From positions 5,530,001 through 5,594,000 of the forward strand of contig NZ_CP071091.1 of NCBI RefSeq assembly GCF_017301635.1: DNA of 64,000 bases, read 5' to 3'. A model generated the notes under the pieces. It did no database searches, was not told the origin of the DNA, and was given only the letters and a program-made list of their open reading frames with translations. Shown here piece after piece: positions 1 to 64,000 of this stretch. Position 1 is the first letter of the stretch. Each line of letters starts with the position of its first letter. Origin of the DNA: Myxococcus landrumus. Lineage in GTDB: Bacteria > Myxococcota > Myxococcia > Myxococcales > Myxococcaceae. The position numbers and the translations under genes were made by a program.

Positions 1-134
1 ACTTCCAGCAGTGAGGACCAGGGGCTTGTCCCCTTGCCCTCGCACCAGGCCAGCGGGCCCACGGCGGACTGCCGTGGCCCCGAGGGACGCGGAGTGCCGT
101 GGTCGAAGCCGCCGGGGTGACACACCTTTTCGTC

Positions 135-144
135 AAGGAGGTGA
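135..144 (+). promoter_or_regulatory. Strong Shine-Dalgarno site
   Basis: AAGGAGGTGA is a near-perfect anti-16S match ending 6 bases before the GTG at 151. It decides the start of the YbaK-like gene. Confidence 0.8.
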
Positions 145-150
145 CGCCTC

Positions 151-687
151 GTGATTCCGGCATCCATCCAGCACTATCTCCAACGCAATCGGGTCCTCTA
201 CGAGCGCTATTGGCACCCGCGCGCCGTCACGGCGCAGGAACTGGCCCAGGCGCTTCACGTCTCGGGCTGGCGCGTGGCCAAGTCCGTCATCGTGATGGCG
301 GACCGGCAGCCCTGGATTTTCGTCGTCCCCGCGGCAGGCACGCTGGATTTGATGCGCGTGCGGGAGTTGCTCGGGGTGCGCACCGCGAGGCTCGCCAGCG
401 AGCGCGAGTTCCGCGACCACTTTCCCGACTGCGAGGTCGGCGCGGAGCCTCCCTTCGGAGAGCTCTATGGCCTGCCCGTGGCGGTGGACGAGACGCTCAG
501 CCTGACCGAGCACCTGCTCTTCCGCGCGGGCTCTCACGAAGAAGCCGTGGAGATGCGCTTCCAGGACTTCGCCACGCTGGAGTGGCCCCTGGTCGCGTCG
601 TTCATCCACGAGCGGCTCCGGCCCCAGGCTCCCGTGGTGCCCATCCCGCCCGTCTTCATGGAACAGGACGCCTCCATGCCTTCGTGA
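151..687 (+). CDS. YbaK/EbsC-family aminoacyl-tRNA deacylase-like protein
   Basis: This 178-residue protein spans one YbaK/ProX/EbsC domain. The family hydrolyses mischarged aminoacyl-tRNA in trans (for example Cys-tRNAPro or Ala-tRNAPro) in the cytoplasm. Visible signatures are the AKS stretch with Lys44 at the usual catalytic lysine position and a DCEVGAEPPFG segment near residues 93-103 that matches the family glycine-rich loop. The GTG start is fixed by a perfect ribosome site. The protein is a little longer than stand-alone deacylases (about 155-165) because of a C-terminal tail. Its exact substrate cannot be read from sequence. It is convergent with the polymerase gene that ends at 704, with a 16-base gap, and is probably unrelated to the sugar locus. 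Confidence 0.85.
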   Translation: MIPASIQHYLQRNRVLYERYWHPRAVTAQELAQALHVSGWRVAKSVIVMADRQPWIFVVPAAGTLDLMRVRELLGVRTARLASEREFRDHFPDCEVGAEPPFGELYGLPVAVDETLSLTEHLLFRAGSHEEAVEMRFQDFATLEWPLVASFIHERLRPQAPVVPIPPVFMEQDASMPS

Positions 688-703
688 AGCGGAAGGCGCG
701 GGC

Positions 704-3316
704 TCACGGCTCGACGGCGGGCTCTCGCGAGTCTCCCAGCAGGTGCTCCAGCTCCTGCGCTTTCGGGTCGTCCAGGAGCTCCTTGCGGCGCGTCTCCACC
801 CGGGCACGCTCCGCGGACTCCAGCCGCGTCACCCACGCTCGCGCGGGCTCGCGTGCCTCGGGAGGCAACAGCTCCAGTCCCTCGCGCACGGAGCGCGCCG
901 CGGCGTCATAGCGACGCAATGTCTCTTGCAATCGGGCTACCGCGAAGTACGCATCCGAGCTGGGCACCAGCCGAGCCGCCGTCTGGCGCCGCTCCACCGC
1001 GCGAGAGAGGAGGCCCTCGCGCTCGAGCGCCTCCGCCTCCATCGACAGCATCCGCGCCCGCTGCTGGTAGTCCGAGAGGAAACTGCCCACGGTGTGGAGC
1101 GTCTCGCGAGCCCGCCGCGTCAGGCCCGCATCGAGCTGCCAGGAGGCCAGGGTGAACGCCAGCTCCACGTTCATGGGGTGCCGGGCCCGGAGCGCTTCGA
1201 CCGCCCGCAGCGCGGCCTCGCCCTCCCCTCGCCCCTTGAGCACCTCGGCGCGCAGCAGCACCGTGTCCAGCCGCTCCGGCTCCAGGCGCTCCACCTGCGC
1301 ACAGGCCACTTCCGCTTCCGGTAGCTCCTTGCGCAGGAGCCGGAGCCGAGCCTCGCGTGTCCACAACCCCACTGCACCGGGGCGCCCCGCGAAGTGCTCC
1401 CGCGCCCAGCCGTTGTAGTCCAGCGCGAGGGGTTGGCGTCCCAGCACGTTGCTCAGCGCGTCCACGAGGTGGCCCGCCATCTCCGGCGAGTCCGGCGTCA
1501 TCGCCACCAGGTCGTCCACCGAGCGGGCCTGGCGCACGGCCTCGCCTCGCAGCACGCCCAGGTCTCCCGCCTCGTTCGCGAGCCGGTACTCCAGGAAGCC
1601 CTGCGAGCGGCGCCCCAGTGACAGCAACGCCTGGGCAGCCACGCGATGCGACAGGGCATCTCGAGGTGCCAGGGTCAGCGCGCGGTTGATGAAGGCCAGC
1701 GCCTCGCCCGCCCCCTCACCGCCTCGCGCCACGTGGGCGGAGGCCACCATCCGGTACAGCAGATAGTCCGACGGATGCCGGTCGATGAGCTCCAGCCCTC
1801 GCGCCCGCACCGTGTCGAGGGGCGCGCGCTCCCGGACCAGCGTCGCCAGCTCCGCCTCCGCGTCCGCGAGCCGATGCCTCCCAGGCACCAGCGCCACGAG
1901 GCCCACGACCGTCAGCGCCATGCCGGCGCAAAGCAACCCCCAGGAGGGCGTGAGGCAGACTGGGCCTCCCGCCTCCTTGCCGCGCTCCCGAGGCCGCACC
2001 ACCGCGCCCAGCACCACGAGCACCGCCACCGCGCAGGCCGGCAGCTCGAGGCTGAAGTCGAAGAGGTTGTGCAGCCCCAGCGCCGCCACCCCCGCCAGCG
2101 CGGCCCACTCCAGCGCGTCCAGCCCCTCCCGACGAAGCAGGCCGATGAAGGCCCAGAGGGCCACGGCCAGGAGCAACAGCCCCGGGACGCCCAGCTCCGC
2201 CAGCACCTGGAGCACCGCGTTCTCCGGATGCGTGAGCGTGTTGGGATTGGGCTCGGATTGGTAGCGGGGGAAGACCGCCTCGAAGGCACCGCGCCCCATG
2301 CCCAGCACCGGGAAGGAGCTGGCGGCTCGCGCCATCATGGGCCACAGCGACACCTTGGACTGGCTCAGCTTCTCCAGGCTGTCCGCGGAGCGCGCCTCGA
2401 CCCAGAGGGCCTCCGTCACGGCGTAGGCCCCCACGGCCAGCACCGCCAACAACCCCAGGAGCGCGGTGGCGCTTCGCGACCCACCGTGGAGACTCCCTCC
2501 CTCCTCCTCGCGGCGCTGACGCGCGAGCCACAGCACCAGCAGCGCCTGGCCGAAGACGAAGAAGGCGATGCCGCCTCGAGACAGCGACAGCACCACGCCC
2601 AGGCCACTCGCCCCCGCCGCCAGCGCGAAGGGCAGCGCCTTGGAGCGAGGCCGCGTCGTGAGCGCCAGCCCCACGCCCACCGTGGACGCCAGACCCAGGA
2701 AGCCCGCGAGGTGATTGGGATTGGCGAAGAACGTCATCAGCGGAGGCCGCGCGTGCTCCCACGCCTTGAGCCCCAGGAGCGAGGAGACGCCCAGGAGCGA
2801 ATGCCCCAGGCCCACCAGCACCACCGCCGCGCCCGTGAAGACCACCACCGCGAGCAGCCGCCTGCGACGCTCCCTCGACCGGCACACCTGGACGGCGGCG
2901 AGGAAGGTCAGCAGGTAGGCCAGGTGCTTGGACAGCTCACGCCAGGTGGCCGAGGGCTCCAGCGACACCGGCCGCGCCCGCATGAGCCCGAGCGGCTCCA
3001 ACGCGAACTCACGCAGCGAGGCGGCCTCCGGGCTCAGCACGCGCAGCACGCCTGCTGGCAGCGGCACCAGCTGCACCGCGCACAACGCCGCGCCCACCCC
3101 CAAGGGCAGCGCCAGTAGCGGGAAGCGCAAGGACTGCCCCTGCCGCCGCGCCCCGATGCCCGCGAGCACCGCCGCCACGCCCGACAGCACCATCAACGGC
3201 CAGGACACCCACCGCGCCGCGCCTCCGAGCGCCAACGGACACACCACGACGAGCGCGGCCAAGGCCACTTCGGCGAACCGGGTGTACCGGGAGCTGCTGC
3301 GATGCGCGGGAGACAT
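704..3316 (-). CDS. O-antigen ligase/Wzy-type polymerase with C-terminal TPR domain
   Basis: This is an inner-membrane protein of about 870 residues. Roughly the first 470 residues carry a dozen hydrophobic helices, and the long periplasmic loop contains the GMGRGAFEAVFP and HPENAVLQ segments typical of the Wzy_C/O-antigen-ligase fold (PF04932). The remaining roughly 400 residues are soluble and alpha-helical with TPR-like repeats. This architecture is seen in Wzy polymerases or ligases that join lipid-linked repeat units. ATG at 3316 is preferred because the upstream extension lacks membrane-protein character. It lies at the left edge of the polysaccharide locus and is probably its repeat-unit polymerase. 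By position it would correspond to M. xanthus WzyB (inference from memory). A ligase role cannot be excluded. Confidence 0.8.
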   Translation of the reverse strand: MSPAHRSSSRYTRFAEVALAALVVVCPLALGGAARWVSWPLMVLSGVAAVLAGIGARRQGQSLRFPLLALPLGVGAALCAVQLVPLPAGVLRVLSPEAASLREFALEPLGLMRARPVSLEPSATWRELSKHLAYLLTFLAAVQVCRSRERRRRLLAVVVFTGAAVVLVGLGHSLLGVSSLLGLKAWEHARPPLMTFFANPNHLAGFLGLASTVGVGLALTTRPRSKALPFALAAGASGLGVVLSLSRGGIAFFVFGQALLVLWLARQRREEEGGSLHGGSRSATALLGLLAVLAVGAYAVTEALWVEARSADSLEKLSQSKVSLWPMMARAASSFPVLGMGRGAFEAVFPRYQSEPNPNTLTHPENAVLQVLAELGVPGLLLLAVALWAFIGLLRREGLDALEWAALAGVAALGLHNLFDFSLELPACAVAVLVVLGAVVRPRERGKEAGGPVCLTPSWGLLCAGMALTVVGLVALVPGRHRLADAEAELATLVRERAPLDTVRARGLELIDRHPSDYLLYRMVASAHVARGGEGAGEALAFINRALTLAPRDALSHRVAAQALLSLGRRSQGFLEYRLANEAGDLGVLRGEAVRQARSVDDLVAMTPDSPEMAGHLVDALSNVLGRQPLALDYNGWAREHFAGRPGAVGLWTREARLRLLRKELPEAEVACAQVERLEPERLDTVLLRAEVLKGRGEGEAALRAVEALRARHPMNVELAFTLASWQLDAGLTRRARETLHTVGSFLSDYQQRARMLSMEAEALEREGLLSRAVERRQTAARLVPSSDAYFAVARLQETLRRYDAAARSVREGLELLPPEAREPARAWVTRLESAERARVETRRKELLDDPKAQELEHLLGDSREPAVEP

Positions 3317-3666
3317 TCGAGGGCGCGGAAAGTATGACACGGGCCTTGAAACACTCTCGTTTCTGGCGCGCGGCCCTCGCCCGACAGCAGACAGGCCCAC
3401 CAGGCGAGTGTGAACCAGGGTCAACCGCTACGCACCCCGGGCCATGGCCATATCAGGCCAAACCCGTCTTTCGCGGGCTCGCGCACGGCCCGCACCCGTC
3501 GGGTGCCGGAACCTTCCCCTCCCTGGAGCGCCGCGTCGAGGCACCGCCCCGTCGAGCCCCCACGCCAGGCCGGGCAGGCGGGCCCCGGGGGCATCCGGTC
3601 ATTCACGCATGCCCAGGTCCGGAGTGGGCTTGCATCCGGAGGACCTTCTGGCATGTTCGCCGACCC
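3317..3666. other. Divergent intergenic region, 350 bp
   Basis: This region lies between the divergent starts of the polymerase (3316) and the small lipoprotein (3667). On the minus strand there is a TTGACC hexamer (3419-3424). Closer to the gene is a TGTCATACT extended minus-10-like element (CATACT at 3331-3336), only about 14 bases before the start. No gene or strong repeat is visible. Confidence 0.4.
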
Positions 3667-3942
3667 ATGCGCCGCTTCTTCGTCGCCACCGCCCTCCTCT
3701 GCGCCACCCTGTCCGGACTCACCGGCTGCAAGGGAGCCTGCCGCGAGTTGTCCGAGAAGCTGTGCGACTGCGCCATCAACTCGGTGGAGAAGGAGCTGTG
3801 CATCCAGCGCGCGGCTCGGGAAGAGAACAACGTGGAGCCCACGCCCGACGACGAGGCCGTCTGCGAGGCGAAGCTCGACGGCTGCGACTGCCGGAAGATT
3901 GAGACCGCCGAGGGCAAGCGCGAGTGCGGCATCTCGCGCTAG
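3667..3942 (+). CDS. Small cysteine-rich lipoprotein
   Basis: The 91-residue product has an N-terminal signal peptide ending in a lipobox (LTGC, acylated Cys at 21). About ten cysteines are spread over the mature part, including a CDC pair and a CDC-x-K pair, which suggests a disulfide-stabilised periplasmic or outer-membrane lipoprotein. I do not recognise a family. ATG 3667 is chosen because it places a canonical positively charged n-region directly before the hydrophobic core. The longer in-frame extension upstream has no signal character. It is convergent with the acyltransferase that ends at 3972. Function unknown. Confidence 0.75.
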   Translation: MRRFFVATALLCATLSGLTGCKGACRELSEKLCDCAINSVEKELCIQRAAREENNVEPTPDDEAVCEAKLDGCDCRKIETAEGKRECGISR

Positions 3943-3971
3943 AGCCACCTCGCGACTGACCCGGGCCTCCG

Positions 3972-5147
3972 TCAGGCCCCTGGCGCCACGGGACGTGCCG
4001 GCGCCGCCCCTTCCCCATCCACCCAGGGCTGAAGCAGCTTGCGCACCCGAGCGCGCAGCGGCGTCTCCACGTAGTGGTGCGTCACCAGCGACGCGGGGAT
4101 GGCCCAGAGCAGCACCAGCCCCAGCTTCCCCAGCGGCGTGCCGAGACTCACCCACGGGGCGACCTTCGCCACCGCCTCGCCCACGGGGAACTGCAACAGG
4201 TACAGCGCGTAGCTGGCCGCGCCCAGCCGCACGACGACGGGCCGGGACAGGGCCCAGCCCAGCCAACCACCGCCTCGCGCCAGCCCGTACACGAGCAGCC
4301 CCGACGCGGGAGCGAGCAGCGCGTTGTGCATCAGCGGATAGGGAATCCGCTCCCCCGCCGCCCCCGCCGCCATGAGCAACCCAGCTCCGAGCAAGGCCAA
4401 CACCCCGCCCGAGCCCTTCTGCTCACCCGCCGCGCGCTCGCGCACGAACCACCAGCCCAGCACCACGCCGAAGAGGAACTCCGGCAGGCGCGCCAGCGGT
4501 GTGAACTTCATCAACGCCAACCACGTGCCCCAGGAATGGACACCCACCGTGTCCAGGCCATCGGGCCGCAGCACCAGGTAGAGCACCGGCGGCGTGAGCC
4601 CGAGCACCCAGAGCCCCACCAGCACGCCCGGCATCCACGAAGGCCGCACGCGCGGCAGCCAGCGCGCCACTCGGGGGAAGAGCGCATAGAAGAACGCCTC
4701 CACCGCCACGGACCAGCCCGGGGGATTCCAGTACAGCGCCAGCCGGGGCACCCACGCCTGCACCAGCGCGAGCGTCGCCACCGCCGCCACCGCCAGCTTC
4801 ATCGCGGCCACCGTCCAGCCGTTCTCCACCACGGACGCGAGCATCACGGGCGGCGAGGACACCAGGAACGTCAGCAGGTAGACGGGATAGACGCGGGCCA
4901 CGCGGGCCGCGAGGAACGCACGCGGCCCCGTCTCCATGTGCCCGTCGGCGTCCAGGTAGTTCCAGGCGAGGACAAAGCCAGACAGGACGAAGAAGACACC
5001 CACCGCGGAGTAGCCCGAGCCCACCAGGCTCCGCAGCCACTCCGGCGCCGGGTCCAGGACCGGGCGCGCGAAGTGGAACAGCACGACATGCAGGGCCGCG
5101 AAGAAGCGCAGCCCCGTCAGCGCATCGAGTGAACCGCCTCGGCTCAC
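3972..5147 (-). CDS. Acyltransferase-3 family membrane protein
   Basis: This 391-residue integral membrane protein belongs to the acyltransferase 3 family (PF01757), with about ten hydrophobic helices. It opens with the family hallmark LDALTGLRFFAALHVVLFH, which includes the conserved His20. Such proteins transfer acetyl or other acyl groups to extracytoplasmic sugars. The GTG start at 5147 overlaps the ugd stop by GTGA, so the two genes are translationally coupled. The window encodes three proteins of this family, which suggests a heavily acylated polysaccharide. The transferred group cannot be deduced. Confidence 0.85.
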   Translation of the reverse strand: MSRGGSLDALTGLRFFAALHVVLFHFARPVLDPAPEWLRSLVGSGYSAVGVFFVLSGFVLAWNYLDADGHMETGPRAFLAARVARVYPVYLLTFLVSSPPVMLASVVENGWTVAAMKLAVAAVATLALVQAWVPRLALYWNPPGWSVAVEAFFYALFPRVARWLPRVRPSWMPGVLVGLWVLGLTPPVLYLVLRPDGLDTVGVHSWGTWLALMKFTPLARLPEFLFGVVLGWWFVRERAAGEQKGSGGVLALLGAGLLMAAGAAGERIPYPLMHNALLAPASGLLVYGLARGGGWLGWALSRPVVVRLGAASYALYLLQFPVGEAVAKVAPWVSLGTPLGKLGLVLLWAIPASLVTHHYVETPLRARVRKLLQPWVDGEGAAPARPVAPGA

Positions 5148-6445
5148 CGGCGGCCGATGCCGAAGTACGTGAAGCCCAGCTCGCGCATGCGCACCGGGTC
5201 GAACACGTTGCGCCCGTCGAAGATGACCGGCGACTTCATCAGCCCCTTCATGCGCTCGAAGTCCGGGTGGCGGAACTCGTTCCACTCCGTCACCACGAAG
5301 AGCGCGTCCACGCCCTCGAGCGCCTCGTAAGGGACGTTGGCGTAGCGGATGCGGTCGCCGAAGACGCGCTTGGCCGAGTGCGTGGCCACCGGGTCGTGCG
5401 CCACCACCGTCGCGCCCTTGCCGATGAGGCCCTCGATGACGTCGATGGACGGCGCCTCGCGCATGTCGTCCGTCTTCGGCTTGAAGGCCAGGCCCCACAC
5501 GCCGAACTTCTTGCCCTCGAGCGAGCCGCCGAAGTGCTTGGTGGCCTTGTTCACCAGGAGCTTCTTCTGCCGCTCATTGGTGCGCTCCACGGCGCGCAGC
5601 AGGTCCAGCTCCAGGCCGAACTCGCGCGCGGTGGCGCCCAGCGCCTTCACGTCCTTGGGGAAGCACGAGCCGCCGTAGCCCACGCCCGGGAAGAGGAACG
5701 GGTAGCCGATGCGCCGGTCCGAGCCCAGGCCCTTGCGCACGAAGTCCACGTCCGCGCCCACCTTCTCGCAGAGCGCGGAGATGTCGTTCATGAACGAGAT
5801 GCGCGTGGCCAGCATCGCGTTGGCCGCGTACTTGGTCAGCTCCGCCGAGCGCGTGTCCATGAACAGCACCGGGTTCTCCGTGCGCACGAAGGGGGCGTAC
5901 AGCTCGCCCATCACCTTGCGTCCGCGCTCGGAGTCCACGCCGATGACGACGCGGTCCGGCTTGAGGAAGTCGTCCAGCGCGGCGCCTTCCTTGAGGAACT
6001 CCGGGTTGGAGACGACGTCGAACTCGATGTTCGTCACCTTGCGGATGGCCTCGCGCACCTTGTCGGCGGTGCCCACCGGCACGGTGCTCTTGTCGACGAC
6101 CACCGTGTACTGCTTCATCGCCTTGCCAATCTGCTCGGCGGCGGCCAGCACGTACTGGAGGTCGGCGTCACCGCTCTCGCCCTCGGGCGTGCCCACGGCG
6201 ATGAAGACGACATGCGCGTTGGAGACGGCCTCGGGCAAATCCCGCGTGAAGAACAGGCGCTTCTCGCGCACGTTCTTCTTGATGAGCTCCTCGAGACCCG
6301 GCTCGTAGATGGGCACCTCGCCCGCCTGGAGCATGCGAATCTTCCGCTCGTCGATATCCACGCACGTGACGTCGTTGCCCGAGTCCGCGAAGCAGGTGCC
6401 CGCGACCAGGCCGACGTAGCCCGTTCCGATGATGGCAATACGCAT
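5144..6445 (-). CDS. ugd: UDP-glucose 6-dehydrogenase
   Basis: The 433-residue protein has an N-terminal Rossmann fold (GTGYVGL, residues 7-13), the central UDPG_MGDP_dh helix region, and the catalytic-cysteine motif GVGYGGSCFPKD with Cys261. It oxidises UDP-glucose to UDP-glucuronate with two NAD+, giving a precursor for acidic polysaccharide repeat units. Length and motifs match bacterial UGDs throughout. It sits 101 bases downstream of a nucleotidyltransferase-like gene and overlaps the acyltransferase gene by 4 bases. This suggests that the polysaccharide made here contains uronic acid. A UDP-ManNAc dehydrogenase role is less likely given the UGD-like sequence. Confidence 0.92.
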   Translation of the reverse strand: MRIAIIGTGYVGLVAGTCFADSGNDVTCVDIDERKIRMLQAGEVPIYEPGLEELIKKNVREKRLFFTRDLPEAVSNAHVVFIAVGTPEGESGDADLQYVLAAAEQIGKAMKQYTVVVDKSTVPVGTADKVREAIRKVTNIEFDVVSNPEFLKEGAALDDFLKPDRVVIGVDSERGRKVMGELYAPFVRTENPVLFMDTRSAELTKYAANAMLATRISFMNDISALCEKVGADVDFVRKGLGSDRRIGYPFLFPGVGYGGSCFPKDVKALGATAREFGLELDLLRAVERTNERQKKLLVNKATKHFGGSLEGKKFGVWGLAFKPKTDDMREAPSIDVIEGLIGKGATVVAHDPVATHSAKRVFGDRIRYANVPYEALEGVDALFVVTEWNEFRHPDFERMKGLMKSPVIFDGRNVFDPVRMRELGFTYFGIGRR

Positions 6446-6546
6446 TGAAAGAGTCCCAGTGTGGCGGTGTCTTGGCTGGAACTCATACGCCGGGACGCGC
6501 TCGGAAAGAAAGCCCGTCCCAGGGCTGGCCGGGCGACCGGGCGGGC

Positions 6547-7518
6547 CTACTGTCCAGTGAGCAGACGACGCACTCTTTCCAATCCCCTGAGAGCGGACGT
6601 CTGGCCGGGGGTGCTGATTGGACCCACCACCGTACGGTCCAGAAGTTCACGGGTGGCCCGGCGCAGCGGGGGCAGCGCGGCGGTGGCATCGGCGGCGGCC
6701 TCGGGGAAGAGGCGGGCGACGATGGACAGCGATGTGTACAGCGCGCGCTCCAGGCGCCACTCCGCGGCGCGGGAGAGCAGCGCCGGGATGTCGAGCGGGC
6801 GGGAATACACGCCCCCCATCCACTTCGCGCCCGTGACGAGCTCGCGCAGGTCGATGAAGGACAACCAGGGTACGTCATACCCCTGACGCGCGTGCTCCAG
6901 GCAGACGAGCAGGACCGAGTCCTCCAGGTCCGCGCGGAACATGGAGGGCCCGTAGACCTTCATGGGCTTCGCACGGTCGATGATGCCCAGGGCCTGCTCG
7001 CGGCGCTGGGGGCCGAGGATGTCGGAGTAGAGGGAGACAGCGGTGCGGCCGTCGGTGACGACCTTGGTGGCGCCGCTGTGGGCGGGCACCGAGTCGGGGC
7101 GGAACTCGTGGTTGGAGAGGAAGCCGGCGAAGCCGTCCACATCCATGCGGCGCATGAGGAGCTGGAGGTCCAGGACGGGGCGGAAGCCGATGTGCGGGTA
7201 GAGGGCCTCGGCGAAGGCGGCGGAGCCCATGAGGACGAGCTTGCGGCCCTGGAGCTCGTCGACGACCTGCTTGAAGTTGACGAGCTTCATCACGTTGTCG
7301 TTGACGGAGCCCTGGTAGACGGCGAGCAGCCTGTCCCTCGCCCACTCGGGGGCGGCGGTGGGGCCCAGGCGGTACTCGAGGTTGTAGGCCGCGAGCGGCG
7401 CCAGGCCCTGGGCGATGGCCCAGTCGACATACTCGTCCCAGGGCGCGCCCTTGAGGGCACCTCGCGGTGGGTCGAACGAGGCGAGGACGCGGAAGGTGTC
7501 GAGCAGGCTGAGCGGCAT
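6547..7518 (-). CDS. NTP_transf_5-like protein with degenerate active site
   Basis: This 323-residue protein resembles the uncharacterised nucleotidyltransferase family NTP_transf_5 (PF14907), common in polysaccharide loci. The motif region LVLMGSAAFAEALYPHIGFR (94-113) followed by VLDLQLLM corresponds to LLKG...DxDLLV in active members. The lysine is replaced by Met and the second catalytic Asp by Gln119 (D117-L-Q119). The ATG at 7518 is preceded by an AAAGGGGG ribosome site about 6 bases away. It lies next to a paralogue with intact motifs (7660-8682). Its role is unknown. It may be a non-catalytic partner of the neighbour. Confidence 0.65.
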   Translation of the reverse strand: MPLSLLDTFRVLASFDPPRGALKGAPWDEYVDWAIAQGLAPLAAYNLEYRLGPTAAPEWARDRLLAVYQGSVNDNVMKLVNFKQVVDELQGRKLVLMGSAAFAEALYPHIGFRPVLDLQLLMRRMDVDGFAGFLSNHEFRPDSVPAHSGATKVVTDGRTAVSLYSDILGPQRREQALGIIDRAKPMKVYGPSMFRADLEDSVLLVCLEHARQGYDVPWLSFIDLRELVTGAKWMGGVYSRPLDIPALLSRAAEWRLERALYTSLSIVARLFPEAAADATAALPPLRRATRELLDRTVVGPISTPGQTSALRGLERVRRLLTGQ

Positions 7519-7659
7519 GGTGGCCCCCTTTAACGGGCCCACCGCATGCCCTGCAATCACTGCCTGAGTCTCCCCTGGGTGCGGCCAGTGGCGGCCACCG
7601 GACAGTGCTCGGCCCCCGGGTGCGACCTGGGGAGCGGCCTCGAGGGGCCCCCCCGCGAC

Positions 7660-8682
7660 TCACCGCAGTCTTCTGGCCGCGGTCTCCAGGCGTCGGAGCG
7701 CATATTTCGCCATGGCGACGGGCCGAGGCGCCAGGAGCAGCTTCGCCGCGACCCAGGCGGGCTTGCTGTTCACCAGCTCGGCGCCCACCAGCCGCGGCTC
7801 CGTGAAGAAGCGCTCCGCCAGGACTCGCTGCCACGGAGGTGGCGCGAGCGCGGACAGCACGGCGTCCGGAACAGGGGCGCCCAGCATCCGCCGCGCGACG
7901 TCCCACGCATACCAGGCCAACTGGGGCAGCTCCGTGCCTCGCGCCGCCTCGACCACCCGAGTCCAATCCAGCGTGTGCCCGGCGAGCAGCTTCAAATCCA
8001 GGAGCCACGCCATGCGCTGCAGGAGGTGATGGCTCGCATGCAGGGCCAGGTACACGGCTTCGTCCTCGGGGCGCAGCCACTTCACGCGACGGCCCTCGAG
8101 CTCCCCCACCACCGCGCGCTCGACCAGGGCATCGCCCTCCAGCGCCTGCCCCCATCCCGCGAGCGCCCGGAAGTGCAGCTCGACCAGGCCCGCCGGCCCT
8201 TCCAGCTCGACGTGGTGTGAGTCGGCCTCCGCGTGGCGCCCATCGCGCGAGGCGCGGACGCTCAGCCCCAATCCCGAGAGGGCTCGCGTCGCGGTGGGAA
8301 CGTCCCGGCGAAACACCAACAGGTCCACATCGCGCGTGGCCCGCTGGAGCGGGTCTGGGTACAGCCTCCGCGCCAGCCCATAGCCCTTGAGCAGCACGGG
8401 CACCACACGCTCGGAAGCCAACACGTCCAGGCTCCGCAGCAGCAGCGCCTTCACCTGAAGCGAGCGAGCCGCGCCCGTGAGGGACTCGCGGCGCAGCAGC
8501 GCGCTCGCATCGGAAGGGAGCTCCCAGCCCGCCTGCCCCACCGCGTGGGCCACGAACCCCGCGAGGCCATGGCGCACGGCCGCGCGCACGAACTCGGAGG
8601 CCGCGGCGCCTTCGGGAGCAGGCGCATCCGGTGGCGACGGCCAGGAGCGCAGCAGGTCCACGAGGGCGTGCGAGCCCACCAC
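7660..8682 (-). CDS. NTP_transf_5 family putative nucleotidyltransferase
   Basis: The 340-residue protein has the complete family signature: VLLKG (96-100), then GLARRLYPDP, then RDVDLLV with the metal-binding pair D118-V-D120. These are the expected elements of a DNA-polymerase-beta-like nucleotidyltransferase fold. The family is frequently encoded beside capsule and exopolysaccharide genes, but its reaction is not established. The gene starts with GTG 3 bases after the stop of the WecA-like transferase gene, so the two are probably co-transcribed. It is followed by the degenerate paralogue after 141 bases. Confidence 0.75.
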   Translation of the reverse strand: MVGSHALVDLLRSWPSPPDAPAPEGAAASEFVRAAVRHGLAGFVAHAVGQAGWELPSDASALLRRESLTGAARSLQVKALLLRSLDVLASERVVPVLLKGYGLARRLYPDPLQRATRDVDLLVFRRDVPTATRALSGLGLSVRASRDGRHAEADSHHVELEGPAGLVELHFRALAGWGQALEGDALVERAVVGELEGRRVKWLRPEDEAVYLALHASHHLLQRMAWLLDLKLLAGHTLDWTRVVEAARGTELPQLAWYAWDVARRMLGAPVPDAVLSALAPPPWQRVLAERFFTEPRLVGAELVNSKPAWVAAKLLLAPRPVAMAKYALRRLETAARRLR

Positions 8683-8685
8683 GTG

Positions 8686-10170
8686 TCAGCGCCTCAACAT
8701 GACGACCCGCGAGGGGTCCGCGTCGGCATGCGCGAAGAGCCGCGCGGAGCGCTCGGCCACCGCGTCCGCCACCAACTCCAGCGCCAGCTCCTCATCACGA
8801 CTGGTGGCGTTGCGCCCGTTGGCCCACGCCAGCGACAGCGCCCCAATCACCGCGTCCCCATCCTTCACATCGAGCCGCAGGTCGAAGGAGACCGGGCTGC
8901 CCGGAGCGCGCTGGGTCTCGAAGACGATGCCCTCGGTGAGCTCGTTGCGGACGTGCTGGAAGCGCAGCTCCAGCCTCGACACATCCAGGCCCTCCGCCAG
9001 GGCGCGGACCGCGGTCCAGACCTCCTGCACGGACTTCGCGGCACGGACCGACGCGGAGACGTCCTTCACCAGCGAGCGCAACCGGATGTTGCGCTGACGG
9101 GTCTGCTGCATGTCCCCCGCGCGCGCGAGGTCCAGGTAGCCCAGCTTGCGCATCAGCACCACGATGACCACGCCCATGCCACTGAGCAGCAGGGCGCTCT
9201 GCACGCTGTTGGCGAAGTTCAGGCCCAGCGCCGTCAGCGTGAAGAGTCCGCACAGGCCATAGAGCACCAGCACGGTGGAGCGGTGGCTGAGCACCAGGCG
9301 GCTCATGATGCGGTGATGGATGTGCTCCTTGTCCGCGCTGAACAGCGGGCGGCCCAGGAGCGAACGGCGCACCACGGCGAGCAGCGTGTCCATGATGGGC
9401 AGCCCCAGCGCCATCACGGGCACGAGCATGGCCACGGCCGTGCCGCTCTTGGTGCTCGTCTTGATGGACACCGCCGCGAGCACGAAGCCCAGGAACATGC
9501 TGCCCGTGTCCCCCATGAAGATGGAGGCCGGGTTGAAGTTGAAGACCAGGAACCCGAGGATGGCGCCCGCGAGCGCCGCCATCAGCAGGCACAACAGAAT
9601 GTCGCCCCGCGCGAGCGCGAGGATGAAGTTGGTGCTGACGCCGAAGAAGGCGACGCCTCCCGCGAGCCCGTCCAGGCCATCAATCAGGTTGAGCGCGTTG
9701 ACGACGCCGACCATCCAGAACACGGTGAACGGAAGGCCGAGCACGCCCAGCGACAGCTCCGGGCCGAAGGGATTGGCGATGACCTCGATGCGGAAGCCGA
9801 GGGCGTAGAGTCCCAGCGCGACGAGGAACTGCACGGTGAACTTGAGCCGGGCATTCGCGCCACGCAGGTCGTCATAGAGCCCGAGCGCCGCGATGGCCGC
9901 GCCTCCCAGGAAGAGGCCGTAGACGAGCTCCGTGTGGAGGCGGAAGTGATGCCCGACGCCGGAGTCCACGAGGAACAGCGCGCACAAGGGGGCGAAGAAG
10001 CCCGCGACGATGCCGACGCCGCCGAGCCTGGGAATGGGCCGGACGTGGACCTTGCGACTGGAGTCGACCGGGTCCATCCACCCCGAGGCCCGGGCCCAGT
10101 TGCGCACGAAGTACGTGAGCGTCAGGGCCACCGCCAGGGAGAGCAGGAATGCGACGAAGAACGTGATCAT
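8686..10170 (-). CDS. WecA/MraY-family undecaprenyl-phosphate sugar-1-phosphate transferase with C-terminal extension
   Basis: This 494-residue protein has a PNPT-family membrane core of roughly 340 residues with about ten helices. It shows the catalytic Asp pair D100-D101 (YDDLRG), the NALNLIDGLDGLAGG motif (158-172), FMGDTGSMFLG and HIHHRIM. These enzymes load the first sugar phosphate, usually GlcNAc-1-P, onto undecaprenyl phosphate on the cytoplasmic face of the inner membrane, starting repeat-unit synthesis. The last 140 or so residues form a soluble domain resembling a GAF-like sensory module, which ordinary WecA lacks. The gene leads a minus-strand operon with the NTP_transf_5 genes. 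It is the only initiating transferase seen in the locus. Confidence 0.85.
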   Translation of the reverse strand: MITFFVAFLLSLAVALTLTYFVRNWARASGWMDPVDSSRKVHVRPIPRLGGVGIVAGFFAPLCALFLVDSGVGHHFRLHTELVYGLFLGGAAIAALGLYDDLRGANARLKFTVQFLVALGLYALGFRIEVIANPFGPELSLGVLGLPFTVFWMVGVVNALNLIDGLDGLAGGVAFFGVSTNFILALARGDILLCLLMAALAGAILGFLVFNFNPASIFMGDTGSMFLGFVLAAVSIKTSTKSGTAVAMLVPVMALGLPIMDTLLAVVRRSLLGRPLFSADKEHIHHRIMSRLVLSHRSTVLVLYGLCGLFTLTALGLNFANSVQSALLLSGMGVVIVVLMRKLGYLDLARAGDMQQTRQRNIRLRSLVKDVSASVRAAKSVQEVWTAVRALAEGLDVSRLELRFQHVRNELTEGIVFETQRAPGSPVSFDLRLDVKDGDAVIGALSLAWANGRNATSRDEELALELVADAVAERSARLFAHADADPSRVVMLRR

Positions 10171-10598
10171 CGAGTTGTGCCGCGCCGCCCATGGTGGGGG
10201 CTGGCGTCACGGCGCGTCAATGCATGTCCTTATGCGACACAAACGCGTGCGTCCGAGATGACCCGCCCATCCGAGGACGTCACGGATTCGATTCACATCG
10301 CAGGTCTCCGTCATGCGTGGCATCACCCGAGCACTGTCGGCCCACGCCTGTAAGGTTCCTGGCCAATTGGAAAAGGGGGCCTGCGACCAGGCCCTTCCCT
10401 GTCCGCTGTTGACGCCTTCTCGACGGGGGACACAATGCGCCTCCTCTTCGTCCTCATGCGTTCCCGGCTCCGCGACCCCCACCGAGTGCATCACCCGACA
10501 CGTCGCGCCGCTCGAAGTCCTTCGACGCCTCGGGGCGCGCCCGTCCTTGCTTCGTGCGATGCGCTCGACTGCTCGCTTTCGGATGGTGGAGTCGTCCG
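10171..10598. other. Divergent intergenic region, 428 bp
   Basis: This is the largest non-coding gap, between the WecA-like gene and the acyltransferase/GT2 operon. A TTGACG hexamer at 10409-10414 precedes a weak ACAATG 17 bases downstream, a possible plus-strand promoter. The short reading frames across it lack codon bias and ribosome sites. I see no RNA gene. Confidence 0.4.
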
Positions 10599-11708
10599 TT
10601 GACCCACGCTTCCGAACGCAGAATGGACGGACTGGACCTCCTGCGCGCCATCGCCATCCTGGGCGTGCTGGTCTTCCACGCGCCCAAGGTCGTCCATGAG
10701 GCGGTGCCCCTCACGCTCAGGGCCGCCTTCGCGCATGGGTGGATGGGCGTGGACCTCTTCTTCGTCCTCTCCGGCTACCTCATCGGGCGGCAGGTCTTCG
10801 CACCGGAGACGGACGCGCCCCTGGGCTCGCAGTTGCGCACGTTCTGGATGAAGCGCTGGATGCGCACCCTGCCGCTCTACTTCGTGGTGCTCGCGCTCTA
10901 CGCGCTCAAGCCCTGGGTGGTGGGCACGCCCTTCCTGGGCGGAGGCTGGCACTACGCGCTGTTCCTCCAGAACTTCTCGCTGCCGCGCGACTTCGTGCAG
11001 AGCTGGTCCTTGTGCGTGGAGGAGCACTTCTACGTGGTGCTGCCCTTGCTCGCCTTCGTGCTGGGCGGGCGCCGCTGGCCTGCGTGGGCCTGGCTGGTGC
11101 CCGTGGGAGTGAGCGTCCTGTCGCGAGCGCTCTGTGTCTGGGACCTCCCGCCGAACGAACACCTGTCGACCTTCCCCGAGTTCGTGGCGTGGTCCACGGA
11201 GCAGCACCTGGACGGACTCGCCATCGGCGTGTTCCTGGCGCGGACCGCGCCCACCTGGAGACAGTGGCCGAGCCCCTGGCGCATCACCTGCGCCGTCGCG
11301 GGAGGACTCCTGTTGGTGGTGGCGGTGGGGTGGCATGGCGCGCTCGTGACGACGACGAGCCATGTCTGGATTTTCAGTGCGCTCGCGGCCGGCTTCGGCG
11401 CGGTGCTGGTGGGAATCGAGACGCTGCGGCTTCCCCAGTGGCTCCGCTGGGGCATCTACCCGACGGCGCTGCTCTCCTATGGCGCCTATCTGTGGCATGG
11501 GCTCGTGGTCCGGGTCCTCGAGCGTCTGGACTTGAGGCTGGGCGCGTGGGGACTGGACCTCGCCGCGTTCCTGGCGCTCACGCTGGGCGTCTCGTGGGTG
11601 ACCTATGTCACGGTGGAGAAACCCTTCCTCAAGCTCCGGGATGCGCTGCTCGCGCGACGGGCTGACGTGCGCGGCCCCCTGCGAGCCGGCATGGAGACAC
11701 AGCGATGA
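10599..11708 (+). CDS. Acyltransferase-3 family membrane protein
   Basis: This protein of about 369 residues is a multi-helix acyltransferase 3 member. It shows the hallmark MDGLDLLRAIAILGVLVFH, then DLFFVLSGYLIG, RWMRTLPLYF and WSLCVEEHFY with the conserved Glu. It should O-acylate a surface glycan or its lipid-linked precursor at the inner membrane. The start is uncertain. TTG 10599 has a GGTGGAG site 7 bases upstream, ATG 10623 begins right at the hallmark, and GTG 10554 is also in frame. The stop overlaps the next gene (ATGA at 11705), making it the first gene of a three-gene coupled operon. Confidence 0.82.
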   Translation: MTHASERRMDGLDLLRAIAILGVLVFHAPKVVHEAVPLTLRAAFAHGWMGVDLFFVLSGYLIGRQVFAPETDAPLGSQLRTFWMKRWMRTLPLYFVVLALYALKPWVVGTPFLGGGWHYALFLQNFSLPRDFVQSWSLCVEEHFYVVLPLLAFVLGGRRWPAWAWLVPVGVSVLSRALCVWDLPPNEHLSTFPEFVAWSTEQHLDGLAIGVFLARTAPTWRQWPSPWRITCAVAGGLLLVVAVGWHGALVTTTSHVWIFSALAAGFGAVLVGIETLRLPQWLRWGIYPTALLSYGAYLWHGLVVRVLERLDLRLGAWGLDLAAFLALTLGVSWVTYVTVEKPFLKLRDALLARRADVRGPLRAGMETQR

Positions 11709-12670
11709 GCCAGCCTGGCGTCACCTTGGTCATCCCCACGTACAACGGCGCGCGGCGGGTCGAAGCACCGCTGCAGGCGTTGCTCGCGCAGCAGGCGCCG
11801 AGTGACTGCTTCGAGGTCGTCGTCGTGGACAACAACTCGACCGACGGCACGTCGCGCGTCGTCGAGGCGAGTCCATCCGTGGCAGGGCTGCGTCAGCGCG
11901 GCATCGAGGTCCGGGTGGTTTCCGAGACCCGGCAGGGCCTCCTCTTCGCGCGGCTGTGCGGCATCCAGAGCGCGCGCCGGGACGTCGTCTGCTTCCTCGA
12001 TGATGACAACGTCCCCGAGCCGAACTTCGTCGCGGATGGCCTGGTGCACTTCCAGGACGAGCACGTCGGTGTCGTGGTGTCACGGTTGTACCCGCGCTAC
12101 GAGACGCCGCCTCCTCCGAGCATCTCCCGGCGGGAGCACCTGCTCGCCATCAATCACCGACTGGGAGATGCCCCCATCGACTTCGGCGCGGCGGCCACGA
12201 TTGCACCCACGATTGGCGCGGGGTTGTGGCTGCGTCGCGCCGCCTTCCTGGAGGCCGTGCCGTGGCGCACGCCGGAGCAGCTCATGCCGGACCGGCTCGG
12301 CGAGCAGCTCTTGAGCGGTGGGGACATCGAGTTCGGATTCCTGTTGGGCAAGGCCGGACATCGGCGCGTCTATTCACCCTCGCTGAAGGTGTGGCACCTC
12401 ATCCCCCGCTCCCGGTTCGAGACCCGGTACTTCCTCCGGCTCATCGTCGGCGTGGTGCGCAGCGAGAAGACACTCGAGGCGCGCTATCTGGGCCGCAAGT
12501 CCGCGGGCGTCGGTCAGTTGAAGAACTGGGCGCGCCTGTTGGGCGCGGGGCTCGCGAGTCCCGCGTTGGCGCTGCGCGGGGACGCGGTCCGGGAGATTCT
12601 CTTCGTCCTGGCGAGCCGCTGGGCACAGGTGCAAGGGCCGTATTCACAGCTCCACGAGCCACGGCCATGA
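11705..12670 (+). CDS. Family 2 glycosyltransferase
   Basis: The 321-residue GT-A fold enzyme begins with GVTLVIPTYNGARRVEAPL and has the nucleotide-binding VVVVDNNSTDGT segment. Its metal-binding DxD lies in FLDDDN near residues 98-103. A GGAG ribosome site lies 8 bases before ATG 11705. Family 2 members are inverting cytoplasmic transferases that add sugars to lipid-linked intermediates. Donor and acceptor are not predictable. It is coupled on both sides by ATGA overlaps to acyltransferase-3 genes, so it probably adds a sugar that these acylate. Confidence 0.85.
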   Translation: MSQPGVTLVIPTYNGARRVEAPLQALLAQQAPSDCFEVVVVDNNSTDGTSRVVEASPSVAGLRQRGIEVRVVSETRQGLLFARLCGIQSARRDVVCFLDDDNVPEPNFVADGLVHFQDEHVGVVVSRLYPRYETPPPPSISRREHLLAINHRLGDAPIDFGAAATIAPTIGAGLWLRRAAFLEAVPWRTPEQLMPDRLGEQLLSGGDIEFGFLLGKAGHRRVYSPSLKVWHLIPRSRFETRYFLRLIVGVVRSEKTLEARYLGRKSAGVGQLKNWARLLGAGLASPALALRGDAVREILFVLASRWAQVQGPYSQLHEPRP

Positions 12671-13740
12671 CCCGCTCGTCCCGCCCGACGCTGCGTGAGT
12701 GCATTGAGGGCCGGAGCAACAACCTGGACTTCCTGCGCTTCGCCGCGGCGTCGGGCGTCATCGCCAGCCACGCGTTTCCGTTGGGGGAAGGACCGAAGGA
12801 GGGCACGGAGCCGCTGACGGTCTTCACCCATGGACAGGTGAGCCTGGGGATTGTCTGCGTGGCGGTGTTCCTGGTCATCAGCGGGGTCCTCATCTCGCGA
12901 AGCTGGGAGCGCGGACAGGATGCCCGCGGCTTCCTCCAGGCCCGGACGCTGCGCATCTTCCCGGGGCTCGCGGTCTCGCTGCTGCTGACGGCTTTCGGGC
13001 TCGGGGCCGCGTTCACCTCCCTGCCGTTGCGGGAGTACTTCGCGGCTTCGGAGACGTACACGTTCATCCTCCGCAACCTCACGCTCGTCGAGCCGCAGTG
13101 GGCGTTGCCTGGGGTGTTCCCATCGAACGTGTACGCGAGTGCCGTCAACGGCTCGCTGTGGACGCTGAAGTACGAGGTGGGCTTCTACCTGGTCGTGCTC
13201 GGACTGGGGTTGGCGAAGCTGCTCCGGAAGGACCTGACGCTCGTGGGGTGGTGCCTCACGGCGGGGGTGTCGTTCCTGCACATCGGCCGGCTGGGGTTCT
13301 GGCCAGAGCTCGGGCTCTACTTCGGGGGCGGGATGGTGCTCTACCTCTGGAGGGACCGGGTGAGGATGAGTCCCTGGCTCGCCCTCGCCTGTGTCGCCGT
13401 CCTGACGGGCACGGCGATGGCGGGGACAGGGCTGAAGGTGGCCATGGGCTCATGCGGGGCGTACCTCGTGATGTACCTCGCGTTCGTTCCGAGCCGGCTC
13501 GCGCACTTCGGACGCCATGGGGACTTCTCCTATGGCGTCTACATCTATGCGTTCCCCGTGCAGCAAGCCGTCACGGCGCTGGTGGGTGGCCCCATGCCGT
13601 GGTGGCAGAACGCACTGCTCTCGTTTCCCCCCACGCTGCTCCTGGGGTTCCTGTCGTGGAGATATATCGAGCGCCAGGCCCTTCGCGTGAAGCGGCGGCC
13701 GGGTGAGTCACCCAAGCTGGCCACCGTCTCGGCGCCCTGA
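12667..13740 (+). CDS. Acyltransferase-3 family membrane protein
   Basis: This 357-residue multi-helix protein carries the acyltransferase 3 start motif NNLDFLRFAAASGVIASHAF, the VFLVISGVLISRSW loop and the SLWTLKYEVGFY segment with a conserved Glu. It resembles the OafA/ExoZ type of exopolysaccharide acylase at the inner membrane. ATG 12667 overlaps the GT2 stop by ATGA. It ends the operon and converges on the ROK kinase gene after a 15-base gap. Confidence 0.82.
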   Translation: MTRSSRPTLRECIEGRSNNLDFLRFAAASGVIASHAFPLGEGPKEGTEPLTVFTHGQVSLGIVCVAVFLVISGVLISRSWERGQDARGFLQARTLRIFPGLAVSLLLTAFGLGAAFTSLPLREYFAASETYTFILRNLTLVEPQWALPGVFPSNVYASAVNGSLWTLKYEVGFYLVVLGLGLAKLLRKDLTLVGWCLTAGVSFLHIGRLGFWPELGLYFGGGMVLYLWRDRVRMSPWLALACVAVLTGTAMAGTGLKVAMGSCGAYLVMYLAFVPSRLAHFGRHGDFSYGVYIYAFPVQQAVTALVGGPMPWWQNALLSFPPTLLLGFLSWRYIERQALRVKRRPGESPKLATVSAP

Positions 13741-13755
13741 CCGTGTCAATCCCTC

Positions 13756-14781
13756 TCAGTGCAAGGGAGGTTCAGCCAGGAGCGCGGCGCCGATGGCGCC
13801 AGACAATTCTCCGAGCTGTGCCAACACCACTGGGGGCTGACGTTCAGGGACAAAGAGGTGCGGACGCATGGCTTCATGGATGCGGTCGGCATACTCGACG
13901 CCCAGCCGTGTCCCCAGTCCGCCGCCCAGGATGACCGCTTCCACATCCAGCAGGTTGATGGCGGACGCGATGCCGACCCCCATCATCAACACCGCTCTGT
14001 CGATGAGCCGGGTCGCCACCGCATCCCGCTCGTCCAGGGCCTTCTTCCAGATGCTGCTCGTCAACCGGGTCCGGTCCTTCTTCTTCATCCACTCGAGCAA
14101 CATCGTCTTCTCGCCCCGCCGCACCGCCTTGCGCGCCTTGAGCTCCAGGCACCCTCGGCCCGCGTAGGCCTCCATGCAGCCACGGCGCCCACAGCCACAG
14201 CGCGAGCCCCCTGGCTTCACCACGACATGGCCTATCTCTCCCGCCGCGCCCCGCCCGCGCCAGGGAACCCCGTCCAACACCAGCCCGCCGCCCACGCCCG
14301 TTCCCCACCACACGCCCAGCACCGAGCGATACGGCGTCCCCGCCCCCAGCCGGTACTCGGCGGTCACCGCGACCTGCACGTCATTGCCCAGCACCACCGG
14401 GCCATCCACCAGGTCCGCGAGCGCTCCCGCGAGGGGATAGGGCTCCGTCCACCCCTTGCCCACGTTGCTCACGCGCGCCAGCGTTCCCGTGTGGCTGTCC
14501 ACCGAGCCCGGTGCCCCCACGCCCACTCCCGCGAGTCGCCGGGGCGCAAGGCCCGCGGACCGCGCGGCATCTTCCAGGGCTTCGTAGATGGCACGCACCA
14601 CGTCCTTCGGCCCACCATCCGGAGTGGGGTGTCGAGCATTCCCCAAGGGCCGCCCCACCGCGTCGACGACCACCGCCTCAATCTTCGTCCCGCCCAGGTC
14701 GATGCCTCCCCACGCACTCCCCTTCACCTCGGACGACCGCCTCCCGCGATTGGACTCTCCCCCTCGATGAGCTTCGTCCAT
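13756..14781 (-). CDS. ROK-family sugar kinase
   Basis: The 341-residue protein has the ATP-binding GGIDLGGTKIEAVVVD motif (residues 25-40, Asp28), the GVGAPGSVD loop and the ROK zinc signature CGCGRRGCMEAYAG. It has no N-terminal helix-turn-helix, so it is a kinase rather than a NagC-type repressor. It should phosphorylate a free hexose or N-acetylhexosamine in the cytoplasm, most likely as a glucokinase. An insertion of about 30 residues (KTMLLEWMKKKDRTR) between the zinc motif and the last domain is unusual in length. ATG 14781 follows a GGAGG site. It may supply activated sugar for the surrounding pathway. Confidence 0.85.
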   Translation of the reverse strand: MDEAHRGGESNRGRRSSEVKGSAWGGIDLGGTKIEAVVVDAVGRPLGNARHPTPDGGPKDVVRAIYEALEDAARSAGLAPRRLAGVGVGAPGSVDSHTGTLARVSNVGKGWTEPYPLAGALADLVDGPVVLGNDVQVAVTAEYRLGAGTPYRSVLGVWWGTGVGGGLVLDGVPWRGRGAAGEIGHVVVKPGGSRCGCGRRGCMEAYAGRGCLELKARKAVRRGEKTMLLEWMKKKDRTRLTSSIWKKALDERDAVATRLIDRAVLMMGVGIASAINLLDVEAVILGGGLGTRLGVEYADRIHEAMRPHLFVPERQPPVVLAQLGELSGAIGAALLAEPPLH

Positions 14782-14911
14782 CCCGTGCCTCCGGAGCGCG
14801 TGCACACCTTCCTTGTCAGGAAGATGCGCAGCACCTCTCGATGCACAGGAACCCGCCTGAAGAACAGACAAGGCACCAGGCCCGTGATGAGCCTGGCGGC
14901 CCACGCCGCGC

Positions 14912-15829
14912 CTAACCTCGGTGAGCGCTCCGGAGCAGCCCACGCACGGCCATCTTGGGGAGGAATCCCAACATGTACCGCCAGCGCGGAACCTCCAGGT
15001 GGTACGGCAGGCTCCGTCGATACAGGTCCAGCGCGAGGTCCATCCTGCCGTGGTCCACCAGGACGTGTGAGACGTGCCGGCTGGCATAGAGCAGCATCTG
15101 CAACCGCTCGCGCCTCCGCTCCGCCCCACCCGGGTAACGGGCCAGGCGCTCCTGCATCAACTGGTACGCCATTCCCCGGTGGGCCGACTCCAACATCGTG
15201 GACTCGGAGCCCTCGTGCTTCCGGTAGCCCACGGCGAGCGGCGCACGCACCCAGGCAAACCCTGGCTCGGTCCCCAACCGGTACAGCAAATCGTAGTCCT
15301 CGGCGACGATGCGCAACGGCGTGAAGCCCTCCACCCGCCGCAGCGCCTCCGTCCGCACCGCCAGGACACATGCCGTGCGCGGCGTCGTGTCCCGCGCGCT
15401 CGCCAGGTAGTCCTGGAACGGCACCACATGAAGGGGCTCTCTCGCCACCCGCGTCAGCTCGTCCTCCTGTTGGAAGATCACCGACGAGCCCATCACCACC
15501 GCGGGCATGCCCTGCTCGCGCAACACCTGCCGGTACACCGCGAGCGTCCACGGGAACCACAGGTCATCGCTGTCCAGGAACACCACGTACTCGCCCCGAG
15601 CCTCCTGGATGCCCAGGTTGCGCGCGGCGCCCGGGCCCGCGTTGGCCTGCTGGAGCACCCGCACCTTCTCGCCGAGCCCCTTCAGGACCTCCAGCGTGTC
15701 GTCCGTGGAGCCATCGTCCACGACGAGTACCTCGTAATCCCGCTCCTCCTGCGCGAACACCGACGCGAGCGTCCGCTCCAACAGCCGCGCCCGGTTGTAC
15801 GTCGGGATGACGACCGAGAAGAACGGCAT
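14912..15829 (-). CDS. Family 2 glycosyltransferase
   Basis: The 305-residue GT2 enzyme shows FSVVIPTYNRARLLERTL, VLVVDDGSTDDT, the acceptor-side GPGAARNLGI and a DSDD metal site (VVFLDSDDLW). ATG 15829 comes one base after the stop of the upstream GT2 gene, so it belongs to the Wzx-GT2-GT2 operon. It probably adds one sugar of the repeat unit at the cytoplasmic face. Linkage and donor unknown. Confidence 0.87.
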   Translation of the reverse strand: MPFFSVVIPTYNRARLLERTLASVFAQEERDYEVLVVDDGSTDDTLEVLKGLGEKVRVLQQANAGPGAARNLGIQEARGEYVVFLDSDDLWFPWTLAVYRQVLREQGMPAVVMGSSVIFQQEDELTRVAREPLHVVPFQDYLASARDTTPRTACVLAVRTEALRRVEGFTPLRIVAEDYDLLYRLGTEPGFAWVRAPLAVGYRKHEGSESTMLESAHRGMAYQLMQERLARYPGGAERRRERLQMLLYASRHVSHVLVDHGRMDLALDLYRRSLPYHLEVPRWRYMLGFLPKMAVRGLLRSAHRG

Positions 15830-15830
15830 G

Positions 15831-16781
15831 TCAGACCCGCGCCCGCAGGCCCATCTCGGAGATGCGCAGGAACGTCGCAAGCTGCCTGCGGAACTCCGGC
15901 AGCGCCATCCGCCCTCGCAACAACGTCTGCGCCAGCACCAGCGAGTTGTACGGTAACGTCCCCACCAGGATGGCGCGCAGCATCCACTCCTGCATCCGGC
16001 CATGGTGCTTGCGGAAGTACGCCACCCGCGTGCGCCACAGCTCCACCCGCACCTTGTCCGGGCCCGTGACGGAGGGACGGAACGAGCGGCTCGACAGGTG
16101 CGTAATCACCGCCTCCGGGCAGAACGCCACCTCCCAACCCGCCTTCCACGCCCGGACACACCAGTCCGTGTCTTCCGTGTTCCCCAACGGCGACATCGCC
16201 TCGTCGAGCAGCCCCACCTCCGCCAGCGTCTCCTCCCGCACGACGATGCAGGCGCCCAACACCCAGTTCACCCGGGCCTCTTCATGCCCGTACTGCGCTG
16301 GGTCGATGTCCATCCGCTTCAGGAAGTGCAGCGGGCGCGGCAGGAACACCAGGTCAAACAACTGCCCCGACAAGGACATGGGGCGGAAGGTGCAGTTCTG
16401 CACCGTGCCATCCGCGTTCAACAGCCGCGCGCCCGCCATCCCCACTCGCGGGTTCTCGTCCATGAAGCGCACGAGCGCGTCGAACGCCCCCTCGTGCACG
16501 ATGGTGTCGTCGTTGAAGATGCAGATGTAGCGCCCGTGCGCCTGCTTCAGCACCTGGTTGTGATTCGCCGAGAAGCCCTTGCGCTCCGTGTTGAACAACC
16601 AACGCACCTGCGGGAAGTCGCGGCGCATCGCCTCCACGCCTCGCCCGTCCGTCGCGTTGTCCACCACCCACACCTCGAAGGTGCAGTCCCGCGTCGTCTC
16701 GAAGAGCGTGCGCAGGCAGTCGTGCAGCAGCTCGGGATTGCTGTGATTGACAATGGAGATGATCAGGTCTGCCTTCGCCAT
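15831..16781 (-). CDS. Family 2 glycosyltransferase, rhamnosyltransferase-like
   Basis: This 316-residue GT2 protein contains DLIISIVNHSNPELLHDCL, VWVVDNATDGRG, a CIFNDDT metal motif and ED-x-DWC (NTEDTDWCVRAW). This pattern is common in the rhamnosyltransferase-like (WsaF/RfbN) branch of family 2. ATG 16781 lies 8 bases beyond the wzx stop, with a GAGG site overlapping that stop, so it is coupled to the flippase gene. Substrate assignment is only a family resemblance. Confidence 0.85.
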   Translation of the reverse strand: MAKADLIISIVNHSNPELLHDCLRTLFETTRDCTFEVWVVDNATDGRGVEAMRRDFPQVRWLFNTERKGFSANHNQVLKQAHGRYICIFNDDTIVHEGAFDALVRFMDENPRVGMAGARLLNADGTVQNCTFRPMSLSGQLFDLVFLPRPLHFLKRMDIDPAQYGHEEARVNWVLGACIVVREETLAEVGLLDEAMSPLGNTEDTDWCVRAWKAGWEVAFCPEAVITHLSSRSFRPSVTGPDKVRVELWRTRVAYFRKHHGRMQEWMLRAILVGTLPYNSLVLAQTLLRGRMALPEFRRQLATFLRISEMGLRARV

Positions 16782-16789
16782 CGAATGCC

Positions 16790-18292
16790 TCACATCCCTG
16801 TTGTGGCGGCCCGCCGCGAACGGACGAAGGCCAGGATGTCGCGCAGCACGCCCAGGAGCGACAGCGTCCCGGGAACCCGCTCGCGAACCAGCAGCAACAA
16901 CGTGAACACCCCCACACCCGCCACCCAGCGAACCAGCGCGCCGTCCACCACCCACACCTCCGCCGCCACGACGGCCCCCGCCAGCAACAACCCCACGAAA
17001 ACGACTGGCTCCACCACCTGGGACACCAACCCGCGCAGCGCCGGGTTCAGCCGGGACACCAGCCACGCCGTCACCCACACCTCGGCCAGCGAGACGGCCA
17101 CGCCCATCGGCCCGATGCCCGCCAGCCCGAAGCGGTGGATGGCCCACGTGCCCACGCCCCACTTCGCCACGCCCACGCCCACCACCACCACCAGCCGCTC
17201 CCAGGGCCGGCCTCCCGCGTTCTGCGCCGTCGCGAGCAGCCCCGTCAGCGTGACGAGCAGGCACTCCAGGGTGAACCACTGCACCAGGGGAACCGCCGCA
17301 CTCCACCGGTCCCCGAAGAACAGCGGCACCACCACCGGCATCCCCATCACCGCCACCGGGAGCGCCAGGAGCAGCACCGCGGACAGCCGCCGCAGCGAGG
17401 TCGCCAGGTACTCCGCGAATCCCGCCGGGTCATCCTGCAAGCGGCAATAGGCGGGGAACGCCACGCGGTTGAGCACGGCGCTCAACATCATCGGCGTGGA
17501 GGCCAACGCCCAGGCCCAGTTCACCAGGCCCACGCTCTCCTTGCCGAGCACGTGCCCCACCACCAGCGGCACCCACCCCGCCACCAGCGCCGCCACCAGC
17601 GGCGGGAGCTGGAACGCCAACCCGAACCCCAAGAGCCGCCGAAGCACTTCCAGGCGGAACACACCGCGCGGACGCCAGGGCGACGCCCACCAGATGCACA
17701 CCAGCCCCACGACGCCTCGGACCAGCGCGCCCAGAGCCAGCGCCCACGCGCCCATCCCCGCCCAGGCCAACACCAGCGTACAGGCCACCTGCGCCAGGTT
17801 CTCCACCAGCTCCGCGCGCGCAATCGCCGGGAAGGCGAGCTTCCGCTCCAACGCCATCAGCGGAATCACACGCAACGAGGACAGGAACAACCCCAGCGCC
17901 AGTGCACACACCATGGGCACCGCGCCAGGACCCAACGCGTACCCCTCCGTGAGCCGAGGCGCCAACCCACACACCGCCGCGACGATGAGGGCCGTGAGCG
18001 CCTGGTGGCACCAGAAGATGGTGAAGGTCTCGTCCTGCGTGGGCTCGTGCGGCTGGCGCACCAGCGCCGCGCTCAGGCCCAGGTCGCCCAGGAACACCCC
18101 CAGGGAGGCCGCGTACGAGACGATTCCAAACAAGCCATAGTCCGACGGGAACAACAGACGTGAGAGCACCAGGGCGCTCACGACGCGCAGCCCTTGCGAG
18201 GCCAGCGTGCGCGCCACCAGCACAATCATGCCCTTCAGGGCACGGGCCCTCACCTCGCCGGTGTCGACTTCGGGTGCCGCGGTCGCGTTCAT
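16790..18292 (-). CDS. wzx: Wzx-type polysaccharide flippase
   Basis: This 500-residue protein is hydrophobic throughout, with about 12-14 predicted helices, and is related to the PST/MOP (PF13440) lipopolysaccharide flippases. It has the typical early motif RALKGMIVLVARTLASQGLR followed by LLFPSDYGLFGIV. Members flip undecaprenyl-diphosphate-linked repeat units to the periplasm. ATG 18292 starts a short hydrophilic N-terminus. The gene leads a minus-strand operon with two GT2 genes and is divergent from the methyltransferase gene by 201 bases. By position it would match M. xanthus WzxB (inference from memory). Confidence 0.88.
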   Translation of the reverse strand: MNATAAPEVDTGEVRARALKGMIVLVARTLASQGLRVVSALVLSRLLFPSDYGLFGIVSYAASLGVFLGDLGLSAALVRQPHEPTQDETFTIFWCHQALTALIVAAVCGLAPRLTEGYALGPGAVPMVCALALGLFLSSLRVIPLMALERKLAFPAIARAELVENLAQVACTLVLAWAGMGAWALALGALVRGVVGLVCIWWASPWRPRGVFRLEVLRRLLGFGLAFQLPPLVAALVAGWVPLVVGHVLGKESVGLVNWAWALASTPMMLSAVLNRVAFPAYCRLQDDPAGFAEYLATSLRRLSAVLLLALPVAVMGMPVVVPLFFGDRWSAAVPLVQWFTLECLLVTLTGLLATAQNAGGRPWERLVVVVGVGVAKWGVGTWAIHRFGLAGIGPMGVAVSLAEVWVTAWLVSRLNPALRGLVSQVVEPVVFVGLLLAGAVVAAEVWVVDGALVRWVAGVGVFTLLLLVRERVPGTLSLLGVLRDILAFVRSRRAATTGM

Positions 18293-18493
18293 CGCCAGAG
18301 TGAGGCCCGCTCCCGGCCTCCGCTCGCGCTCCAACGCGCGAAAGGTGGCCGGATGGTACGGGGCCCACCCCGGCCTCACAAGCAACGAGAGCAGCGCACC
18401 ACGTCCCACCAGCAGCCAGGGCCTGGCTGTCCGCCCGCCCCTTCACCACGAAGGTTGCTCCTCACGGAGCCGCGAGGCTACGGTCCGTCGGCC

Positions 18494-19162
18494 ATGTCAC
18501 CGAGCCAGACCCTCCTCCAGTTCCTCAAGCGCGAGGTGCTCGTCGACGAGCACGAAGTCTTCCACCGCTCCTTGCGAGAAGCCCTGGTCGGCTCCTGCGA
18601 CAGCGTGCTCGACATCGGCTGTGGGTCGGGCTCGCCCCTTCGCCACATCTCCCAGCACTTCTCCCGCTCGGTGGGCGTGGATGGGTACTCGGTGAGCATC
18701 GAGCGCAGCCGCGCCGCGGGCATCCATCAGGAGTACCACTGCATGGACCTGCTCGATGCGGGCAAGCACTTCGCCCCCAAGAGCTTCGACGCCGTCGTCG
18801 CCCTGGATGTCATCGAGCACTTCGAGAAGCCGCAGGGCTACGAGCTGCTCGAGATGATGGAGTCGCTGGCGCGCAAGCGCGTGGTCATCTTCACCCCCAA
18901 CGGCTTCCTTCCCCAGGACGAGTGGGACAACAACGTCCACCAGGTCCACCGCTCGGGTTGGGAGGTCTATGACTTCGAGCTGCGTGGCTATCGCGTCACC
19001 GGGATGAGCGGCTGGAAGCCCTTGCGCGGAGACTTCGCGCACCCGCGCATCAAGCCCGCGCGCCTGGGCAGCCGGCTGTCCATCCTCACCGAGCCCTTCG
19101 CCACGCGCTTCCCCCAGCACGCCTTCCAGCTCCTCGCCGTCCGCGACATGGAAGCCTCCTGA
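18494..19162 (+). CDS. Class I SAM-dependent methyltransferase
   Basis: The 222-residue Rossmann-fold methyltransferase has motif I SVLDIGCGSGSPL, the acidic VGVDGYS strand 2 end, and the motif IV region VVALDVIEHFEKP. It probably methylates a sugar, either as a nucleotide-linked precursor or on the growing glycan. GT4 genes follow directly (next start 4 bases after the stop). ATG 18494 is the first gene of a three-gene plus-strand operon. Substrate unknown. Confidence 0.85.
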   Translation: MSPSQTLLQFLKREVLVDEHEVFHRSLREALVGSCDSVLDIGCGSGSPLRHISQHFSRSVGVDGYSVSIERSRAAGIHQEYHCMDLLDAGKHFAPKSFDAVVALDVIEHFEKPQGYELLEMMESLARKRVVIFTPNGFLPQDEWDNNVHQVHRSGWEVYDFELRGYRVTGMSGWKPLRGDFAHPRIKPARLGSRLSILTEPFATRFPQHAFQLLAVRDMEAS

Positions 19163-19165
19163 GCC

Positions 19166-20320
19166 GTGGAGGACTCGCCTCGCTCCTGGCACCTGCTCAC
19201 CGGTGAGTATCCTCCCCAGCCGGGCGGCGTCAGCGACTACACCCGGCTCGTCGCACAGGCGCTCGCACGCGAGGGGCAGGAGGTCCATGTCTGGACTCCG
19301 GGCGAGTCAGGCACCTTCGAGGAGGACGGTGTCACCGTCCACCGTGCGCCCGGTCTCTTCCTGCCGTTGGGCTTGCGCTGGTTGTCGCGCGAGCTGAACC
19401 GCTGCCGAGCGCCCCGAAGGCTGTTGCTCCAGTACGTCCCCCACGCCTTCGGGATGAAGGCGATGAACGTGCCCTTCTGCGCGTGGTTCGCCTCGCGGCG
19501 ACAGGATGAGCGCTGGGTCTTCTTCCACGAAATCGTCTACCCCTGGAGTCTGTCCGCCAGACCTCGGCACCAGGTGCTGGCGGGTGTGACGCGAGTGATG
19601 GCGCGGCAGGTGGGTGGCGCGGCGGACCGGGCCTTCGTGTCGATTCCCTCCTGGGCGGAGCACCTCCCCTCGCGCATCCGCCAGCGCGCGGAGTGGCGCC
19701 CCGTTCCCAGCACGCTTCCTGCTTCGGTGTCCGCGACAGCGCTGGACGCGGTGCGCGCGACGCTGGGTCCAGGTCCGTGGCTCGGCCACTTCGGCACCTA
19801 CGGCTCCGCCATCCGCGCGCCCCTCGAAGAAGCCTTGGTGCCCTTGCTGCTGAAGGACTCCCGGCGCAAGGCGCTGCTGCTCGGACGCGGCAGCCGACAG
19901 TTCTCCGAGGAGCTGGCGACGCGCCATCCAGGACTGGGCTCTCGCCTGCACTCGCGGGACTCGCTCGCCCCCGATGCGCTCGTGGCCCACCTCGCGGCCA
20001 TGGACATCCTGGTGCAGCCGTATCCCGATGGCGTGAGCACCCGCCGCACCACGGCCATGGCGGGGCTCGCCTTGGGATTGCCCATCGTCACCCAGACCGG
20101 CCACCTCACGGAGCCGCTCTGGAAGGACTCAGGCGCTGTCGCCCTCGTGGATGGGGGCACGCCTCGCGCGCTCATCGACACCACCGAGCGACTCCTCGCG
20201 CGTCCGGAGGAACTCGCCGCGCTGGGGGCTCGCGCGGCGCAGGTCTATCGCGAACGCTTCGCGCTGGAGCGCACGGTGGAGACACTGCTGCGGCCACCGC
20301 CGCCTCGGAGCCCGCCTTGA
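19166..20320 (+). CDS. Family 4-like glycosyltransferase
   Basis: This 384-residue GT-B fold protein has the N-terminal GEYPPQPGGVSDYTRLVAQA motif typical of GT4 acceptor domains. Its C-terminal donor domain contains LGHFGTYG and a VSTRRTTAMAGLALGLPIV segment, where the usual E-x7-E motif is diverged. GTG 19166 starts 4 bases after the methyltransferase stop, and the stop overlaps the next start as TTGA. It is likely a retaining transferase of the repeat unit, although the diverged donor motif lowers certainty about activity. Confidence 0.8.
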   Translation: MEDSPRSWHLLTGEYPPQPGGVSDYTRLVAQALAREGQEVHVWTPGESGTFEEDGVTVHRAPGLFLPLGLRWLSRELNRCRAPRRLLLQYVPHAFGMKAMNVPFCAWFASRRQDERWVFFHEIVYPWSLSARPRHQVLAGVTRVMARQVGGAADRAFVSIPSWAEHLPSRIRQRAEWRPVPSTLPASVSATALDAVRATLGPGPWLGHFGTYGSAIRAPLEEALVPLLLKDSRRKALLLGRGSRQFSEELATRHPGLGSRLHSRDSLAPDALVAHLAAMDILVQPYPDGVSTRRTTAMAGLALGLPIVTQTGHLTEPLWKDSGAVALVDGGTPRALIDTTERLLARPEELAALGARAAQVYRERFALERTVETLLRPPPPRSPP

Positions 20321-21462
20321 CGTCCGCCCTGCCTCTCCGGCTCGCGCTGCTCATGGACCCTCGCGAGGAGGGATGGCCCAGCATGGACCTGGTGGGCGAG
20401 GCCCTCCTCGATGGCCTCACCGCGCATCCCCGCGAGGTGTCTGTCCAAGGACTGCGCCCCTCGCTGCCCACGCTGGTCCGCCGCCTGCCGCGAGTGGGTG
20501 AGCGACGTGCCGCGTTCAATGCGGACCGCCTGCTCGGCCGCTTCGGACGCTACCCCGCGGAGGCACTGCTCGCGCGACGGCGCTTCGACGCGTTCCACAT
20601 CGTGGACCACACCTACGCGCAACTGGCGCATGTGCTTCCCGCCTCGCGCACCGGTGTCTATTGCTTCGACCTGGATGCGTTCCGCTCCGTCGTGGAGCCG
20701 CACCGGGACGCTCGCCCCGCCTGGTTCCGGCTCATGGCGAAGACCCAGCTCCGAGGCCTCGAGCGCGCCGCCATCGTCTTCCATCCCACGCAGGCCATCC
20801 GCGACGAACTGCTCGCACACGGACTGGTGGACCCGTCCCGGCTCGTCTCGGCGCCGCTGGGTGTCTCGCCCGAGTACCGCAGGGAGCCCACCTCCGGAGA
20901 CCGCAGTCAGCAGGTGCTCTCCGCGCTGGGTGGACGGCCTTATCTCTTGCATGTCGGCAGCGCGATTCCTCGCAAGCGCCTGGATGTCCTCTTCGAGGTC
21001 TTCGCCGCGCTGCGCGCCCGCTACCCCGACCTGCGATTGGTGCAGCAGGGCGGCGCGCTCAACGCGTCCCAGCGCGAGCAGGTGACCCGTCTGGGCATCG
21101 GTGATGCGCTGCTCCAGCCTCCTTTCCAGGAGCGCGCCACCCTCGCGGGCCTGTACCGGAACGCGAAGGCCGTGCTCATCCCCAGCGAAGCCGAGGGCTT
21201 CGGACTCCCGCTCGTCGAGGCGCTCGCGTGTGGTGCTCCCGTCGTGGCCAGTGACTTGCCCGTGCTCCGGGAGGTCGGCGAGGGGACCTGCCTGTACTGC
21301 CCCGTGGGTGACGTGCCCTCCTGGACGCGGACGCTGGATGCGTTGCTCTCGGGAGACACGCCGGCGCCACCGCTCGACCTCCGGCTGGCTCGGGCCGCGC
21401 GCTTCACCTGGGCCGCGCACGCTCGCACCGTGCTGGATGCCTATCTGCGGCTCGTGGCCTGA
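20317..21462 (+). CDS. Family 4 glycosyltransferase
   Basis: The protein has about 381 residues. The C-terminal GT-B domain is well conserved: PYLLHVGSAIPRKRLDVL, then LIPSEAEGFGLPLVEALACG with the E-x7-E signature (family PF00534). The N-terminal domain is more divergent. The TTG start overlaps the previous stop (TTGA at 20317-20320). ATG at 20353 is an alternative that would lose a beta strand. It is the third gene of the plus-strand operon and converges on the kinase gene after 11 bases. Confidence 0.83.
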   Translation: MTSALPLRLALLMDPREEGWPSMDLVGEALLDGLTAHPREVSVQGLRPSLPTLVRRLPRVGERRAAFNADRLLGRFGRYPAEALLARRRFDAFHIVDHTYAQLAHVLPASRTGVYCFDLDAFRSVVEPHRDARPAWFRLMAKTQLRGLERAAIVFHPTQAIRDELLAHGLVDPSRLVSAPLGVSPEYRREPTSGDRSQQVLSALGGRPYLLHVGSAIPRKRLDVLFEVFAALRARYPDLRLVQQGGALNASQREQVTRLGIGDALLQPPFQERATLAGLYRNAKAVLIPSEAEGFGLPLVEALACGAPVVASDLPVLREVGEGTCLYCPVGDVPSWTRTLDALLSGDTPAPPLDLRLARAARFTWAAHARTVLDAYLRLVA

Positions 21463-21473
21463 CCCGGCTCAGC

Positions 21474-22895
21474 TCACGACGCCAGCACGGCCCAGCCGCC
21501 CACCATCACCAGCAAGGCGGCCATGCCCACCGCCCACCACCACTTTCGTGGGCGCGCCAGACGGCTGCTCGGTGCATCGAAGGTCGTCTGTTCCAGCAAC
21601 ATCGTGGGCGTCGCCGTCCAACTCCCGGGGACCACCGCTCCCGGGCGCGCTCCACGACGGCCGTCCTTCCCCCGCCGCTCGCGAAGTCCCTGCCGGGGTG
21701 GCATCACCTGGGTCTCCTCCGAGGGATGCCGCGCCTCCGCCTTGACCGGGGACAGCCGTGTGACGCCCTCGGTGAGCGACGCGAGGATGAGCTTCAATTC
21801 GCGCCGCACGGCCTCGGCGGAGGTGGGCCGCTGCGAGGGCTCCTTCGCGAGCAGGCGCAACACCAGCGCCTCCAGCGCGGGATTCAACTCCACGAAGGTG
21901 GAGGGCCTGGGCGGTGGCGTGCGGACGTGCTGCACGACGATGGCCATGGGCGACGACCCATCGAAGGGCAGCCGGCGCGTCAGCATCTCGTAGGCGATGA
22001 TGCCCACCGAATACAGGTCCGTCTGCGGACTCACCTGCTGCCCCAACGCCTGCTCCGGCGCGATGTACTCGGGCGTGCCGACCATCGAGTTGGCGTGGGT
22101 CTGCGGCGTGCTTCCATGGGGCGCTTCGCTGCGCTTGGCGATGCCGAAGTCGAGGACCTTCACCGCCTCCGCGCCGTCCTCGTCGCGCACGATGTAGACA
22201 TTGCCGGGCTTGAGGTCCCGGTGGATGACTCCCGCGGCGTGCGCCGCGCCCAGCGCGCTGAGCAGCGCATCCAATATCCGGAGGACCTCCGAGTCCGGCA
22301 GGGGCGCGCGCTGGTGGATGACCTCATCCAGTGGCGTGCCCTCCAGGTACTCCATCACCAGGTACTGCCCGACGTCCGGAATGGCGCCAAAGCCAAAGAT
22401 GTCGATGATGCCACGGTGGCGGATGGCCGACGCCGCGCGAGCCTCCGTGGCCAGGTCCCTGGCGCGCCGACCTTCCACGACGTCGGGGCGAAGGACCTTG
22501 ATGGCCACGCGCTGCCCGATGAGCGCGTGCTCTCCCTCGTAGACGATGCCCATGCCGCCGCTGCCAATCCGGCGCTTGAGCACGTAGTCGCCCACCTTCG
22601 TGCCCACCAGCATGTCGCGGGTGACGGACTCCTCCCACTTCAACATCCGGGCTGCGTTCACGATGGGCGCATTCGGCGCCGCGGGCTTCGGGTTCGCGGG
22701 AGGCTGCAACGCGCCCCGCTCGCTCTTGTGCGTGTCTCCGTCCGTGTCCTCTTCGACGTCGCCCGCGCGATACGGACCACCCGACGCGACGACGTCCGCT
22801 CGAAACACCTCTTTCGGGCAGACCGTCACACCCTGGCGGTGTTTCACCCCACAGCGGGGGCACTTGCGCGAAGGACTCATCGTCCGACTCATCAT
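21474..22895 (-). CDS. Hanks-type Ser/Thr protein kinase, tail-anchored
   Basis: This 473-residue kinase has an N-terminal zinc-ribbon-like stretch (CPRCG at 12-16, third Cys at 26) and a linker. A full kinase domain covers about residues 104-375: GSGGMGIVYEG P-loop, Lys133, HRDLKPGN with Asp227, DFG at 249-251, and GTPEYIAPE. A basic linker and one C-terminal transmembrane helix (about 451-471) follow, so the kinase faces the cytoplasm as a tail-anchored protein. All catalytic residues are present. It stands alone on the minus strand between two GT operons, inside the polysaccharide locus, and may control export or synthesis. Targets unknown. Confidence 0.92.
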   Translation of the reverse strand: MMSRTMSPSRKCPRCGVKHRQGVTVCPKEVFRADVVASGGPYRAGDVEEDTDGDTHKSERGALQPPANPKPAAPNAPIVNAARMLKWEESVTRDMLVGTKVGDYVLKRRIGSGGMGIVYEGEHALIGQRVAIKVLRPDVVEGRRARDLATEARAASAIRHRGIIDIFGFGAIPDVGQYLVMEYLEGTPLDEVIHQRAPLPDSEVLRILDALLSALGAAHAAGVIHRDLKPGNVYIVRDEDGAEAVKVLDFGIAKRSEAPHGSTPQTHANSMVGTPEYIAPEQALGQQVSPQTDLYSVGIIAYEMLTRRLPFDGSSPMAIVVQHVRTPPPRPSTFVELNPALEALVLRLLAKEPSQRPTSAEAVRRELKLILASLTEGVTRLSPVKAEARHPSEETQVMPPRQGLRERRGKDGRRGARPGAVVPGSWTATPTMLLEQTTFDAPSSRLARPRKWWWAVGMAALLVMVGGWAVLAS

Positions 22896-23027
22896 CCCCT
22901 GGCCTCATGGCCAGACGCCATCACCGACGACGTCGTCTCCTCTCGCGTGACGCCGCGAACACAGCTCCCTCTCGAATTCCAGCTCTATTTCCTGTCGAGG
23001 CTGTCACCCGGAATGCCGGGAGCAGGA

Positions 23028-23058
23028 TTGACGGGTCCACAGGGGTCTGATTCGGTCC
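23028..23058 (+). promoter_or_regulatory. Shared upstream element, copy 1
   Basis: TTGAC, 11 bases, GGTCTG, 4 bases, GGTCC, ending 7 bases before the ATG at 23066. The same arrangement with identical spacing occurs at 24331-24361 before the next glycosyltransferase gene. It is probably a promoter or operator, but no textbook class fits exactly. Confidence 0.5.
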
Positions 23059-23065
23059 CAAGTGC

Positions 23066-24292
23066 ATGCGAGTCCTCTTCCTCAACCCGGTAGGTATCGT
23101 CGGCGGGGCCGAGCGTGCGCTGCTGGATTTGATGGCGTGCTTGCGCCACCTGGACCCGGGGCTGTCGCTGCACCTGTTCGCGGGGACTCCGGGCCCGCTG
23201 CTCGACGAGGCGCGCGCGTTGGGAGTCGACGCGAAGCTCCTCGAGCTCCCGCCCGCGCTGTCCGCCCTGGGAGACAGCGCGCTGCGAGGGCGAGGTCCGC
23301 TGGAGGCCCTGCGCTTCGCACGAAGCCTCGCTCCCGCGCCCCTGCTCCTCGCGGACCATGGCCGCACACTTCGGCGCGAGGTCGCGAACCTCCGGCCAGA
23401 GGTCGTGCACTCCAATGGCATCAAGACGCACCTGCTGAGCGCCGCCACCGTGGGGCTTCGCTTGAAGCGCGTCTGGCACATCCACGACTTTCTCGGCGAG
23501 CGCCCCTTGGTGCGGCGCGCGCTGAAAACCCTGGCACCGCTCGCCTCCGTGGCCATCGCCAACTCCCGCGCGGTGGGCGAGGACGCCCGAGCCGTGCTCC
23601 GAGGCGTCCCCATCCACGTCGTCTACAACGGGGTGGATGTGGAGCGCTTCGCTCCGGCGTCACAGGCCCGCGTGGACCTGGACTCGCTGGCGGGCCTGCC
23701 TCGCGCTCCGGACGGCACGCTGCGGGTGGGGCTGGTCGCCACCTACGCGCGCTGGAAGGGCCACGATGTCTTCCTGGACGCGGCCGAGGAGCTGACCCGT
23801 CTGGAGCCGTCGCTCCCGGTCCGCTTCTATCTGGTGGGCGGGCCGCTGTACCAGACGCCGGGCTCCCAGTTCTCCGAGGACGAGCTGCGCCGGCGCATCG
23901 ACCACCTGAAGCTCACCGGACGCGTGGGGCTGGTGCCGTTCCAATCGGAGCCCGCGTCCGTCTACCGGGCCCTGGATGTCTTCGTGCACGCGAGCACGCG
24001 ACGGGAGCCGTTTGGCCTCACCATCGCGGAGGCACTCGCGTGTGCGCGGCCCGCCATCGTCTCCAGCGAGAGCGGCGCGGCCGAGGCGCTCACGCAGGGC
24101 GTGGATGTCCTCGCCATTCCTCCGGGGGATTCGCGCTCCCTGGTGGATGCACTCCGCACGCTGCTGCGAGACGAGGCCCTGCGCACGCGGCTGGCCCAGG
24201 CGGCGCGGCACACCGCCGTGGAGCGCTTCTCTCGTGAGCGCTACGCGCGCGAGATGCTCACCGTGTACCGCTCCCTCATGAACGGCGGCTGA
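23066..24292 (+). CDS. Family 4 glycosyltransferase
   Basis: This 408-residue GT-B enzyme has the acceptor-domain start MRVLFLNPVGIVGGAERALL, the VVYNGVDVERF hinge and a C-terminal E-x7-E motif (STRREPFGLTIAEALACARP). It is a typical GT4 retaining transferase of the cytoplasmic face. No Shine-Dalgarno is evident before ATG 23066, where the TTGAC/GGTCTG element ends only 7 bases upstream. It is divergent from the Ser/Thr kinase gene by 170 bases. Donor unknown. Confidence 0.88.
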   Translation: MRVLFLNPVGIVGGAERALLDLMACLRHLDPGLSLHLFAGTPGPLLDEARALGVDAKLLELPPALSALGDSALRGRGPLEALRFARSLAPAPLLLADHGRTLRREVANLRPEVVHSNGIKTHLLSAATVGLRLKRVWHIHDFLGERPLVRRALKTLAPLASVAIANSRAVGEDARAVLRGVPIHVVYNGVDVERFAPASQARVDLDSLAGLPRAPDGTLRVGLVATYARWKGHDVFLDAAEELTRLEPSLPVRFYLVGGPLYQTPGSQFSEDELRRRIDHLKLTGRVGLVPFQSEPASVYRALDVFVHASTRREPFGLTIAEALACARPAIVSSESGAAEALTQGVDVLAIPPGDSRSLVDALRTLLRDEALRTRLAQAARHTAVERFSRERYAREMLTVYRSLMNGG

Positions 24293-24330
24293 CTCGAGGA
24301 CATCCCGCCGTCACACGCCGCACCCTTGGG

Positions 24331-24361
24331 TTGACCCCTCCAAGCGGGTCTGTTTGGGTCC
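24331..24361 (+). promoter_or_regulatory. Shared upstream element, copy 2
   Basis: TTGAC, 11 bases, GGTCTG, 4 bases, GGTCC, lying 21 bases before the ATG at 24383. It matches copy 1 at 23028-23058 in all fixed positions, while the sequence between and around the two copies differs. Confidence 0.5.
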
Positions 24362-24382
24362 ACGGCACATCGGAGCCACCAC

Positions 24383-25531
24383 ATGCAGCGGCCTCGCAGA
24401 CTCGTCACCGTGTCGCACTCCTACGTCGTCACGCTCAATCGGCGCCTCGCCAATGAGCTGGCGCGCGTCGGGAGTGGCAACTGGGACGTCAGCGTGGTGG
24501 CGCCCCGGTTCTTCCGTGGGGAGCTTCGTCCCATCCAGCTCCAATCGGAGCCCGGTGAGCCCGCCAAGGTGCGCGCCGTGCGCGGCTTCTTCAGCCGCTT
24601 CCCCCATGCATTCCTCTATGGCCCCGAGCTGCGCGATGCGCTCCGAAGCAACGTGGACCTGGTCCATGCGTGGGAGGAGCCCTTCGTCTTCGCGGGCGCG
24701 GAGGTGGCGATGCTCACGCCTCGCCGCGTGCCCCTGGTCTTCAGCACGTACCAGAACCTGTCCAAGCGCTACCCGCCGCCGTTCGCACAAGCGGAGCGCT
24801 ACGTCGTCGGGAGCTGCGCGGGCTGGATTGCCGGTGGCGAGACGGTGAAGGAGAACCTGCTGGGCAGGCCCGGCTATGTGTCGCGTCCCTCCTGCATCAT
24901 CCCCATGGGCGTGGACACGGAGGTCTTCCAACCCGACCGCGCGGCGGGAGACTCCGTGCTGCGCGAGCTGGGCTGGGAGAGAGCAGGGCCTCCAGTCATC
25001 GGCTACCTGGGACGCTTCGTCCCCGAGAAGGGCCTGCCCCTCCTGATGGGTGCGCTGGAACAACTCCAGACACCCTGGCGCGCGCTCTTCACAGGGGGCG
25101 GCCCGATGGAGCCGGAGCTTCGCGCGTGGGCCGCGCGCCAGGGCGACCGTGTGCGCATCCTCACCGGCGTCTCCCACGAGCGAGTCCCCCAGGTGCTCAA
25201 CGCCATGGACCTGCTCTGCGCTCCCAGCCAGACGACGCCCCAGTGGAAGGAGCAGTTCGGGCGCATGATTTCGGAGGCGTTCGCGTGCGGCGTGCCGGTC
25301 CTCGCGAGCAACTCCGGTGAGATTCCTCACACCATGGGCGACGCGGGACTCGTGCTCCCGGAAGCAGACACCGCCGCGTGGACGCGCGCCCTCGCGAACC
25401 TGCTGGAGAGCCCCGAGCGTCGGCGAGAGCTGGCCACGCGCAGCCGAGAGCGCGCCATCATGCGCTTCTCGTGGCCCGTCATCGCCCGCGCGCACCTGGA
25501 CTTCTTCGACACCCTGCTCGCCCGGCGCTGA
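24383..25531 (+). CDS. Family 4 glycosyltransferase
   Basis: The 382-residue GT-B protein shows IIPMGVDTEVFQP, IGYLGRFVPEKGLPLL and the donor-site segment EQFGRMISEAFACGVPVL, where the E-x7-E region is conserved as E-x5-E-type spacing. A GGAG site lies 7 bases before ATG 24383. It has its own upstream element (24331-24361) and a 90-base gap from the preceding GT4 gene, so it may be separately transcribed. It is convergent with the gene ending at 25538. Confidence 0.87.
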   Translation: MQRPRRLVTVSHSYVVTLNRRLANELARVGSGNWDVSVVAPRFFRGELRPIQLQSEPGEPAKVRAVRGFFSRFPHAFLYGPELRDALRSNVDLVHAWEEPFVFAGAEVAMLTPRRVPLVFSTYQNLSKRYPPPFAQAERYVVGSCAGWIAGGETVKENLLGRPGYVSRPSCIIPMGVDTEVFQPDRAAGDSVLRELGWERAGPPVIGYLGRFVPEKGLPLLMGALEQLQTPWRALFTGGGPMEPELRAWAARQGDRVRILTGVSHERVPQVLNAMDLLCAPSQTTPQWKEQFGRMISEAFACGVPVLASNSGEIPHTMGDAGLVLPEADTAAWTRALANLLESPERRRELATRSRERAIMRFSWPVIARAHLDFFDTLLARR

Positions 25532-25537
25532 CGACGC

Positions 25538-26680
25538 TCAGCCTTCCCGCTCCATCACCTGCACGAGCGCCTCGGCCATGTGGTCCCAGGTCCACGCGCG
25601 CAGACGCTCGGACAGCGCGGCCACGTGGGGTGACTGGCCCGCTTCGTGTGCTCGCCAGGACTCCAGCGCGCGGACGAGCCCGTCCACATCGTCCGGGTCC
25701 TCCAGCAACAACCCTCGCAGCGCCTCCGGGTAGCGCTCCGCCACTCCGGCCGAGCGGCTCACCACCGCGGGCAATCCCGTGCACAGGGCCTCGTGGACGC
25801 CCAGCCCGTACGCCTCGTACCGCGTGGGCGCCACCAACAGGTCCGCGGCCGACAGCAGCTTGGGCACATCGCGACGGAAGCCGAGGAACTCGATGCGCTC
25901 CGACAGCCCTCGGGCTCGCGCCTCCTGCTCCCACGTCTCCCGCTGCGCGCCCACGCCGACGACCTTGAGGTCCACGCCCCAATCCGCGTTCGCGTTCAGC
26001 CGGGCCCACGCGTTGAACAACGTATCAAAGCCCTTGCGACGGTCTCCCAGCGCCCCGATGAAGAGAGCCACGCGGCGCCCCTCCGCCCACCCCAGCTCCG
26101 CTCTCGCCGCGCTTCGTTCCTCGGGCGACACGGGATGGAAACGCTCCGGGTCGCTGCCGTAGTAGACGACGTGCACCCTCGCCTCGGGCACCCCCGTGGC
26201 CGCCACCAGGTCCGCCTTCGTCCGCTCCGAGTTCGCCAGGATGACCCGCGAGCGCCACAGCGCCTTGCGCTCGTCGTTCACGTAGCGATGGTGACTCACC
26301 CGCCCCTTGAGGCGGCGAAGCAGCCCACCCACCGGCTCCGAGACATACGCCCCATGGACGTAGTGCACCCAGTTCGCACCGGGCACCGCGCAGTTGCCGC
26401 CGTTGGCCAGGACGCGCCCCCCTTCGGCCCGCGTGCGCAGCGCCCACGCACGCCCCATGGCGTTCAGGAGCGGCTCGCCCAACAGATAGGCGTTCGCGGG
26501 TTTGGGCACGCGCACGAAGCGCACGTTGGGAAAGGCTCGCAGCTCGTCCGCGATTCGATGGGCCACCAGCCGCACGGGGCCGCCCTGCTTCGCCAGCCAC
26601 ATTGCCAGCGCCAGGTTGGCCCGGTCCATGCCACCAGTCGCGACGAAGTCACCGGCGATGAGCGTGTAGGGTCTTCGCAT
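25538..26680 (-). CDS. Family 4 glycosyltransferase
   Basis: This GT-B transferase of about 380 residues contains an AGDFVATGGMDRANLALA acceptor segment, VVYYGSDPERFHP, ALFIGALGDRRKGFDTL and PTRYEAYGLGVHEALCTG with the E-x7-E motif. ATG 26680 is chosen although it lies 32 bases inside the end of the upstream polymerase gene, because it begins at the first beta strand. It is the last gene of the minus-strand operon that begins at 32696. Sugar donor unknown. Confidence 0.87.
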   Translation of the reverse strand: MRRPYTLIAGDFVATGGMDRANLALAMWLAKQGGPVRLVAHRIADELRAFPNVRFVRVPKPANAYLLGEPLLNAMGRAWALRTRAEGGRVLANGGNCAVPGANWVHYVHGAYVSEPVGGLLRRLKGRVSHHRYVNDERKALWRSRVILANSERTKADLVAATGVPEARVHVVYYGSDPERFHPVSPEERSAARAELGWAEGRRVALFIGALGDRRKGFDTLFNAWARLNANADWGVDLKVVGVGAQRETWEQEARARGLSERIEFLGFRRDVPKLLSAADLLVAPTRYEAYGLGVHEALCTGLPAVVSRSAGVAERYPEALRGLLLEDPDDVDGLVRALESWRAHEAGQSPHVAALSERLRAWTWDHMAEALVQVMEREG

Positions 26681-28130
26681 GATTCCAGGCGCCAAAGAGC
26701 GCCGCGTTGAGCAGCCAGAACTCCATGCCCACCTGGCTCATGAAGAACGGGTAGCTGAAGGTCAGCGCCAATGCGCCCAGGTTGTACGCGAAGATGACGC
26801 TGCCCCACAGCCAGAACTCTTCGCCCAGGTCCTCGCGCCTCCGGGCCGCCTGGAACACCCACGCCATCGACACCAGCACGCCCAGCGGATACAGCAGCAT
26901 CACCAGGGCCCCGCCGTCGTACACCCACGCGGTCCACTGAATCTCCGCCCACAGCGGAGGGTGCTCGGGGTCGGAGTTGTCGCCGAAGTACGCGTTGGCC
27001 ATGCCGTAGCGGCCCAGCCCCGCGCCCAGCGGGTACTCCGGCAACAGGTACTCGAAGGTCCCCTCCAGGAAGTGGCCCCGGTTGCTGCGATAGACGTCCT
27101 CGGGCTTCGCCTCGAACAAGCTGTTCCAGCGCGACTGCACCGCGTCCCCGCCCACCGCGACGGCCCACCCGAAGGCAAACACGGCCGCCGTCCCCACCAC
27201 CGCGACCAGCTTCACCAGTCGCGCCAGTCGCCCGCTCAACATGAGCACGAAGGACATCGCGGCCAGACAGACGCCCAGCGTCAACGCAATCGCACGCACC
27301 TGGCAGAGATAGAGGCTGACCAGCCCCACCAGGATGCCTCCAGCGCTCACCCAGCGGGCCGCTCCTCTGCGCGAGGACAGCAGGAAGCCACTGCCCAGCA
27401 GCACCGCGTAGAAGGCGCCCGTCGCCGCGCCACCGGGCATGTCCGTCAACCCCATGGGACGGAAGACGCGCGCGCCACTCGCGGTCTCGAACTCCAGGCT
27501 GCGCAGGTACGAATCTCCCTGCGACTGCACCGCGGATGAGATGACGGGCTGGAAGCGGCCCGGGAAGTAGACCTGGAGCACCCCCAACGCCGCGCTGGCC
27601 GTGTTGAAGAAGAACAGCAGCGCCAGCGTGAGCCGGAACGTCTTCGAGTCGATGGACAGCCGCGTCACCCAGAACAGCGGCGCCATGATGGAGAGCTGGA
27701 TGCCGAGCTGCGCGGCGCCCCCCAGCGGACTCACCGTCCCCGGATGGAAGAAGTTGAGCGCCGTGACGCCCATGGCCCCCAGCACGAAGGGCAGCGCCGG
27801 ATGCTTCAAGGCGCGCCCCGGCACGAGCACCAGCAATGCGAGGCTCAAGCCGAACGCCAGGATGCGCACCACCATGCGCAGTGGGGCGATGGCGTTCACC
27901 AGCAGCAGCAACTGGCAGCCGATGAGCATCGCGACGAACAGCGGCACCAGCTTGCTCGACGACAGCAGCCCTTGTTTGGAGGCGGGCGGCTGCGCCTGAT
28001 TCGGCGCTGCTGCGGGCTCGCCCACGACCTCCAGCGGAGCATCCGGGCCTCGGCGGACGAACCTGCGCCCGAGCACCCCAGGGCCCTGAAGCCCAGGCCT
28101 CGCCGTGAGGGGCGAGCGCGGCGGACTCAC
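26649..28130 (-). CDS. O-antigen ligase-fold membrane protein (second Wzy-like)
   Basis: The 493-residue protein has about 12 hydrophobic helices after a Pro/Ala-rich N-terminus. A long periplasmic loop contains LPEYPLGAGLGRYGMAN, matching the Wzy_C/O-antigen ligase family (PF04932). It has no TPR extension, unlike the polymerase at 704-3316. GTG 28130 overlaps the preceding glycosyltransferase stop (GTGA), which fixes the start. It could be a polymerase, or a ligase attaching the polymer to a surface acceptor. Having two such genes in one locus makes a division of labour plausible. Confidence 0.82.
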   Translation of the reverse strand: MSPPRSPLTARPGLQGPGVLGRRFVRRGPDAPLEVVGEPAAAPNQAQPPASKQGLLSSSKLVPLFVAMLIGCQLLLLVNAIAPLRMVVRILAFGLSLALLVLVPGRALKHPALPFVLGAMGVTALNFFHPGTVSPLGGAAQLGIQLSIMAPLFWVTRLSIDSKTFRLTLALLFFFNTASAALGVLQVYFPGRFQPVISSAVQSQGDSYLRSLEFETASGARVFRPMGLTDMPGGAATGAFYAVLLGSGFLLSSRRGAARWVSAGGILVGLVSLYLCQVRAIALTLGVCLAAMSFVLMLSGRLARLVKLVAVVGTAAVFAFGWAVAVGGDAVQSRWNSLFEAKPEDVYRSNRGHFLEGTFEYLLPEYPLGAGLGRYGMANAYFGDNSDPEHPPLWAEIQWTAWVYDGGALVMLLYPLGVLVSMAWVFQAARRREDLGEEFWLWGSVIFAYNLGALALTFSYPFFMSQVGMEFWLLNAALFGAWNHAKTLHAHRR

Positions 28131-29254
28131 GAAGCCGCTCCCGCGACGACGGTGCGCAGGTCCTCTTCCAGGCCGCGCATGAAGGACTCCGCGCCACAGA
28201 GCATCGCCGCGCGAGCCGGACCCGCCGCCCCGAGCCTGCGCCGAGCCTCCGCGTCCACCACCAGCCGCAAGAGCGCGGACGACAGCGCCCCCGCATCGGG
28301 CGCGACGAGCTTTCCGCACGTCGCATCCACGATTTCCAACGGACCACCCAGCGCGGTCGTCACCACCGGAAGGCCGGCTTGGAGTGCCTCGATGAACGCG
28401 AGGCCAAAGGGCTCCGGCGAGGTGTTGGGCTGACAGTGCAGGTCCGCCGCGCGCATCAGCCGAGGCACATCCGTGCGCTGCCCCAGGAACCGCACCCGGC
28501 CCTCCAACCCCAGGGCCTTGGACTGGGCCACCAGCCCATCCAGGTACCGCACCTCTTCCTCTCGCTGGGCACCGCCCACCATCCACAGACGCCAGCCTCG
28601 CGCCTCGCGCATGCGGCCCAGGGCCTCCAGCAACAGCCGGTGCCCCTTCCACTCCTGCATGCGGCTGGCGTGGATGATGACCACGTCATCCTCGCTCGCG
28701 CCGAAGTCGGCCCGCAGGAGGCTCCGCTCCGACGCCTCCGGCACCCGCGCCGCCTGGGGCGCGAGCGGATGGCGCACGCGGTACCGCGCGCGAGGATAGA
28801 CATTCACCAACGAGCGCGCGGTGTAGTGGCTGTTGGCCAGCACCAGCTCCGGCGAGGTGACACTCGCCCAGCGCTCCAGCCAGTGCGTCCCCATCAGCGC
28901 GTCATGCTGGAAGAACACCAGCGGCACACCGGCCGCGCGGACCACTGGACCGAACAGAGCCTGCGGCCATGCGGCGTGACAGACGGCCGCGTCGTATCCA
29001 CCCTGCTTCAACAACGCGCGAAGTGCCCGGCGCGCGGTCCACACCGTCCAGGGACGCCCCACCCTCGCGGCCCCCAGGGAGTGCACCACCCTGTTCGCCG
29101 CGCGGAGCTCATCGGCCAGCCGTCCCTCAAAGCACAGCGCGAACTCATGCACCGTGTCCGAAGGAGCATTCACCGACTCGCGCGCGAGCGAGACCAAGAA
29201 GGACTCGATGCCTCCGTAGAGGTTGCCGCTGTAGACGTGCAGCACGCGCATCAT
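28127..29254 (-). CDS. Family 4 glycosyltransferase
   Basis: The 375-residue GT-B enzyme has the start MRVLHVYSGNLYGGIESFL, the VVIIHASRMQEWKGHRLLL donor-domain strand and TSPEPFGLAFIEALQAGLPV with E-x7-E. ATG 29254 overlaps the upstream GT stop as ATGA, and its own stop overlaps the polymerase start as GTGA. This places it firmly within the Wzc-led operon. Substrate unknown. Confidence 0.88.
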   Translation of the reverse strand: MMRVLHVYSGNLYGGIESFLVSLARESVNAPSDTVHEFALCFEGRLADELRAANRVVHSLGAARVGRPWTVWTARRALRALLKQGGYDAAVCHAAWPQALFGPVVRAAGVPLVFFQHDALMGTHWLERWASVTSPELVLANSHYTARSLVNVYPRARYRVRHPLAPQAARVPEASERSLLRADFGASEDDVVIIHASRMQEWKGHRLLLEALGRMREARGWRLWMVGGAQREEEVRYLDGLVAQSKALGLEGRVRFLGQRTDVPRLMRAADLHCQPNTSPEPFGLAFIEALQAGLPVVTTALGGPLEIVDATCGKLVAPDAGALSSALLRLVVDAEARRRLGAAGPARAAMLCGAESFMRGLEEDLRTVVAGAAS

Positions 29255-30513
29255 GACGCGCCCCGGACACTCTCTTCCGAGACCTCGTGCGGAGCCTCCT
29301 CGGCCACCACCGGCGAGGGCCTCCCCAGCGCCTCCGAGTACAGCTTGAGGCAGCGCGTGGCCATGACGTCGTCCCGGAACTCGGCCTCCGCGCGGGCCCG
29401 CGCCCCCTGGCCCAACTGCTCCGCCAGCCCCGGCGTCTCGAGCAACCGCCGCGCCGCGCGCGCGAGCGCGTTCGAATCCCCCACCGGCACCGTCAGCCCC
29501 GTCTCCTCGTGCTTGCTCACCCAGGGCACTCCCGAGTGAGGAATCGCCGTGTTCAGCACGGGGAGCCCGCTCGCCATGGCCTCCACCTGGGACAGGCCAT
29601 AGGCCTCGCTGCGGGCGTTGCTCGGGAACCACAGCGCGGTCGCCGCGCGGAAGGCGCCCATCAGCGAGTCCGGCGGCAGATAGCCCGCCCACGTCACCCG
29701 CGACTCCACGCCCAGCGCCTTCGCCCGCGCGCGGCCCTCCTCCTCCAGCGGCCCCACGCCCACCACCACCAGGCGCCCCGGCACGCGAGCCAACGCCTCC
29801 AGCGCGGTGAACAACCCCTTGTAGTAGACGAGCCGCCCCACCATCAGCCACAGCGGCACGCCCGCGTGCTCCTCGCGCCAGCGCGCCTCTTCTCGCAGCA
29901 CCTCGGGCGAGGGCTTCAGGTACGGCTCCAGGTCGATGCCCAGCGGCAACGCCCGCACCTTCTGCCGGAACATCTTCAGCAGCGAGGAGCCATGCACATA
30001 CGCCTCGCTGTCCGACAGAATCCGGTTCGCGCGCGCGTACAGCATCAGCTCGAGAGGACGAAAGAGCGCCCCCGCCACCTTCTGCCGGATGATGTCGCTG
30101 TGGTGCGTGATGAAGACCGTGGGCAGCCGAGGCACCAGGTCCAGCGCCAGCAACATGGTGGGGTTCGGCGTGTGCAGGTGCACCACGTCCACGCCCCGCT
30201 CCAACATCCGCCGCAGCACGCCGGGCAGCTCTGGCAGCACATCCATGCGCGCCACGGAGGCACGACGCCCCAACCGAACGACGCGCACCAGCCCGTCCCA
30301 GCTCTCGTGCGTGGGACTCCGGCCATGGAACTCGTGACTGGTGTTCCCCGAGTCCGACGAGTGGTTGGCGCACAGCACCTCTACCTGCGCGCCCTGCGCC
30401 GCCTGCGCACGGGCCAGCGTCTGGACATGGCTCTCGATGCCACCCGACGCGGGCGGATAGAACTTGCCCAGGTGAAGCACCCGGAGCCCCGCTCCCACCG
30501 TGGACGTGCTCAC
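29251..30513 (-). CDS. Family 4 glycosyltransferase
   Basis: The 420-residue GT-B enzyme carries LRVLHLGKFYPPASGGIESH, LPLGIDLEPYL, LWLMVGRLVYYKG and a donor motif SEAYGLSQVEAMASGLPVL. These features are close to the PimB/WbdB-like mannosyltransferase branch, though this is only a resemblance. GTG 30513 overlaps the tyrosine-kinase stop (GTGA). It is the second gene of the operon starting at 32696, followed by another GT4 gene. Confidence 0.88.
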   Translation of the reverse strand: MSTSTVGAGLRVLHLGKFYPPASGGIESHVQTLARAQAAQGAQVEVLCANHSSDSGNTSHEFHGRSPTHESWDGLVRVVRLGRRASVARMDVLPELPGVLRRMLERGVDVVHLHTPNPTMLLALDLVPRLPTVFITHHSDIIRQKVAGALFRPLELMLYARANRILSDSEAYVHGSSLLKMFRQKVRALPLGIDLEPYLKPSPEVLREEARWREEHAGVPLWLMVGRLVYYKGLFTALEALARVPGRLVVVGVGPLEEEGRARAKALGVESRVTWAGYLPPDSLMGAFRAATALWFPSNARSEAYGLSQVEAMASGLPVLNTAIPHSGVPWVSKHEETGLTVPVGDSNALARAARRLLETPGLAEQLGQGARARAEAEFRDDVMATRCLKLYSEALGRPSPVVAEEAPHEVSEESVRGAS

Positions 30514-32696
30514 GACTGCGCCACCCTGTCCTTCGACTCCTCGCCGCCGTACTGGCCATAGGCCAGATACGTGTCCCCGTAGCGCGGCGCCCGCAGGTCC
30601 ACGTCGTTGAGGATGGCCCCGTACATGCGCGCCTGCACGTCCGCCAGCGAGCGCAACGCGCGCCGCGCCGCCTCGCGGTTCGTCTTGCCCGCCTTCAGCA
30701 CCAGCACCACGCCGTCACTCTGCGTGGCCAGCACCGCCGCGTCCGCCACCGCGTTGAGGGGCGGGCTGTCCAGAATCACGCGGTCGAACTTCCCCGCCAC
30801 CGTCTTGAGCAGCTCCGTGAAGGCGCGCGTGTGCAGCAGCTCCGCCGGGTTGGGCGGCAGCGGACCACACGGCAACACGAAGAGACCCGGCACCTCGGTG
30901 CTCTTCACCGCCGCGTCGAGCGAGCCCTCCCCCACCACCAGCGAGGAGATGCCCAGCTCGTTGGGCACACCGAAGGCGCGGTGCAGCCGGGGCCTGCGCA
31001 TGTCCGTGTCCAACAACAACACCCGGTTGCCACTCTGGGCCATCGCCACGCCCAGGCTGATGGCCGTGGTGGACTTGCCCTCCTGCGGCCCGCTGGACGT
31101 CACCACCAGCGTCTTGAACGGCGTGTCCGGCGACATGAACAACAGGTTCGTCCGGATGGCGCGGCAGCACTCCGCCACGGAGGACTTGGGCTCGCGGTGG
31201 ACGTAGAGGTCGCGCTCCTTCGGCGGCCGGTTGCCCTCGATGCGCGGCATGATGCCGAGGAAGGCCAACCCCAGCCGCTCCTCGATGTCCGTCTGCGTGG
31301 CCACGCTGTTCTCCAGGAGGTCCAGCAGCAGCGCCACGCCCACGCCCGCGAGCAGCCCCATCACCAAACCCACCAGCAGGTTGCGCCTCACGTTGGGCTT
31401 CACCGGCACGAAGACGGGCCGCGCCAGGTCCAGCACGCGCACGTTGCTGGTGCGCAACAGGCCCGACAGCTCGATGTCCTTGAGCCGCTTGAGCACCAGC
31501 TCGTAGAGCCGCTGGTTGTTGTCCGACTCGCGCTTGAGGCGGTCGTACTCGATGGACTTCTTGTTCACGAGGAAGGCCTCCGCCTTGGCCTCGTCCAACA
31601 GCTTCACCAGGTTCTTGCGCTGCGCCTCCGCCTCCGACAGCTCCGTCTCCGCCGAGCGCACCACGTTGCGCAGGCTCTTGAGGAAGTCGCCCTGAATCAC
31701 CGCGAGCTTGCCCTGGCACTCCAGGAGCTTGGGGTGCTCGGGCAGGTAGCGCTCGGACAGCTCCGCGCACGCCACGCGCACTTCGGTGTAGCTCTTCTTG
31801 AGGTCCTGGATGGGGCCGTCCTTCGCGCCCGGCAGCGCCTCCGCCCACGTCTCGTCATCGGGCGACGACTTGCGCAGCTTCTGGATGGCCTCCACGCGCG
31901 CCTGCAAGCCGGCGATGCGCGCGCTCACCTCGGTGAGGTTCAGGTTGTAGCTGTTGATGCGGTCGCTGACGATGCTCATCCGCGACTCGAGCGACGTGGA
32001 CAACATGTCCGCGTCCTTCTTGAAGTCGTAGACGGCCAGCTCGCTCACCTTCGACTGGCTCTCCAGCTCCTCCAGCCGCCCTTCCAACCAGGTGCGCGCG
32101 TCCTCCGTCATGCGCAGCTTGAGCGCCAGGTTCTCCGCCATGTACGCGGCGGCCACCTCGTTGGCGAGCAGCGCCGCGCGCGCCGCGTCCACGTCATCCA
32201 CCGCGATGTTCATCACCCGCGAGTCCTTCGCGGGAATCACCCGGATGCGGCTCTGGAGCAACCCCACCGCGTCCGCGCCCTGCATCGCCTGCACACGCGC
32301 CTTCTCGTCCGACACGCCGCCGAGCCCCAGGAAGGCCGCGTCCGTGGACAACCCCAGCTTGTCCACCACCCGGCCCGCCACCGCGCGCGAGGTGATGATT
32401 TCGCTCTGGGTCGCGTAGTACTCCTTGTTGAACCAGTAGTTGCCGCGCTCCTCGCCCATCACTTCCTTCACCTCGCCATCCAGGAAGCGAGGCGCCATCA
32501 CGTCGATGATGAGCGAGGTGCTGGCGGAGAAGACCTTGGGCTGGCGCAGCGTGTAGACGGCCCCCAGCACCGCCACCACGGCCGCGACGCCGAGCACGAC
32601 CCACTTGCGTCGCCACAGCGCCCGCACGCGGAGCATCAAACCCGCGGGCGTGAGGCCACTGGTGCCACCAGCCGGGTCGAACACGGTTCCATCCAC
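30510..32696 (-). CDS. wzc: Wzc-type polysaccharide co-polymerase with BY-kinase domain
   Basis: This 728-residue inner-membrane protein joins a Wzz chain-length domain (helices about 32-50 and 438-460, with a long coiled periplasmic region between) to a bacterial tyrosine kinase domain. Kinase motifs are Walker A GPQEGKST (536-543), Walker A-prime LLLDTDMRRP (560-569) and Walker B ILDSP (641-645). The C-terminal tail holds four tyrosines (706, 710, 713, 716) as an autophosphorylation cluster. It controls polymer length and export with Wzy. The GTG start has an AGGAGAG site 7 bases upstream. It leads a coupled operon of at least five genes and resembles M. xanthus BtkB. Confidence 0.93.
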   Translation of the reverse strand: MDGTVFDPAGGTSGLTPAGLMLRVRALWRRKWVVLGVAAVVAVLGAVYTLRQPKVFSASTSLIIDVMAPRFLDGEVKEVMGEERGNYWFNKEYYATQSEIITSRAVAGRVVDKLGLSTDAAFLGLGGVSDEKARVQAMQGADAVGLLQSRIRVIPAKDSRVMNIAVDDVDAARAALLANEVAAAYMAENLALKLRMTEDARTWLEGRLEELESQSKVSELAVYDFKKDADMLSTSLESRMSIVSDRINSYNLNLTEVSARIAGLQARVEAIQKLRKSSPDDETWAEALPGAKDGPIQDLKKSYTEVRVACAELSERYLPEHPKLLECQGKLAVIQGDFLKSLRNVVRSAETELSEAEAQRKNLVKLLDEAKAEAFLVNKKSIEYDRLKRESDNNQRLYELVLKRLKDIELSGLLRTSNVRVLDLARPVFVPVKPNVRRNLLVGLVMGLLAGVGVALLLDLLENSVATQTDIEERLGLAFLGIMPRIEGNRPPKERDLYVHREPKSSVAECCRAIRTNLLFMSPDTPFKTLVVTSSGPQEGKSTTAISLGVAMAQSGNRVLLLDTDMRRPRLHRAFGVPNELGISSLVVGEGSLDAAVKSTEVPGLFVLPCGPLPPNPAELLHTRAFTELLKTVAGKFDRVILDSPPLNAVADAAVLATQSDGVVLVLKAGKTNREAARRALRSLADVQARMYGAILNDVDLRAPRYGDTYLAYGQYGGEESKDRVAQS

Positions 32697-32733
32697 GACT
32701 TGTCTCTCCTGGAGCCTGCGAGCGCCTTGGTGC

Positions 32734-32757
32734 GCCGGCGACCCGGCGTCCGCCGGC
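32734..32757 (-). promoter_or_regulatory. GC-rich leader hairpin upstream of wzc
   Basis: A 7-base inverted repeat (32734-32740 with 32751-32757) with a 10-base spacer lies about 38-61 bases before the wzc GTG, in its probable leader. It could act in transcript stability or attenuation. It may also be chance in such GC-rich DNA. Confidence 0.35.
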
Positions 32758-32911
32758 CCCGACCTTCACCCACACCCGTGAAAACCAGATTCGAGCGTGC
32801 CGTGTCCGGTGCGGGTTGTCCATCGTTCCGCCACTGCTTGGAAGCCCTCCGGACACCCTTCTTGGAGGCCGGAACGCGCGCATCCGAAGCGCCTGTGCTA
32901 GTGAGCCCGCC

Positions 32912-34261
32912 GTGAGCTTCCAGCATTCGGTCATCATCCCCTTCGACTCCTCCACCGTGGATGCCGCTGCCCACTTCGCCCGAGAGCTCGCCGGACGCGC
33001 TGAAGTCGTCCTCGCTGGCGACGGTCAGCCCGATGTGGCCTCACGGCCGGGCCTCCAGGTTCTCAGCGTCCAAGGAGGCAAGGGCGCGGCCATCCGCGCG
33101 GCGCTGCCCCACGTGACGAGCGCCGTGACGGTGCTCCAGGACGCGGATGCCGCCTACTCACCGGATGCCTACCAGTCGCTGATGGGGCCGTTGCGGGACG
33201 ACACCGCGGACGCCGTCTTCGGCCGCCGTGGCACGGCGGGGCTCGACCCCGAGGCCTGGGCCGAGCGCGCGCTGGGACACGTCACCCGCTTCGTCACGGA
33301 CGTGGCGGTGAAAGACCCGCTCAGCGGCGTGCGCGCGTTCCGCACGGAGGCGCTGCGCTCCGTCACGCTCACCAGCGATGACGACGCGGTGGACGCGGAG
33401 CTGGTGGTGAAGCTGGCCGCGCAGCTCTTCCGGCTCACCGAAGTCACGCTCCCGCCGCTCCAGGCCGTGCCTCGCCGCCCTCGCGCGGCGCGCATGTCCC
33501 AGCTTCGCACGCTGATGCGCTACGCCACCGTGCGCGACGACGCCGACAACCAGCACGAGGGCTACACCACGCTGGAGCGCATGGACGGCGCCATCCACTA
33601 CAACCAGTGGCTGGGCCGCCGCTTCCGCGAGCACCTGGGCCGGCGCGTGCTGGAGATTGGCGCGGGCATCGGCACGATTACGCGCGAGTTGGAGTCCGGC
33701 GCGGAGCTGCTCATCGCGCTGGAGGTGGACCGCTTCTACGTGGACCGGCTGAAGAACCTCTTCCGAGGCCGGCCGCACGTGCGCCCCTACCTGTCCGATG
33801 TGGCGCTGGCGGATTGGGAGTCGCTCAAGGGCGAGCAGTTGGACACCATCGTCCTCTCCAACGTGCTGGAGCACATCCCCGACGACGCGTCGGCGGTGCG
33901 CCGCTTCCGCCAGATTCTGGCCCCCGATGGACGCGTGCTCATCCTGGTGCCCGCGCTGGAGCAGTTGTTCGGCAGCATCGACGAGGCCGTGGGCCACCAC
34001 CGCCGCTACACGCCGGCCACGCTGCGCGCCGTGCTGGAAGAGAACGGCTTCGAGGTGGAGAAGCTGGAGTGGATGAACCTGGTGGGCATGCCCGGCTGGT
34101 TCGTCAACAGCCGCCTCCTGCGCCGCCGCTCGGTGCCCAAGCTCCAGCTCAAGCTCTACGACACGCTGGCCCCGCTGTTCGCCCGCGCCGAGGCCCACGT
34201 GAAGCTGCCGGTGGGCATGAGCCTCTTCGCCGTGGCCCGCGTCACGGGAGCCGACGCGTGA
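32912..34261 (+). CDS. Glycosyltransferase 2-methyltransferase fusion protein
   Basis: The protein has about 449 residues. Residues 1-190 resemble the DPM1/polyprenyl-phosphate sugar synthase branch of family 2 (GGKGAAIRAAL, VLQDADAAYSP, DPLSGVRAFR), although the opening PxYNE-type strand is degenerate. Residues about 215-449 form a SAM methyltransferase (RVLEIGAGIGTITREL, VLSNVLEHIPDD). GTG 32912 is chosen at the start of the first strand. A weak upstream extension to 32816 is possible. It is divergent from wzc by 215 bases and upstream of a GT-C-like gene, which suggests it may make a lipid-linked sugar that the neighbour uses. Confidence 0.75.
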   Translation: MSFQHSVIIPFDSSTVDAAAHFARELAGRAEVVLAGDGQPDVASRPGLQVLSVQGGKGAAIRAALPHVTSAVTVLQDADAAYSPDAYQSLMGPLRDDTADAVFGRRGTAGLDPEAWAERALGHVTRFVTDVAVKDPLSGVRAFRTEALRSVTLTSDDDAVDAELVVKLAAQLFRLTEVTLPPLQAVPRRPRAARMSQLRTLMRYATVRDDADNQHEGYTTLERMDGAIHYNQWLGRRFREHLGRRVLEIGAGIGTITRELESGAELLIALEVDRFYVDRLKNLFRGRPHVRPYLSDVALADWESLKGEQLDTIVLSNVLEHIPDDASAVRRFRQILAPDGRVLILVPALEQLFGSIDEAVGHHRRYTPATLRAVLEENGFEVEKLEWMNLVGMPGWFVNSRLLRRRSVPKLQLKLYDTLAPLFARAEAHVKLPVGMSLFAVARVTGADA

Positions 34262-34295
34262 AGACCCGCGGCCGCGCCCCGGGGAGCACGACACC

Positions 34296-35993
34296 GTGAG
34301 CCTGGCGCCAGGGCCCACCTCTCCATCGCCCGCTCCGTCCGAGCCCTCGACGGCGGCTCCCGGAGCCACACCGGCGACGTCCGCGCGAGGCGCACCGCGC
34401 GCGGTGTGGGCCGCCCTGGCCGCGCTGTACCTCCTGCTGTTCCCCTACCACCCGGGCCTGCGCTCTCCCAACGAGCTGTGCCGGCTGTGGCAGAGCATCT
34501 CGCTGGTGGAGCACGGCACGCTTGAAATCAACGCCGTGCTGCGCGAGCGCGGCTACGTCGGCGACCTGTCCGTGAAGGATGGGAAGTACTACCCCAGCAA
34601 GGCGCCGCTGCTGTCGTTCGCCGCCGTGCCGGTGTACGCGGTGCTGCGCGCGGTGGCCCGCCCGGGCCCCGTGCCCGAGGTGCCGCTCGTCTTCTTCTCG
34701 CGCCTGTTCCTCACCGTGCTGCCCACGCTGGGACTGCTGTGGCTCGTGCGGAAGTACCTGCGTGAGAACCTGTCGCCGCGCGTCGCGGACGCGCTCACCG
34801 TGACGTATGGGCTGGGCTCGCTGGCGTTCAGCTACTCGCTGCTGTTCATGAGCCACCAGACCACCGCCGTGCTGCTCTTCGCGGGCTTCTATGCGCTGTG
34901 GCGCTGCGCGCGCGGCGAGTGGCGGGAGCGCGGCTACGTCCTCGCGGGCGCATGCGCTGGAGCCACCGTGGCGGCGGAGTACACGGGCGCGCTCGGAGTG
35001 CTCGGCCTCGTGCTCTACGCCGCGCTCACGTTCCTCTTCCGCGAGGAGGCGCTGCGCGTGCGACTGAAGGGCCTGGGCCGCGCCGCCGGACTCGCCACGC
35101 TGGGCGCGCTGCCCTTCGTGGTGGCGCTCATGCTCTACCACCAGGTCACCTTCGGGCACCCGCTGACCAGCGGCTACAAGTACCTCAACGACTCCGGCTA
35201 CCAGCCGTGGCACCTGGGCGGATTCCTCGGCATCCGCACGCCGGACCCGCGCGCCTTCACGCTGTCGCTCATCTCGCCGCTGCGCGGACTCTTCACGCTC
35301 GCCCCGTTCCTGCTGCTCGCCATCCCAGGGCTGACGCGGCTCTCCTTCCGCCGTGGAAGCGCTTCGGCCGAAGCACGCGCCTGCGCCTGGATGACGGCGG
35401 CGCTCGTCGCCGGCTATCTCTACTTCACGTCCTCGTTCACGTATGACTCGTGGGGCTGGACGACAGGGCCTCGCCACCTCACGGGGCTGGTGCCCTTCCT
35501 GCTCCTGCCCGTGGGACTCTGGCTGGAGCGGCTGCGCACGCGTGGACACGCGGTGGGTCTGGGCATCGGCGCGATGTTGTGCGCGGCGGCCATCCTCACC
35601 ACGGGGCTCGCCACCTTCGTCAACTACATCCCGGACGACGTCTCCAACGTCCTGGGTGGGCTGACGGAGCCCCTGCTGCGCGCGGGCTTCTTCCCTCCCT
35701 CGGTGCTGTCCTTCCTGGGGCTGCCCCAGCCGTTCGCGGGCAAGGTGCTGCTCGCGCTCCTGGTGGCCGTGGCGGGTTGGGTCCTCACCGCCCTGGCCAC
35801 CCGGCCGGAGCAACACGGCCCGGCGCGCGCCTCCCTTGTCGCGAGCTTCGTGACGCTCCTGGTGCTGACCACCGCACACGTCCTCACCACGCAGGGCGAC
35901 GACGCGGACCACAACGCCACGCGCTTCCTCCAGTCCGTCTGGCTGGCGCCGCCCGGAAGCTCCGCGCCGTTCTGGCCCCGTCCGGGACCCTGA
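34296..35993 (+). CDS. GT-C-like multi-pass membrane glycosyltransferase
   Basis: The 565-residue protein has a Ser/Pro/Ala-rich N-terminus, then 11-13 transmembrane helices. Its first periplasmic loop (LRSPNELCRLWQSISLVEHG) resembles the PMT/ArnT (GT39/GT83) loop, but with Asn-Glu where active members often have Asp-Glu. The YYPSKAPLLSF segment is also typical. GT-C enzymes use polyprenyl-phosphate sugars in the periplasm. GTG 34296 has a GGGGAG site 9 bases upstream, and the gene follows the GT2-methyltransferase fusion by 34 bases. Acceptor unknown. It ends the polysaccharide locus. Confidence 0.7.
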   Translation: MSLAPGPTSPSPAPSEPSTAAPGATPATSARGAPRAVWAALAALYLLLFPYHPGLRSPNELCRLWQSISLVEHGTLEINAVLRERGYVGDLSVKDGKYYPSKAPLLSFAAVPVYAVLRAVARPGPVPEVPLVFFSRLFLTVLPTLGLLWLVRKYLRENLSPRVADALTVTYGLGSLAFSYSLLFMSHQTTAVLLFAGFYALWRCARGEWRERGYVLAGACAGATVAAEYTGALGVLGLVLYAALTFLFREEALRVRLKGLGRAAGLATLGALPFVVALMLYHQVTFGHPLTSGYKYLNDSGYQPWHLGGFLGIRTPDPRAFTLSLISPLRGLFTLAPFLLLAIPGLTRLSFRRGSASAEARACAWMTAALVAGYLYFTSSFTYDSWGWTTGPRHLTGLVPFLLLPVGLWLERLRTRGHAVGLGIGAMLCAAAILTTGLATFVNYIPDDVSNVLGGLTEPLLRAGFFPPSVLSFLGLPQPFAGKVLLALLVAVAGWVLTALATRPEQHGPARASLVASFVTLLVLTTAHVLTTQGDDADHNATRFLQSVWLAPPGSSAPFWPRPGP

Positions 35994-36077
35994 GCGTCGG
36001 GTGCCTCACCGGCGCACGCACCGCCGTCGGGTGTACTCCCAGCGCACGGCGTTCCATGCGACAGTCCCCCTCCACCC

Positions 36078-36084
36078 AAGGAGG
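36078..36084 (+). promoter_or_regulatory. Strong Shine-Dalgarno site
   Basis: AAGGAGG lies 8 bases before ATG 36093, supporting that start of the cytochrome c gene over the following in-frame ATG. Confidence 0.75.
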
Positions 36085-36092
36085 CAGTAGCA

Positions 36093-36416
36093 ATGATGAA
36101 GCAGCTTGTCGTGGTGCTGAGCCTGTGTCTGGCCCCGAGCGCCTTCGCGGCGGACGACGTGGTGGACGTGTGGAAGGCCAAGTGCAAGTCCTGCCACGGC
36201 GACGACGGCAAGGCGCAGACCAAGATGGGCCAGAAGGAGTCCCTCGCCGACATGAGCCAGGCCGCCTGGCAGGCGTCCGTGACGGACGCGGACATCCGGC
36301 TGGTGATTGCCGACGGCTCTCCTCGCAACTCCAAGATGAAGGCGTTCAAGGAGAAGCTCACGCCCGCGCAGATTGACTCGCTGGTGGGATACATCCGCAC
36401 CCTGAAGGCCAAGTAG
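36093..36416 (+). CDS. Small periplasmic class I cytochrome c
   Basis: The 107-residue protein has a signal peptide cut after about residue 19 (SAFA-AD) and one haem-binding motif CKSCH (31-35). Met82 (NSKMKAF) is the likely distal ligand, and the C-terminal helix IDSLVGYIRTLK is typical of monohaem cytochrome c. It should carry single electrons in the periplasm. It stands alone between the polysaccharide locus and a small acidic-protein gene. The redox partner is unknown. Confidence 0.9.
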   Translation: MMKQLVVVLSLCLAPSAFAADDVVDVWKAKCKSCHGDDGKAQTKMGQKESLADMSQAAWQASVTDADIRLVIADGSPRNSKMKAFKEKLTPAQIDSLVGYIRTLKAK

Positions 36417-36450
36417 CGCCCAGGCTCGGGGATGCACTGAATAACCCCGT

Positions 36451-36488
36451 GGGGGGCACGTCATGCCGGATGAGAAACGGAGCCCCCC
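36451..36488 (+). promoter_or_regulatory. Hairpin overlapping the ribosome site of the acidic protein gene
   Basis: GGGGGGC (36451-36457) can pair with GCCCCCC (36482-36488). The 3-prime arm touches the GGAG ribosome site (36479-36482) of the gene starting at 36492. It may limit translation initiation. This is a folding prediction by eye only. Confidence 0.35.
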
Positions 36489-36491
36489 CTC

Positions 36492-36815
36492 ATGAAGACC
36501 TTCTCCACCGCGCTGCTGTTCTGCCTGGCCGTCGCCGGCCTGCTTGCTTCCCTGCGAGCCGACGCGCTGTCCACTCCCCGCATCGAGCCGGGGATGTCCC
36601 GGCCGGAGCCCCTGTCGCTGCGCCCCGGTGACGACGGCAAGGGCGGTGGGGATGGGGACGACAAGGGCGACGGCAAGGACGACGAAGAGGATGAGGAGGA
36701 CTACCGCGCCCGCTACACCGGCATCTCTGGTGCCGCGGCGCTGGAGCTGGTGGACCCGGGCGCGCTCGATGACCTGATGCGCCTGCGCGCGGCCGCCCGC
36801 TACGCCCGCTACTGA
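36492..36815 (+). CDS. Small exported acidic protein of unknown function
   Basis: This 107-residue product has an N-terminal signal peptide (about 1-24), then a Gly/Asp/Lys/Glu-rich low-complexity stretch (about 46-69) and a short helical C-terminus rich in Arg/Ala/Tyr. I do not recognise a family. The acidic repeat could bind calcium or simply be a flexible linker. GGAG precedes ATG 36492 by 9 bases. It converges on the sensor kinase gene after 13 bases. Confidence 0.6.
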   Translation: MKTFSTALLFCLAVAGLLASLRADALSTPRIEPGMSRPEPLSLRPGDDGKGGGDGDDKGDGKDDEEDEEDYRARYTGISGAAALELVDPGALDDLMRLRAAARYARY

Positions 36816-36828
36816 ACCCTCGGAAGAC

Positions 36829-38304
36829 TCAGGCCCAGCGCGGCGGCGGAGACTCCTCCGACGCCTGGGCGATGCGAGGCAACGTCACCGCGAAGCACGT
36901 CCCCGCATCCAGCGAGGACGCGACGTCCACCCACCCACCGTGGGCCGTGACGATTTGCGAGACGATGTAGAGCCCCAACCCCAACCCATGACGATGCGGC
37001 CTGGGCCCTCCAGGGTCTGGCGCCGCGCGATGGAAGGGCGCGAACAGGCGCGGCCGCAGGGAGTCCGGAATCGGCGGCCCCAGGTTGTGGACCTCCACCC
37101 GCTGGAACAACGGGTCATTCGCCGCCAGCCGCACGCGCACCGCGGTGCCTCGGGGGCTGTGCTGCAGCGCATTGCCCACCAGGTTCGAGAGCACCTGCCC
37201 CAGCCGCTCCTCGTCCCACACGCCGCGGCACTCGCCGTCCACTTCCAGGTCCACGCGCTGCTCGGGGTGCGCGGGCTCCAGCTCCGAGATGATGCGGCGA
37301 CACACCGACGCCATGCACACCTCGCGCGGACGCAAGGGAATGCCTCCCGCCATCCGCGCCCGGGTGAAATCAAGCAATTGTTTCACCAGCCGCGCCATGC
37401 GCTCGGCGCTCCCGTCGATGCGCTGGGCCACGCGGCGCACCTCGGGCGTCAGCGTGGGCTGGGCCAGGAGCGCCGCTGCGGACAGCCTCACCGCGGCCAG
37501 CGGGTTGCCCAGGTCATGCCCCAGCACGCCGATGAAGCGCTCCTGGAACCGCGCCTCCTGGTCGCGCTCATGCTCCTGCCGGCGCCGCGCGGTGACATCA
37601 CGGCTGATGCCGAACAAGCCATAGACAGTGCCGTCGCCCCGGCGCAGCACGCCCTTGGTCGTCTGCCATATCTGGTCGCTGCCGGGCCCGCCGTCCGCGT
37701 CCTCGTACGTCGCGGTGACGCCGGACTCGATGACCTCGCGGTCATTGGTCACCGCGGGCGCCGCCGTGTCCCCCAGGAGCTCCACGTCCGTGCGCCCGAG
37801 GATGTCCTGCGGCGCCCGGTTGAAGGCCCGCGCGGTGGCCGGATTGATGAGCACGTAGCGCGCATCCAGGTCCTTCACGTAGATGGCGTCCGTGGCGCTC
37901 TCGATGACCGCGTGCAGCAGGTCATGGTCCCTGCGAAGGGCCTCCTCCGACGCCATCCGCTCCGTCAAATCCTCCAGGAAGACGACAACGCCGTCCTCCC
38001 ACGGTGAGACGCGGGCCAGCATCCACACCGTGCCCACGGAGGACTGGCGCGACACACGCACCACCTCGGGCTCCCGGCGCACCGCCACTCGGACACAAGA
38101 GGCGAACAGGCCACATTCGCCCACCCAGGGAGCCTCCTCGAGCAGTCGCTGACGAACCAGGGAGCGCTCTTCCCGTCCCAGCCAGCGCTCCGCGTGCGCA
38201 TTCGCCGAGACACACTCGAAGTCCAGGATGCCGTGCCCAGCGGAGCGAACGCTGCGCAACACCACCACAGCCTCGGAGGGGGGCGCGCCCGCCCCGTTGT
38301 TCAT
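36829..38304 (-). CDS. Cytoplasmic PAS-domain sensor histidine kinase
   Basis: The protein has about 491 residues and no transmembrane helix. The order is an N-terminal PAS-like domain (about 10-115), a second PAS/PAC domain (about 125-245, ending FGISRDVTAR), a HisKA dimerisation helix with His263 (GVLGHDLGNPLAAVRL), and a HATPase_c domain (LVGNALQHSPRG N-box, GLGLGLYIV G-box). It autophosphorylates in response to an internal signal and should pass phosphate to an unlinked response regulator, since none is adjacent. ATG 38304 is used, and ATG 38331 is equally possible. Confidence 0.9.
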   Translation of the reverse strand: MNNGAGAPPSEAVVVLRSVRSAGHGILDFECVSANAHAERWLGREERSLVRQRLLEEAPWVGECGLFASCVRVAVRREPEVVRVSRQSSVGTVWMLARVSPWEDGVVVFLEDLTERMASEEALRRDHDLLHAVIESATDAIYVKDLDARYVLINPATARAFNRAPQDILGRTDVELLGDTAAPAVTNDREVIESGVTATYEDADGGPGSDQIWQTTKGVLRRGDGTVYGLFGISRDVTARRRQEHERDQEARFQERFIGVLGHDLGNPLAAVRLSAAALLAQPTLTPEVRRVAQRIDGSAERMARLVKQLLDFTRARMAGGIPLRPREVCMASVCRRIISELEPAHPEQRVDLEVDGECRGVWDEERLGQVLSNLVGNALQHSPRGTAVRVRLAANDPLFQRVEVHNLGPPIPDSLRPRLFAPFHRAAPDPGGPRPHRHGLGLGLYIVSQIVTAHGGWVDVASSLDAGTCFAVTLPRIAQASEESPPPRWA

Positions 38305-38539
38305 CACCCTGTTGCAACGGCCGGATTGCATGGCTGGCGTGTGGCACCCCCCAGCGATGCCTTGGTGGAGAGTAGTTCTTGCCCCGGGCGGGCGGCCAAC
38401 CCACCCCCGGTACGGCTGATACGTGGCGGACACAGCACTCACGCCCGCGTCGCCTCCGACACACGACACGCAATGCGCTCTGTCGTTGACCTGTCAGGGG
38501 CTCGCCCCTAATTACCCTGCGGCCCTCAGGGGTCCACTC

Positions 38540-41500
38540 ATGGACACTCCTTTCACTCAGAGGCTGGATGGCGAGGCGGCGGCGCAGCATGGCGGCGTGC
38601 CTCTCGTGGCGGGTGACACCCTCACCCGGTTGCTGGCGGAGCTGCGCCCCGGTCACCGCGTGCGAACGCAGGGGCTCAAGGGCTCCGCCCGAGGACACGT
38701 GCTGGCCCGGCTCCACCGGGAGACCCGCGCGCCGCTGGTGTGCGTCGCGGCGGACGAGGAGGCGGCTGACGCACTGGCCTCCGACCTGGCGTTCTTCCTG
38801 GGTGGAACAGGCACCCTGCTGAAGCCGAGCGTGCTGCGCCTCCCGGCCGACGAGGTGCTCCCGTACGACGAGCTCTCCCCGGACGCCGCCCCCGTCACCG
38901 AGCGGCTGGGCGCGCTGTATCACCTGTCCCGAGGCACCCGCTTCCCGGTGCTGGTGATATCCCTGCGCGCGCTGCACCGCCGCGTGCTGCGCCCGGACGT
39001 CATGGCCGCGCTCACGGACCGCGTGGTCGTGGGCCAGGACTATGACCGCGACACGCTGGCGCGGAAGCTGGCGCGGATGGGCTACCAGAACAGCCCGCTG
39101 GTGGAGGACGTGGGCACGTTCTCCGTGCGCGGCGGCCTGCTGGATGTCTTCAGCCCCCTCTATGACAAGCCGGTGCGCCTGGAGTTCTTCGGCGACACCA
39201 TCGACTCCATCCGCGTGTTCGACCCGGAGTCGCAGCGCACGGTGGATGCGCTGAAGGAAGTGGACCTGGTCCCCGCGCGCGAGTTGCTGCTCACGGAGGA
39301 CACCCGTCCCCGCGCCGAGGCCGCCGCCCGCGCCGTGGCCGACCGCATCAACCTGCCCACCATCCAGCTCCGTGAGCGGCTGGATGCCTTGCGCGAGGGC
39401 CTGCCCGGCTTCGGCCTGGAAGGGCTGCTCCCCGGACTCTTCGAGGGGGGCCTCGCCACGCTGTTCGACTTCCTGGGCCCGTGGAGCACGCAGCCACCCA
39501 TCTTCTACCTGGACGACCCGCTGGAGCTGAGCCGCACGGCGGACGCGCTGTGGGACGAGCTGGAGCGCACGTTCGCCGCGGCCGAGGAGCGCAAGGACCT
39601 CATCTGCCCTCCAGCCGAGCACTTCCTCTCGCGTGAGGCGGTGGCGGAGAAGCTCGCCGCGTTCCGCGTCGTCGAGGGCGGTGGCCTGTCGCTGTCCCAG
39701 TCGGAGAAGCCCCCGCTCCTCTTCCAACTCGGCGGCACGCAGGACCTGCGCGAGGCCATCCTCGCGCACCACGGCGAGGAGGGCGCGCTGTCCCCGCTCG
39801 TGGAGCGGATGCAGCGCTGGCGCGACTCGCGCGTGGCGTGCGCGGTGGCGTGCGGAACGCTGAGCCAGGCGGACCGGCTCAAGCGGCTGCTCTTGGACCG
39901 CAACGTCATGGTGAAGGTGCACACCGAGCCCATGACGGACGCCTCGGCCCTGTATGAGCCGTCCGTCTGGGCGCACCTCTTCACGGGCGAGGTGAGCCAG
40001 GGCTTCGTGGATGGTGCGGGCGGCCTGGCCGTGCTGTCGGACGAGGAGATCTTCGGCGTCCGCGCGCGCCGCCGCGTCAAGCGCAGCAAGAAGCTGGATG
40101 CGTTCGCCGCGGGCTTCAAGGACCTGAAGGAAGGCGACCTCATCGTCCACACCGACTTCGGCATCGGCCGCTACTCGGGCCTGACGAAGATGCAGGTGAA
40201 CGGCGTGCCCGGGGACTTCCTCGTCCTCGAGTACGCGGGCCGCGACAAGATCTACCTGCCGGTGGGCCGCATGCGGCTCATCCAGAAGTTCACCGGCGGC
40301 AATCCGGAGACCGTCCAGCTCGACAAGCTGGGCACCGCGAGCTGGGAGAAGACGAAGAAGCGCGTCAAGGAGCAGCTGCTCAAGATGGCGGCGGAGCTCC
40401 TGCAAATCGCCGCTTCACGCAAGGCGCATCCGGGCCATGCCTTCAGCGCGCCGGACCGCTACTTCGCCCAGTTCGAGGCGGACTTCGAGTTCGACGAGAC
40501 GCCGGACCAGGCGAAGGCCATCGAGGACGTGCTGTCGGACATGCAGAAGGCGGAGCCCATGGACCGGCTCGTCTGCGGCGACGTGGGCTACGGCAAGACG
40601 GAGGTCGCCATGCGCGCGGCCTTCAAGGCCACGCTGGACCGCAAGCAGGTGGCGGTGCTGGTGCCCACCACGGTGCTGGCGCAGCAGCACTTCCTCTCGT
40701 TCAAGAAGCGCTTCAAGGACTACCCCGTCACGGTGGAGGTCATCTCCGGCATGAAGAAGCCGCCGGAGGTGCGCGACATCCTCAAGCGCGCCAAGGAGGG
40801 CAAGGTCGACATCCTCATCGGCACGCACAAGCTGCTGGGCGGCGAGGTGGCCTTCAAGGACCTGGGCCTGATGATTGTCGACGAGGAGCAGCGCTTCGGC
40901 GTGAAGCAGAAGGAGTCGCTCAAGAAGTGGCGCTCCCAGATTGACGTGCTGACGCTGACGGCCACGCCCATCCCTCGCACGCTGCACATGAGCATGTCGG
41001 GCGTGCGCGACATGAGCATCATCGCCACGCCGCCGCAGGACCGGCGCGCCATCCGCACCTTCGTGATGAAGTACGACGCGCAGGTGGTGAAGGAGGCCAT
41101 CGAGCGGGAGATTGCTCGCGGCGGGCAGGTGTTCTTCGTGCACAACCGCGTGGAGTCGCTCCCGTCCATGGAGCAGCAGCTCCGGGAGCTGGTGCCGCAG
41201 CTCTCCATCGGCGTGGCGCACGGGCAGATGGGCGAGGGGCAGTTGGAGAAGGTGATGCTCGAGTTCACCGAGCGCAAGCACCAGGTCCTCCTGTGCACCG
41301 CCATCATCGAGAGCGGCATCGACATCTCCAGCGCCAACACGATGATTGTGAACCGCGCGGACCAGTTCGGCCTCGCGCAGCTCTACCAGCTCCGAGGACG
41401 CGTGGGCCGCTCGAAGGAGCGCGCGTATGCGTACCTGCTGGTGCCCACGCGCCGGGCGGTGACGCGCGACGCGCAGCGCCGGCTGGAGGTGCTCCAGAAC

Positions 41501-42136
41501 TTAACCGAGCTGGGCGCGGGCTTCTCCATCGCCAGCCACGACCTGGAGATTCGCGGCGCGGGCAACCTCCTGGGCGAGAAGCAGTCGGGCGCCATCGCGG
41601 AGATTGGCTTCGACATGTACGCGCAGCTCCTGGAAGAGGCCGTCGCGGAGCTCCAGGGCCAGCCGCCCAAGGTGCAAATCGAGCCGGACGTCACGCTGCC
41701 CATGCCCGCGCTCATCCCCGACGACTACGTCGCGGACGTGCACCAGCGGCTCGTCTTCTACAAGCGCTTCAGCCAGGCCAGCCACCCCGACGAAGTCACG
41801 GACCTGCGCGCGGAGCTGGTGGACCGCTACGGCGAGGCCCCCGACGAGGTGGACCACCTCTCCGAGCTCACGCTGCTGAAAATCGACATGCGCGAGCTGC
41901 GGCTGCGCGGCCTGGAAGTGGGCCCGCAGCGGCTGGTGGTGACGCTGGGCGCGGATGCGCTCTTGGACGGCCCCAAGGTCGCCGGGCTGGTGCAGCGCTC
42001 CAAGGGCTACTACCGCCTCACGCCGGACATGAAGCTCATCGGCCGCGTGGCCCAAGGCGTCCAGGGACATGACCTCATCTCCGAGGCGCGCAAGGTGCTG
42101 CGCGACCTGGGGCACTGCTCGTTGCCTCGCAACTGA
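38540..42136 (+). CDS. mfd: Transcription-repair coupling factor Mfd
   Basis: This 1198-residue protein is full length for Mfd. It has an N-terminal UvrB-like region, then an RNA-polymerase-interaction (CarD-like) domain at about 529-583 (EGDLIVHTDFGIGRYSG). The superfamily 2 translocase has Walker A GDVGYGKT (about 680-687), a DEEQ box near 780 and QLRGRVGRSKERAYAYLL, and a C-terminal TRCF domain follows. It displaces stalled RNA polymerase and recruits UvrA for transcribed-strand repair. ATG 38540 has an AGGGG site about 8 bases upstream. It ends at a bidirectional terminator. Confidence 0.97.
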   Translation: MDTPFTQRLDGEAAAQHGGVPLVAGDTLTRLLAELRPGHRVRTQGLKGSARGHVLARLHRETRAPLVCVAADEEAADALASDLAFFLGGTGTLLKPSVLRLPADEVLPYDELSPDAAPVTERLGALYHLSRGTRFPVLVISLRALHRRVLRPDVMAALTDRVVVGQDYDRDTLARKLARMGYQNSPLVEDVGTFSVRGGLLDVFSPLYDKPVRLEFFGDTIDSIRVFDPESQRTVDALKEVDLVPARELLLTEDTRPRAEAAARAVADRINLPTIQLRERLDALREGLPGFGLEGLLPGLFEGGLATLFDFLGPWSTQPPIFYLDDPLELSRTADALWDELERTFAAAEERKDLICPPAEHFLSREAVAEKLAAFRVVEGGGLSLSQSEKPPLLFQLGGTQDLREAILAHHGEEGALSPLVERMQRWRDSRVACAVACGTLSQADRLKRLLLDRNVMVKVHTEPMTDASALYEPSVWAHLFTGEVSQGFVDGAGGLAVLSDEEIFGVRARRRVKRSKKLDAFAAGFKDLKEGDLIVHTDFGIGRYSGLTKMQVNGVPGDFLVLEYAGRDKIYLPVGRMRLIQKFTGGNPETVQLDKLGTASWEKTKKRVKEQLLKMAAELLQIAASRKAHPGHAFSAPDRYFAQFEADFEFDETPDQAKAIEDVLSDMQKAEPMDRLVCGDVGYGKTEVAMRAAFKATLDRKQVAVLVPTTVLAQQHFLSFKKRFKDYPVTVEVISGMKKPPEVRDILKRAKEGKVDILIGTHKLLGGEVAFKDLGLMIVDEEQRFGVKQKESLKKWRSQIDVLTLTATPIPRTLHMSMSGVRDMSIIATPPQDRRAIRTFVMKYDAQVVKEAIEREIARGGQVFFVHNRVESLPSMEQQLRELVPQLSIGVAHGQMGEGQLEKVMLEFTERKHQVLLCTAIIESGIDISSANTMIVNRADQFGLAQLYQLRGRVGRSKERAYAYLLVPTRRAVTRDAQRRLEVLQNLTELGAGFSIASHDLEIRGAGNLLGEKQSGAIAEIGFDMYAQLLEEAVAELQGQPPKVQIEPDVTLPMPALIPDDYVADVHQRLVFYKRFSQASHPDEVTDLRAELVDRYGEAPDEVDHLSELTLLKIDMRELRLRGLEVGPQRLVVTLGADALLDGPKVAGLVQRSKGYYRLTPDMKLIGRVAQGVQGHDLISEARKVLRDLGHCSLPRN

Positions 42137-42159
42137 GCGGCGCGTCCGTGAAACGAAAA

Positions 42160-42191
42160 GAGGCTCGGGACCGCGAAGGGTTCCGAGCCTC
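42160..42191. terminator. Bidirectional intrinsic terminator between mfd and the DUF2167 gene
   Basis: The stem GAGGCTCGG/CCGAGCCTC (42160-42168 with 42183-42191), extended by two further pairs, has a 10-base loop. On the minus strand the stem is followed by CTTTTCGTTT, a good U-rich tail for the DUF2167 gene. On the plus strand the tail (CTTGCTT) is weaker but fits mfd. It is the clearest intrinsic terminator in the window. Confidence 0.75.
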
Positions 42192-42216
42192 CTTGCTTCA
42201 GCGTGAGACAGGTGAC

Positions 42217-43122
42217 CTACGGCGTGCCGTCGCCGTCGCCGCCGCGGCGCTTGAACAGCTTGCCCAGCGCGACCACCAGGACCGCGAGGCCCGCGAAGAT
42301 GGCCTTCTTGCCCGCCACCAGCACCGCGAGCAGGCCCTTGAAGAGCCCCGCCTTCGCGGCCACCTTGCCCGCCACCAGACCGCCGATGCCGTACGCCGCC
42401 ACGCGGCCCGTGCTGGGGTCGAAGTCCTCGTAGCGGTGGCCCGGCATGAAGTGCGTGAAGCCCAGCACCTGCTGCATGTCCTTCTCCACCTGGGGCAGCG
42501 CCACCATGCTGGAGACGGCGTTGAGCACCAGCACGCCCTCCTTGCCCAGCACCCGGACGTTGTAGTTCAGCGTGTGCTCCTTCGACTCACCGAAGGCCAG
42601 CTCCTGCGCCCAGTACAGCTTGCGCGAGCTCGCGTCGTAGTGCGGCTTCGCGGCCCAGCCCACCAGGTCCACCGTCCCGTAACCGGCGCTCGTGCGCTCC
42701 TTGTTCTCCTCGCGGGTGCCCTCCTGCATGTCCTTGAGCAGGTCCGCGTAGTCGATGCCCGCCGCGTCCTCATCCTCCACGTGGCCGTCGTCGTCATACG
42801 AGATGACGACGCCCCATCCCGCGGGCGAGTCCACCGCCACATCCGACGGCACCAGCATGCCCAGCGTCGTGGAGCCCGGGGGATTGCCCCAGACCTCCAC
42901 CAGGACCTTCTCCGCCTCCTCGGGCGAGAGGTAGCCGAAGTTGGCGGGCACCACCATCTTCGCCATGCCGCCGCCCAGCACCACCTCGCCCGTCTTCGGG
43001 TGCAGCTCGGGCAGCGACGGGAGCGCCGCCTCCTCCTGCTCAGCTCCCTGCTCGGGCGCCTGGGCCCACGCGTTCATCGCCACCAACGACAACACCACGA
43101 ACAACCATCGCCCACGCTGCAT
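42217..43122 (-). CDS. DUF2167 family exported membrane protein
   Basis: The 301-residue protein has a signal peptide (about 1-21), a periplasmic DUF2167-type domain (VPANFGYLSPEEAEKVL, WGVVISYDDDGHV, HYDASSRKLYWAQEL, LNYNVRVLGKEGVLVLN) and one or two C-terminal membrane helices followed by KRRGG. The family is widespread in Proteobacteria with unknown function, and its members are anchored in the inner membrane. ATG 43122 has a strong GGAGGGG site 8 bases upstream. It ends at the shared terminator. Confidence 0.85.
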   Translation of the reverse strand: MQRGRWLFVVLSLVAMNAWAQAPEQGAEQEEAALPSLPELHPKTGEVVLGGGMAKMVVPANFGYLSPEEAEKVLVEVWGNPPGSTTLGMLVPSDVAVDSPAGWGVVISYDDDGHVEDEDAAGIDYADLLKDMQEGTREENKERTSAGYGTVDLVGWAAKPHYDASSRKLYWAQELAFGESKEHTLNYNVRVLGKEGVLVLNAVSSMVALPQVEKDMQQVLGFTHFMPGHRYEDFDPSTGRVAAYGIGGLVAGKVAAKAGLFKGLLAVLVAGKKAIFAGLAVLVVALGKLFKRRGGDGDGTP

Positions 43123-43301
43123 GTAGTTTCCCCTCCAGGGATTTTCAGACACGGAACGCCGAGGGGGACGAGACACGCCACAGGGACTGACGGCACGGCG
43201 TGCGCCGAAGCGCACCGCGAGGCCCCCCGGATTCCGAAGGCGCGGGAACCTAGTGGTGTGCGGGAGCGCGCGTCAAATCAGCGGGCGGCGGGGCGCGAAA
43301 C

Positions 43302-43904
43302 TCAGGCAGCCTCGCCTTTCACGACAGGCAGGGGACGCACGAGAAACTCACGGGCAGCCGAGAGGGCACGCGTGTCCTCCAGCACCTCGCCTGGCCGGTT
43401 GCCATGCCCGATGAGGCCTCCGCGCCACGCCATCTCCAGGTAGTCGGCGCTCATCCGGAGGCTCATCAAGAGCGGGGTGGCGACGGAGTCGTCCTCCTCG
43501 GAGGAGTGGGCGGTCACCAGCGACAGCACCTTGCCCCGCATGCGCTCGGCGAAGCGCAGCTCCGGCACGCGCATCCACCAGGACCAGTGCTCCAGATAGG
43601 CCATCGCGGTCGAGGGCAGGTTGTACCAGTACACGGGGGCGACGATGACCACCTCGTCGGCGGCCAGGGTGCGCTCGGCGAGGGCCCTGAGCTCCGGAGA
43701 GGGAGGACGCGAGTAACCCCCTGGCGCATGGCGCAGGTCCCGGAAGGGCTCCACCAGGTGCTCTTCCAGCCGGAGCCAGTCCGTCACCGTGCCCGGAGGA
43801 AGTGCCTCCGCGGCCTTGCGAGCAAGCTGCTCGGCATTGCCCCCTTCACGCGAGCCGGCGAGCAGGAACAGGACGTTGCGTGGCGACGCTGCGGAGTGGC
43901 TCAT
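43302..43904 (-). CDS. NADPH-dependent FMN reductase/flavodoxin-like oxidoreductase
   Basis: The 200-residue flavodoxin-fold protein has the FMN phosphate loop LLAGSREGGNAEQLAR (about 13-28) and APVYWYNLPSTAMAYLEHW around the isoalloxazine site. It matches the NAD(P)H-dependent oxidoreductase (PF02525/PF03358) families, which reduce FMN, quinones or azo compounds. ATG 43904 is preferred, and GTG 43913 would add three residues. It stands 179 bases upstream of the DUF2167 gene. Physiological substrate unknown. Confidence 0.87.
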   Translation of the reverse strand: MSHSAASPRNVLFLLAGSREGGNAEQLARKAAEALPPGTVTDWLRLEEHLVEPFRDLRHAPGGYSRPPSPELRALAERTLAADEVVIVAPVYWYNLPSTAMAYLEHWSWWMRVPELRFAERMRGKVLSLVTAHSSEEDDSVATPLLMSLRMSADYLEMAWRGGLIGHGNRPGEVLEDTRALSAAREFLVRPLPVVKGEAA

Positions 43905-44144
43905 CTTGTTCACCAAGGAGAAGCGCCGGCGCGAAGGCAGGGCGCCGCGCGGCAACGCTACTTAATAACAAGAGACTCTCGCGCTGCACGGCGCTTCGCG
44001 GAACGAAGGCGGGGCCACGCTCGCCCTCGACAGGACGGACGGTGCCGCCTCCAAGGTCACTGCCGCGTTCGCGCGCGTCTTCGCTCCCCACTCCCGCCAG
44101 ATGGACCCCAGGCCCTCCGCGCCCCCCGCTGGAGGAAGTGCCCA

Positions 44145-44882
44145 TCAGGAGGACGTCTCATCCATCAAGGAATCATCCTCCGCCTCCGTGACTTCTTTTT
44201 CGTTTCGATTCTTCTCGTTTCGCTGTGACGGGAATGTCCTCTGGTTCTCACCCCATGCTTGGGGGTTGTAGTGCCATGAGAGCTGTTGGGCGAGGCGCGA
44301 GGGATGAAAGGAGACCATCCAATTCAACCCAACAGCCTCCGCGAACTTCGTCGCCTCCCTGACTTGTGCCTTGAACGCGGAGCCACACGCAAAAAGCACC
44401 GAAGCCCCCTGGTGCCTTCCCGCCACACGCCGCAACTCTTCGGCAAGAAAATCACTGTTCAACGGCCACGCATTGCGCACGCGTTCGTCTTTGACGGTGG
44501 TCATGAGCCGAGCCCCCTGCGCGTAGCAATCCGCTGTAACCCAGTCTGCCTGGCAACGAACCAGGTTGGTCACATAGATTCCATTCTCCTCCAGTTGGCG
44601 ATACTCGAACTCTTCCTCCCCTCCGCCCTGCGAATCTCGCCACCTGTTGAGAATCTTCACCCCTGTGTCTTCCCAAGCTGGAGAGCCATTCTTCACTTCG
44701 GCAAAGGAAGGGGACTCACAAACCACAACCAGCCGCACCGGATGGGCTGACGTCGCGTGATAGTTCGTGTTGACCGGCCCTATCCTTGCGTTGGCAGGCA
44801 GGCCCCACATGGCGCGACAGTTCATCGCGAGCTCTTCAGCCTTCACCGCATCGACTTCGTAGAAACGCCGGCCGGCCGCCAT
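44145..44882 (-). CDS. Putative uracil-DNA-glycosylase-superfamily protein, low GC
   Basis: The 245-residue cytoplasmic protein is not firmly assigned. Segments in the right order recall the UDG superfamily: RLVVVCESPSFAE where active-site motif I (GEAPG-like) would lie, NGIYVTNLVRCQ (compare the TN-x-VKCRP strand), ASVLFACGSAFKAQ, and VSFHPSRLA resembling the HPSxL motif II. The C-terminal 30 residues are charged and repetitive. Base composition drops well below that of its neighbours (only about half G+C near its 3-prime end), and it has flanking gaps of 240 and 132 bases. Both suggest recent acquisition. Activity is uncertain because motif I is diverged. Confidence 0.5.
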   Translation of the reverse strand: MAAGRRFYEVDAVKAEELAMNCRAMWGLPANARIGPVNTNYHATSAHPVRLVVVCESPSFAEVKNGSPAWEDTGVKILNRWRDSQGGGEEEFEYRQLEENGIYVTNLVRCQADWVTADCYAQGARLMTTVKDERVRNAWPLNSDFLAEELRRVAGRHQGASVLFACGSAFKAQVREATKFAEAVGLNWMVSFHPSRLAQQLSWHYNPQAWGENQRTFPSQRNEKNRNEKEVTEAEDDSLMDETSS

Positions 44883-45014
44883 GGCTCTCCACTCCTCGTC
44901 GGGGGTCTTCCATTACCTGCGACAGGCACCTGACCCATCGTGGGTCATGCACCTGCAAGTCGACGGGGCTGCATGTCCCAACCGCGAAGGGAGCACGCAG
45001 CCCTCGGTCTCGAC

Positions 45015-46151
45015 TCAGCGTCCGCTACAGAAGTGCGCGATGGCGCGGGCCAGGATGGCCTCGCAGCGCACCAGGTCTTCGACGGGCACGTACTCACCCG
45101 TCTGGTGCGCCACGCGGATGTCGCCGGGCCCGAACACCACCGCCTCCGCGCCCAGCTCCGTCATCTGCGGAGCCTCGGTACCGAACGGCACCGTCGTGGA
45201 CGCATTGCCGCTGGCCTCGGCCAGGAAGCGCACCACCTCCGCGTCCTCACGCGTATTCACGCCCCGGTCCGTCCGCAGCACGCGGATGTGCGCCTCATAG
45301 GCGGGCTCGTCGCGCACCAGCTCCTGCCGGATGGACTCCAGAAGCTCCGCCACCCGCTGCGTCGACTGGCCCGGAATCGGCCGCCACTCCACCGTGAACC
45401 GGCACGAGCCCGGCAGGATGTTCTTCGCCTTGCCCCCCTGGATGACGCCCACGTTCACCGTGGTGAACGGCGGCTGGAAGCCCTCGTCCCGCTCCTCGCG
45501 CAGCACCGTCGTCGCGAGCTGCTCCAGCCTTTGGAGGAATCGCCCCGCGCGGAAGATGGCGGACGCGCCCGTCTCCGGATACGCGCTGTGCCCCTCCTTG
45601 CCCAGCACCTCCACCTCCGCCAGGCAGTAGCCCTTGTTCGCGCGCACGGGCGTGAGCTTCGTGGGCTCGCCGACGATGGCGTGCCGCGCACGGCCCAGGC
45701 CCGCGGCCACCAGCTTCTTGGCCCCCACCAGCCCCACTTCCTCGTCCGCGGTGAGCACCACCATCAGCGGAGCCTGGAGCCGCTCGGCGCGCAGGGCGGC
45801 GTGCAGCGCGCAGGCGATGAAGCCCTTCGTGTCACACGCGCCACGCCCGTAGAGCTTGCCGTCCTTCTCCGTCAGCTTCAGCGCGTCCGTCCACGCCGCG
45901 TCGAAGGGCACGCAGTCGGAGTGCCCCACCAGCGCGAGCGCCGCGCGCCCGGTGCCGCCCTTCACGGCCACCAGGTTCACCTTCTCCTTCCCCGCGTCAT
46001 CGGTGTACCGCTGGCGCTCCGCGCTGAAGCCCGCGGCCTCCAGTCGCGCCTGCGCATAGTCGATGAGCGGGGCATTGGGTCGCGAGGACGTGGTGTCCAT
46101 CGCCACCAGCTCCGTCAGGGTGGCCCGCAACGCGGGCAGCGTGTCGCTCAT
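45015..46151 (-). CDS. argE: M20-family acetylornithine deacetylase
   Basis: The 378-residue metallopeptidase-fold hydrolase has zinc ligands and catalytic residues in GHSDCVP (His77), GACDTKG (Asp107) and ADEEVG (catalytic Glu137, Glu138). The middle dimerisation domain is present. It should remove acetyl from N2-acetylornithine in arginine synthesis. Related M20 enzymes (succinyl-diaminopimelate desuccinylase) are the main alternative, but the GRGACDTKG-type motif and overall similarity favour ArgE. ATG 46151 has a GGAGG site 8 bases upstream. It lies 69 bases downstream of hutF. Confidence 0.85.
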   Translation of the reverse strand: MSDTLPALRATLTELVAMDTTSSRPNAPLIDYAQARLEAAGFSAERQRYTDDAGKEKVNLVAVKGGTGRAALALVGHSDCVPFDAAWTDALKLTEKDGKLYGRGACDTKGFIACALHAALRAERLQAPLMVVLTADEEVGLVGAKKLVAAGLGRARHAIVGEPTKLTPVRANKGYCLAEVEVLGKEGHSAYPETGASAIFRAGRFLQRLEQLATTVLREERDEGFQPPFTTVNVGVIQGGKAKNILPGSCRFTVEWRPIPGQSTQRVAELLESIRQELVRDEPAYEAHIRVLRTDRGVNTREDAEVVRFLAEASGNASTTVPFGTEAPQMTELGAEAVVFGPGDIRVAHQTGEYVPVEDLVRCEAILARAIAHFCSGR

Positions 46152-46220
46152 GGGACAGCCTCCAGTGGCCGCGTCATGCCACCGCCCGGCTCCCCGCGCC
46201 AGCCCCCTGTCCCTACCCCT

Positions 46221-47603
46221 TCACGGGTACAACGCACGCGCGAGCGTCTGGAACGCACGCCCGCTCTCCTCCGCGAGCGGATGGCGCCCGTCTCGCACCA
46301 CCAACCGTCCATCCACCGCCACCTCGCGCACCGCCGACTTCTCCGCGCCCAGGACAATGGAGGCCAACAGCGACGCCGGGCTCGCGCCCACCAGCGACGG
46401 ATGCCCCACGTCCACCGTGAAGAAGTCCGCGGGCGCCCCCGGCTCGAGCGTCCCCGTGGACAGCCCCAGGCTGCGAGCCCCCTCCACGGTGGCCATGCCG
46501 AAGAGCCGCGCCGCCAGCCCCGACACCTCACCACCGCCCGGGTCCAGCACCGCGCGCCGCAGCCGCGACAGCCGCAAGTGCCCCTCGAGCTGACGCGCCT
46601 CGTCCAGCAGGTCCACGTGCGCCTGGCTGTCCGAACCCAGGCTGATGCCCGCGCCCGCCTTCACCAGCGCGTCCGCCGGGACGATGCCATCCCCCAGGTT
46701 CCGCTCGGTGGAGGGGCACGCGCACACCGTCGCACGGCCGGTGCCCAGCATGGACACCTCCTCGGCCGTCAGGTGGACGCCATGCACGGCGGTGAAGTCC
46801 GGACGCAGGAGCCCCAGGTCCGACAGCAGCTCCACCGGGCGCCGGCCGTGCTCCGCCAGGCACGCCTCGATTTCCTTGGGCTGCTCCGCCACGTGCATGT
46901 GCACGGGGAAGCCGCGCACGCCGGCGATGACCTTCAGCCACTCCTTCGTCACCGCGCGGACACTGTGCGGTGCCAGGCCCACGCTCACCGCCGAGTCGCC
47001 TCGAACCTCGCGGGCCAGCGACTCCACGGTGGCGAGGAACGTGTCCACGTCCGGGTCGATGAAGCGGCGCTGACGCGGATTCGGCGCCACCTGGAAGCCC
47101 GCGCGCGCATAGCCCACGCGCAACAAGCAGATGCGCAGGCCCGCGTCGCGCGCGGCCCGGATGACCGCGTGGGCCAACACGTTCCGGTCCGCGTATGGCG
47201 TGCCGTCCTGCTGATGGTGCACGTAGTGGAACTCGCCCACCGTGGTGATGCCCGCCAGGGCCATCTCCACGAAGACCTGCCGTGAGGCGACGTAGACGTC
47301 CTCGGGCGCCAGGGACTCGGCGGCGCGGTACATGGCCTCGCGCCAGCTCCAGAAGTCATCTGCCTCTCGCCCGGAGACCACGTACTCCGTGCGTCCGCGG
47401 ATGAGCCGCTGGAAGGCATGCGAGTGGCCGTTGACCATGCCCGGCAAGAGCACTCGGCCCGGCAGGCGCACGACGCTCGCTCCGGCGGGCACGGACGACG
47501 CCGGGAGGACCCGGCCATCGGCGCCCACGGCCAGGGGGCGCCCTTCGAGGAGCCGGCCTCCCTCGTACAAGAAGTCCGGCTGGTAGACAGTGGTGTCGCT
47601 CAC
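46221..47603 (-). CDS. hutF: Formimidoylglutamate deiminase
   Basis: The 460-residue amidohydrolase has metal-site motifs HSH (60-62, VNGHSHAFQR), HVAEQP, and SDSQAHVDLLDEARQLE. This pattern is characteristic of HutF, which converts N-formimino-L-glutamate to N-formyl-L-glutamate and ammonia in histidine degradation. Other hut genes are not in the window. The GTG start lacks a strong ribosome site. It may be co-transcribed with argE (69-base gap). A guanine/cytosine-deaminase-like role is less likely. Confidence 0.85.
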   Translation of the reverse strand: MSDTTVYQPDFLYEGGRLLEGRPLAVGADGRVLPASSVPAGASVVRLPGRVLLPGMVNGHSHAFQRLIRGRTEYVVSGREADDFWSWREAMYRAAESLAPEDVYVASRQVFVEMALAGITTVGEFHYVHHQQDGTPYADRNVLAHAVIRAARDAGLRICLLRVGYARAGFQVAPNPRQRRFIDPDVDTFLATVESLAREVRGDSAVSVGLAPHSVRAVTKEWLKVIAGVRGFPVHMHVAEQPKEIEACLAEHGRRPVELLSDLGLLRPDFTAVHGVHLTAEEVSMLGTGRATVCACPSTERNLGDGIVPADALVKAGAGISLGSDSQAHVDLLDEARQLEGHLRLSRLRRAVLDPGGGEVSGLAARLFGMATVEGARSLGLSTGTLEPGAPADFFTVDVGHPSLVGASPASLLASIVLGAEKSAVREVAVDGRLVVRDGRHPLAEESGRAFQTLARALYP

Positions 47604-47670
47604 GCGCGGCAGCGTACGTCAGCGGGCCGAGTCTCGCAGCAGCCTCGACACAGCCCGCCTGCCCCCGCTG

Positions 47671-49152
47671 TCACCGCGTCGACGCCAGCTTCTTCTCCCC
47701 GTCCCGCCCGGGGTGCACCGAGTTGTCGTTCGAGCCAGGACGCCCCAGCCCTCGCTGGACCGCCGGCAAGGACGCGTTCACCGGGCCTACGTAGAAGACC
47801 CCCTGGTAGCCCTCCGGGTTCGTCGAATCCCACAGGTGCACGAAGTACCGGTCGCCGTTGTTGCGCCCCCTCGTGTCCCGCACTCCGCAGTCCAGCTTGT
47901 CCTGAACGCCCTTGCTGTCCACCGAGCAGATCCACGCCGTGCCGCTGTCATACGCCATGTCCAGCGCCACCACGTCGTCCAGCTTCTCCTTCACCAGGTA
48001 CCCCATGGGCTTGCGCTGCTCATCCCACGGCAGCCCCTTCTTCGTCCGCGAGTGGATGTTGCCCGAGAGAATCATGTGGAAGCGCTTGGGCGACGACTCC
48101 ACCTGGTGCACCACCGTCGCCGCCATCGCATCCTCGCGCTCCTGCCCGTTGGCCTTCGGGTGGTCGAACACGAAGACCTCCACGTCCAGCCCCATCGCGC
48201 GCAGCAGCCGCAGTTGCTCCAGCAGGTTCGCCATGCCCTCGCTGCCACGGCCATCCGGATACGGGCTGCGCCAGAATGGAGACTCCATCAGCTTCAGCCA
48301 GTCGTGCTCCGTCCCCTGGCTCTCCAGGAACGCATCCACGCGCGTCTGGTTCTCCAGCGGCAGCTCCAACCCCACCGTCACGGGGACACCCGCCACCACG
48401 GCCTGACACGTGGACTGGGCCACGAAGCGCGGAACCTCGCGAGTGCCGTGCAGTTCGCCCAGCAGCAGCACCGCTCCCGGCTTCGCCTGCTTGCCCAGGC
48501 CCAGGATGGGCAGACCACACTCCACCGCGAACTGCGACGGAGCACTCGTCGCCGACGGAGCGCGGGCCACCATCACCGGCTTCGGCGCGTTCTCCTCCTT
48601 CGCCAGCCGGGGAGACACGTCGCGGAACACCCGCCACTCCATCACCATGTCTCGCTGAGACTGGCCCGAACCCGCGGCGACGGCGACATCTCCACGCGGG
48701 GCACTGAGGCTGGCCGCGACGTCCTCGGGAGAGCCCACTCCGAACCCATCCCCTTCACCTTCACCGCTCCTGCGAGCCGTCTGGCCCCAGTCCAGCTCGC
48801 TGCCACCAACGGACAGCGTCCTGTTGGTGCTCTTGGTGATGCGGAAGATCTGCAGCTTGCTCGACGTCGGCGTCTCCCGGCGACCCACCACCATGTACCG
48901 GTGGAAGAAGCCCGCGATGCGCGAGCCGCCGAACTCCTGCCGCCACTCCGTCTCCAGCACCATGCTGCCGCGGTCCTCGCGAAACGACAGCTCGTTGCGG
49001 GTGAAGAACTCCCGGATCTCCGGCCACACCGCCTCGAGCGGCTGGTCGTAGACGGCCTCCCGGTCCGGAATGTCCAGGTCGCTGCGCCAGGTCGCGCAGC
49101 CCGTCATCACGAATGCACCCGCCAGAACCACGAGGACGACCCACCGCATCAT
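47671..49152 (-). CDS. Lipoprotein with ChaN/TIKI-like domain, copy A
   Basis: The 493-residue lipoprotein has a lipobox MTGC (Cys19). An N-terminal domain of about 90 residues (REAVYDQPLEAVWPEIREFF..., then SSKLQIFRITKS) resembles BamC-like lipoprotein folds. After a variable linker comes a C-terminal domain with GELHG (232-236) and GNIHS (364-368), each a G-x-x-H pair as in ChaN/TIKI-superfamily haem-binding or metalloprotease-like proteins. ATG 49152 follows GGAGGTG by 5 bases. It is about 85 % identical to copy B just upstream, with near-identical DNA over the C-terminal half. Function unknown. Confidence 0.75.
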   Translation of the reverse strand: MMRWVVLVVLAGAFVMTGCATWRSDLDIPDREAVYDQPLEAVWPEIREFFTRNELSFREDRGSMVLETEWRQEFGGSRIAGFFHRYMVVGRRETPTSSKLQIFRITKSTNRTLSVGGSELDWGQTARRSGEGEGDGFGVGSPEDVAASLSAPRGDVAVAAGSGQSQRDMVMEWRVFRDVSPRLAKEENAPKPVMVARAPSATSAPSQFAVECGLPILGLGKQAKPGAVLLLGELHGTREVPRFVAQSTCQAVVAGVPVTVGLELPLENQTRVDAFLESQGTEHDWLKLMESPFWRSPYPDGRGSEGMANLLEQLRLLRAMGLDVEVFVFDHPKANGQEREDAMAATVVHQVESSPKRFHMILSGNIHSRTKKGLPWDEQRKPMGYLVKEKLDDVVALDMAYDSGTAWICSVDSKGVQDKLDCGVRDTRGRNNGDRYFVHLWDSTNPEGYQGVFYVGPVNASLPAVQRGLGRPGSNDNSVHPGRDGEKKLASTR

Positions 49153-49236
49153 GACACCTCCAAGAGACTCATCGCAGGAGGCCAGAACGAAGAGAAACAC
49201 TGGCCATATCGCCTCGCGGCCCTGGCCGCCGTGCGC

Positions 49237-50703
49237 CTACCGCACCGAGGCCATCCTCCGCCCCTCGTCCCGCGCGGGATGCACCGAGTTGTCATTGGCT
49301 CCAGGCCGTCCCAGCCCCCGCTGCACCGCGGGCTCCGAGGCCTTCACCGGCCCCACGTAGAAGACCCCATGGTAGCCCTCCGCGTTCGCCGAATCCCAGA
49401 GGTGCACGAAGTACCGCTCGCCGTTGTTCCGGCCCTTCGTATCCCGCACTCCGCAGTCCAGCTTGTCGCGAAGGCCCTTGCTGTCCACCGAGCAGATCCA
49501 CGCCGTGCCGCTGTCATACGCCATGTCCAGCGCCACCACGTCGTCCAGCTTCGCGCTGACCAGATACCCCATGGGCTTGCGCTGCTCATCCCACGGCAGC
49601 CCCTTCTTCGTCCGCGAGTGGATGTTGCCCGACAGCACCATGTGGAAGCGCGTGGGTGACGACTCCACCTGGTGCACCACCGTCGCCGCCATCGCGTCCT
49701 CGCGCGCCTGTCCGTTCGCCTTCGGGTGGTCGAACACGAAGACCTCCACGTCCAGCCCCTGCGAGCGCAACAGCCGCAACTGCTCCAGCAGGTTCGCCAT
49801 CGCCTCGCTGCCTCGGCCATCCGGATACGGGCTGCGCCAGAACGGCGACTCCATCAGCTTCAGCCAGTCATGCTCCGTCCCCTGGCTCTCCAGGAAGGCA
49901 TCCACGCGCGTCTGGTTCTCCAGCGGCAGCTCCAATCCCACCGTCACGGGGATGCCCGCCACGGTCGCCTGACACGCACCCTGGGCCACGAAGCGTGGCA
50001 CCTCCTCGGTGCCATGCAGCTCGCCCAGCAGCAGCACCGCTCCCGGCTTCGCCTGCTTGCCCAGGCCCAGGATGGGCAACCCGCACTCCATCGCCAGCTG
50101 CGACGGTGCGCTCGTCGCCGACGACGCCTTGGCCACCATCACCGGCTTCGGCGCGCTCTCCTCCTTCGCCAGCCGAGGAGACACGTCGCGGAACACCCGC
50201 CACTCCATCACCAGGTCCCGCTGCCCCTGGCCTGACTCCGCGAAGAAGGAGTTCTCTCCGCGCGGAGCCGCGAGGACCTCTTCCCAGTCCTCGGGGCTGG
50301 TGGGGTTATCCCCCGCGCCTCGACGGGCCGTCTGCCCCCAGTCCAGCTCCTTGCCGTTGTTCGACAACGCCTTGTTCAGGCTCTTGGTGATGCGGAAGAT
50401 CTGCAGCTTGCTCGACGTCGGTGTCTCCCGCCGCCCCACCACCATGTACCGGTGGAAGAAGCCCGCGATTTTCGAGCCGCCGAACTCCTGCCGCCACTCC
50501 GTCTCCAGCACCCGGCTGCCCTGGTCCTCACGGAATGACAGGTCGTTGCGAGTGAAGAACCCTCGGACCTCGGGCCACATCTCCTCGAGGGGCCGGTCAT
50601 AGACGGCTTCCCGGTCCGGAACATCCAGGTCGCTGCGCAGCGTCGCACAGCCCATCAGCCCCAACACCGAAACGAGTGTCGCGACGATTCCCCATCGCAT
50701 CAT
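49237..50703 (-). CDS. Lipoprotein with ChaN/TIKI-like domain, copy B
   Basis: The 488-residue paralogue of the downstream copy has the same order: signal peptide with lipobox MGC (Cys19), BamC-like N-domain, variable linker, and a C-terminal domain carrying GELHGT and GNIHSR. The linker (around 110-160) and extreme N-terminus diverge most, whereas the C-terminal catalytic-like region is almost unchanged. This suggests duplication with continued selection or gene conversion. The 84-base gap to copy A suggests co-transcription. It could process or bind a cell-surface substrate at the outer membrane. Confidence 0.75.
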   Translation of the reverse strand: MMRWGIVATLVSVLGLMGCATLRSDLDVPDREAVYDRPLEEMWPEVRGFFTRNDLSFREDQGSRVLETEWRQEFGGSKIAGFFHRYMVVGRRETPTSSKLQIFRITKSLNKALSNNGKELDWGQTARRGAGDNPTSPEDWEEVLAAPRGENSFFAESGQGQRDLVMEWRVFRDVSPRLAKEESAPKPVMVAKASSATSAPSQLAMECGLPILGLGKQAKPGAVLLLGELHGTEEVPRFVAQGACQATVAGIPVTVGLELPLENQTRVDAFLESQGTEHDWLKLMESPFWRSPYPDGRGSEAMANLLEQLRLLRSQGLDVEVFVFDHPKANGQAREDAMAATVVHQVESSPTRFHMVLSGNIHSRTKKGLPWDEQRKPMGYLVSAKLDDVVALDMAYDSGTAWICSVDSKGLRDKLDCGVRDTKGRNNGERYFVHLWDSANAEGYHGVFYVGPVKASEPAVQRGLGRPGANDNSVHPARDEGRRMASVR

Positions 50704-50773
50704 TCAGCCTCCAGGCAACCCTTGGTCAATGCGGCTAGAACGACGGGGCTACCTGGATATATCTGCGCGCGCG

Positions 50774-51259
50774 TCAGGCCTGGGCTTCGGAGCCCTCGCC
50801 GACGGAGACCTGCTCCTTCTCCCAGGGGCGGGTCCGAACCGCCTCGCGTATCCACAGGATGTGGCGCCGCTCGTCCTCGCGGTGGCGCTCGATGAGGCCC
50901 CGGACATCCGGACTCCAGTCGAAGCGCAGCGCCACGTCATAGGCCCGGTTGGAGAACTCCTCGTTGCCCATCATGGCCACCAGCGCCGCCTCGGTGCCCA
51001 TCATGCAAGACATCGCGGTCAGCCCCTTCATCGCCGCGCCCTTCAGGTCCGGCCGCAGCTCCAGCGGCACTCCGCCGAAGAGGTGGATGAAGGCATTGAG
51101 CTCCCGCACGTGGCGCAGATGGTCGGCACGAAACTCGCCCAACCGCTCTCGGACCAACGGCTCCGGGATGCGAGAGAGCGCCGCGTCGTAGGCCCCCACC
51201 GCGTCCGCGTCGAGCTGCGCCAGACTGCGCAGCCGTGCCACCTCGGACTTCTCGGCCAT
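50774..51259 (-). CDS. Ferritin-like four-helix protein (DUF2383-like)
   Basis: The 161-residue all-helical protein has carboxylate/histidine pairs spaced as in ferritin-like folds (EFRADHLRHV near residue 43 and RHREDERRHI near residue 125). It resembles the DUF2383/ferritin-like family found in stress and spore-associated contexts. Such proteins may bind iron or a di-metal site. ATG 51259 has a GGAGGAAG site. It is 70 bases upstream of copy B of the lipoprotein pair and divergent from the polymerase-domain gene. Metal binding is inferred, not shown. Confidence 0.7.
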   Translation of the reverse strand: MAEKSEVARLRSLAQLDADAVGAYDAALSRIPEPLVRERLGEFRADHLRHVRELNAFIHLFGGVPLELRPDLKGAAMKGLTAMSCMMGTEAALVAMMGNEEFSNRAYDVALRFDWSPDVRGLIERHREDERRHILWIREAVRTRPWEKEQVSVGEGSEAQA

Positions 51260-51418
51260 GTCGACTTCCTCCACGCCAGGGACGCATGCAATGTGAGAAG
51301 CCTCCCGCCGAAGTCCAACCCGCCCCGTGAGGCCCTGGACCGGCCGCCCTTCCGACGGGCGAGCGAACAAGACCTCGCTCCCTCGGGCATGCCCTCGCGC
51401 TCACCGCATGACATTGCA

Positions 51419-52453
51419 ATGGCTTCACGGGATGCCAACCGTTGGCCCGTGAAACGCCCCGACCCACGACTCCACGCCGACCGCCGCGAGCGGGCCCCGC
51501 GCCGTGCTACCGAGCCCGCAACCCACTCAGGCGAGCGGCGCGCGCCCCGGGCCCAGGCCGCGCGCAGGGCGGCCCCTTCGTCGCGGGAGGAGTCCGTCGC
51601 GCAGGCAGGGCGCGTGAAGCTGACGCACGCGGACCGCGTCCTCTTCCCCGGGAGCGGGCTGACGAAGGCGGATGTCTTCGCGTACTACCGCGAGGTGGCG
51701 CCGCTGCTCGTCCCCATCCTCGAGGACAGGCCCATCGCCGTGCAGCAGTGGCCCGCGGGAATCGAGGCGCCCGGCTTCTTCCGCCACGCGCTGTCGGGCA
51801 TGCCGTCATGGCTCCCCTCGCTGAGCGTGCGCCACGTGGACAAGACGCTGCGGCATGTGAATGTGACAGGCGAAGAGCCCCTGCTCTGGCTCGCCAACCA
51901 GTCCGCGCTCACGCTCCACATGTGGCTGAGCCGAGCCCCCAGGCTCTCGCAGCCGGACTTCCTCGCCATGGACCTGGACCCCGGCGAAGGAGGCTGGCCG
52001 GACGTCGTGGCGGCGGCGCTCGCGCTGCGCGAGCTGCTGGAGCAGCAGGGCCTGGAGGGCTACCCCAAGACCTCCGGCAAGCGAGGGATGCATGTCCTGG
52101 TGCCGCTGGCTCCGGGACACACCTATGCCCAGGTCCAGGCACACGCGAACGCCCTGGCCCAGGAGCTCGAGCGCCGACTGGGAACACGCGCCACCACCCT
52201 CCGCGGGGTGCGCGCGCGCCACGGGCGGCTCTACCTGGACGCGGGGCAGAACGCGCGGGGCAAGACAGTGGTCGCGCCCTACTCCCTTCGAGCCCGCGAG
52301 GCGGCGCCCTTCTCGGCGCCCCTGCGATGGCGTGAGGTGAGTGAGAAGCTGGACCCCTCGCGCTTCAACCTCCGCACCCTGCGCGAGCGCCTGGACTCCG
52401 TGGGAGACCTGTTCGCCCCCGCACTGGAAAACACACAGCGGCTACCAGGTTGA
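51419..52453 (+). CDS. Stand-alone LigD-type polymerase/primase domain
   Basis: The protein has about 344 residues. After a basic, low-complexity N-terminus of about 70 residues comes a complete LigD polymerase domain (AEP superfamily): KLTHADRVLFPGSGLTK, WPAGIEAPGFF, the catalytic DxD in AMDLDPGEGG (Asp185, Asp187), KTSGKRGMHVLVPL and ARGKTVVAPYSLR. It would add nucleotides at broken ends in non-homologous end joining. No ligase, phosphoesterase or Ku gene lies nearby. The start is uncertain (ATG 51419, also ATG 51389, or GTG near the domain). Confidence 0.85.
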   Translation: MASRDANRWPVKRPDPRLHADRRERAPRRATEPATHSGERRAPRAQAARRAAPSSREESVAQAGRVKLTHADRVLFPGSGLTKADVFAYYREVAPLLVPILEDRPIAVQQWPAGIEAPGFFRHALSGMPSWLPSLSVRHVDKTLRHVNVTGEEPLLWLANQSALTLHMWLSRAPRLSQPDFLAMDLDPGEGGWPDVVAAALALRELLEQQGLEGYPKTSGKRGMHVLVPLAPGHTYAQVQAHANALAQELERRLGTRATTLRGVRARHGRLYLDAGQNARGKTVVAPYSLRAREAAPFSAPLRWREVSEKLDPSRFNLRTLRERLDSVGDLFAPALENTQRLPG

Positions 52454-52525
52454 CGCCCGGCTGGCCGCCTCCCGTGTGCAACGCACCGTGCATGCCTCCG
52501 AGGCGGATGTTATGGCGACGCCCGC

Positions 52526-53473
52526 ATGGATTCCGCCACCGTGACTGGCACCCCCGTGAAGACCGCCAGTCCCCTGAAGATTGCCCTCGCCTACTGCACC
52601 TGCTTCCTCTTGTGGGGCTCCACGTGGTCCGTGGTGAAGGTGGGGCTCGAGGACCTGCCTCCGCTGCGCTTCCTGGGCTCGCGCCTGCTGCTCACCGCGC
52701 TCGTGCTGCTGCCGTTCGCGCGGTTGAAGGGAAACCTGGACGCGCGCACCGCGAAGCGCATCGCGGGGCTGGGCATGCTCCAGCTCGCCTTCCCCTTCGG
52801 GCTGCTCTTCTTCGCGCAGCAGTGGATTCCCTCGAGCTGGGCGGCGCTGCTGTTCTCCACCTTCCCCGTGTGGCTCCTGTTCGTGGGCCGCGTGCTGCTG
52901 CCGGACCAGCCGCTGACGCCGGGCAAGCTGCTGGCGGCGTGCATGGGCGTCGGGGGCGTGGTGATTCTCCAGTCCTCCAGCCTCCAGGGCCTGGCGCTCT
53001 CCGGCAAGGTGCTGCTGGGCGTCGCGCTGGCGCTCTTGTCCGTGGCCATCATCGCCGTGGCCAACGTGCTCATCAAACGCTTCATGACGAACGTGCCTCC
53101 ACAGACGCTCGTCTTCGGCCAGTCGCTCAGCAGCGCGGTGCCGCTCATCCTCCTGTCGCTCCTGCTGGAGTCGCACTCCGCCGCGCAGTGGACGCCTCGC
53201 GCGATGGGCGCCGTCTTCTATCTCGCGGTGTTCGGCACGGCCTTCACGTACCTGTGCCTCTACTGGCTCCTGCCGCGAATCTCGCTCACGGCGCTGGGGG
53301 CCATGGCCCTGCTCGACACGCTGGTGGCGGTGGTGCTGGGCGTCGCCTTCCTCGACGAGCCCTTCACGCTGTCACTCGTCGTGGGCGGCGCGCTCATCCT
53401 GGGAGGCGCGGCGCTGGCCAACAAGCTGCCGCAGCAGGCCGCGTCCAAGCCCAGGGAGAGCGCTTCGAGCTGA
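52526..53473 (+). CDS. EamA/DMT-family transporter
   Basis: The 315-residue inner-membrane protein has ten predicted helices forming two EamA repeats (PF00892). The first opens at LAYCTCFLLWGSTWSVVKVGL, and the second begins with VLLGVALALLSVAIIAVANVLIKR. DMT members export amino acids, metabolites or drugs, and the substrate cannot be inferred. ATG 52526 lacks a clear ribosome site. It follows the polymerase-domain gene by 72 bases and converges on the STAS-like gene after 8 bases. Confidence 0.88.
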   Translation: MDSATVTGTPVKTASPLKIALAYCTCFLLWGSTWSVVKVGLEDLPPLRFLGSRLLLTALVLLPFARLKGNLDARTAKRIAGLGMLQLAFPFGLLFFAQQWIPSSWAALLFSTFPVWLLFVGRVLLPDQPLTPGKLLAACMGVGGVVILQSSSLQGLALSGKVLLGVALALLSVAIIAVANVLIKRFMTNVPPQTLVFGQSLSSAVPLILLSLLLESHSAAQWTPRAMGAVFYLAVFGTAFTYLCLYWLLPRISLTALGAMALLDTLVAVVLGVAFLDEPFTLSLVVGGALILGGAALANKLPQQAASKPRESASS

Positions 53474-53481
53474 AGCGAGGG

Positions 53482-53895
53482 TCAGCGCTCGGGGGACTTC
53501 GCGCGGTGCCCGGCAATCCACGCACGGGCCTCCTCGAGCGAGTCCGCGTACCGCACGTCCAGCGGCCGGCCACCGCCCAACATGGAGCCCACCATCAAGC
53601 TCTTGGTGGTGGCCTTCTGCTCCAGCGCCGCGCCGATGTAGACGATGCCCAGGAACCACTCCGCCTTCGCGTGTGACACGAGGTAGCGGCGCGACTCCGG
53701 ACTGAGCTGCGACTCGGCGATGTCGGCCGCCAGGTAGAAGCGCCCTCGCGCCGCGAGCGTCTCGTAGAGGCCACAAGACCAGCGCGAGGTGTCCTCGGTG
53801 ATGGCGCCCCGGAAGCGGGCGCAGAGGATGTCCGGCGCTTCCAACCACGCGCGCTGCTCGCCGTGGCTCCACTCCTGCTCCCAATCCCTTGCCAT
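53482..53895 (-). CDS. SpoIIAA/STAS-like domain protein
   Basis: This 137-residue soluble protein resembles SpoIIAA-like/STAS folds (PF11964 type): a strand DILCARFRGAITED, a middle strand RFYLAADIAESQLSPESRRY, and a C-terminal helix SLEEARAWIAGH. Such proteins often act in regulation by partner binding. There is no conserved phosphorylatable Ser in the usual place that I can be sure of. ATG 53895 follows TGGGAG by about 6 bases. It lies 76 bases downstream of the FG-GAP lipoprotein gene and may be transcribed with it. Confidence 0.6.
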   Translation of the reverse strand: MARDWEQEWSHGEQRAWLEAPDILCARFRGAITEDTSRWSCGLYETLAARGRFYLAADIAESQLSPESRRYLVSHAKAEWFLGIVYIGAALEQKATTKSLMVGSMLGGGRPLDVRYADSLEEARAWIAGHRAKSPER

Positions 53896-53971
53896 GAAAC
53901 TCCCACGGTGAGGCCGGGCCCAGGATAGGCCCGACCCACCACCGTTCCCAATGGCCCCCGTGCGAGTTTCG

Positions 53972-56900
53972 CTAGAAGCGCAGCGGCAGCGAGTACGCCG
54001 TCCCGTTTCGCGTCCCCGTCCGGTAGCTCGACGGCGCACCCATCACCATCGTCGGGGGCGTTCCTCCCTTTCCAGGAGTTACCGCGACTTCCATCCCCAC
54101 CTGGCTGCGCTCCGAGACATCCCCCACCACGGTGAGGAAGGGCGAGAGCGCGCCGCCCAGGTTGGGCGTGCCCGCGTAGACGAACACGGCGCCGCCGCCG
54201 TCGGAGGCCACGGAGGCGCCGTACGCGCCGACGACCAGGTCCTCCACGCCATCGCCCGACAGGTCCAGGTTGCCCGCCAGCGAGGAGCCGAAGAACACCG
54301 CACGCGTCTGGTGCACCACCACCACGGGAGTCAACCCATCGCCCAGGGCGCCCGCGACGAGCGGCAGGTTGTCGGTCTGCCGCTTGGCCATCACCGTCCG
54401 GAGCTGCGCCAGGTCGAAGAGGAGCACCGCGGGCTGCGTGACGCTGTTGAAGACGACGGCGCTGGCGCTGACGGCGAGGAAGTCGCGCGTGTCCCCCGTG
54501 CCGTTGGGGTTGCGCATGAGCTTGCCCGCGCGAGTCATCGCCACCCCCAGGCCCATGTTGTTGAGCTGCGCCTCGCTGTCGCCCGCGATGCGCCAGACGG
54601 TGGGCGTGGTGCGTCCACCGCACTTGGCGCCTCCCGCGTCATAGCCCAGGAGGATGGCGACACCGGAGCGGGCACCTTCCGCGTACCGCCACGCCAGGTC
54701 GGCGCAGCCATCCGCGTTGATGTCTCCGAGGTTCGTGGGCGCGAACGTGTTCAGGCCCATGGAGGGCCACGAGTAGACGGGGTTGCACGCCATGGTGAGC
54801 TTCGCCAGCGACGCGTCATCCGGAGCGCGGCCCAGGAAGACCTCCATGCCCCTGTCCCGCAGCACGCCCAGGTCTTCCTTCCCGTCTCCATTGAAGTCGA
54901 AGCCACCCACGATTCCGCGGCCCATGTTGGTGCGCTTGCAGCGCGCATCCGTGTCGGGCGCGCAGCCAGTGATTTGATTGGGAGCCCACACCCGGTAGGC
55001 GGGCTTGTACGTGCCATCCGCCTGTCCCAGGGAAATCAACACGCCGCCCACGGTCTGCGTGGCCGGGGTGAAACACTCCGCGCGCGTCGTGTGGTAGGTC
55101 GCGGCAATCTCCGCGCTGTTGCTGGCGGGCACGAAGAAGGTCTGCGCCCCCACGGCGGTGTCCGGGATGCCGTCCCCGTTGAAGTCCGTGAAGGCCACGT
55201 CCACGCCCACGCTGCGTCCCGCCTTGTGCGGCGTCGGAGCGCCTTCCTCCACCACCAGGGCCGTCGCGCCACGGGCCACATCGCGCACATAGGCGCGGCC
55301 AATGGACATCGCATCTCCGTCCACGTTGACGCCCGGCCCGGACCAGCCCGCCGCGCCCAGCAGCGCCACACCGCCGCGAGGTCCCACGGCCACCGCCACC
55401 TGCTCACCCACGCGCTCCGTCCCGGGCATCGCCGGCACGTCGGACGTGCTGCGTGTCCACTCCGCCAGCGACGCGCCCGCCCTGCGGAACAGCTCCACCC
55501 GGCCGGTGAAGGCCCCCTGGTCCGAAGAGGCACGGCCCGCGAAGGCCGCCAGTGATTCGCCCTCCGAGAAGCGCCACGCCGCGAGCCCCGAGCCCAGCGT
55601 CTCCGACCTCGCCGTGCCGTTGATGGCCGTCGTCGGCTTGTTGATGAGGGCCCCCTTCGTCAGCGTCGCCAGCGGGTACACCAGCACCTTGCCGCCCAAG
55701 CGCAGCGTCGTGTTGCCCGGCGCGGGCGGCGCGGCGTACGGCGCTCCCAGCAACAACTCCGGCCCCGGAACTCCATCCACGTCCAGCACCGCGAAGCTGC
55801 GCCCCGCGACGATGCCGGACGCATCGCCATAGATGCGCGCGAAGGCCTCCTCGCGCTTCACCTGGGGAGGCGTGGCCGCGGGGTCGCCGGTGGGCGTGAA
55901 GCCGCTCAAGTCGAACAGCAGCACGCCGCCCGCGTCTCCACCGGACTTCACGCCACCACTGGTGCTCAAGTCGGGCGAGTCCGCGCGGTCCGCCACCGCC
56001 ATCAACAGCGGGGGCCGCGCCCCGTCACCCGCGACGGAGGACAGACGCCACGTCCCCTCGTTCCCGTCCGACAGGTTGGCGGGCAGCACATACACATCCG
56101 GCGTCGCGCGGAAGCGCTGTCCCTCGGCGCGCGCGAAGAAGACGGAGAGGGTCACCTGCATCCCCGGGATGGTGCCGTCCGCCGCGTACCGGCTCACCTT
56201 GCTGAGCGCCGCGATGTCCACGCGCCCGTCCTTGTTGAAGTCCGCCACCACCAGCGCGCGGCCCAGGTCCGTGTTCGAGCGCGCCATGGGCGCCCCTTCA
56301 CGCGAGAGGTCCGAGCCGCCCAGGCGAACGCTGGGCAGGTCCGGCACGGGCGCGCTGGCGGTGGACAGGTAGATGTCCACCGTGCCGCGCGCGCGAATGG
56401 CGCTGGTCGGAGCCAGGTCTCCGGCGGGAGTCCCCACCACCAGGTCCATCCGCCCGTCCCCGTTCAGGTCCGCCACGGACAGGCCCGCGCCAAACGCGGA
56501 GCTGGCCAGCAGTCCCGCGAGCGGAGACCGCAGCGGCGCGGGCTCACCGCCCTTGAACGTATACAGATACACCGCGCCGGCATTGTTGATGGCGACGTCG
56601 GCGCCCGGCGAGGACACCACCAGCTCCGCGCGACCATCGCCATCCAGGTCACCCGCGGCCAGCACTTCGCCGAAGAAGGCGGACTCCGTGGGCCCCTTGA
56701 GGACCCACAGCGGCTTCGCGGCCAGCCCACCGCTGCCGCCCTTGTAGATGAACACCGCCCCGCCGCTCACGGGCGCCCCCAGGTCGCTCTCGCGCTGTCC
56801 CACCGCGAGGTCCTGGATGCCATCGCCATCGAAGTCCGCGGCCACCAGCGCGGCGACGTCGCTGAGCCGGCCGTGCGCCTGCGTCGGCCGCGTCAGCTCA

Positions 56901-57712
56901 TCCATCACCACCACCGTCACCGCCGCCTTGTCTCCGGTGAACGGGTCCGTCGCCTCCAGCACCGCCGCGCCCATGTCCCCCGGCTGGAAGCCGATGCGTC
57001 CGGGCGAGAGCGTCCCGGGCCCCGACACCTTCGTCCACACCACCGCGTCGCTGCCGCCCCGCGTGTTCAGCGGCACGGAGGAGCCCGACGGCACCGCGAG
57101 GTACGCGGGCGCCCCCGCGAGCCGCGCCGTCCGGCTCACGTTGTACTGGAGCACCGCCTCGTCGCCCGTCTGCGAGTCGCGCACGGTGATGAGGTCCAGC
57201 CCCTCGCCGGTGCCCGCGGTGTAGCGGCCCGCGGGAGAGAGCGTGGCGCCGGAGCCGCTCTGCGTCAGGCTGAACGTCGCCTGTCCCAGGAGGCCCCGCG
57301 TCGCCACCTGGAAGGTCGTCTGCGGCCGCACGTCCGCGCGCGCCGGCGAGATGTCGAAGGGCGCCAGCACCTCCACGGTGACGCGCGCATCCCCGGGGCA
57401 GCGCGCGTCCTCCACCACCAGCGTGTCCGTGCCCGGCGTGTGTCCCGCGACGAAGCGGTCCGCGCGCAGCTCTCCAGACGAGCCTCCCGCCTGGAGCTCA
57501 TAGCGGTACTGACCGCTGCCACCCGAGGCCACCAGCGCCACCGGGCCACCCACGCGGACACGCACGGGCTCCGCGCGCAGGGCGACAGGAGGCAGTCCCG
57601 TGCACTGGTCCACGGGAGGAGGCAGCGGAACCTCGCGCGCCGGGTCCAGCTCATCCGAGCAGGCGGTGACGAGAAGCGTCAGGAGAGGGACCGCGCGAAC
57701 GATTCGATTCAT
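53972..57712 (-). CDS. FG-GAP/VCBS repeat outer-surface lipoprotein
   Basis: The 1246-residue protein has a signal peptide and lipobox (VTAC, Cys18). N-terminal Ig-like regions (about 30-280) follow, with at least nine FG-GAP/VCBS repeats spread over the rest. Calcium-binding DxDxDG loops include DFDGDGIQDLAVG, DLDGDGRAELVVS, DLNGDGRMDLVVG, DFNGDGIPDTAVG and DLSGDGVEDLVVG. This predicts one or two beta-propellers on the cell surface, used in other proteins for adhesion or ligand binding. It is the last gene of the five-gene operon starting at 63431. Ligand unknown. Confidence 0.85.
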   Translation of the reverse strand: MNRIVRAVPLLTLLVTACSDELDPAREVPLPPPVDQCTGLPPVALRAEPVRVRVGGPVALVASGGSGQYRYELQAGGSSGELRADRFVAGHTPGTDTLVVEDARCPGDARVTVEVLAPFDISPARADVRPQTTFQVATRGLLGQATFSLTQSGSGATLSPAGRYTAGTGEGLDLITVRDSQTGDEAVLQYNVSRTARLAGAPAYLAVPSGSSVPLNTRGGSDAVVWTKVSGPGTLSPGRIGFQPGDMGAAVLEATDPFTGDKAAVTVVVMDELTRPTQAHGRLSDVAALVAADFDGDGIQDLAVGQRESDLGAPVSGGAVFIYKGGSGGLAAKPLWVLKGPTESAFFGEVLAAGDLDGDGRAELVVSSPGADVAINNAGAVYLYTFKGGEPAPLRSPLAGLLASSAFGAGLSVADLNGDGRMDLVVGTPAGDLAPTSAIRARGTVDIYLSTASAPVPDLPSVRLGGSDLSREGAPMARSNTDLGRALVVADFNKDGRVDIAALSKVSRYAADGTIPGMQVTLSVFFARAEGQRFRATPDVYVLPANLSDGNEGTWRLSSVAGDGARPPLLMAVADRADSPDLSTSGGVKSGGDAGGVLLFDLSGFTPTGDPAATPPQVKREEAFARIYGDASGIVAGRSFAVLDVDGVPGPELLLGAPYAAPPAPGNTTLRLGGKVLVYPLATLTKGALINKPTTAINGTARSETLGSGLAAWRFSEGESLAAFAGRASSDQGAFTGRVELFRRAGASLAEWTRSTSDVPAMPGTERVGEQVAVAVGPRGGVALLGAAGWSGPGVNVDGDAMSIGRAYVRDVARGATALVVEEGAPTPHKAGRSVGVDVAFTDFNGDGIPDTAVGAQTFFVPASNSAEIAATYHTTRAECFTPATQTVGGVLISLGQADGTYKPAYRVWAPNQITGCAPDTDARCKRTNMGRGIVGGFDFNGDGKEDLGVLRDRGMEVFLGRAPDDASLAKLTMACNPVYSWPSMGLNTFAPTNLGDINADGCADLAWRYAEGARSGVAILLGYDAGGAKCGGRTTPTVWRIAGDSEAQLNNMGLGVAMTRAGKLMRNPNGTGDTRDFLAVSASAVVFNSVTQPAVLLFDLAQLRTVMAKRQTDNLPLVAGALGDGLTPVVVVHQTRAVFFGSSLAGNLDLSGDGVEDLVVGAYGASVASDGGGAVFVYAGTPNLGGALSPFLTVVGDVSERSQVGMEVAVTPGKGGTPPTMVMGAPSSYRTGTRNGTAYSLPLRF

Positions 57713-57725
57713 GGACGTGACTCGG

Positions 57726-59285
57726 TCAGGGCTTCGCGCCGGACGCGGCCCAGCGCTGGATGAGGGAGATGAGCTGCGAGTCCAGAGGCCCGTCCGCGGG
57801 CATGCGCTGGTCTCTCACCGCGGCGGTGATGAGCGTCGCGTTCTCCTTCCACAACTCGTAGGTGTTCAGGGCGCGGCCAGGGCCCGTGGCGTGGCACTTC
57901 TCGCAGCGCGCCACGTGGATGGGGCGGATGTCCGTTGCCCAGCTCAGCGCCACGGTGCTCACCGGCTGGTAGTCGAAGGGAACCAGCCGCTTCGCCTCCG
58001 TGCCATCCAGGAAGCGCGCCACCACCCCCAGCGACTGGCGTCCCGCGGGCAGCCCCGCGAAGGAGTACGCCTTGGGCGTGCCGTCCGCCTCCTGGCCTCC
58101 CAGGCTGTACACGGGGCCCTCGCCGCTGGCGGGGAACTCCGCGCCGCCCACCTGGAAGACCACCTCTTCCGGGTCCACGCCCGGCGGCATCACCGCGCGC
58201 ACCACCAGCCCGTCTTCCACCACCTGCATGCCCTGGTGGAGTCCCGACACGCGCGGCGCCGGAGCGCGGCTCACCGCCACCGTCTCGCCCCCCAGTTGCA
58301 CCCACGCACAGCCGCTCTCATCCGCGGACAGGAAGCGGAACTCCCGCGTGTCGATGCCCTGCGCGAGCCCCCACTCGTCGGAGTCCGCGTCGAACAACAG
58401 CAGTGCGTCGCTCGACTTCACCCACAGGAAGCGCCCCGAGGCGAGGAGCTGCACGGGCCGCTGCGGCAAGGACACGCGCCGCCAGCCCTCGCGCGGCCTG
58501 CGCATCAGGCCCTGGTTGGTGAGCAGCCACAGCTCCCCCGCCGTGCCCACGCCCGCGCCAAGGCCCGCCAGGGCCTCCACCGTCTCGCCCTTCTCCAGCG
58601 GCGGCCGTTCCTCATGCACTTCGAAGTTCGTCAGGCTGGTGGCCACCGCGACATGCAGCTTCCCGTCGCGCAGGAACCACACCCCGGCGGAGCCGTCTTC
58701 GGTGGGCGCCGCGGCCAGCGCGGTGATGCCGGTGAGCGCCTCGCCCTTCACCTTCAGCGCGGACAGCGCGCCGCCGCGAAGCTGGAAGAGCCCCGTGGGA
58801 TGCGCCAGCCACACCGCGCCATCCGCGGACTGCGTGGTGGCGGTGATGCCCAGGCCCAGCGCGTCGCGCCACGGCGGAGAGATGAGCCACCCCGACTCCG
58901 CGAGGAAGAGGCCGTTCTCCGCCTCCACCAGCGCGCTGTGAGGCCCCATGCGGAAGACGGCGTTCACCCGGCCCAGCGCGGCGCTGTTGCCAGGATGCGG
59001 CGCCAGCGCCGCGAGCGAGCCATCCAGCCGCAGGCGCACCACGCCCCCGGCCGTGTTGGCGAAGATGCCGCCACCGGACTGGTCCGCGAAGCCCGGCGCC
59101 GACGCCAGGGTCGTCTTCGCCCGGACCTCGGTGGGCCGGAAGGAGGTGGGCCGAGGCCGGTCCAGCGGAAGCGATTCATCGCCGCACGCGGAGAGGACGA
59201 CAGCGGCGCAGAGGGGGAGGAGGAAGACGAGGGAGGCACGCCGCCCCCCGTCGGTCATACGGGGGGCTTGGGGATGGGTGCGCAT
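57726..59285 (-). CDS. Lipoprotein with propeller-like repeats and C-terminal CxxCH site
   Basis: The 519-residue lipoprotein (lipobox LSAC) has a central region of repeated strand pairs (for example GVVRLRLDGSLAAL, GAVWLAHPTGLFQLRG, GELWLLTNQGLM) that looks like a beta-propeller similar to two-component-regulator propellers. A C-terminal segment carries a single haem-type site CEKCH (461-465) in an RPIHVARCEKCH context, as in cytochrome-like domains of DUF1501-associated proteins. ATG 59285 (or 59258) lies 5 bases past the DUF1501 stop. It may pass electrons or bind haem at the outer membrane. Confidence 0.75.
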   Translation of the reverse strand: MRTHPQAPRMTDGGRRASLVFLLPLCAAVVLSACGDESLPLDRPRPTSFRPTEVRAKTTLASAPGFADQSGGGIFANTAGGVVRLRLDGSLAALAPHPGNSAALGRVNAVFRMGPHSALVEAENGLFLAESGWLISPPWRDALGLGITATTQSADGAVWLAHPTGLFQLRGGALSALKVKGEALTGITALAAAPTEDGSAGVWFLRDGKLHVAVATSLTNFEVHEERPPLEKGETVEALAGLGAGVGTAGELWLLTNQGLMRRPREGWRRVSLPQRPVQLLASGRFLWVKSSDALLLFDADSDEWGLAQGIDTREFRFLSADESGCAWVQLGGETVAVSRAPAPRVSGLHQGMQVVEDGLVVRAVMPPGVDPEEVVFQVGGAEFPASGEGPVYSLGGQEADGTPKAYSFAGLPAGRQSLGVVARFLDGTEAKRLVPFDYQPVSTVALSWATDIRPIHVARCEKCHATGPGRALNTYELWKENATLITAAVRDQRMPADGPLDSQLISLIQRWAASGAKP

Positions 59286-59290
59286 GCGAT

Positions 59291-60691
59291 TCAGGCGAGG
59301 ATGGGGCGGAGGGGCTCCACGCGGGTGATGCTGTAGTCCAGGCCCGCCGACGCCAACACCGTGGCGATGACGTGCTCGGGGAAGATGTTCTCGCCGTTGG
59401 GGTTGGACGCGCCGTTGCGCAGGTCGAACGTGCCCGGCGACATGCCGATGTCACCGCTGCGGCCGAAGACGTAGTTGTGCTTCACGCCCGCGCCCATGAG
59501 CATGCAGGAGTTGCACAGGTGGTGGTCACGGCCGCCCGAGCTGTTGATGAGCGGCGTGCGGGAGAACTCGGAGAACACCATGATGGTGGTGTGGTCCATG
59601 AACTTCCCGCCGCTCGGGTGGTCGGACGCACGCAGGTCCTCCACCAGGCTGGCCAGCGCGTCGAAGCCCCGGCGCTGGTTGGAGGCATGGACGAGCTGCG
59701 AGCCGAAGTGCGTGTCCAGTCCGCCCGTGAGGTTGATGGTGACGCACTGGGCGATGCCCTTCTTGAGCGCGGTGGCCACCATGGCGGCGCGGCCCGCCTC
59801 GTTGTCGTAGCGGCCGCTCTGGTCCAGCCCGTAGCGACGGCGGACCTCCTCCATCTCCGTGCTGTTGGCCTCGAAGCGGAACGACGACTCCATCTGCTGC
59901 GCCATCACCTGGTGCATCTGGTCGCGGCTGTTCTGGTACGTGGTGCCCACGCCGCGCGCGCCGTAGGCGGCCTGCTCGCAGGTGATGGGCTGGCCGCGGA
60001 AGTCGGTGAGCTGCTTCTCGATTTCGCTGTCCAGCACCTGGGAGCTGGGCTTGAGCGTGAGCAGCAGGTCGTCCTTGCGGCTGACGCGCAGGGCGTTGGC
60101 GTAGCCAGGGTAGCGGTCGTTGTACGACTCCACGTTGAAAGCGATGTTGGAGATGGGCACGCGGGGCTTCATCTGCCCCACGATTTCCGTCGCCGTGGAG
60201 GAGCCACGCGCCGCGCTGCCGATGGGCATCTTCCCCGTGAGGAAGTAGCGGTAGCCCACCTCGTGGCCCAGCGTGTTCATGTTGATGCCGCGCACCACCG
60301 TCATCAGGTCGAAGTGGTTCGCCAGGCGACCCACCGCGGGACCGAAGTCGATGTTGGACCGGCCCACGCCCGGCAAGTCGGGGCGCAGGGGTATCGCGGA
60401 GAAGCGCGCGGGGTCGTTGATGAGGTTGTAGCCCGGGAGGATGCGCGTCTCGGCCGCGCGATCCGGGGTGAACTCGTCCGGGTCCTTCGGGTCGAAGGCC
60501 AGCAGTTGGTCCCAGCCGCCGTTGAAGTACACGAAGACGAAGCAGCGGTCGGCTGGCGCCAGCGTGGCCGCCTGCGCGAAGGCACGGAAGGGCACGCCAC
60601 CGAACAGCGTGGAGCCCATGAATCCCGCCGCGGCCTTGAGGAAGGTGCGGCGCTCTGGACGGTGATTCTCGTCGAGGCGATTCTTCTTCAT
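59291..60691 (-). CDS. Tat-exported DUF1501 protein
   Basis: The 466-residue protein has a Tat signal (ERRTFLKAAAGF near residues 13-24) and a DUF1501 domain of the alkaline-phosphatase-like superfamily (CFVFVYFNGGWDQLLAF, GGLDTHFGSQL, HTTIMVFSEFSRTPLINSSG, GRDHHLCNSCMLMGAGV). Members are exported folded and their reaction is unknown. They often pair with DUF1800 or DUF1587/1592 proteins. A GGAGTGA site lies 7 bases before ATG 60691. The start is 17 bases after the lipoprotein stop, inside a five-gene operon. Confidence 0.88.
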   Translation of the reverse strand: MKKNRLDENHRPERRTFLKAAAGFMGSTLFGGVPFRAFAQAATLAPADRCFVFVYFNGGWDQLLAFDPKDPDEFTPDRAAETRILPGYNLINDPARFSAIPLRPDLPGVGRSNIDFGPAVGRLANHFDLMTVVRGINMNTLGHEVGYRYFLTGKMPIGSAARGSSTATEIVGQMKPRVPISNIAFNVESYNDRYPGYANALRVSRKDDLLLTLKPSSQVLDSEIEKQLTDFRGQPITCEQAAYGARGVGTTYQNSRDQMHQVMAQQMESSFRFEANSTEMEEVRRRYGLDQSGRYDNEAGRAAMVATALKKGIAQCVTINLTGGLDTHFGSQLVHASNQRRGFDALASLVEDLRASDHPSGGKFMDHTTIMVFSEFSRTPLINSSGGRDHHLCNSCMLMGAGVKHNYVFGRSGDIGMSPGTFDLRNGASNPNGENIFPEHVIATVLASAGLDYSITRVEPLRPILA

Positions 60692-60708
60692 CGAAGTCAC
60701 TCCGGGCT

Positions 60709-61383
60709 TCAGTAGGTGATGAACCGCGAATCGGTCAGCATGGCGATGCACATCACCGCCAACACATCCGACCGCCGCTTGGCCGTCTCCGCCCGGGTCG
60801 CGGCCTGGGTGAAGAAGCGGGCCCACTTCGTCAGTTCCTCGCCCTCCAGCGGAGCACCCCAGAAGCGCAGCGAGTTGTAGACCAGGAACTCATTCACCTG
60901 CGCACTCGACAGCTTGCGCAGGTCATCCCATGTGCCCGGAAGCGTGCGGGACAACGTCCGCTTGGACGCGTCCGCCTGCTTCACCTCGTCCGCGGCCTGG
61001 GAGATGCACACGAACCGCGCGCCGTCCTCCAGGAACTTGGCGAACACCAGGTTGGGCTCGGTGTTCTCGCTGGCCACCAGGGCGAAGTCGGCGCGGCCCA
61101 GCGACGTGGCGCGAGCATCGATGCCGTCGCTCCCGCCCCAGCGGCGGCCCACGGCCTCCTGGATGGCGGCGTCGAGCTGCGCGACGGTGAGCCGGCGCGG
61201 GGCGCGGCCCACGCTGCCGCCCTGGGCCTCCGGGTCTGGCAGCGGCTCGAAGTCTCCGGGCTGGTGGGGATTGGCCACCGGCTCGAGCGTCCCGTCCTGC
61301 GTGGGGCCGGACTTCGACTCAGTGGACTTGCTGCAGCCGGCGCTCAGGACGACGAGCGCGGCGGTCAAGAGCAGGCGGCGCAT
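60709..61383 (-). CDS. Small lipoprotein resembling a DUF1587/DUF1592 module
   Basis: This 224-residue lipoprotein (lipobox SAGC, Cys17) has a Pro/Gly-rich linker and RRLTVAQLDAAIQEAVGRRW, reminiscent of the DUF1587 opening (RRLT-x-x-E/Q). It then has a helical domain ending MCIAMLTDSRFITY, reminiscent of DUF1592/DUF1585 ends. It looks like a compact version of the longer planctomycete-type proteins. ATG 61383 overlaps the upstream stop (ATGA) and has a GGAGG site 8 bases away. No haem motif is present. Function unknown. Confidence 0.65.
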   Translation of the reverse strand: MRRLLLTAALVVLSAGCSKSTESKSGPTQDGTLEPVANPHQPGDFEPLPDPEAQGGSVGRAPRRLTVAQLDAAIQEAVGRRWGGSDGIDARATSLGRADFALVASENTEPNLVFAKFLEDGARFVCISQAADEVKQADASKRTLSRTLPGTWDDLRKLSSAQVNEFLVYNSLRFWGAPLEGEELTKWARFFTQAATRAETAKRRSDVLAVMCIAMLTDSRFITY

Positions 61384-63431
61384 CAGTCAATCCTCCGGTA
61401 GGCGTCGGTGGACACCACGCGCTCCACGAGCGTCTTGAAGCGATGGCCGCTCTTGGCGAAGTCGCTGGCGAGCGGGGCCAGGTACATCCGCTGCTCCTCC
61501 GCCGTCATCGGCCGGCCGAGGAACTCGTTCCACACGCGCTTCACCGTGCAGCGCTCCAGCTCACCCGACTGGAACATGCGCTCCACCAGGAGCCGCGGGC
61601 CCGCCTCGATGTTCTGCTCCTCGTCCGGCGTGCGGTACAGGTACGTCTTGAGCAGGCCCAGGCTGCTGGCGCCATCTCCGTCGTACGCCTGCATGATGTA
61701 CTGGCTGCACTCGCCGCCGCAGTTGGTGTCGCCGTTGATGGCGCAGTCGCGGCACTTCGGGTCGAACCGGGGGAACTGCGTGGGCGGCAGGAACTGCGCG
61801 GCGCGCTCGGCGTAGCGGCCCCAGTGCGCGCCCGTGGGCTCGATGGTGGCGTGGCAGTAGTTGCAGCCACAGCGCTTGGCCAGGTTGTTCTCGCGGTTGC
61901 ACGCGTCCTCGGGCGCGGGCAGGGACGCCTCGGGGCCGGGCACGAAGGTCTTGCAGAGGAACGCCTCGTAGAACTCGGCGACACGGGCGCGGTGCGTGGG
62001 GAAGCGGTAGAGGAACGACGGCGTCGTCAGCACGCCCGCGTGCGCCTCATCCCGGGTGTACTCCTTCCACGTGTTGCTGTCGTTGTAGGCCACCGCGGGG
62101 ATGGTCTCCACCGGCGCGGGCGCGGTGATGCTGAAGACCCCCACGCCCTGGCGCTGCCGGTAGTACTCCGCCAGCGGGCCGTTCACGAAGGAGCGGCGCG
62201 TGGTGAGGATGTTGTAGTAGGGCTCGTCCAGGCGGACGACCGACTCGGCGATGCGCAGCGGCTCCTCGTTGATGGCGGCCACGCGCAGGTCATGCACGTT
62301 GCGCACGTACAGCGGGTCCGTCGGCGACGGGCCGAATGCCGGGACTTCGCAGCGGCGCATGCCCACGCCGCACCCGCAGCTCCGGTCGTTGACGAAGCGG
62401 GCCGTCTCACAGGAGTCGCGCGTCCAGGGGTTGAAGTCCCGCTCCTGGGCCTCGATGGCACACACCTTCACCGTCGCCGGCGAGCCCGGGGGCGACCAGT
62501 AACCCGTGGGCTTCGTCACGTAGCCCTCGCGCTGGATGCAGCCGCGCAAGGAGGAGACGTAGGAGCCCCGGATGTTGTTGTTCAGGCCCAAGTCCAGCGT
62601 GCAGCGCTTCAGCGTCGTGAGTGCGGGCTTCGATGCGGGGTCCGGATGGTCGAAGGACACCACGTACTTGTTGTCGTCTTCGATCTCCTTCGTCAGCGCG
62701 GCCGTGGTGTTCTTGGTCTTGTCCGGCATGCACAGATAGGACTTGGTGACGCCGCTCACCACGCGCTTGTCACAGAAGTAGCGGTACCGGGGCCACTTGT
62801 TCGCGTCCGTGGGAGCCACCATCAGCTCGGAGCAGTCCGTCGCCACGTTCCCCGTGGCGGCCCCCAGCTCCGTGCACGTGTAGAAGTTGGTGTCGTAGTC
62901 GAAGCTGACGGGCATGGGCACGCCCATGTCGTCATGGCACTTGCGCCCCGGCACCGGGAACGCGTCGAAGATGTGCGGGTCCTGCGTCGTCGTCTGGCAC
63001 GTGCTCTGCTCGATTTCAGCGTTGCACGTCTGGTTGTTGGTTCCGCGCAGCGACACGGTGGGGTTGTTCGCGAAGCCGAACGGAGCCGTGTTGCCGTTGC
63101 CGCCCAGCCGCGAGTTGCCGTTGTTGAAGACGCTGGCGCTGATGTTGGAGCGCAAGAGCGCGCGGTGGAAGTTGCGCACGCGCGTGTAGAACGCCTCCGT
63201 GCCCAGCATGGCGCGGATGTCTTCCTGCGACACCGCCCCCTTGGCCTGGACGGCCTTGTACTCCTCCCACGTGGGAGGTCGTCCCAGCAGGTCAAGGGTG
63301 AGCTGCCTCAAATGTCTTTCGGGGCGAACCTTCGCGACAGGCGCACACACCGCCGCCTCTTCCGCAGAGGCAGGGGGGGCCAGTAACAAGGCGACGCCAG
63401 CCATGATGGCAAGGCAACGCTCGGCGAGCAC
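61383..63431 (-). CDS. Large exported protein with DUF1549/DUF1585-like ends and a CxxCH site
   Basis: The 682-residue secreted protein has a signal peptide (VALLLAPPASAEEA region), then LRQLTLDLLGRPPTWEEY, typical of the start of DUF1549. A long Cys-rich middle (over twenty cysteines) follows, then CNYCH at 523-527 (CGCNYCHATIEPTG), and a DUF1585-like C-terminus (FKTLVERVVSTDAYR). It probably binds at least one haem in the periplasm or at the surface. GTG 63431 is chosen because GGAGGT lies about 5 bases upstream and the signal peptide starts there. It is the first gene of the operon. Confidence 0.75.
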   Translation of the reverse strand: MLAERCLAIMAGVALLLAPPASAEEAAVCAPVAKVRPERHLRQLTLDLLGRPPTWEEYKAVQAKGAVSQEDIRAMLGTEAFYTRVRNFHRALLRSNISASVFNNGNSRLGGNGNTAPFGFANNPTVSLRGTNNQTCNAEIEQSTCQTTTQDPHIFDAFPVPGRKCHDDMGVPMPVSFDYDTNFYTCTELGAATGNVATDCSELMVAPTDANKWPRYRYFCDKRVVSGVTKSYLCMPDKTKNTTAALTKEIEDDNKYVVSFDHPDPASKPALTTLKRCTLDLGLNNNIRGSYVSSLRGCIQREGYVTKPTGYWSPPGSPATVKVCAIEAQERDFNPWTRDSCETARFVNDRSCGCGVGMRRCEVPAFGPSPTDPLYVRNVHDLRVAAINEEPLRIAESVVRLDEPYYNILTTRRSFVNGPLAEYYRQRQGVGVFSITAPAPVETIPAVAYNDSNTWKEYTRDEAHAGVLTTPSFLYRFPTHRARVAEFYEAFLCKTFVPGPEASLPAPEDACNRENNLAKRCGCNYCHATIEPTGAHWGRYAERAAQFLPPTQFPRFDPKCRDCAINGDTNCGGECSQYIMQAYDGDGASSLGLLKTYLYRTPDEEQNIEAGPRLLVERMFQSGELERCTVKRVWNEFLGRPMTAEEQRMYLAPLASDFAKSGHRFKTLVERVVSTDAYRRID

Positions 63432-63526
63432 GGGGGACCTCCGGAGAGGAAATGTCGGGGGAGACCGGAACCGAGTATGCAAGAATTACAGAGTGAGAAT
63501 CCAGTCAGGCTAATTTTTTCGTTCAT

Positions 63527-63538
63527 CCGACATGTCGG
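63527..63538. promoter_or_regulatory. Perfect 12-base palindrome in a divergent promoter region
   Basis: CCGACATGTCGG is a perfect inverted repeat midway in the 170-base gap between the five-gene operon (start 63431) and the DUF420 gene (start 63602). It is next to an unusually AT-rich stretch (63511-63521). A good candidate operator for a dimeric regulator. Confidence 0.4.
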
Positions 63539-63601
63539 TTTCATTGGAAGATGAGACGGCGTTGGTTGCATCGAGGGGCGCGACGCGAGAGATAGGCCCC
63601 C

Positions 63602-64000
63602 ATGCCGAACGCGCCGTCCGCTTCGCTGGAACCCCGTGTCACTGACCGGGCCTTCTACGTTTTCACTGGTGTTATCTCCGCAGTCGCACTGGCATTCATC
63701 GCGTGGATCCTCCTGGGGCAGCGCGCGGGAGTGGAGGGCGTGGATCTGCGCTTCCTGCCTTCCGTCAACGCGAGCCTCAACGCGACGGCGGCGGCGCTGC
63801 TCATCGCGGGCTGGGTGGCCATCAAGAAGGGGGCGCGACGCGTCCACCAGTACCTGATGGTCGCGGCCTTCGCGGCATCGGCGCTCTTCCTGGTCTGCTA
63901 CCTCGCGTACCACTACGTGCACGGTGACACGCGCTACGTGGGCGACTGGCGCGGGCTGTACCTGTGCATCCTGGCCAGCCACGTGTTGCTGTCCATGGGC
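63602..64000 (+). CDS. DUF420 membrane protein, 3-prime end beyond the window
   Basis: The first 133 codons of a membrane protein are visible, with helices at about 18-40, 62-78, 90-106 and 122 onward. Conserved histidines occur in RRVHQYLM, AYHYVHGD and LASHVLLS. This pattern fits DUF420 proteins related to cytochrome-oxidase accessory factors (YozB/CtaM-like). A role in terminal oxidase or haem-copper assembly is plausible. It is truncated by the window edge, and I see no internal defect. It is divergent from the five-gene operon. Confidence 0.8.
   Translation, partial: MPNAPSASLEPRVTDRAFYVFTGVISAVALAFIAWILLGQRAGVEGVDLRFLPSVNASLNATAAALLIAGWVAIKKGARRVHQYLMVAAFAASALFLVCYLAYHYVHGDTRYVGDWRGLYLCILASHVLLSMG

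What the first reader, a model, noticed from the sequence alone, without database searches (positions are those of the whole stretch)
47671..50703. Tandem lipoproteins joining a BamC-like domain to a ChaN/TIKI-like domain
Two adjacent genes encode lipoproteins with the same unusual order: lipobox, BamC-like N-domain, variable linker, and a domain with paired G-x-x-H motifs (GELHG, GNIHS). I do not know this architecture as a described family. The C-terminal halves are nearly identical at DNA level while the linkers diverge, suggesting recent duplication and constraint on the catalytic-like part. An outer-membrane hydrolase or haem-handling pair is possible.
Basis: partly seen in the sequence, partly recalled or inferred. 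Interest (0 to 1): 0.72.

Follow-up and report, generated by a model that had tools for sequence, protein, structure and literature searches.

The report
BamC-like lipoproteins carrying an Ere/TIKI hydrolase
Myxococcus and its relatives carry side-by-side copies of a membrane-anchored protein that joins a piece resembling an outer-membrane assembly factor to a probable water-splitting enzyme domain related to erythromycin esterase and ChaN, a domain combination that I did not find described.

Summary
The finding is real and its two domain calls hold. A (49237-50703) and B (47671-49152) are tandem lipoproteins. A profile of 22 diverse N-domains against all PDB sequences returns 12 hits, all BamC (best E 0.0033). 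The C-domain folds like EreC, HopBA1, RRSP and ChaN (Z 10.3-15.3; next fold 8.1). All five EreC catalytic residues have aligned counterparts: E228, H230, E258, R334, H362. Of 131 distinct C-domains, 99 keep both His and both Glu; of the 32 without H230, 29 also lack E258, so a second paralogue class is degenerate. I read A and B as outer-membrane, metal-independent hydrolases of an ester or amide; the substrate is unknown. ChaN, a haem binder, shows most of the same motif, so haem is not excluded. Corrections: the duplication predates the split of three species, and C-half similarity reflects constraint plus conversion-like homogenisation; the variable segment lies inside the BamC-like domain; the neighbouring DUF2383-HutF-ArgE cluster exists without these genes elsewhere. 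Of 69 matching genomes among 195 of the phylum, 67 are in the window's family.

The parts
49237..50703 (-). lipoprotein A, 488 aa (BamC-like N-domain + Ere/ChaN/TIKI C-domain)
   Evidence: ORF; family searches; models
50650..50703 (-). A: signal peptide, residues 1-18; lipobox LMGC, C19 lipidated (predicted), Ala at +2, Asp at +7
   Evidence: sequence; C19 invariant in 40 of 40; CA in 38 of 40, CS and CT once each
50170..50616 (-). A: BamC-N-like helix-grip domain, residues 30-178, with variable insert at 116-160
49306..50085 (-). A: Ere/ChaN/TIKI-like domain, residues 207-466
50011..50025 (-). A: GELHG 227-231 (E228, H230 aligned with EreC E47, H50)
49930..49932 (-). A: E258 (aligned with EreC E78; +28 from the His in both)
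49702..49704 (-). A: R334 (aligned with EreC R261)
49615..49629 (-). A: GNIHS 359-363 (H362 aligned with EreC H289)
47671..49152 (-). lipoprotein B, 493 aa, same architecture, 83% identical to A
48604..49065 (-). B: BamC-N-like domain with longer variable insert
47740..48519 (-). B: Ere/ChaN/TIKI-like domain (GELHG 48445-48459, GNIHS 48049-48063)
50774..51259 (-). upstream neighbour: DUF2383 (PF09537) protein, 70 nt before A; same strand
46221..47603 (-). downstream neighbour: HutF formimidoylglutamate deiminase, 67 nt after B
   Evidence: TIGR02022 587.7 bits, cutoff 413.05
45015..46151 (-). next neighbour: ArgE acetylornithine deacetylase, 69 nt after HutF
   Evidence: TIGR01892 520.7 bits, cutoff 297.7

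Best explanation
A and B are exported lipoproteins, most likely on the periplasmic face of the outer membrane. Their BamC-N-like helix-grip domain sits near the lipid anchor as a docking or substrate-presenting module. Their C-terminal domain is a metal-independent hydrolase of the Ere/TIKI type. By homology with EreC, H230, held by E228, would deprotonate a water positioned by E258 and H362; the hydroxide would attack the carbonyl of an ester or amide, and R334 would steady the transition state. Shown here: both domain homologies, presence and conservation of all five residues, and loss of H230 and usually E258 in a sister paralogue class. Inferred: export and outer-membrane location, catalysis and its chemistry. 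Unknown: the substrate and what the N-domain binds. The two copies are an old pair under purifying selection, and their catalytic halves have partly been homogenised.
For: C-domain: PF04187 is over its cut-off when the C-half of A is scanned alone (28.3 vs 27.7 bits). The fold search of the C-domain model puts 13 entries of the Ere/ChaN/RRSP/PMT/HopBA1 group on top at Z 10.3-15.3, next unrelated 8.1. HHalign of 95 C-domain rows: ChaN E 5.3e-6 (prob 86), Ere E 1.5e-4 (prob 51), the Ere alignment pairing GEL-HGT with GEATHGT, the Glu, RED..MA with RDT.MA and GNIH with HNSH; for scale, ChaN against Ere gives E 4.5e-6 and the family N-domain against ChaN E 0.34 (E-values for one comparison). The PDB alignment of EreC puts E47, H50, E78, R261 and H289 at those positions (residue roles from passages of PMC7979712). 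The same 2His/2Glu set is essential in RRSP in vitro (passages of PMC6254334). The His-to-Glu spacing is +28 in EreC, RRSP and A. Conservation: 99 of 131 distinct C-domains keep 2His/2Glu; 0 of 99 with H230 lack E258. N-domain: 12 of 12 PDB sequence hits are BamC; E. coli BamC scores 33.4 vs at most 22.7 in 50 shuffles; 2yh6 Z 8.4, rmsd 2.5, 89 aligned. Lipobox Cys in 40 of 40; Ala at +2 in 38 of 40 and Lys in none; Lys +2 was seen in 8 of 12 inner-membrane and Ala +7 in 7 of 10 extracellular-matrix lipoproteins of M. xanthus (passages of PMC3222651), and A and B have Asp at +7.
Against: ChaN shows GEKH, a Glu in its LEML segment and GSYH in the alignment, so the motif does not separate hydrolase from haem binder. 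Both models have low mean confidence (pLDDT 63.7 and 62.1), very low beyond about residue 395 and around both active-site loops; no distances could be measured. Foldseek alone mixes helicase chains into the top rows. Pfam gives the whole proteins scores just under cut-off (26.2-26.4 vs 27.7). KA1 and AMPK C-terminal folds tie with BamC in the structural second look (Z 7.9-8.0 vs 8.4). R334 is His in 4 of 73 tandem-type rows and in 5 of 99 motif-complete domains. Outer-membrane location is not shown: the cited survey found no conserved outer-membrane signal. 32 of 131 C-domains lack the first His (one of them by a gap), so the fold is kept in this family without the site.
Confidence: 0.6

Rival explanations
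1. ChaN-like haem/iron lipoprotein: the C-domain binds haem or another cofactor at the outer membrane and passes it on; the conserved residues shape the binding site rather than catalyse.
For: PF04187 (haem-binding uptake, Tiki superfamily, ChaN) is the Pfam family reached; the ChaN chain 2g5g is named a putative lipoprotein and its entry title reports cofacial haem binding; second motif GNIHSRT resembles GNGHART of myxobacterial ChaN; ChaN gives a better HHalign E-value than Ere, though over 65 columns only.
Against: Ere structures score above ChaN (Z about 15 vs 11.3). The first motif GELHGTxE resembles Ere GEATHGTxEF more than ChaN GERHDQPDHH. No haem-transport gene was recognised among the seven window neighbours scanned. 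13 of 31 relatives searched carry a separate near-full-length PF04187 match; the window's own genome has only a partial one.
Confidence: 0.15
2. Binding-only or scaffold proteins: the Ere/ChaN fold is used as a carbohydrate, peptide or protein binder throughout the family and A/B are merely its least diverged members.
For: 32 of 131 C-domains lack H230 and 29 of these also lack E258, yet 31 of the 32 keep H362, so the fold is used without the full site. PMT is reported to lack the 2His/2Glu motif (PMC6254334, passages).
Against: The tandem class keeps E228, H230, E258 and H362 together; 0 of 99 domains keep H230 without E258. NG86 dN/dS about 0.2 in the C-half.
Confidence: 0.15
3. BAM-associated factor: the N-domain is a divergent BamC that docks on the myxobacterial BAM complex, and the hydrolase acts on outer-membrane proteins or lipids being assembled.
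For: Only BamC chains are hit by the N-domain profile.
Against: BamC's contacts with BamD are made by its N-terminal sequence (PMC3359395, passage), whereas A has only about ten residues between the lipid Cys and the domain. The same paper's HMM survey found no BamC in 41 delta-proteobacterial genomes. Copy number at the locus varies from 1 to 3 and 29 of 59 family genomes had no match at E 1e-10, unlike a BAM core subunit.
Confidence: 0.07

Closest known systems
Erythromycin esterase (Ere) family, EreC 6xcq/6xcs and BcR135 3b55/2rad/2qgm (PF05139)
   Same: closest fold by Z (about 15); all five EreC catalytic residues have aligned counterparts
   Different: no PF05139 match for A or B; C-domain about 260 residues against about 400, GExH instead of GExxH; lipoprotein with an N-terminal BamC-like domain; substrate unknown
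ChaN (PF04187), 2g5g
   Same: Pfam family reached; named a putative lipoprotein; GExH and GxxH motifs
   Different: A and B lack the D-x-P-D-H-H stretch that follows GExH in the Myxococcus ChaN proteins seen; extra N-domain; EreC fits better in fold
RRSP, HopBA1, PMT C-terminal domain (TIKI superfamily)
   Same: fold (Z 10.3-12.7); RRSP shares 2His/2Glu
   Different: those are toxin or effector domains of pathogens; A and B are lipoproteins of a Myxococcus; PMT is reported to lack the motif
BamC N-terminal helix-grip domain (PF06804), 2yh6/2laf
   Same: sequence profile and fold
   Different: A far below the Pfam cut-off (11.3 vs 25 bits; best E 0.0051 among 22 members); the C-half is a hydrolase fold, not BamC's second helix-grip domain; outside beta/gamma-proteobacteria

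Membership tests
[quoted passage not shown]
   13 superfamily entries lead at Z 10.3-15.3, gap to 8.1; model pLDDT only 62
Ere/ChaN/TIKI superfamily (hydrolase branch) | 2His/2Glu active-site residues | tested here: met
   E228, H230, E258, H362 aligned with EreC E47, H50, E78, H289; invariant in 40 of 40
Ere/ChaN/TIKI superfamily (hydrolase branch) | catalytic residues face one pocket | tested here: inconclusive
   loops at 229-231 and 363-371 below pLDDT 50; no coordinates to measure
Ere/ChaN/TIKI superfamily (hydrolase branch) | hydrolysis of ester or peptide bond | not testable with these tools
   needs an enzyme assay
Erythromycin esterase family PF05139 | Pfam model match over cut-off | tested here: not met
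   A and B not hit at E<=10; 2 of 14 family members match at best E 0.0061
ChaN PF04187 | Pfam model match over cut-off | tested here: inconclusive
   whole A 26.2 and B 26.4 bits, C-half of A 28.3, cut-off 27.7
ChaN PF04187 | haem binding | not testable with these tools
   -
BamC (PF06804) | N-terminal helix-grip domain | tested here: met
   KA1 and AMPK folds tie in Z
BamC (PF06804) | Pfam match over cut-off | tested here: not met
   A 11.3 bits vs 25; B not hit
BamC (PF06804) | second helix-grip domain after the first | tested here: not met
   the C-half is an Ere/ChaN fold
BamC (PF06804) | association with BamD in the BAM complex | not testable with these tools
   -
Bacterial lipoprotein | signal peptide with lipobox Cys | tested here: met
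   Cys in 40 of 40; lipidation itself not tested

The most novel reading that the evidence does not exclude
A myxobacterial outer-membrane enzyme family in which a BamC-derived docking domain tethers an Ere-type hydrolase to the BAM complex or to nascent outer-membrane proteins, so that the tandem enzymes and their catalytically dead paralogues form an active/decoy system for remodelling the cell surface.
Probability: 0.06. Interest if true: 0.8.

Novelty: new variant of a known kind. Interest (0 to 1): 0.5.

Why it matters
A published HMM survey found no BamC-related sequence in delta-proteobacteria (PMC3359395, passages). Here a BamC-like domain appears in Myxococcaceae in two settings: alone in small lipoproteins, and fused to a probable hydrolase. 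The fusion family is multicopy and splits into members with a full Ere-type active site and members that lost H230 and usually E258, which makes the residue-function question testable by comparing natural paralogues. The TIKI fold is known from antibiotic esterases, a haem protein, Wnt proteases and bacterial effectors; an outer-membrane lipoprotein branch in a predatory bacterium would add a new setting.

Tried and rejected
Recent duplication: rejected. Functional link to histidine/arginine metabolism from the neighbours: weakened, because DUF2383-HutF-ArgE stands without a lipoprotein gene between them in 6 of 20 HutF loci from other genera (L145-L147, L149-L151) and HutF lies directly beside ArgE in four more (L148, L152, L156, L157; loci reach 1.5 kb either side). 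The genes were probably inserted into an existing cluster; shared transcription stays possible (67-84 nt gaps, one strand). The sigma-70/terminator scan of 44000-52000 gave 0 promoters (0.2 expected) and 1 terminator-like site (2.6 expected), uninformative. Phage or defence origin: no PHROGs or PADLOC match at E<=1 for A, B or one array paralogue. PDB sequence searches with A alone and with the 40-row full-length profile gave nothing at E<=10; only the N-domain profile and the folds worked. Universal myxobacterial BamC: the stand-alone lipoprotein L013 matched 64 of 193 genomes of the phylum at E<=1e-6, 63 in the window's family, and some of these matches lie in two-domain proteins, so not universal. 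Literature: ten searches listed no paper whose title or abstract start describes a BamC plus Ere/ChaN/TIKI fusion; I saw listings only, showing 15 of 26 papers, a small part of theirs. I read passages of four papers (PMC3222651, PMC6254334, PMC7979712, PMC3359395) and none whole. Most subscription journals are not held.
Full report
What is there. The window lies in a 10.37-Mb single-contig genome (G000). That it is a Myxococcus is inferred: the closest named loci are Myxococcus and Pyxidicoccus (72-76% and 70-71% for the best segment), and a contig of a genome classed in the same genus (G134:C48) has the length of the M. dinghuensis contig. Two minus-strand genes, A (49237-50703) and B (47671-49152), encode lipoproteins of 488 and 493 residues that are 83% identical. 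Both have a lipobox, an N-terminal part of about 150 residues with a variable segment, and a C-terminal part of about 260 residues with GELHG and GNIHS.

N-domain. Pfam alone is not enough: PF06804 (BamC) is reached at E 0.24 for the N-part of A, and in 6 of 22 diverse family members at a best E of 0.0051; A itself scores 11.3 bits against a cut-off of 25. Three further tests agree on BamC. The profile of the same 22 rows against all PDB chain sequences gives 12 hits at E up to 10, every one a BamC chain, best 0.0033. E. coli BamC scores 33.4 in HHalign against a maximum of 22.7 among 50 shuffles of itself. In the structural second look BamC-N is the best match of residues 31-177 (2yh6, Z 8.4, rmsd 2.5, 89 aligned), though KA1 and AMPK domains tie within one Z unit. 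The variable segment lies before the last helix of this domain: stand-alone lipoproteins L013 and L014 end with the same RD-initiated helix after their own variable segment.

C-domain. Scanned alone the C-half of A passes the ChaN cut-off (28.3 vs 27.7), while whole A and B fall just under it. A model of the C-domain finds EreC, BcR135, HopBA1, RRSP, ChaN and PMT at Z 10.3-15.3 and then a gap to 8.1; the full-length model gives the same group at Z 10.8-13.1. Foldseek alone is mixed: HopBA1, EreC, RRSP and ChaN rank high but helicase chains stand among them. Profile comparison aligns the C-domains with ChaN (E 5.3e-6, 65 columns around the first motif) and with Ere (E 1.5e-4, 188 columns through both motifs); ChaN against Ere gives E 4.5e-6 and the family N-domain against ChaN 0.34. 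Through the Ere alignment and the PDB alignment of EreC, EreC E47, H50, E78, R261 and H289 correspond to E228, H230, E258, R334 and H362. I derived the EreC numbers by subtracting an offset of 20 from the deposited chain, which puts all five named residues, and the N of the H289N mutant, where expected. The roles of these residues come from passages of PMC7979712, and the 2His/2Glu set of RRSP from passages of PMC6254334. ChaN shows GEKH, a Glu and GSYH in its own alignment, so these residues are shared with a protein reported to bind haem.

Conservation and loss. The tally used the family loci held at that point, leaving out the loci fetched for other families (L092-L136, L143-L162). Of 207 domains found, 202 were near full length and 131 remained after identical or contained sequences were removed. 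99 have E228, H230, E258 and H362 together; 32 lack H230 (one by a gap at a contig end), and 29 of those also lack E258; none keeps H230 without E258; H362 is kept in 130 of 131. The sample is enriched for relatives of A, the main query. The five-gene array at 5.768-5.776 Mb of the same genome reads ADPLG or SDPLG at the first motif and GS[VIT]H at the second. One relative (G008) has open frames of 961 and 946 aa with two such C-domains each; all four domains lack H230, and two of the four keep E258.

Duplication. In trees of 13 genes, B groups with the second gene of the pair in two other species (G056, G145) for both N and C (support 0.995 and 0.928), so the duplication predates their split. 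A groups with the first genes in the C tree (0.896); in the N tree its place is not resolved that way (it falls beside the G147 copies and outgroups, 0.842). In G147 the two copies group together. At informative sites between G000 and G056, the signal, N, insert and tail give 42 sites for orthology against 3 for within-genome likeness, while residues 161-466 give 21 against 23 (Fisher p 1.7e-6). For G145 the counts are 44:4 and 25:9 (p 0.034), and between G056 and G145 81:1 and 39:11 (p 9e-5). A few sites of the third pattern were left out, the regions were pooled after the counts were seen, and sites are linked, so the p values are rough. Gene conversion of the C-half is the simplest reading.

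Distribution and context. In the phylum search with the full-length profile 69 of 195 genomes match at E 1e-5, 67 of them in the window's family (some matches cover only one domain); in a family sample with protein A, 30 of 59 at E 1e-10. Of 16 loci from named records, 15 hold two or three copies and one (L037) a single copy; several loci are cut by contig ends. The order DUF2383-lipoproteins-HutF-ArgE is seen in 3 of these 16 (L034-L036); in 4 (L038-L041) one copy stands between HutF and ArgE; in 5 (L043, L044, L045, L047, L048) the lipoproteins follow HutF; 3 cut or partial loci (L042, L046, L049) show lipoproteins followed by ArgE; L037 shows none of these neighbours. DUF2383-HutF-ArgE without the lipoproteins occurs in other genera, so I draw no function from the neighbours.

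Verdict. I keep the hydrolase reading at 0.6. Domain homologies and conservation are shown; catalysis, location and substrate are inferred or unknown.

Noticed in passing
L009:3261-11070 (G000:C1 5768260-5776066): Five tandem paralogues of the same two-domain lipoprotein downstream of a glutamine-synthetase-like ORF (my reading of L009:274-1713), all with H230 and E258 lost.
   Followed up: partly
L013:2165-2731 and L014:2470-2976: Stand-alone BamC-N-like lipoproteins of 189 and 169 aa without the hydrolase domain; L013 matches 64 of 193 phylum genomes, some matches lying in two-domain proteins; no Pfam match at E<=0.01.
   Followed up: partly
L087, L089 (G008): Open frames of 946 and 961 aa with two Ere/ChaN-like domains in one chain, all four domains lacking H230.
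   Followed up: partly
L011:2822-4543: A paralogue without a lipobox that I can see, with both motif His lost and a long C-terminal extension.
   Followed up: no
L041 (BNCN01000002.1): A record titled Comamonas sp. KCTC 72670 carries this Myxococcus-type locus; its contig length equals that of G042:C2, classed in the window's genus, so the title is probably wrong.
   Followed up: no
window 50774-51259: DUF2383 protein directly upstream of A, kept beside HutF-ArgE even where the lipoproteins are absent.
   Followed up: partly
window 42217-43215: DUF2167 protein (PF09935, E 5.9e-86).
   Followed up: no
window 44145-44882: Weak uracil-DNA-glycosylase superfamily match just under Pfam cut-off (23.9 vs 24.3).
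   Followed up: no
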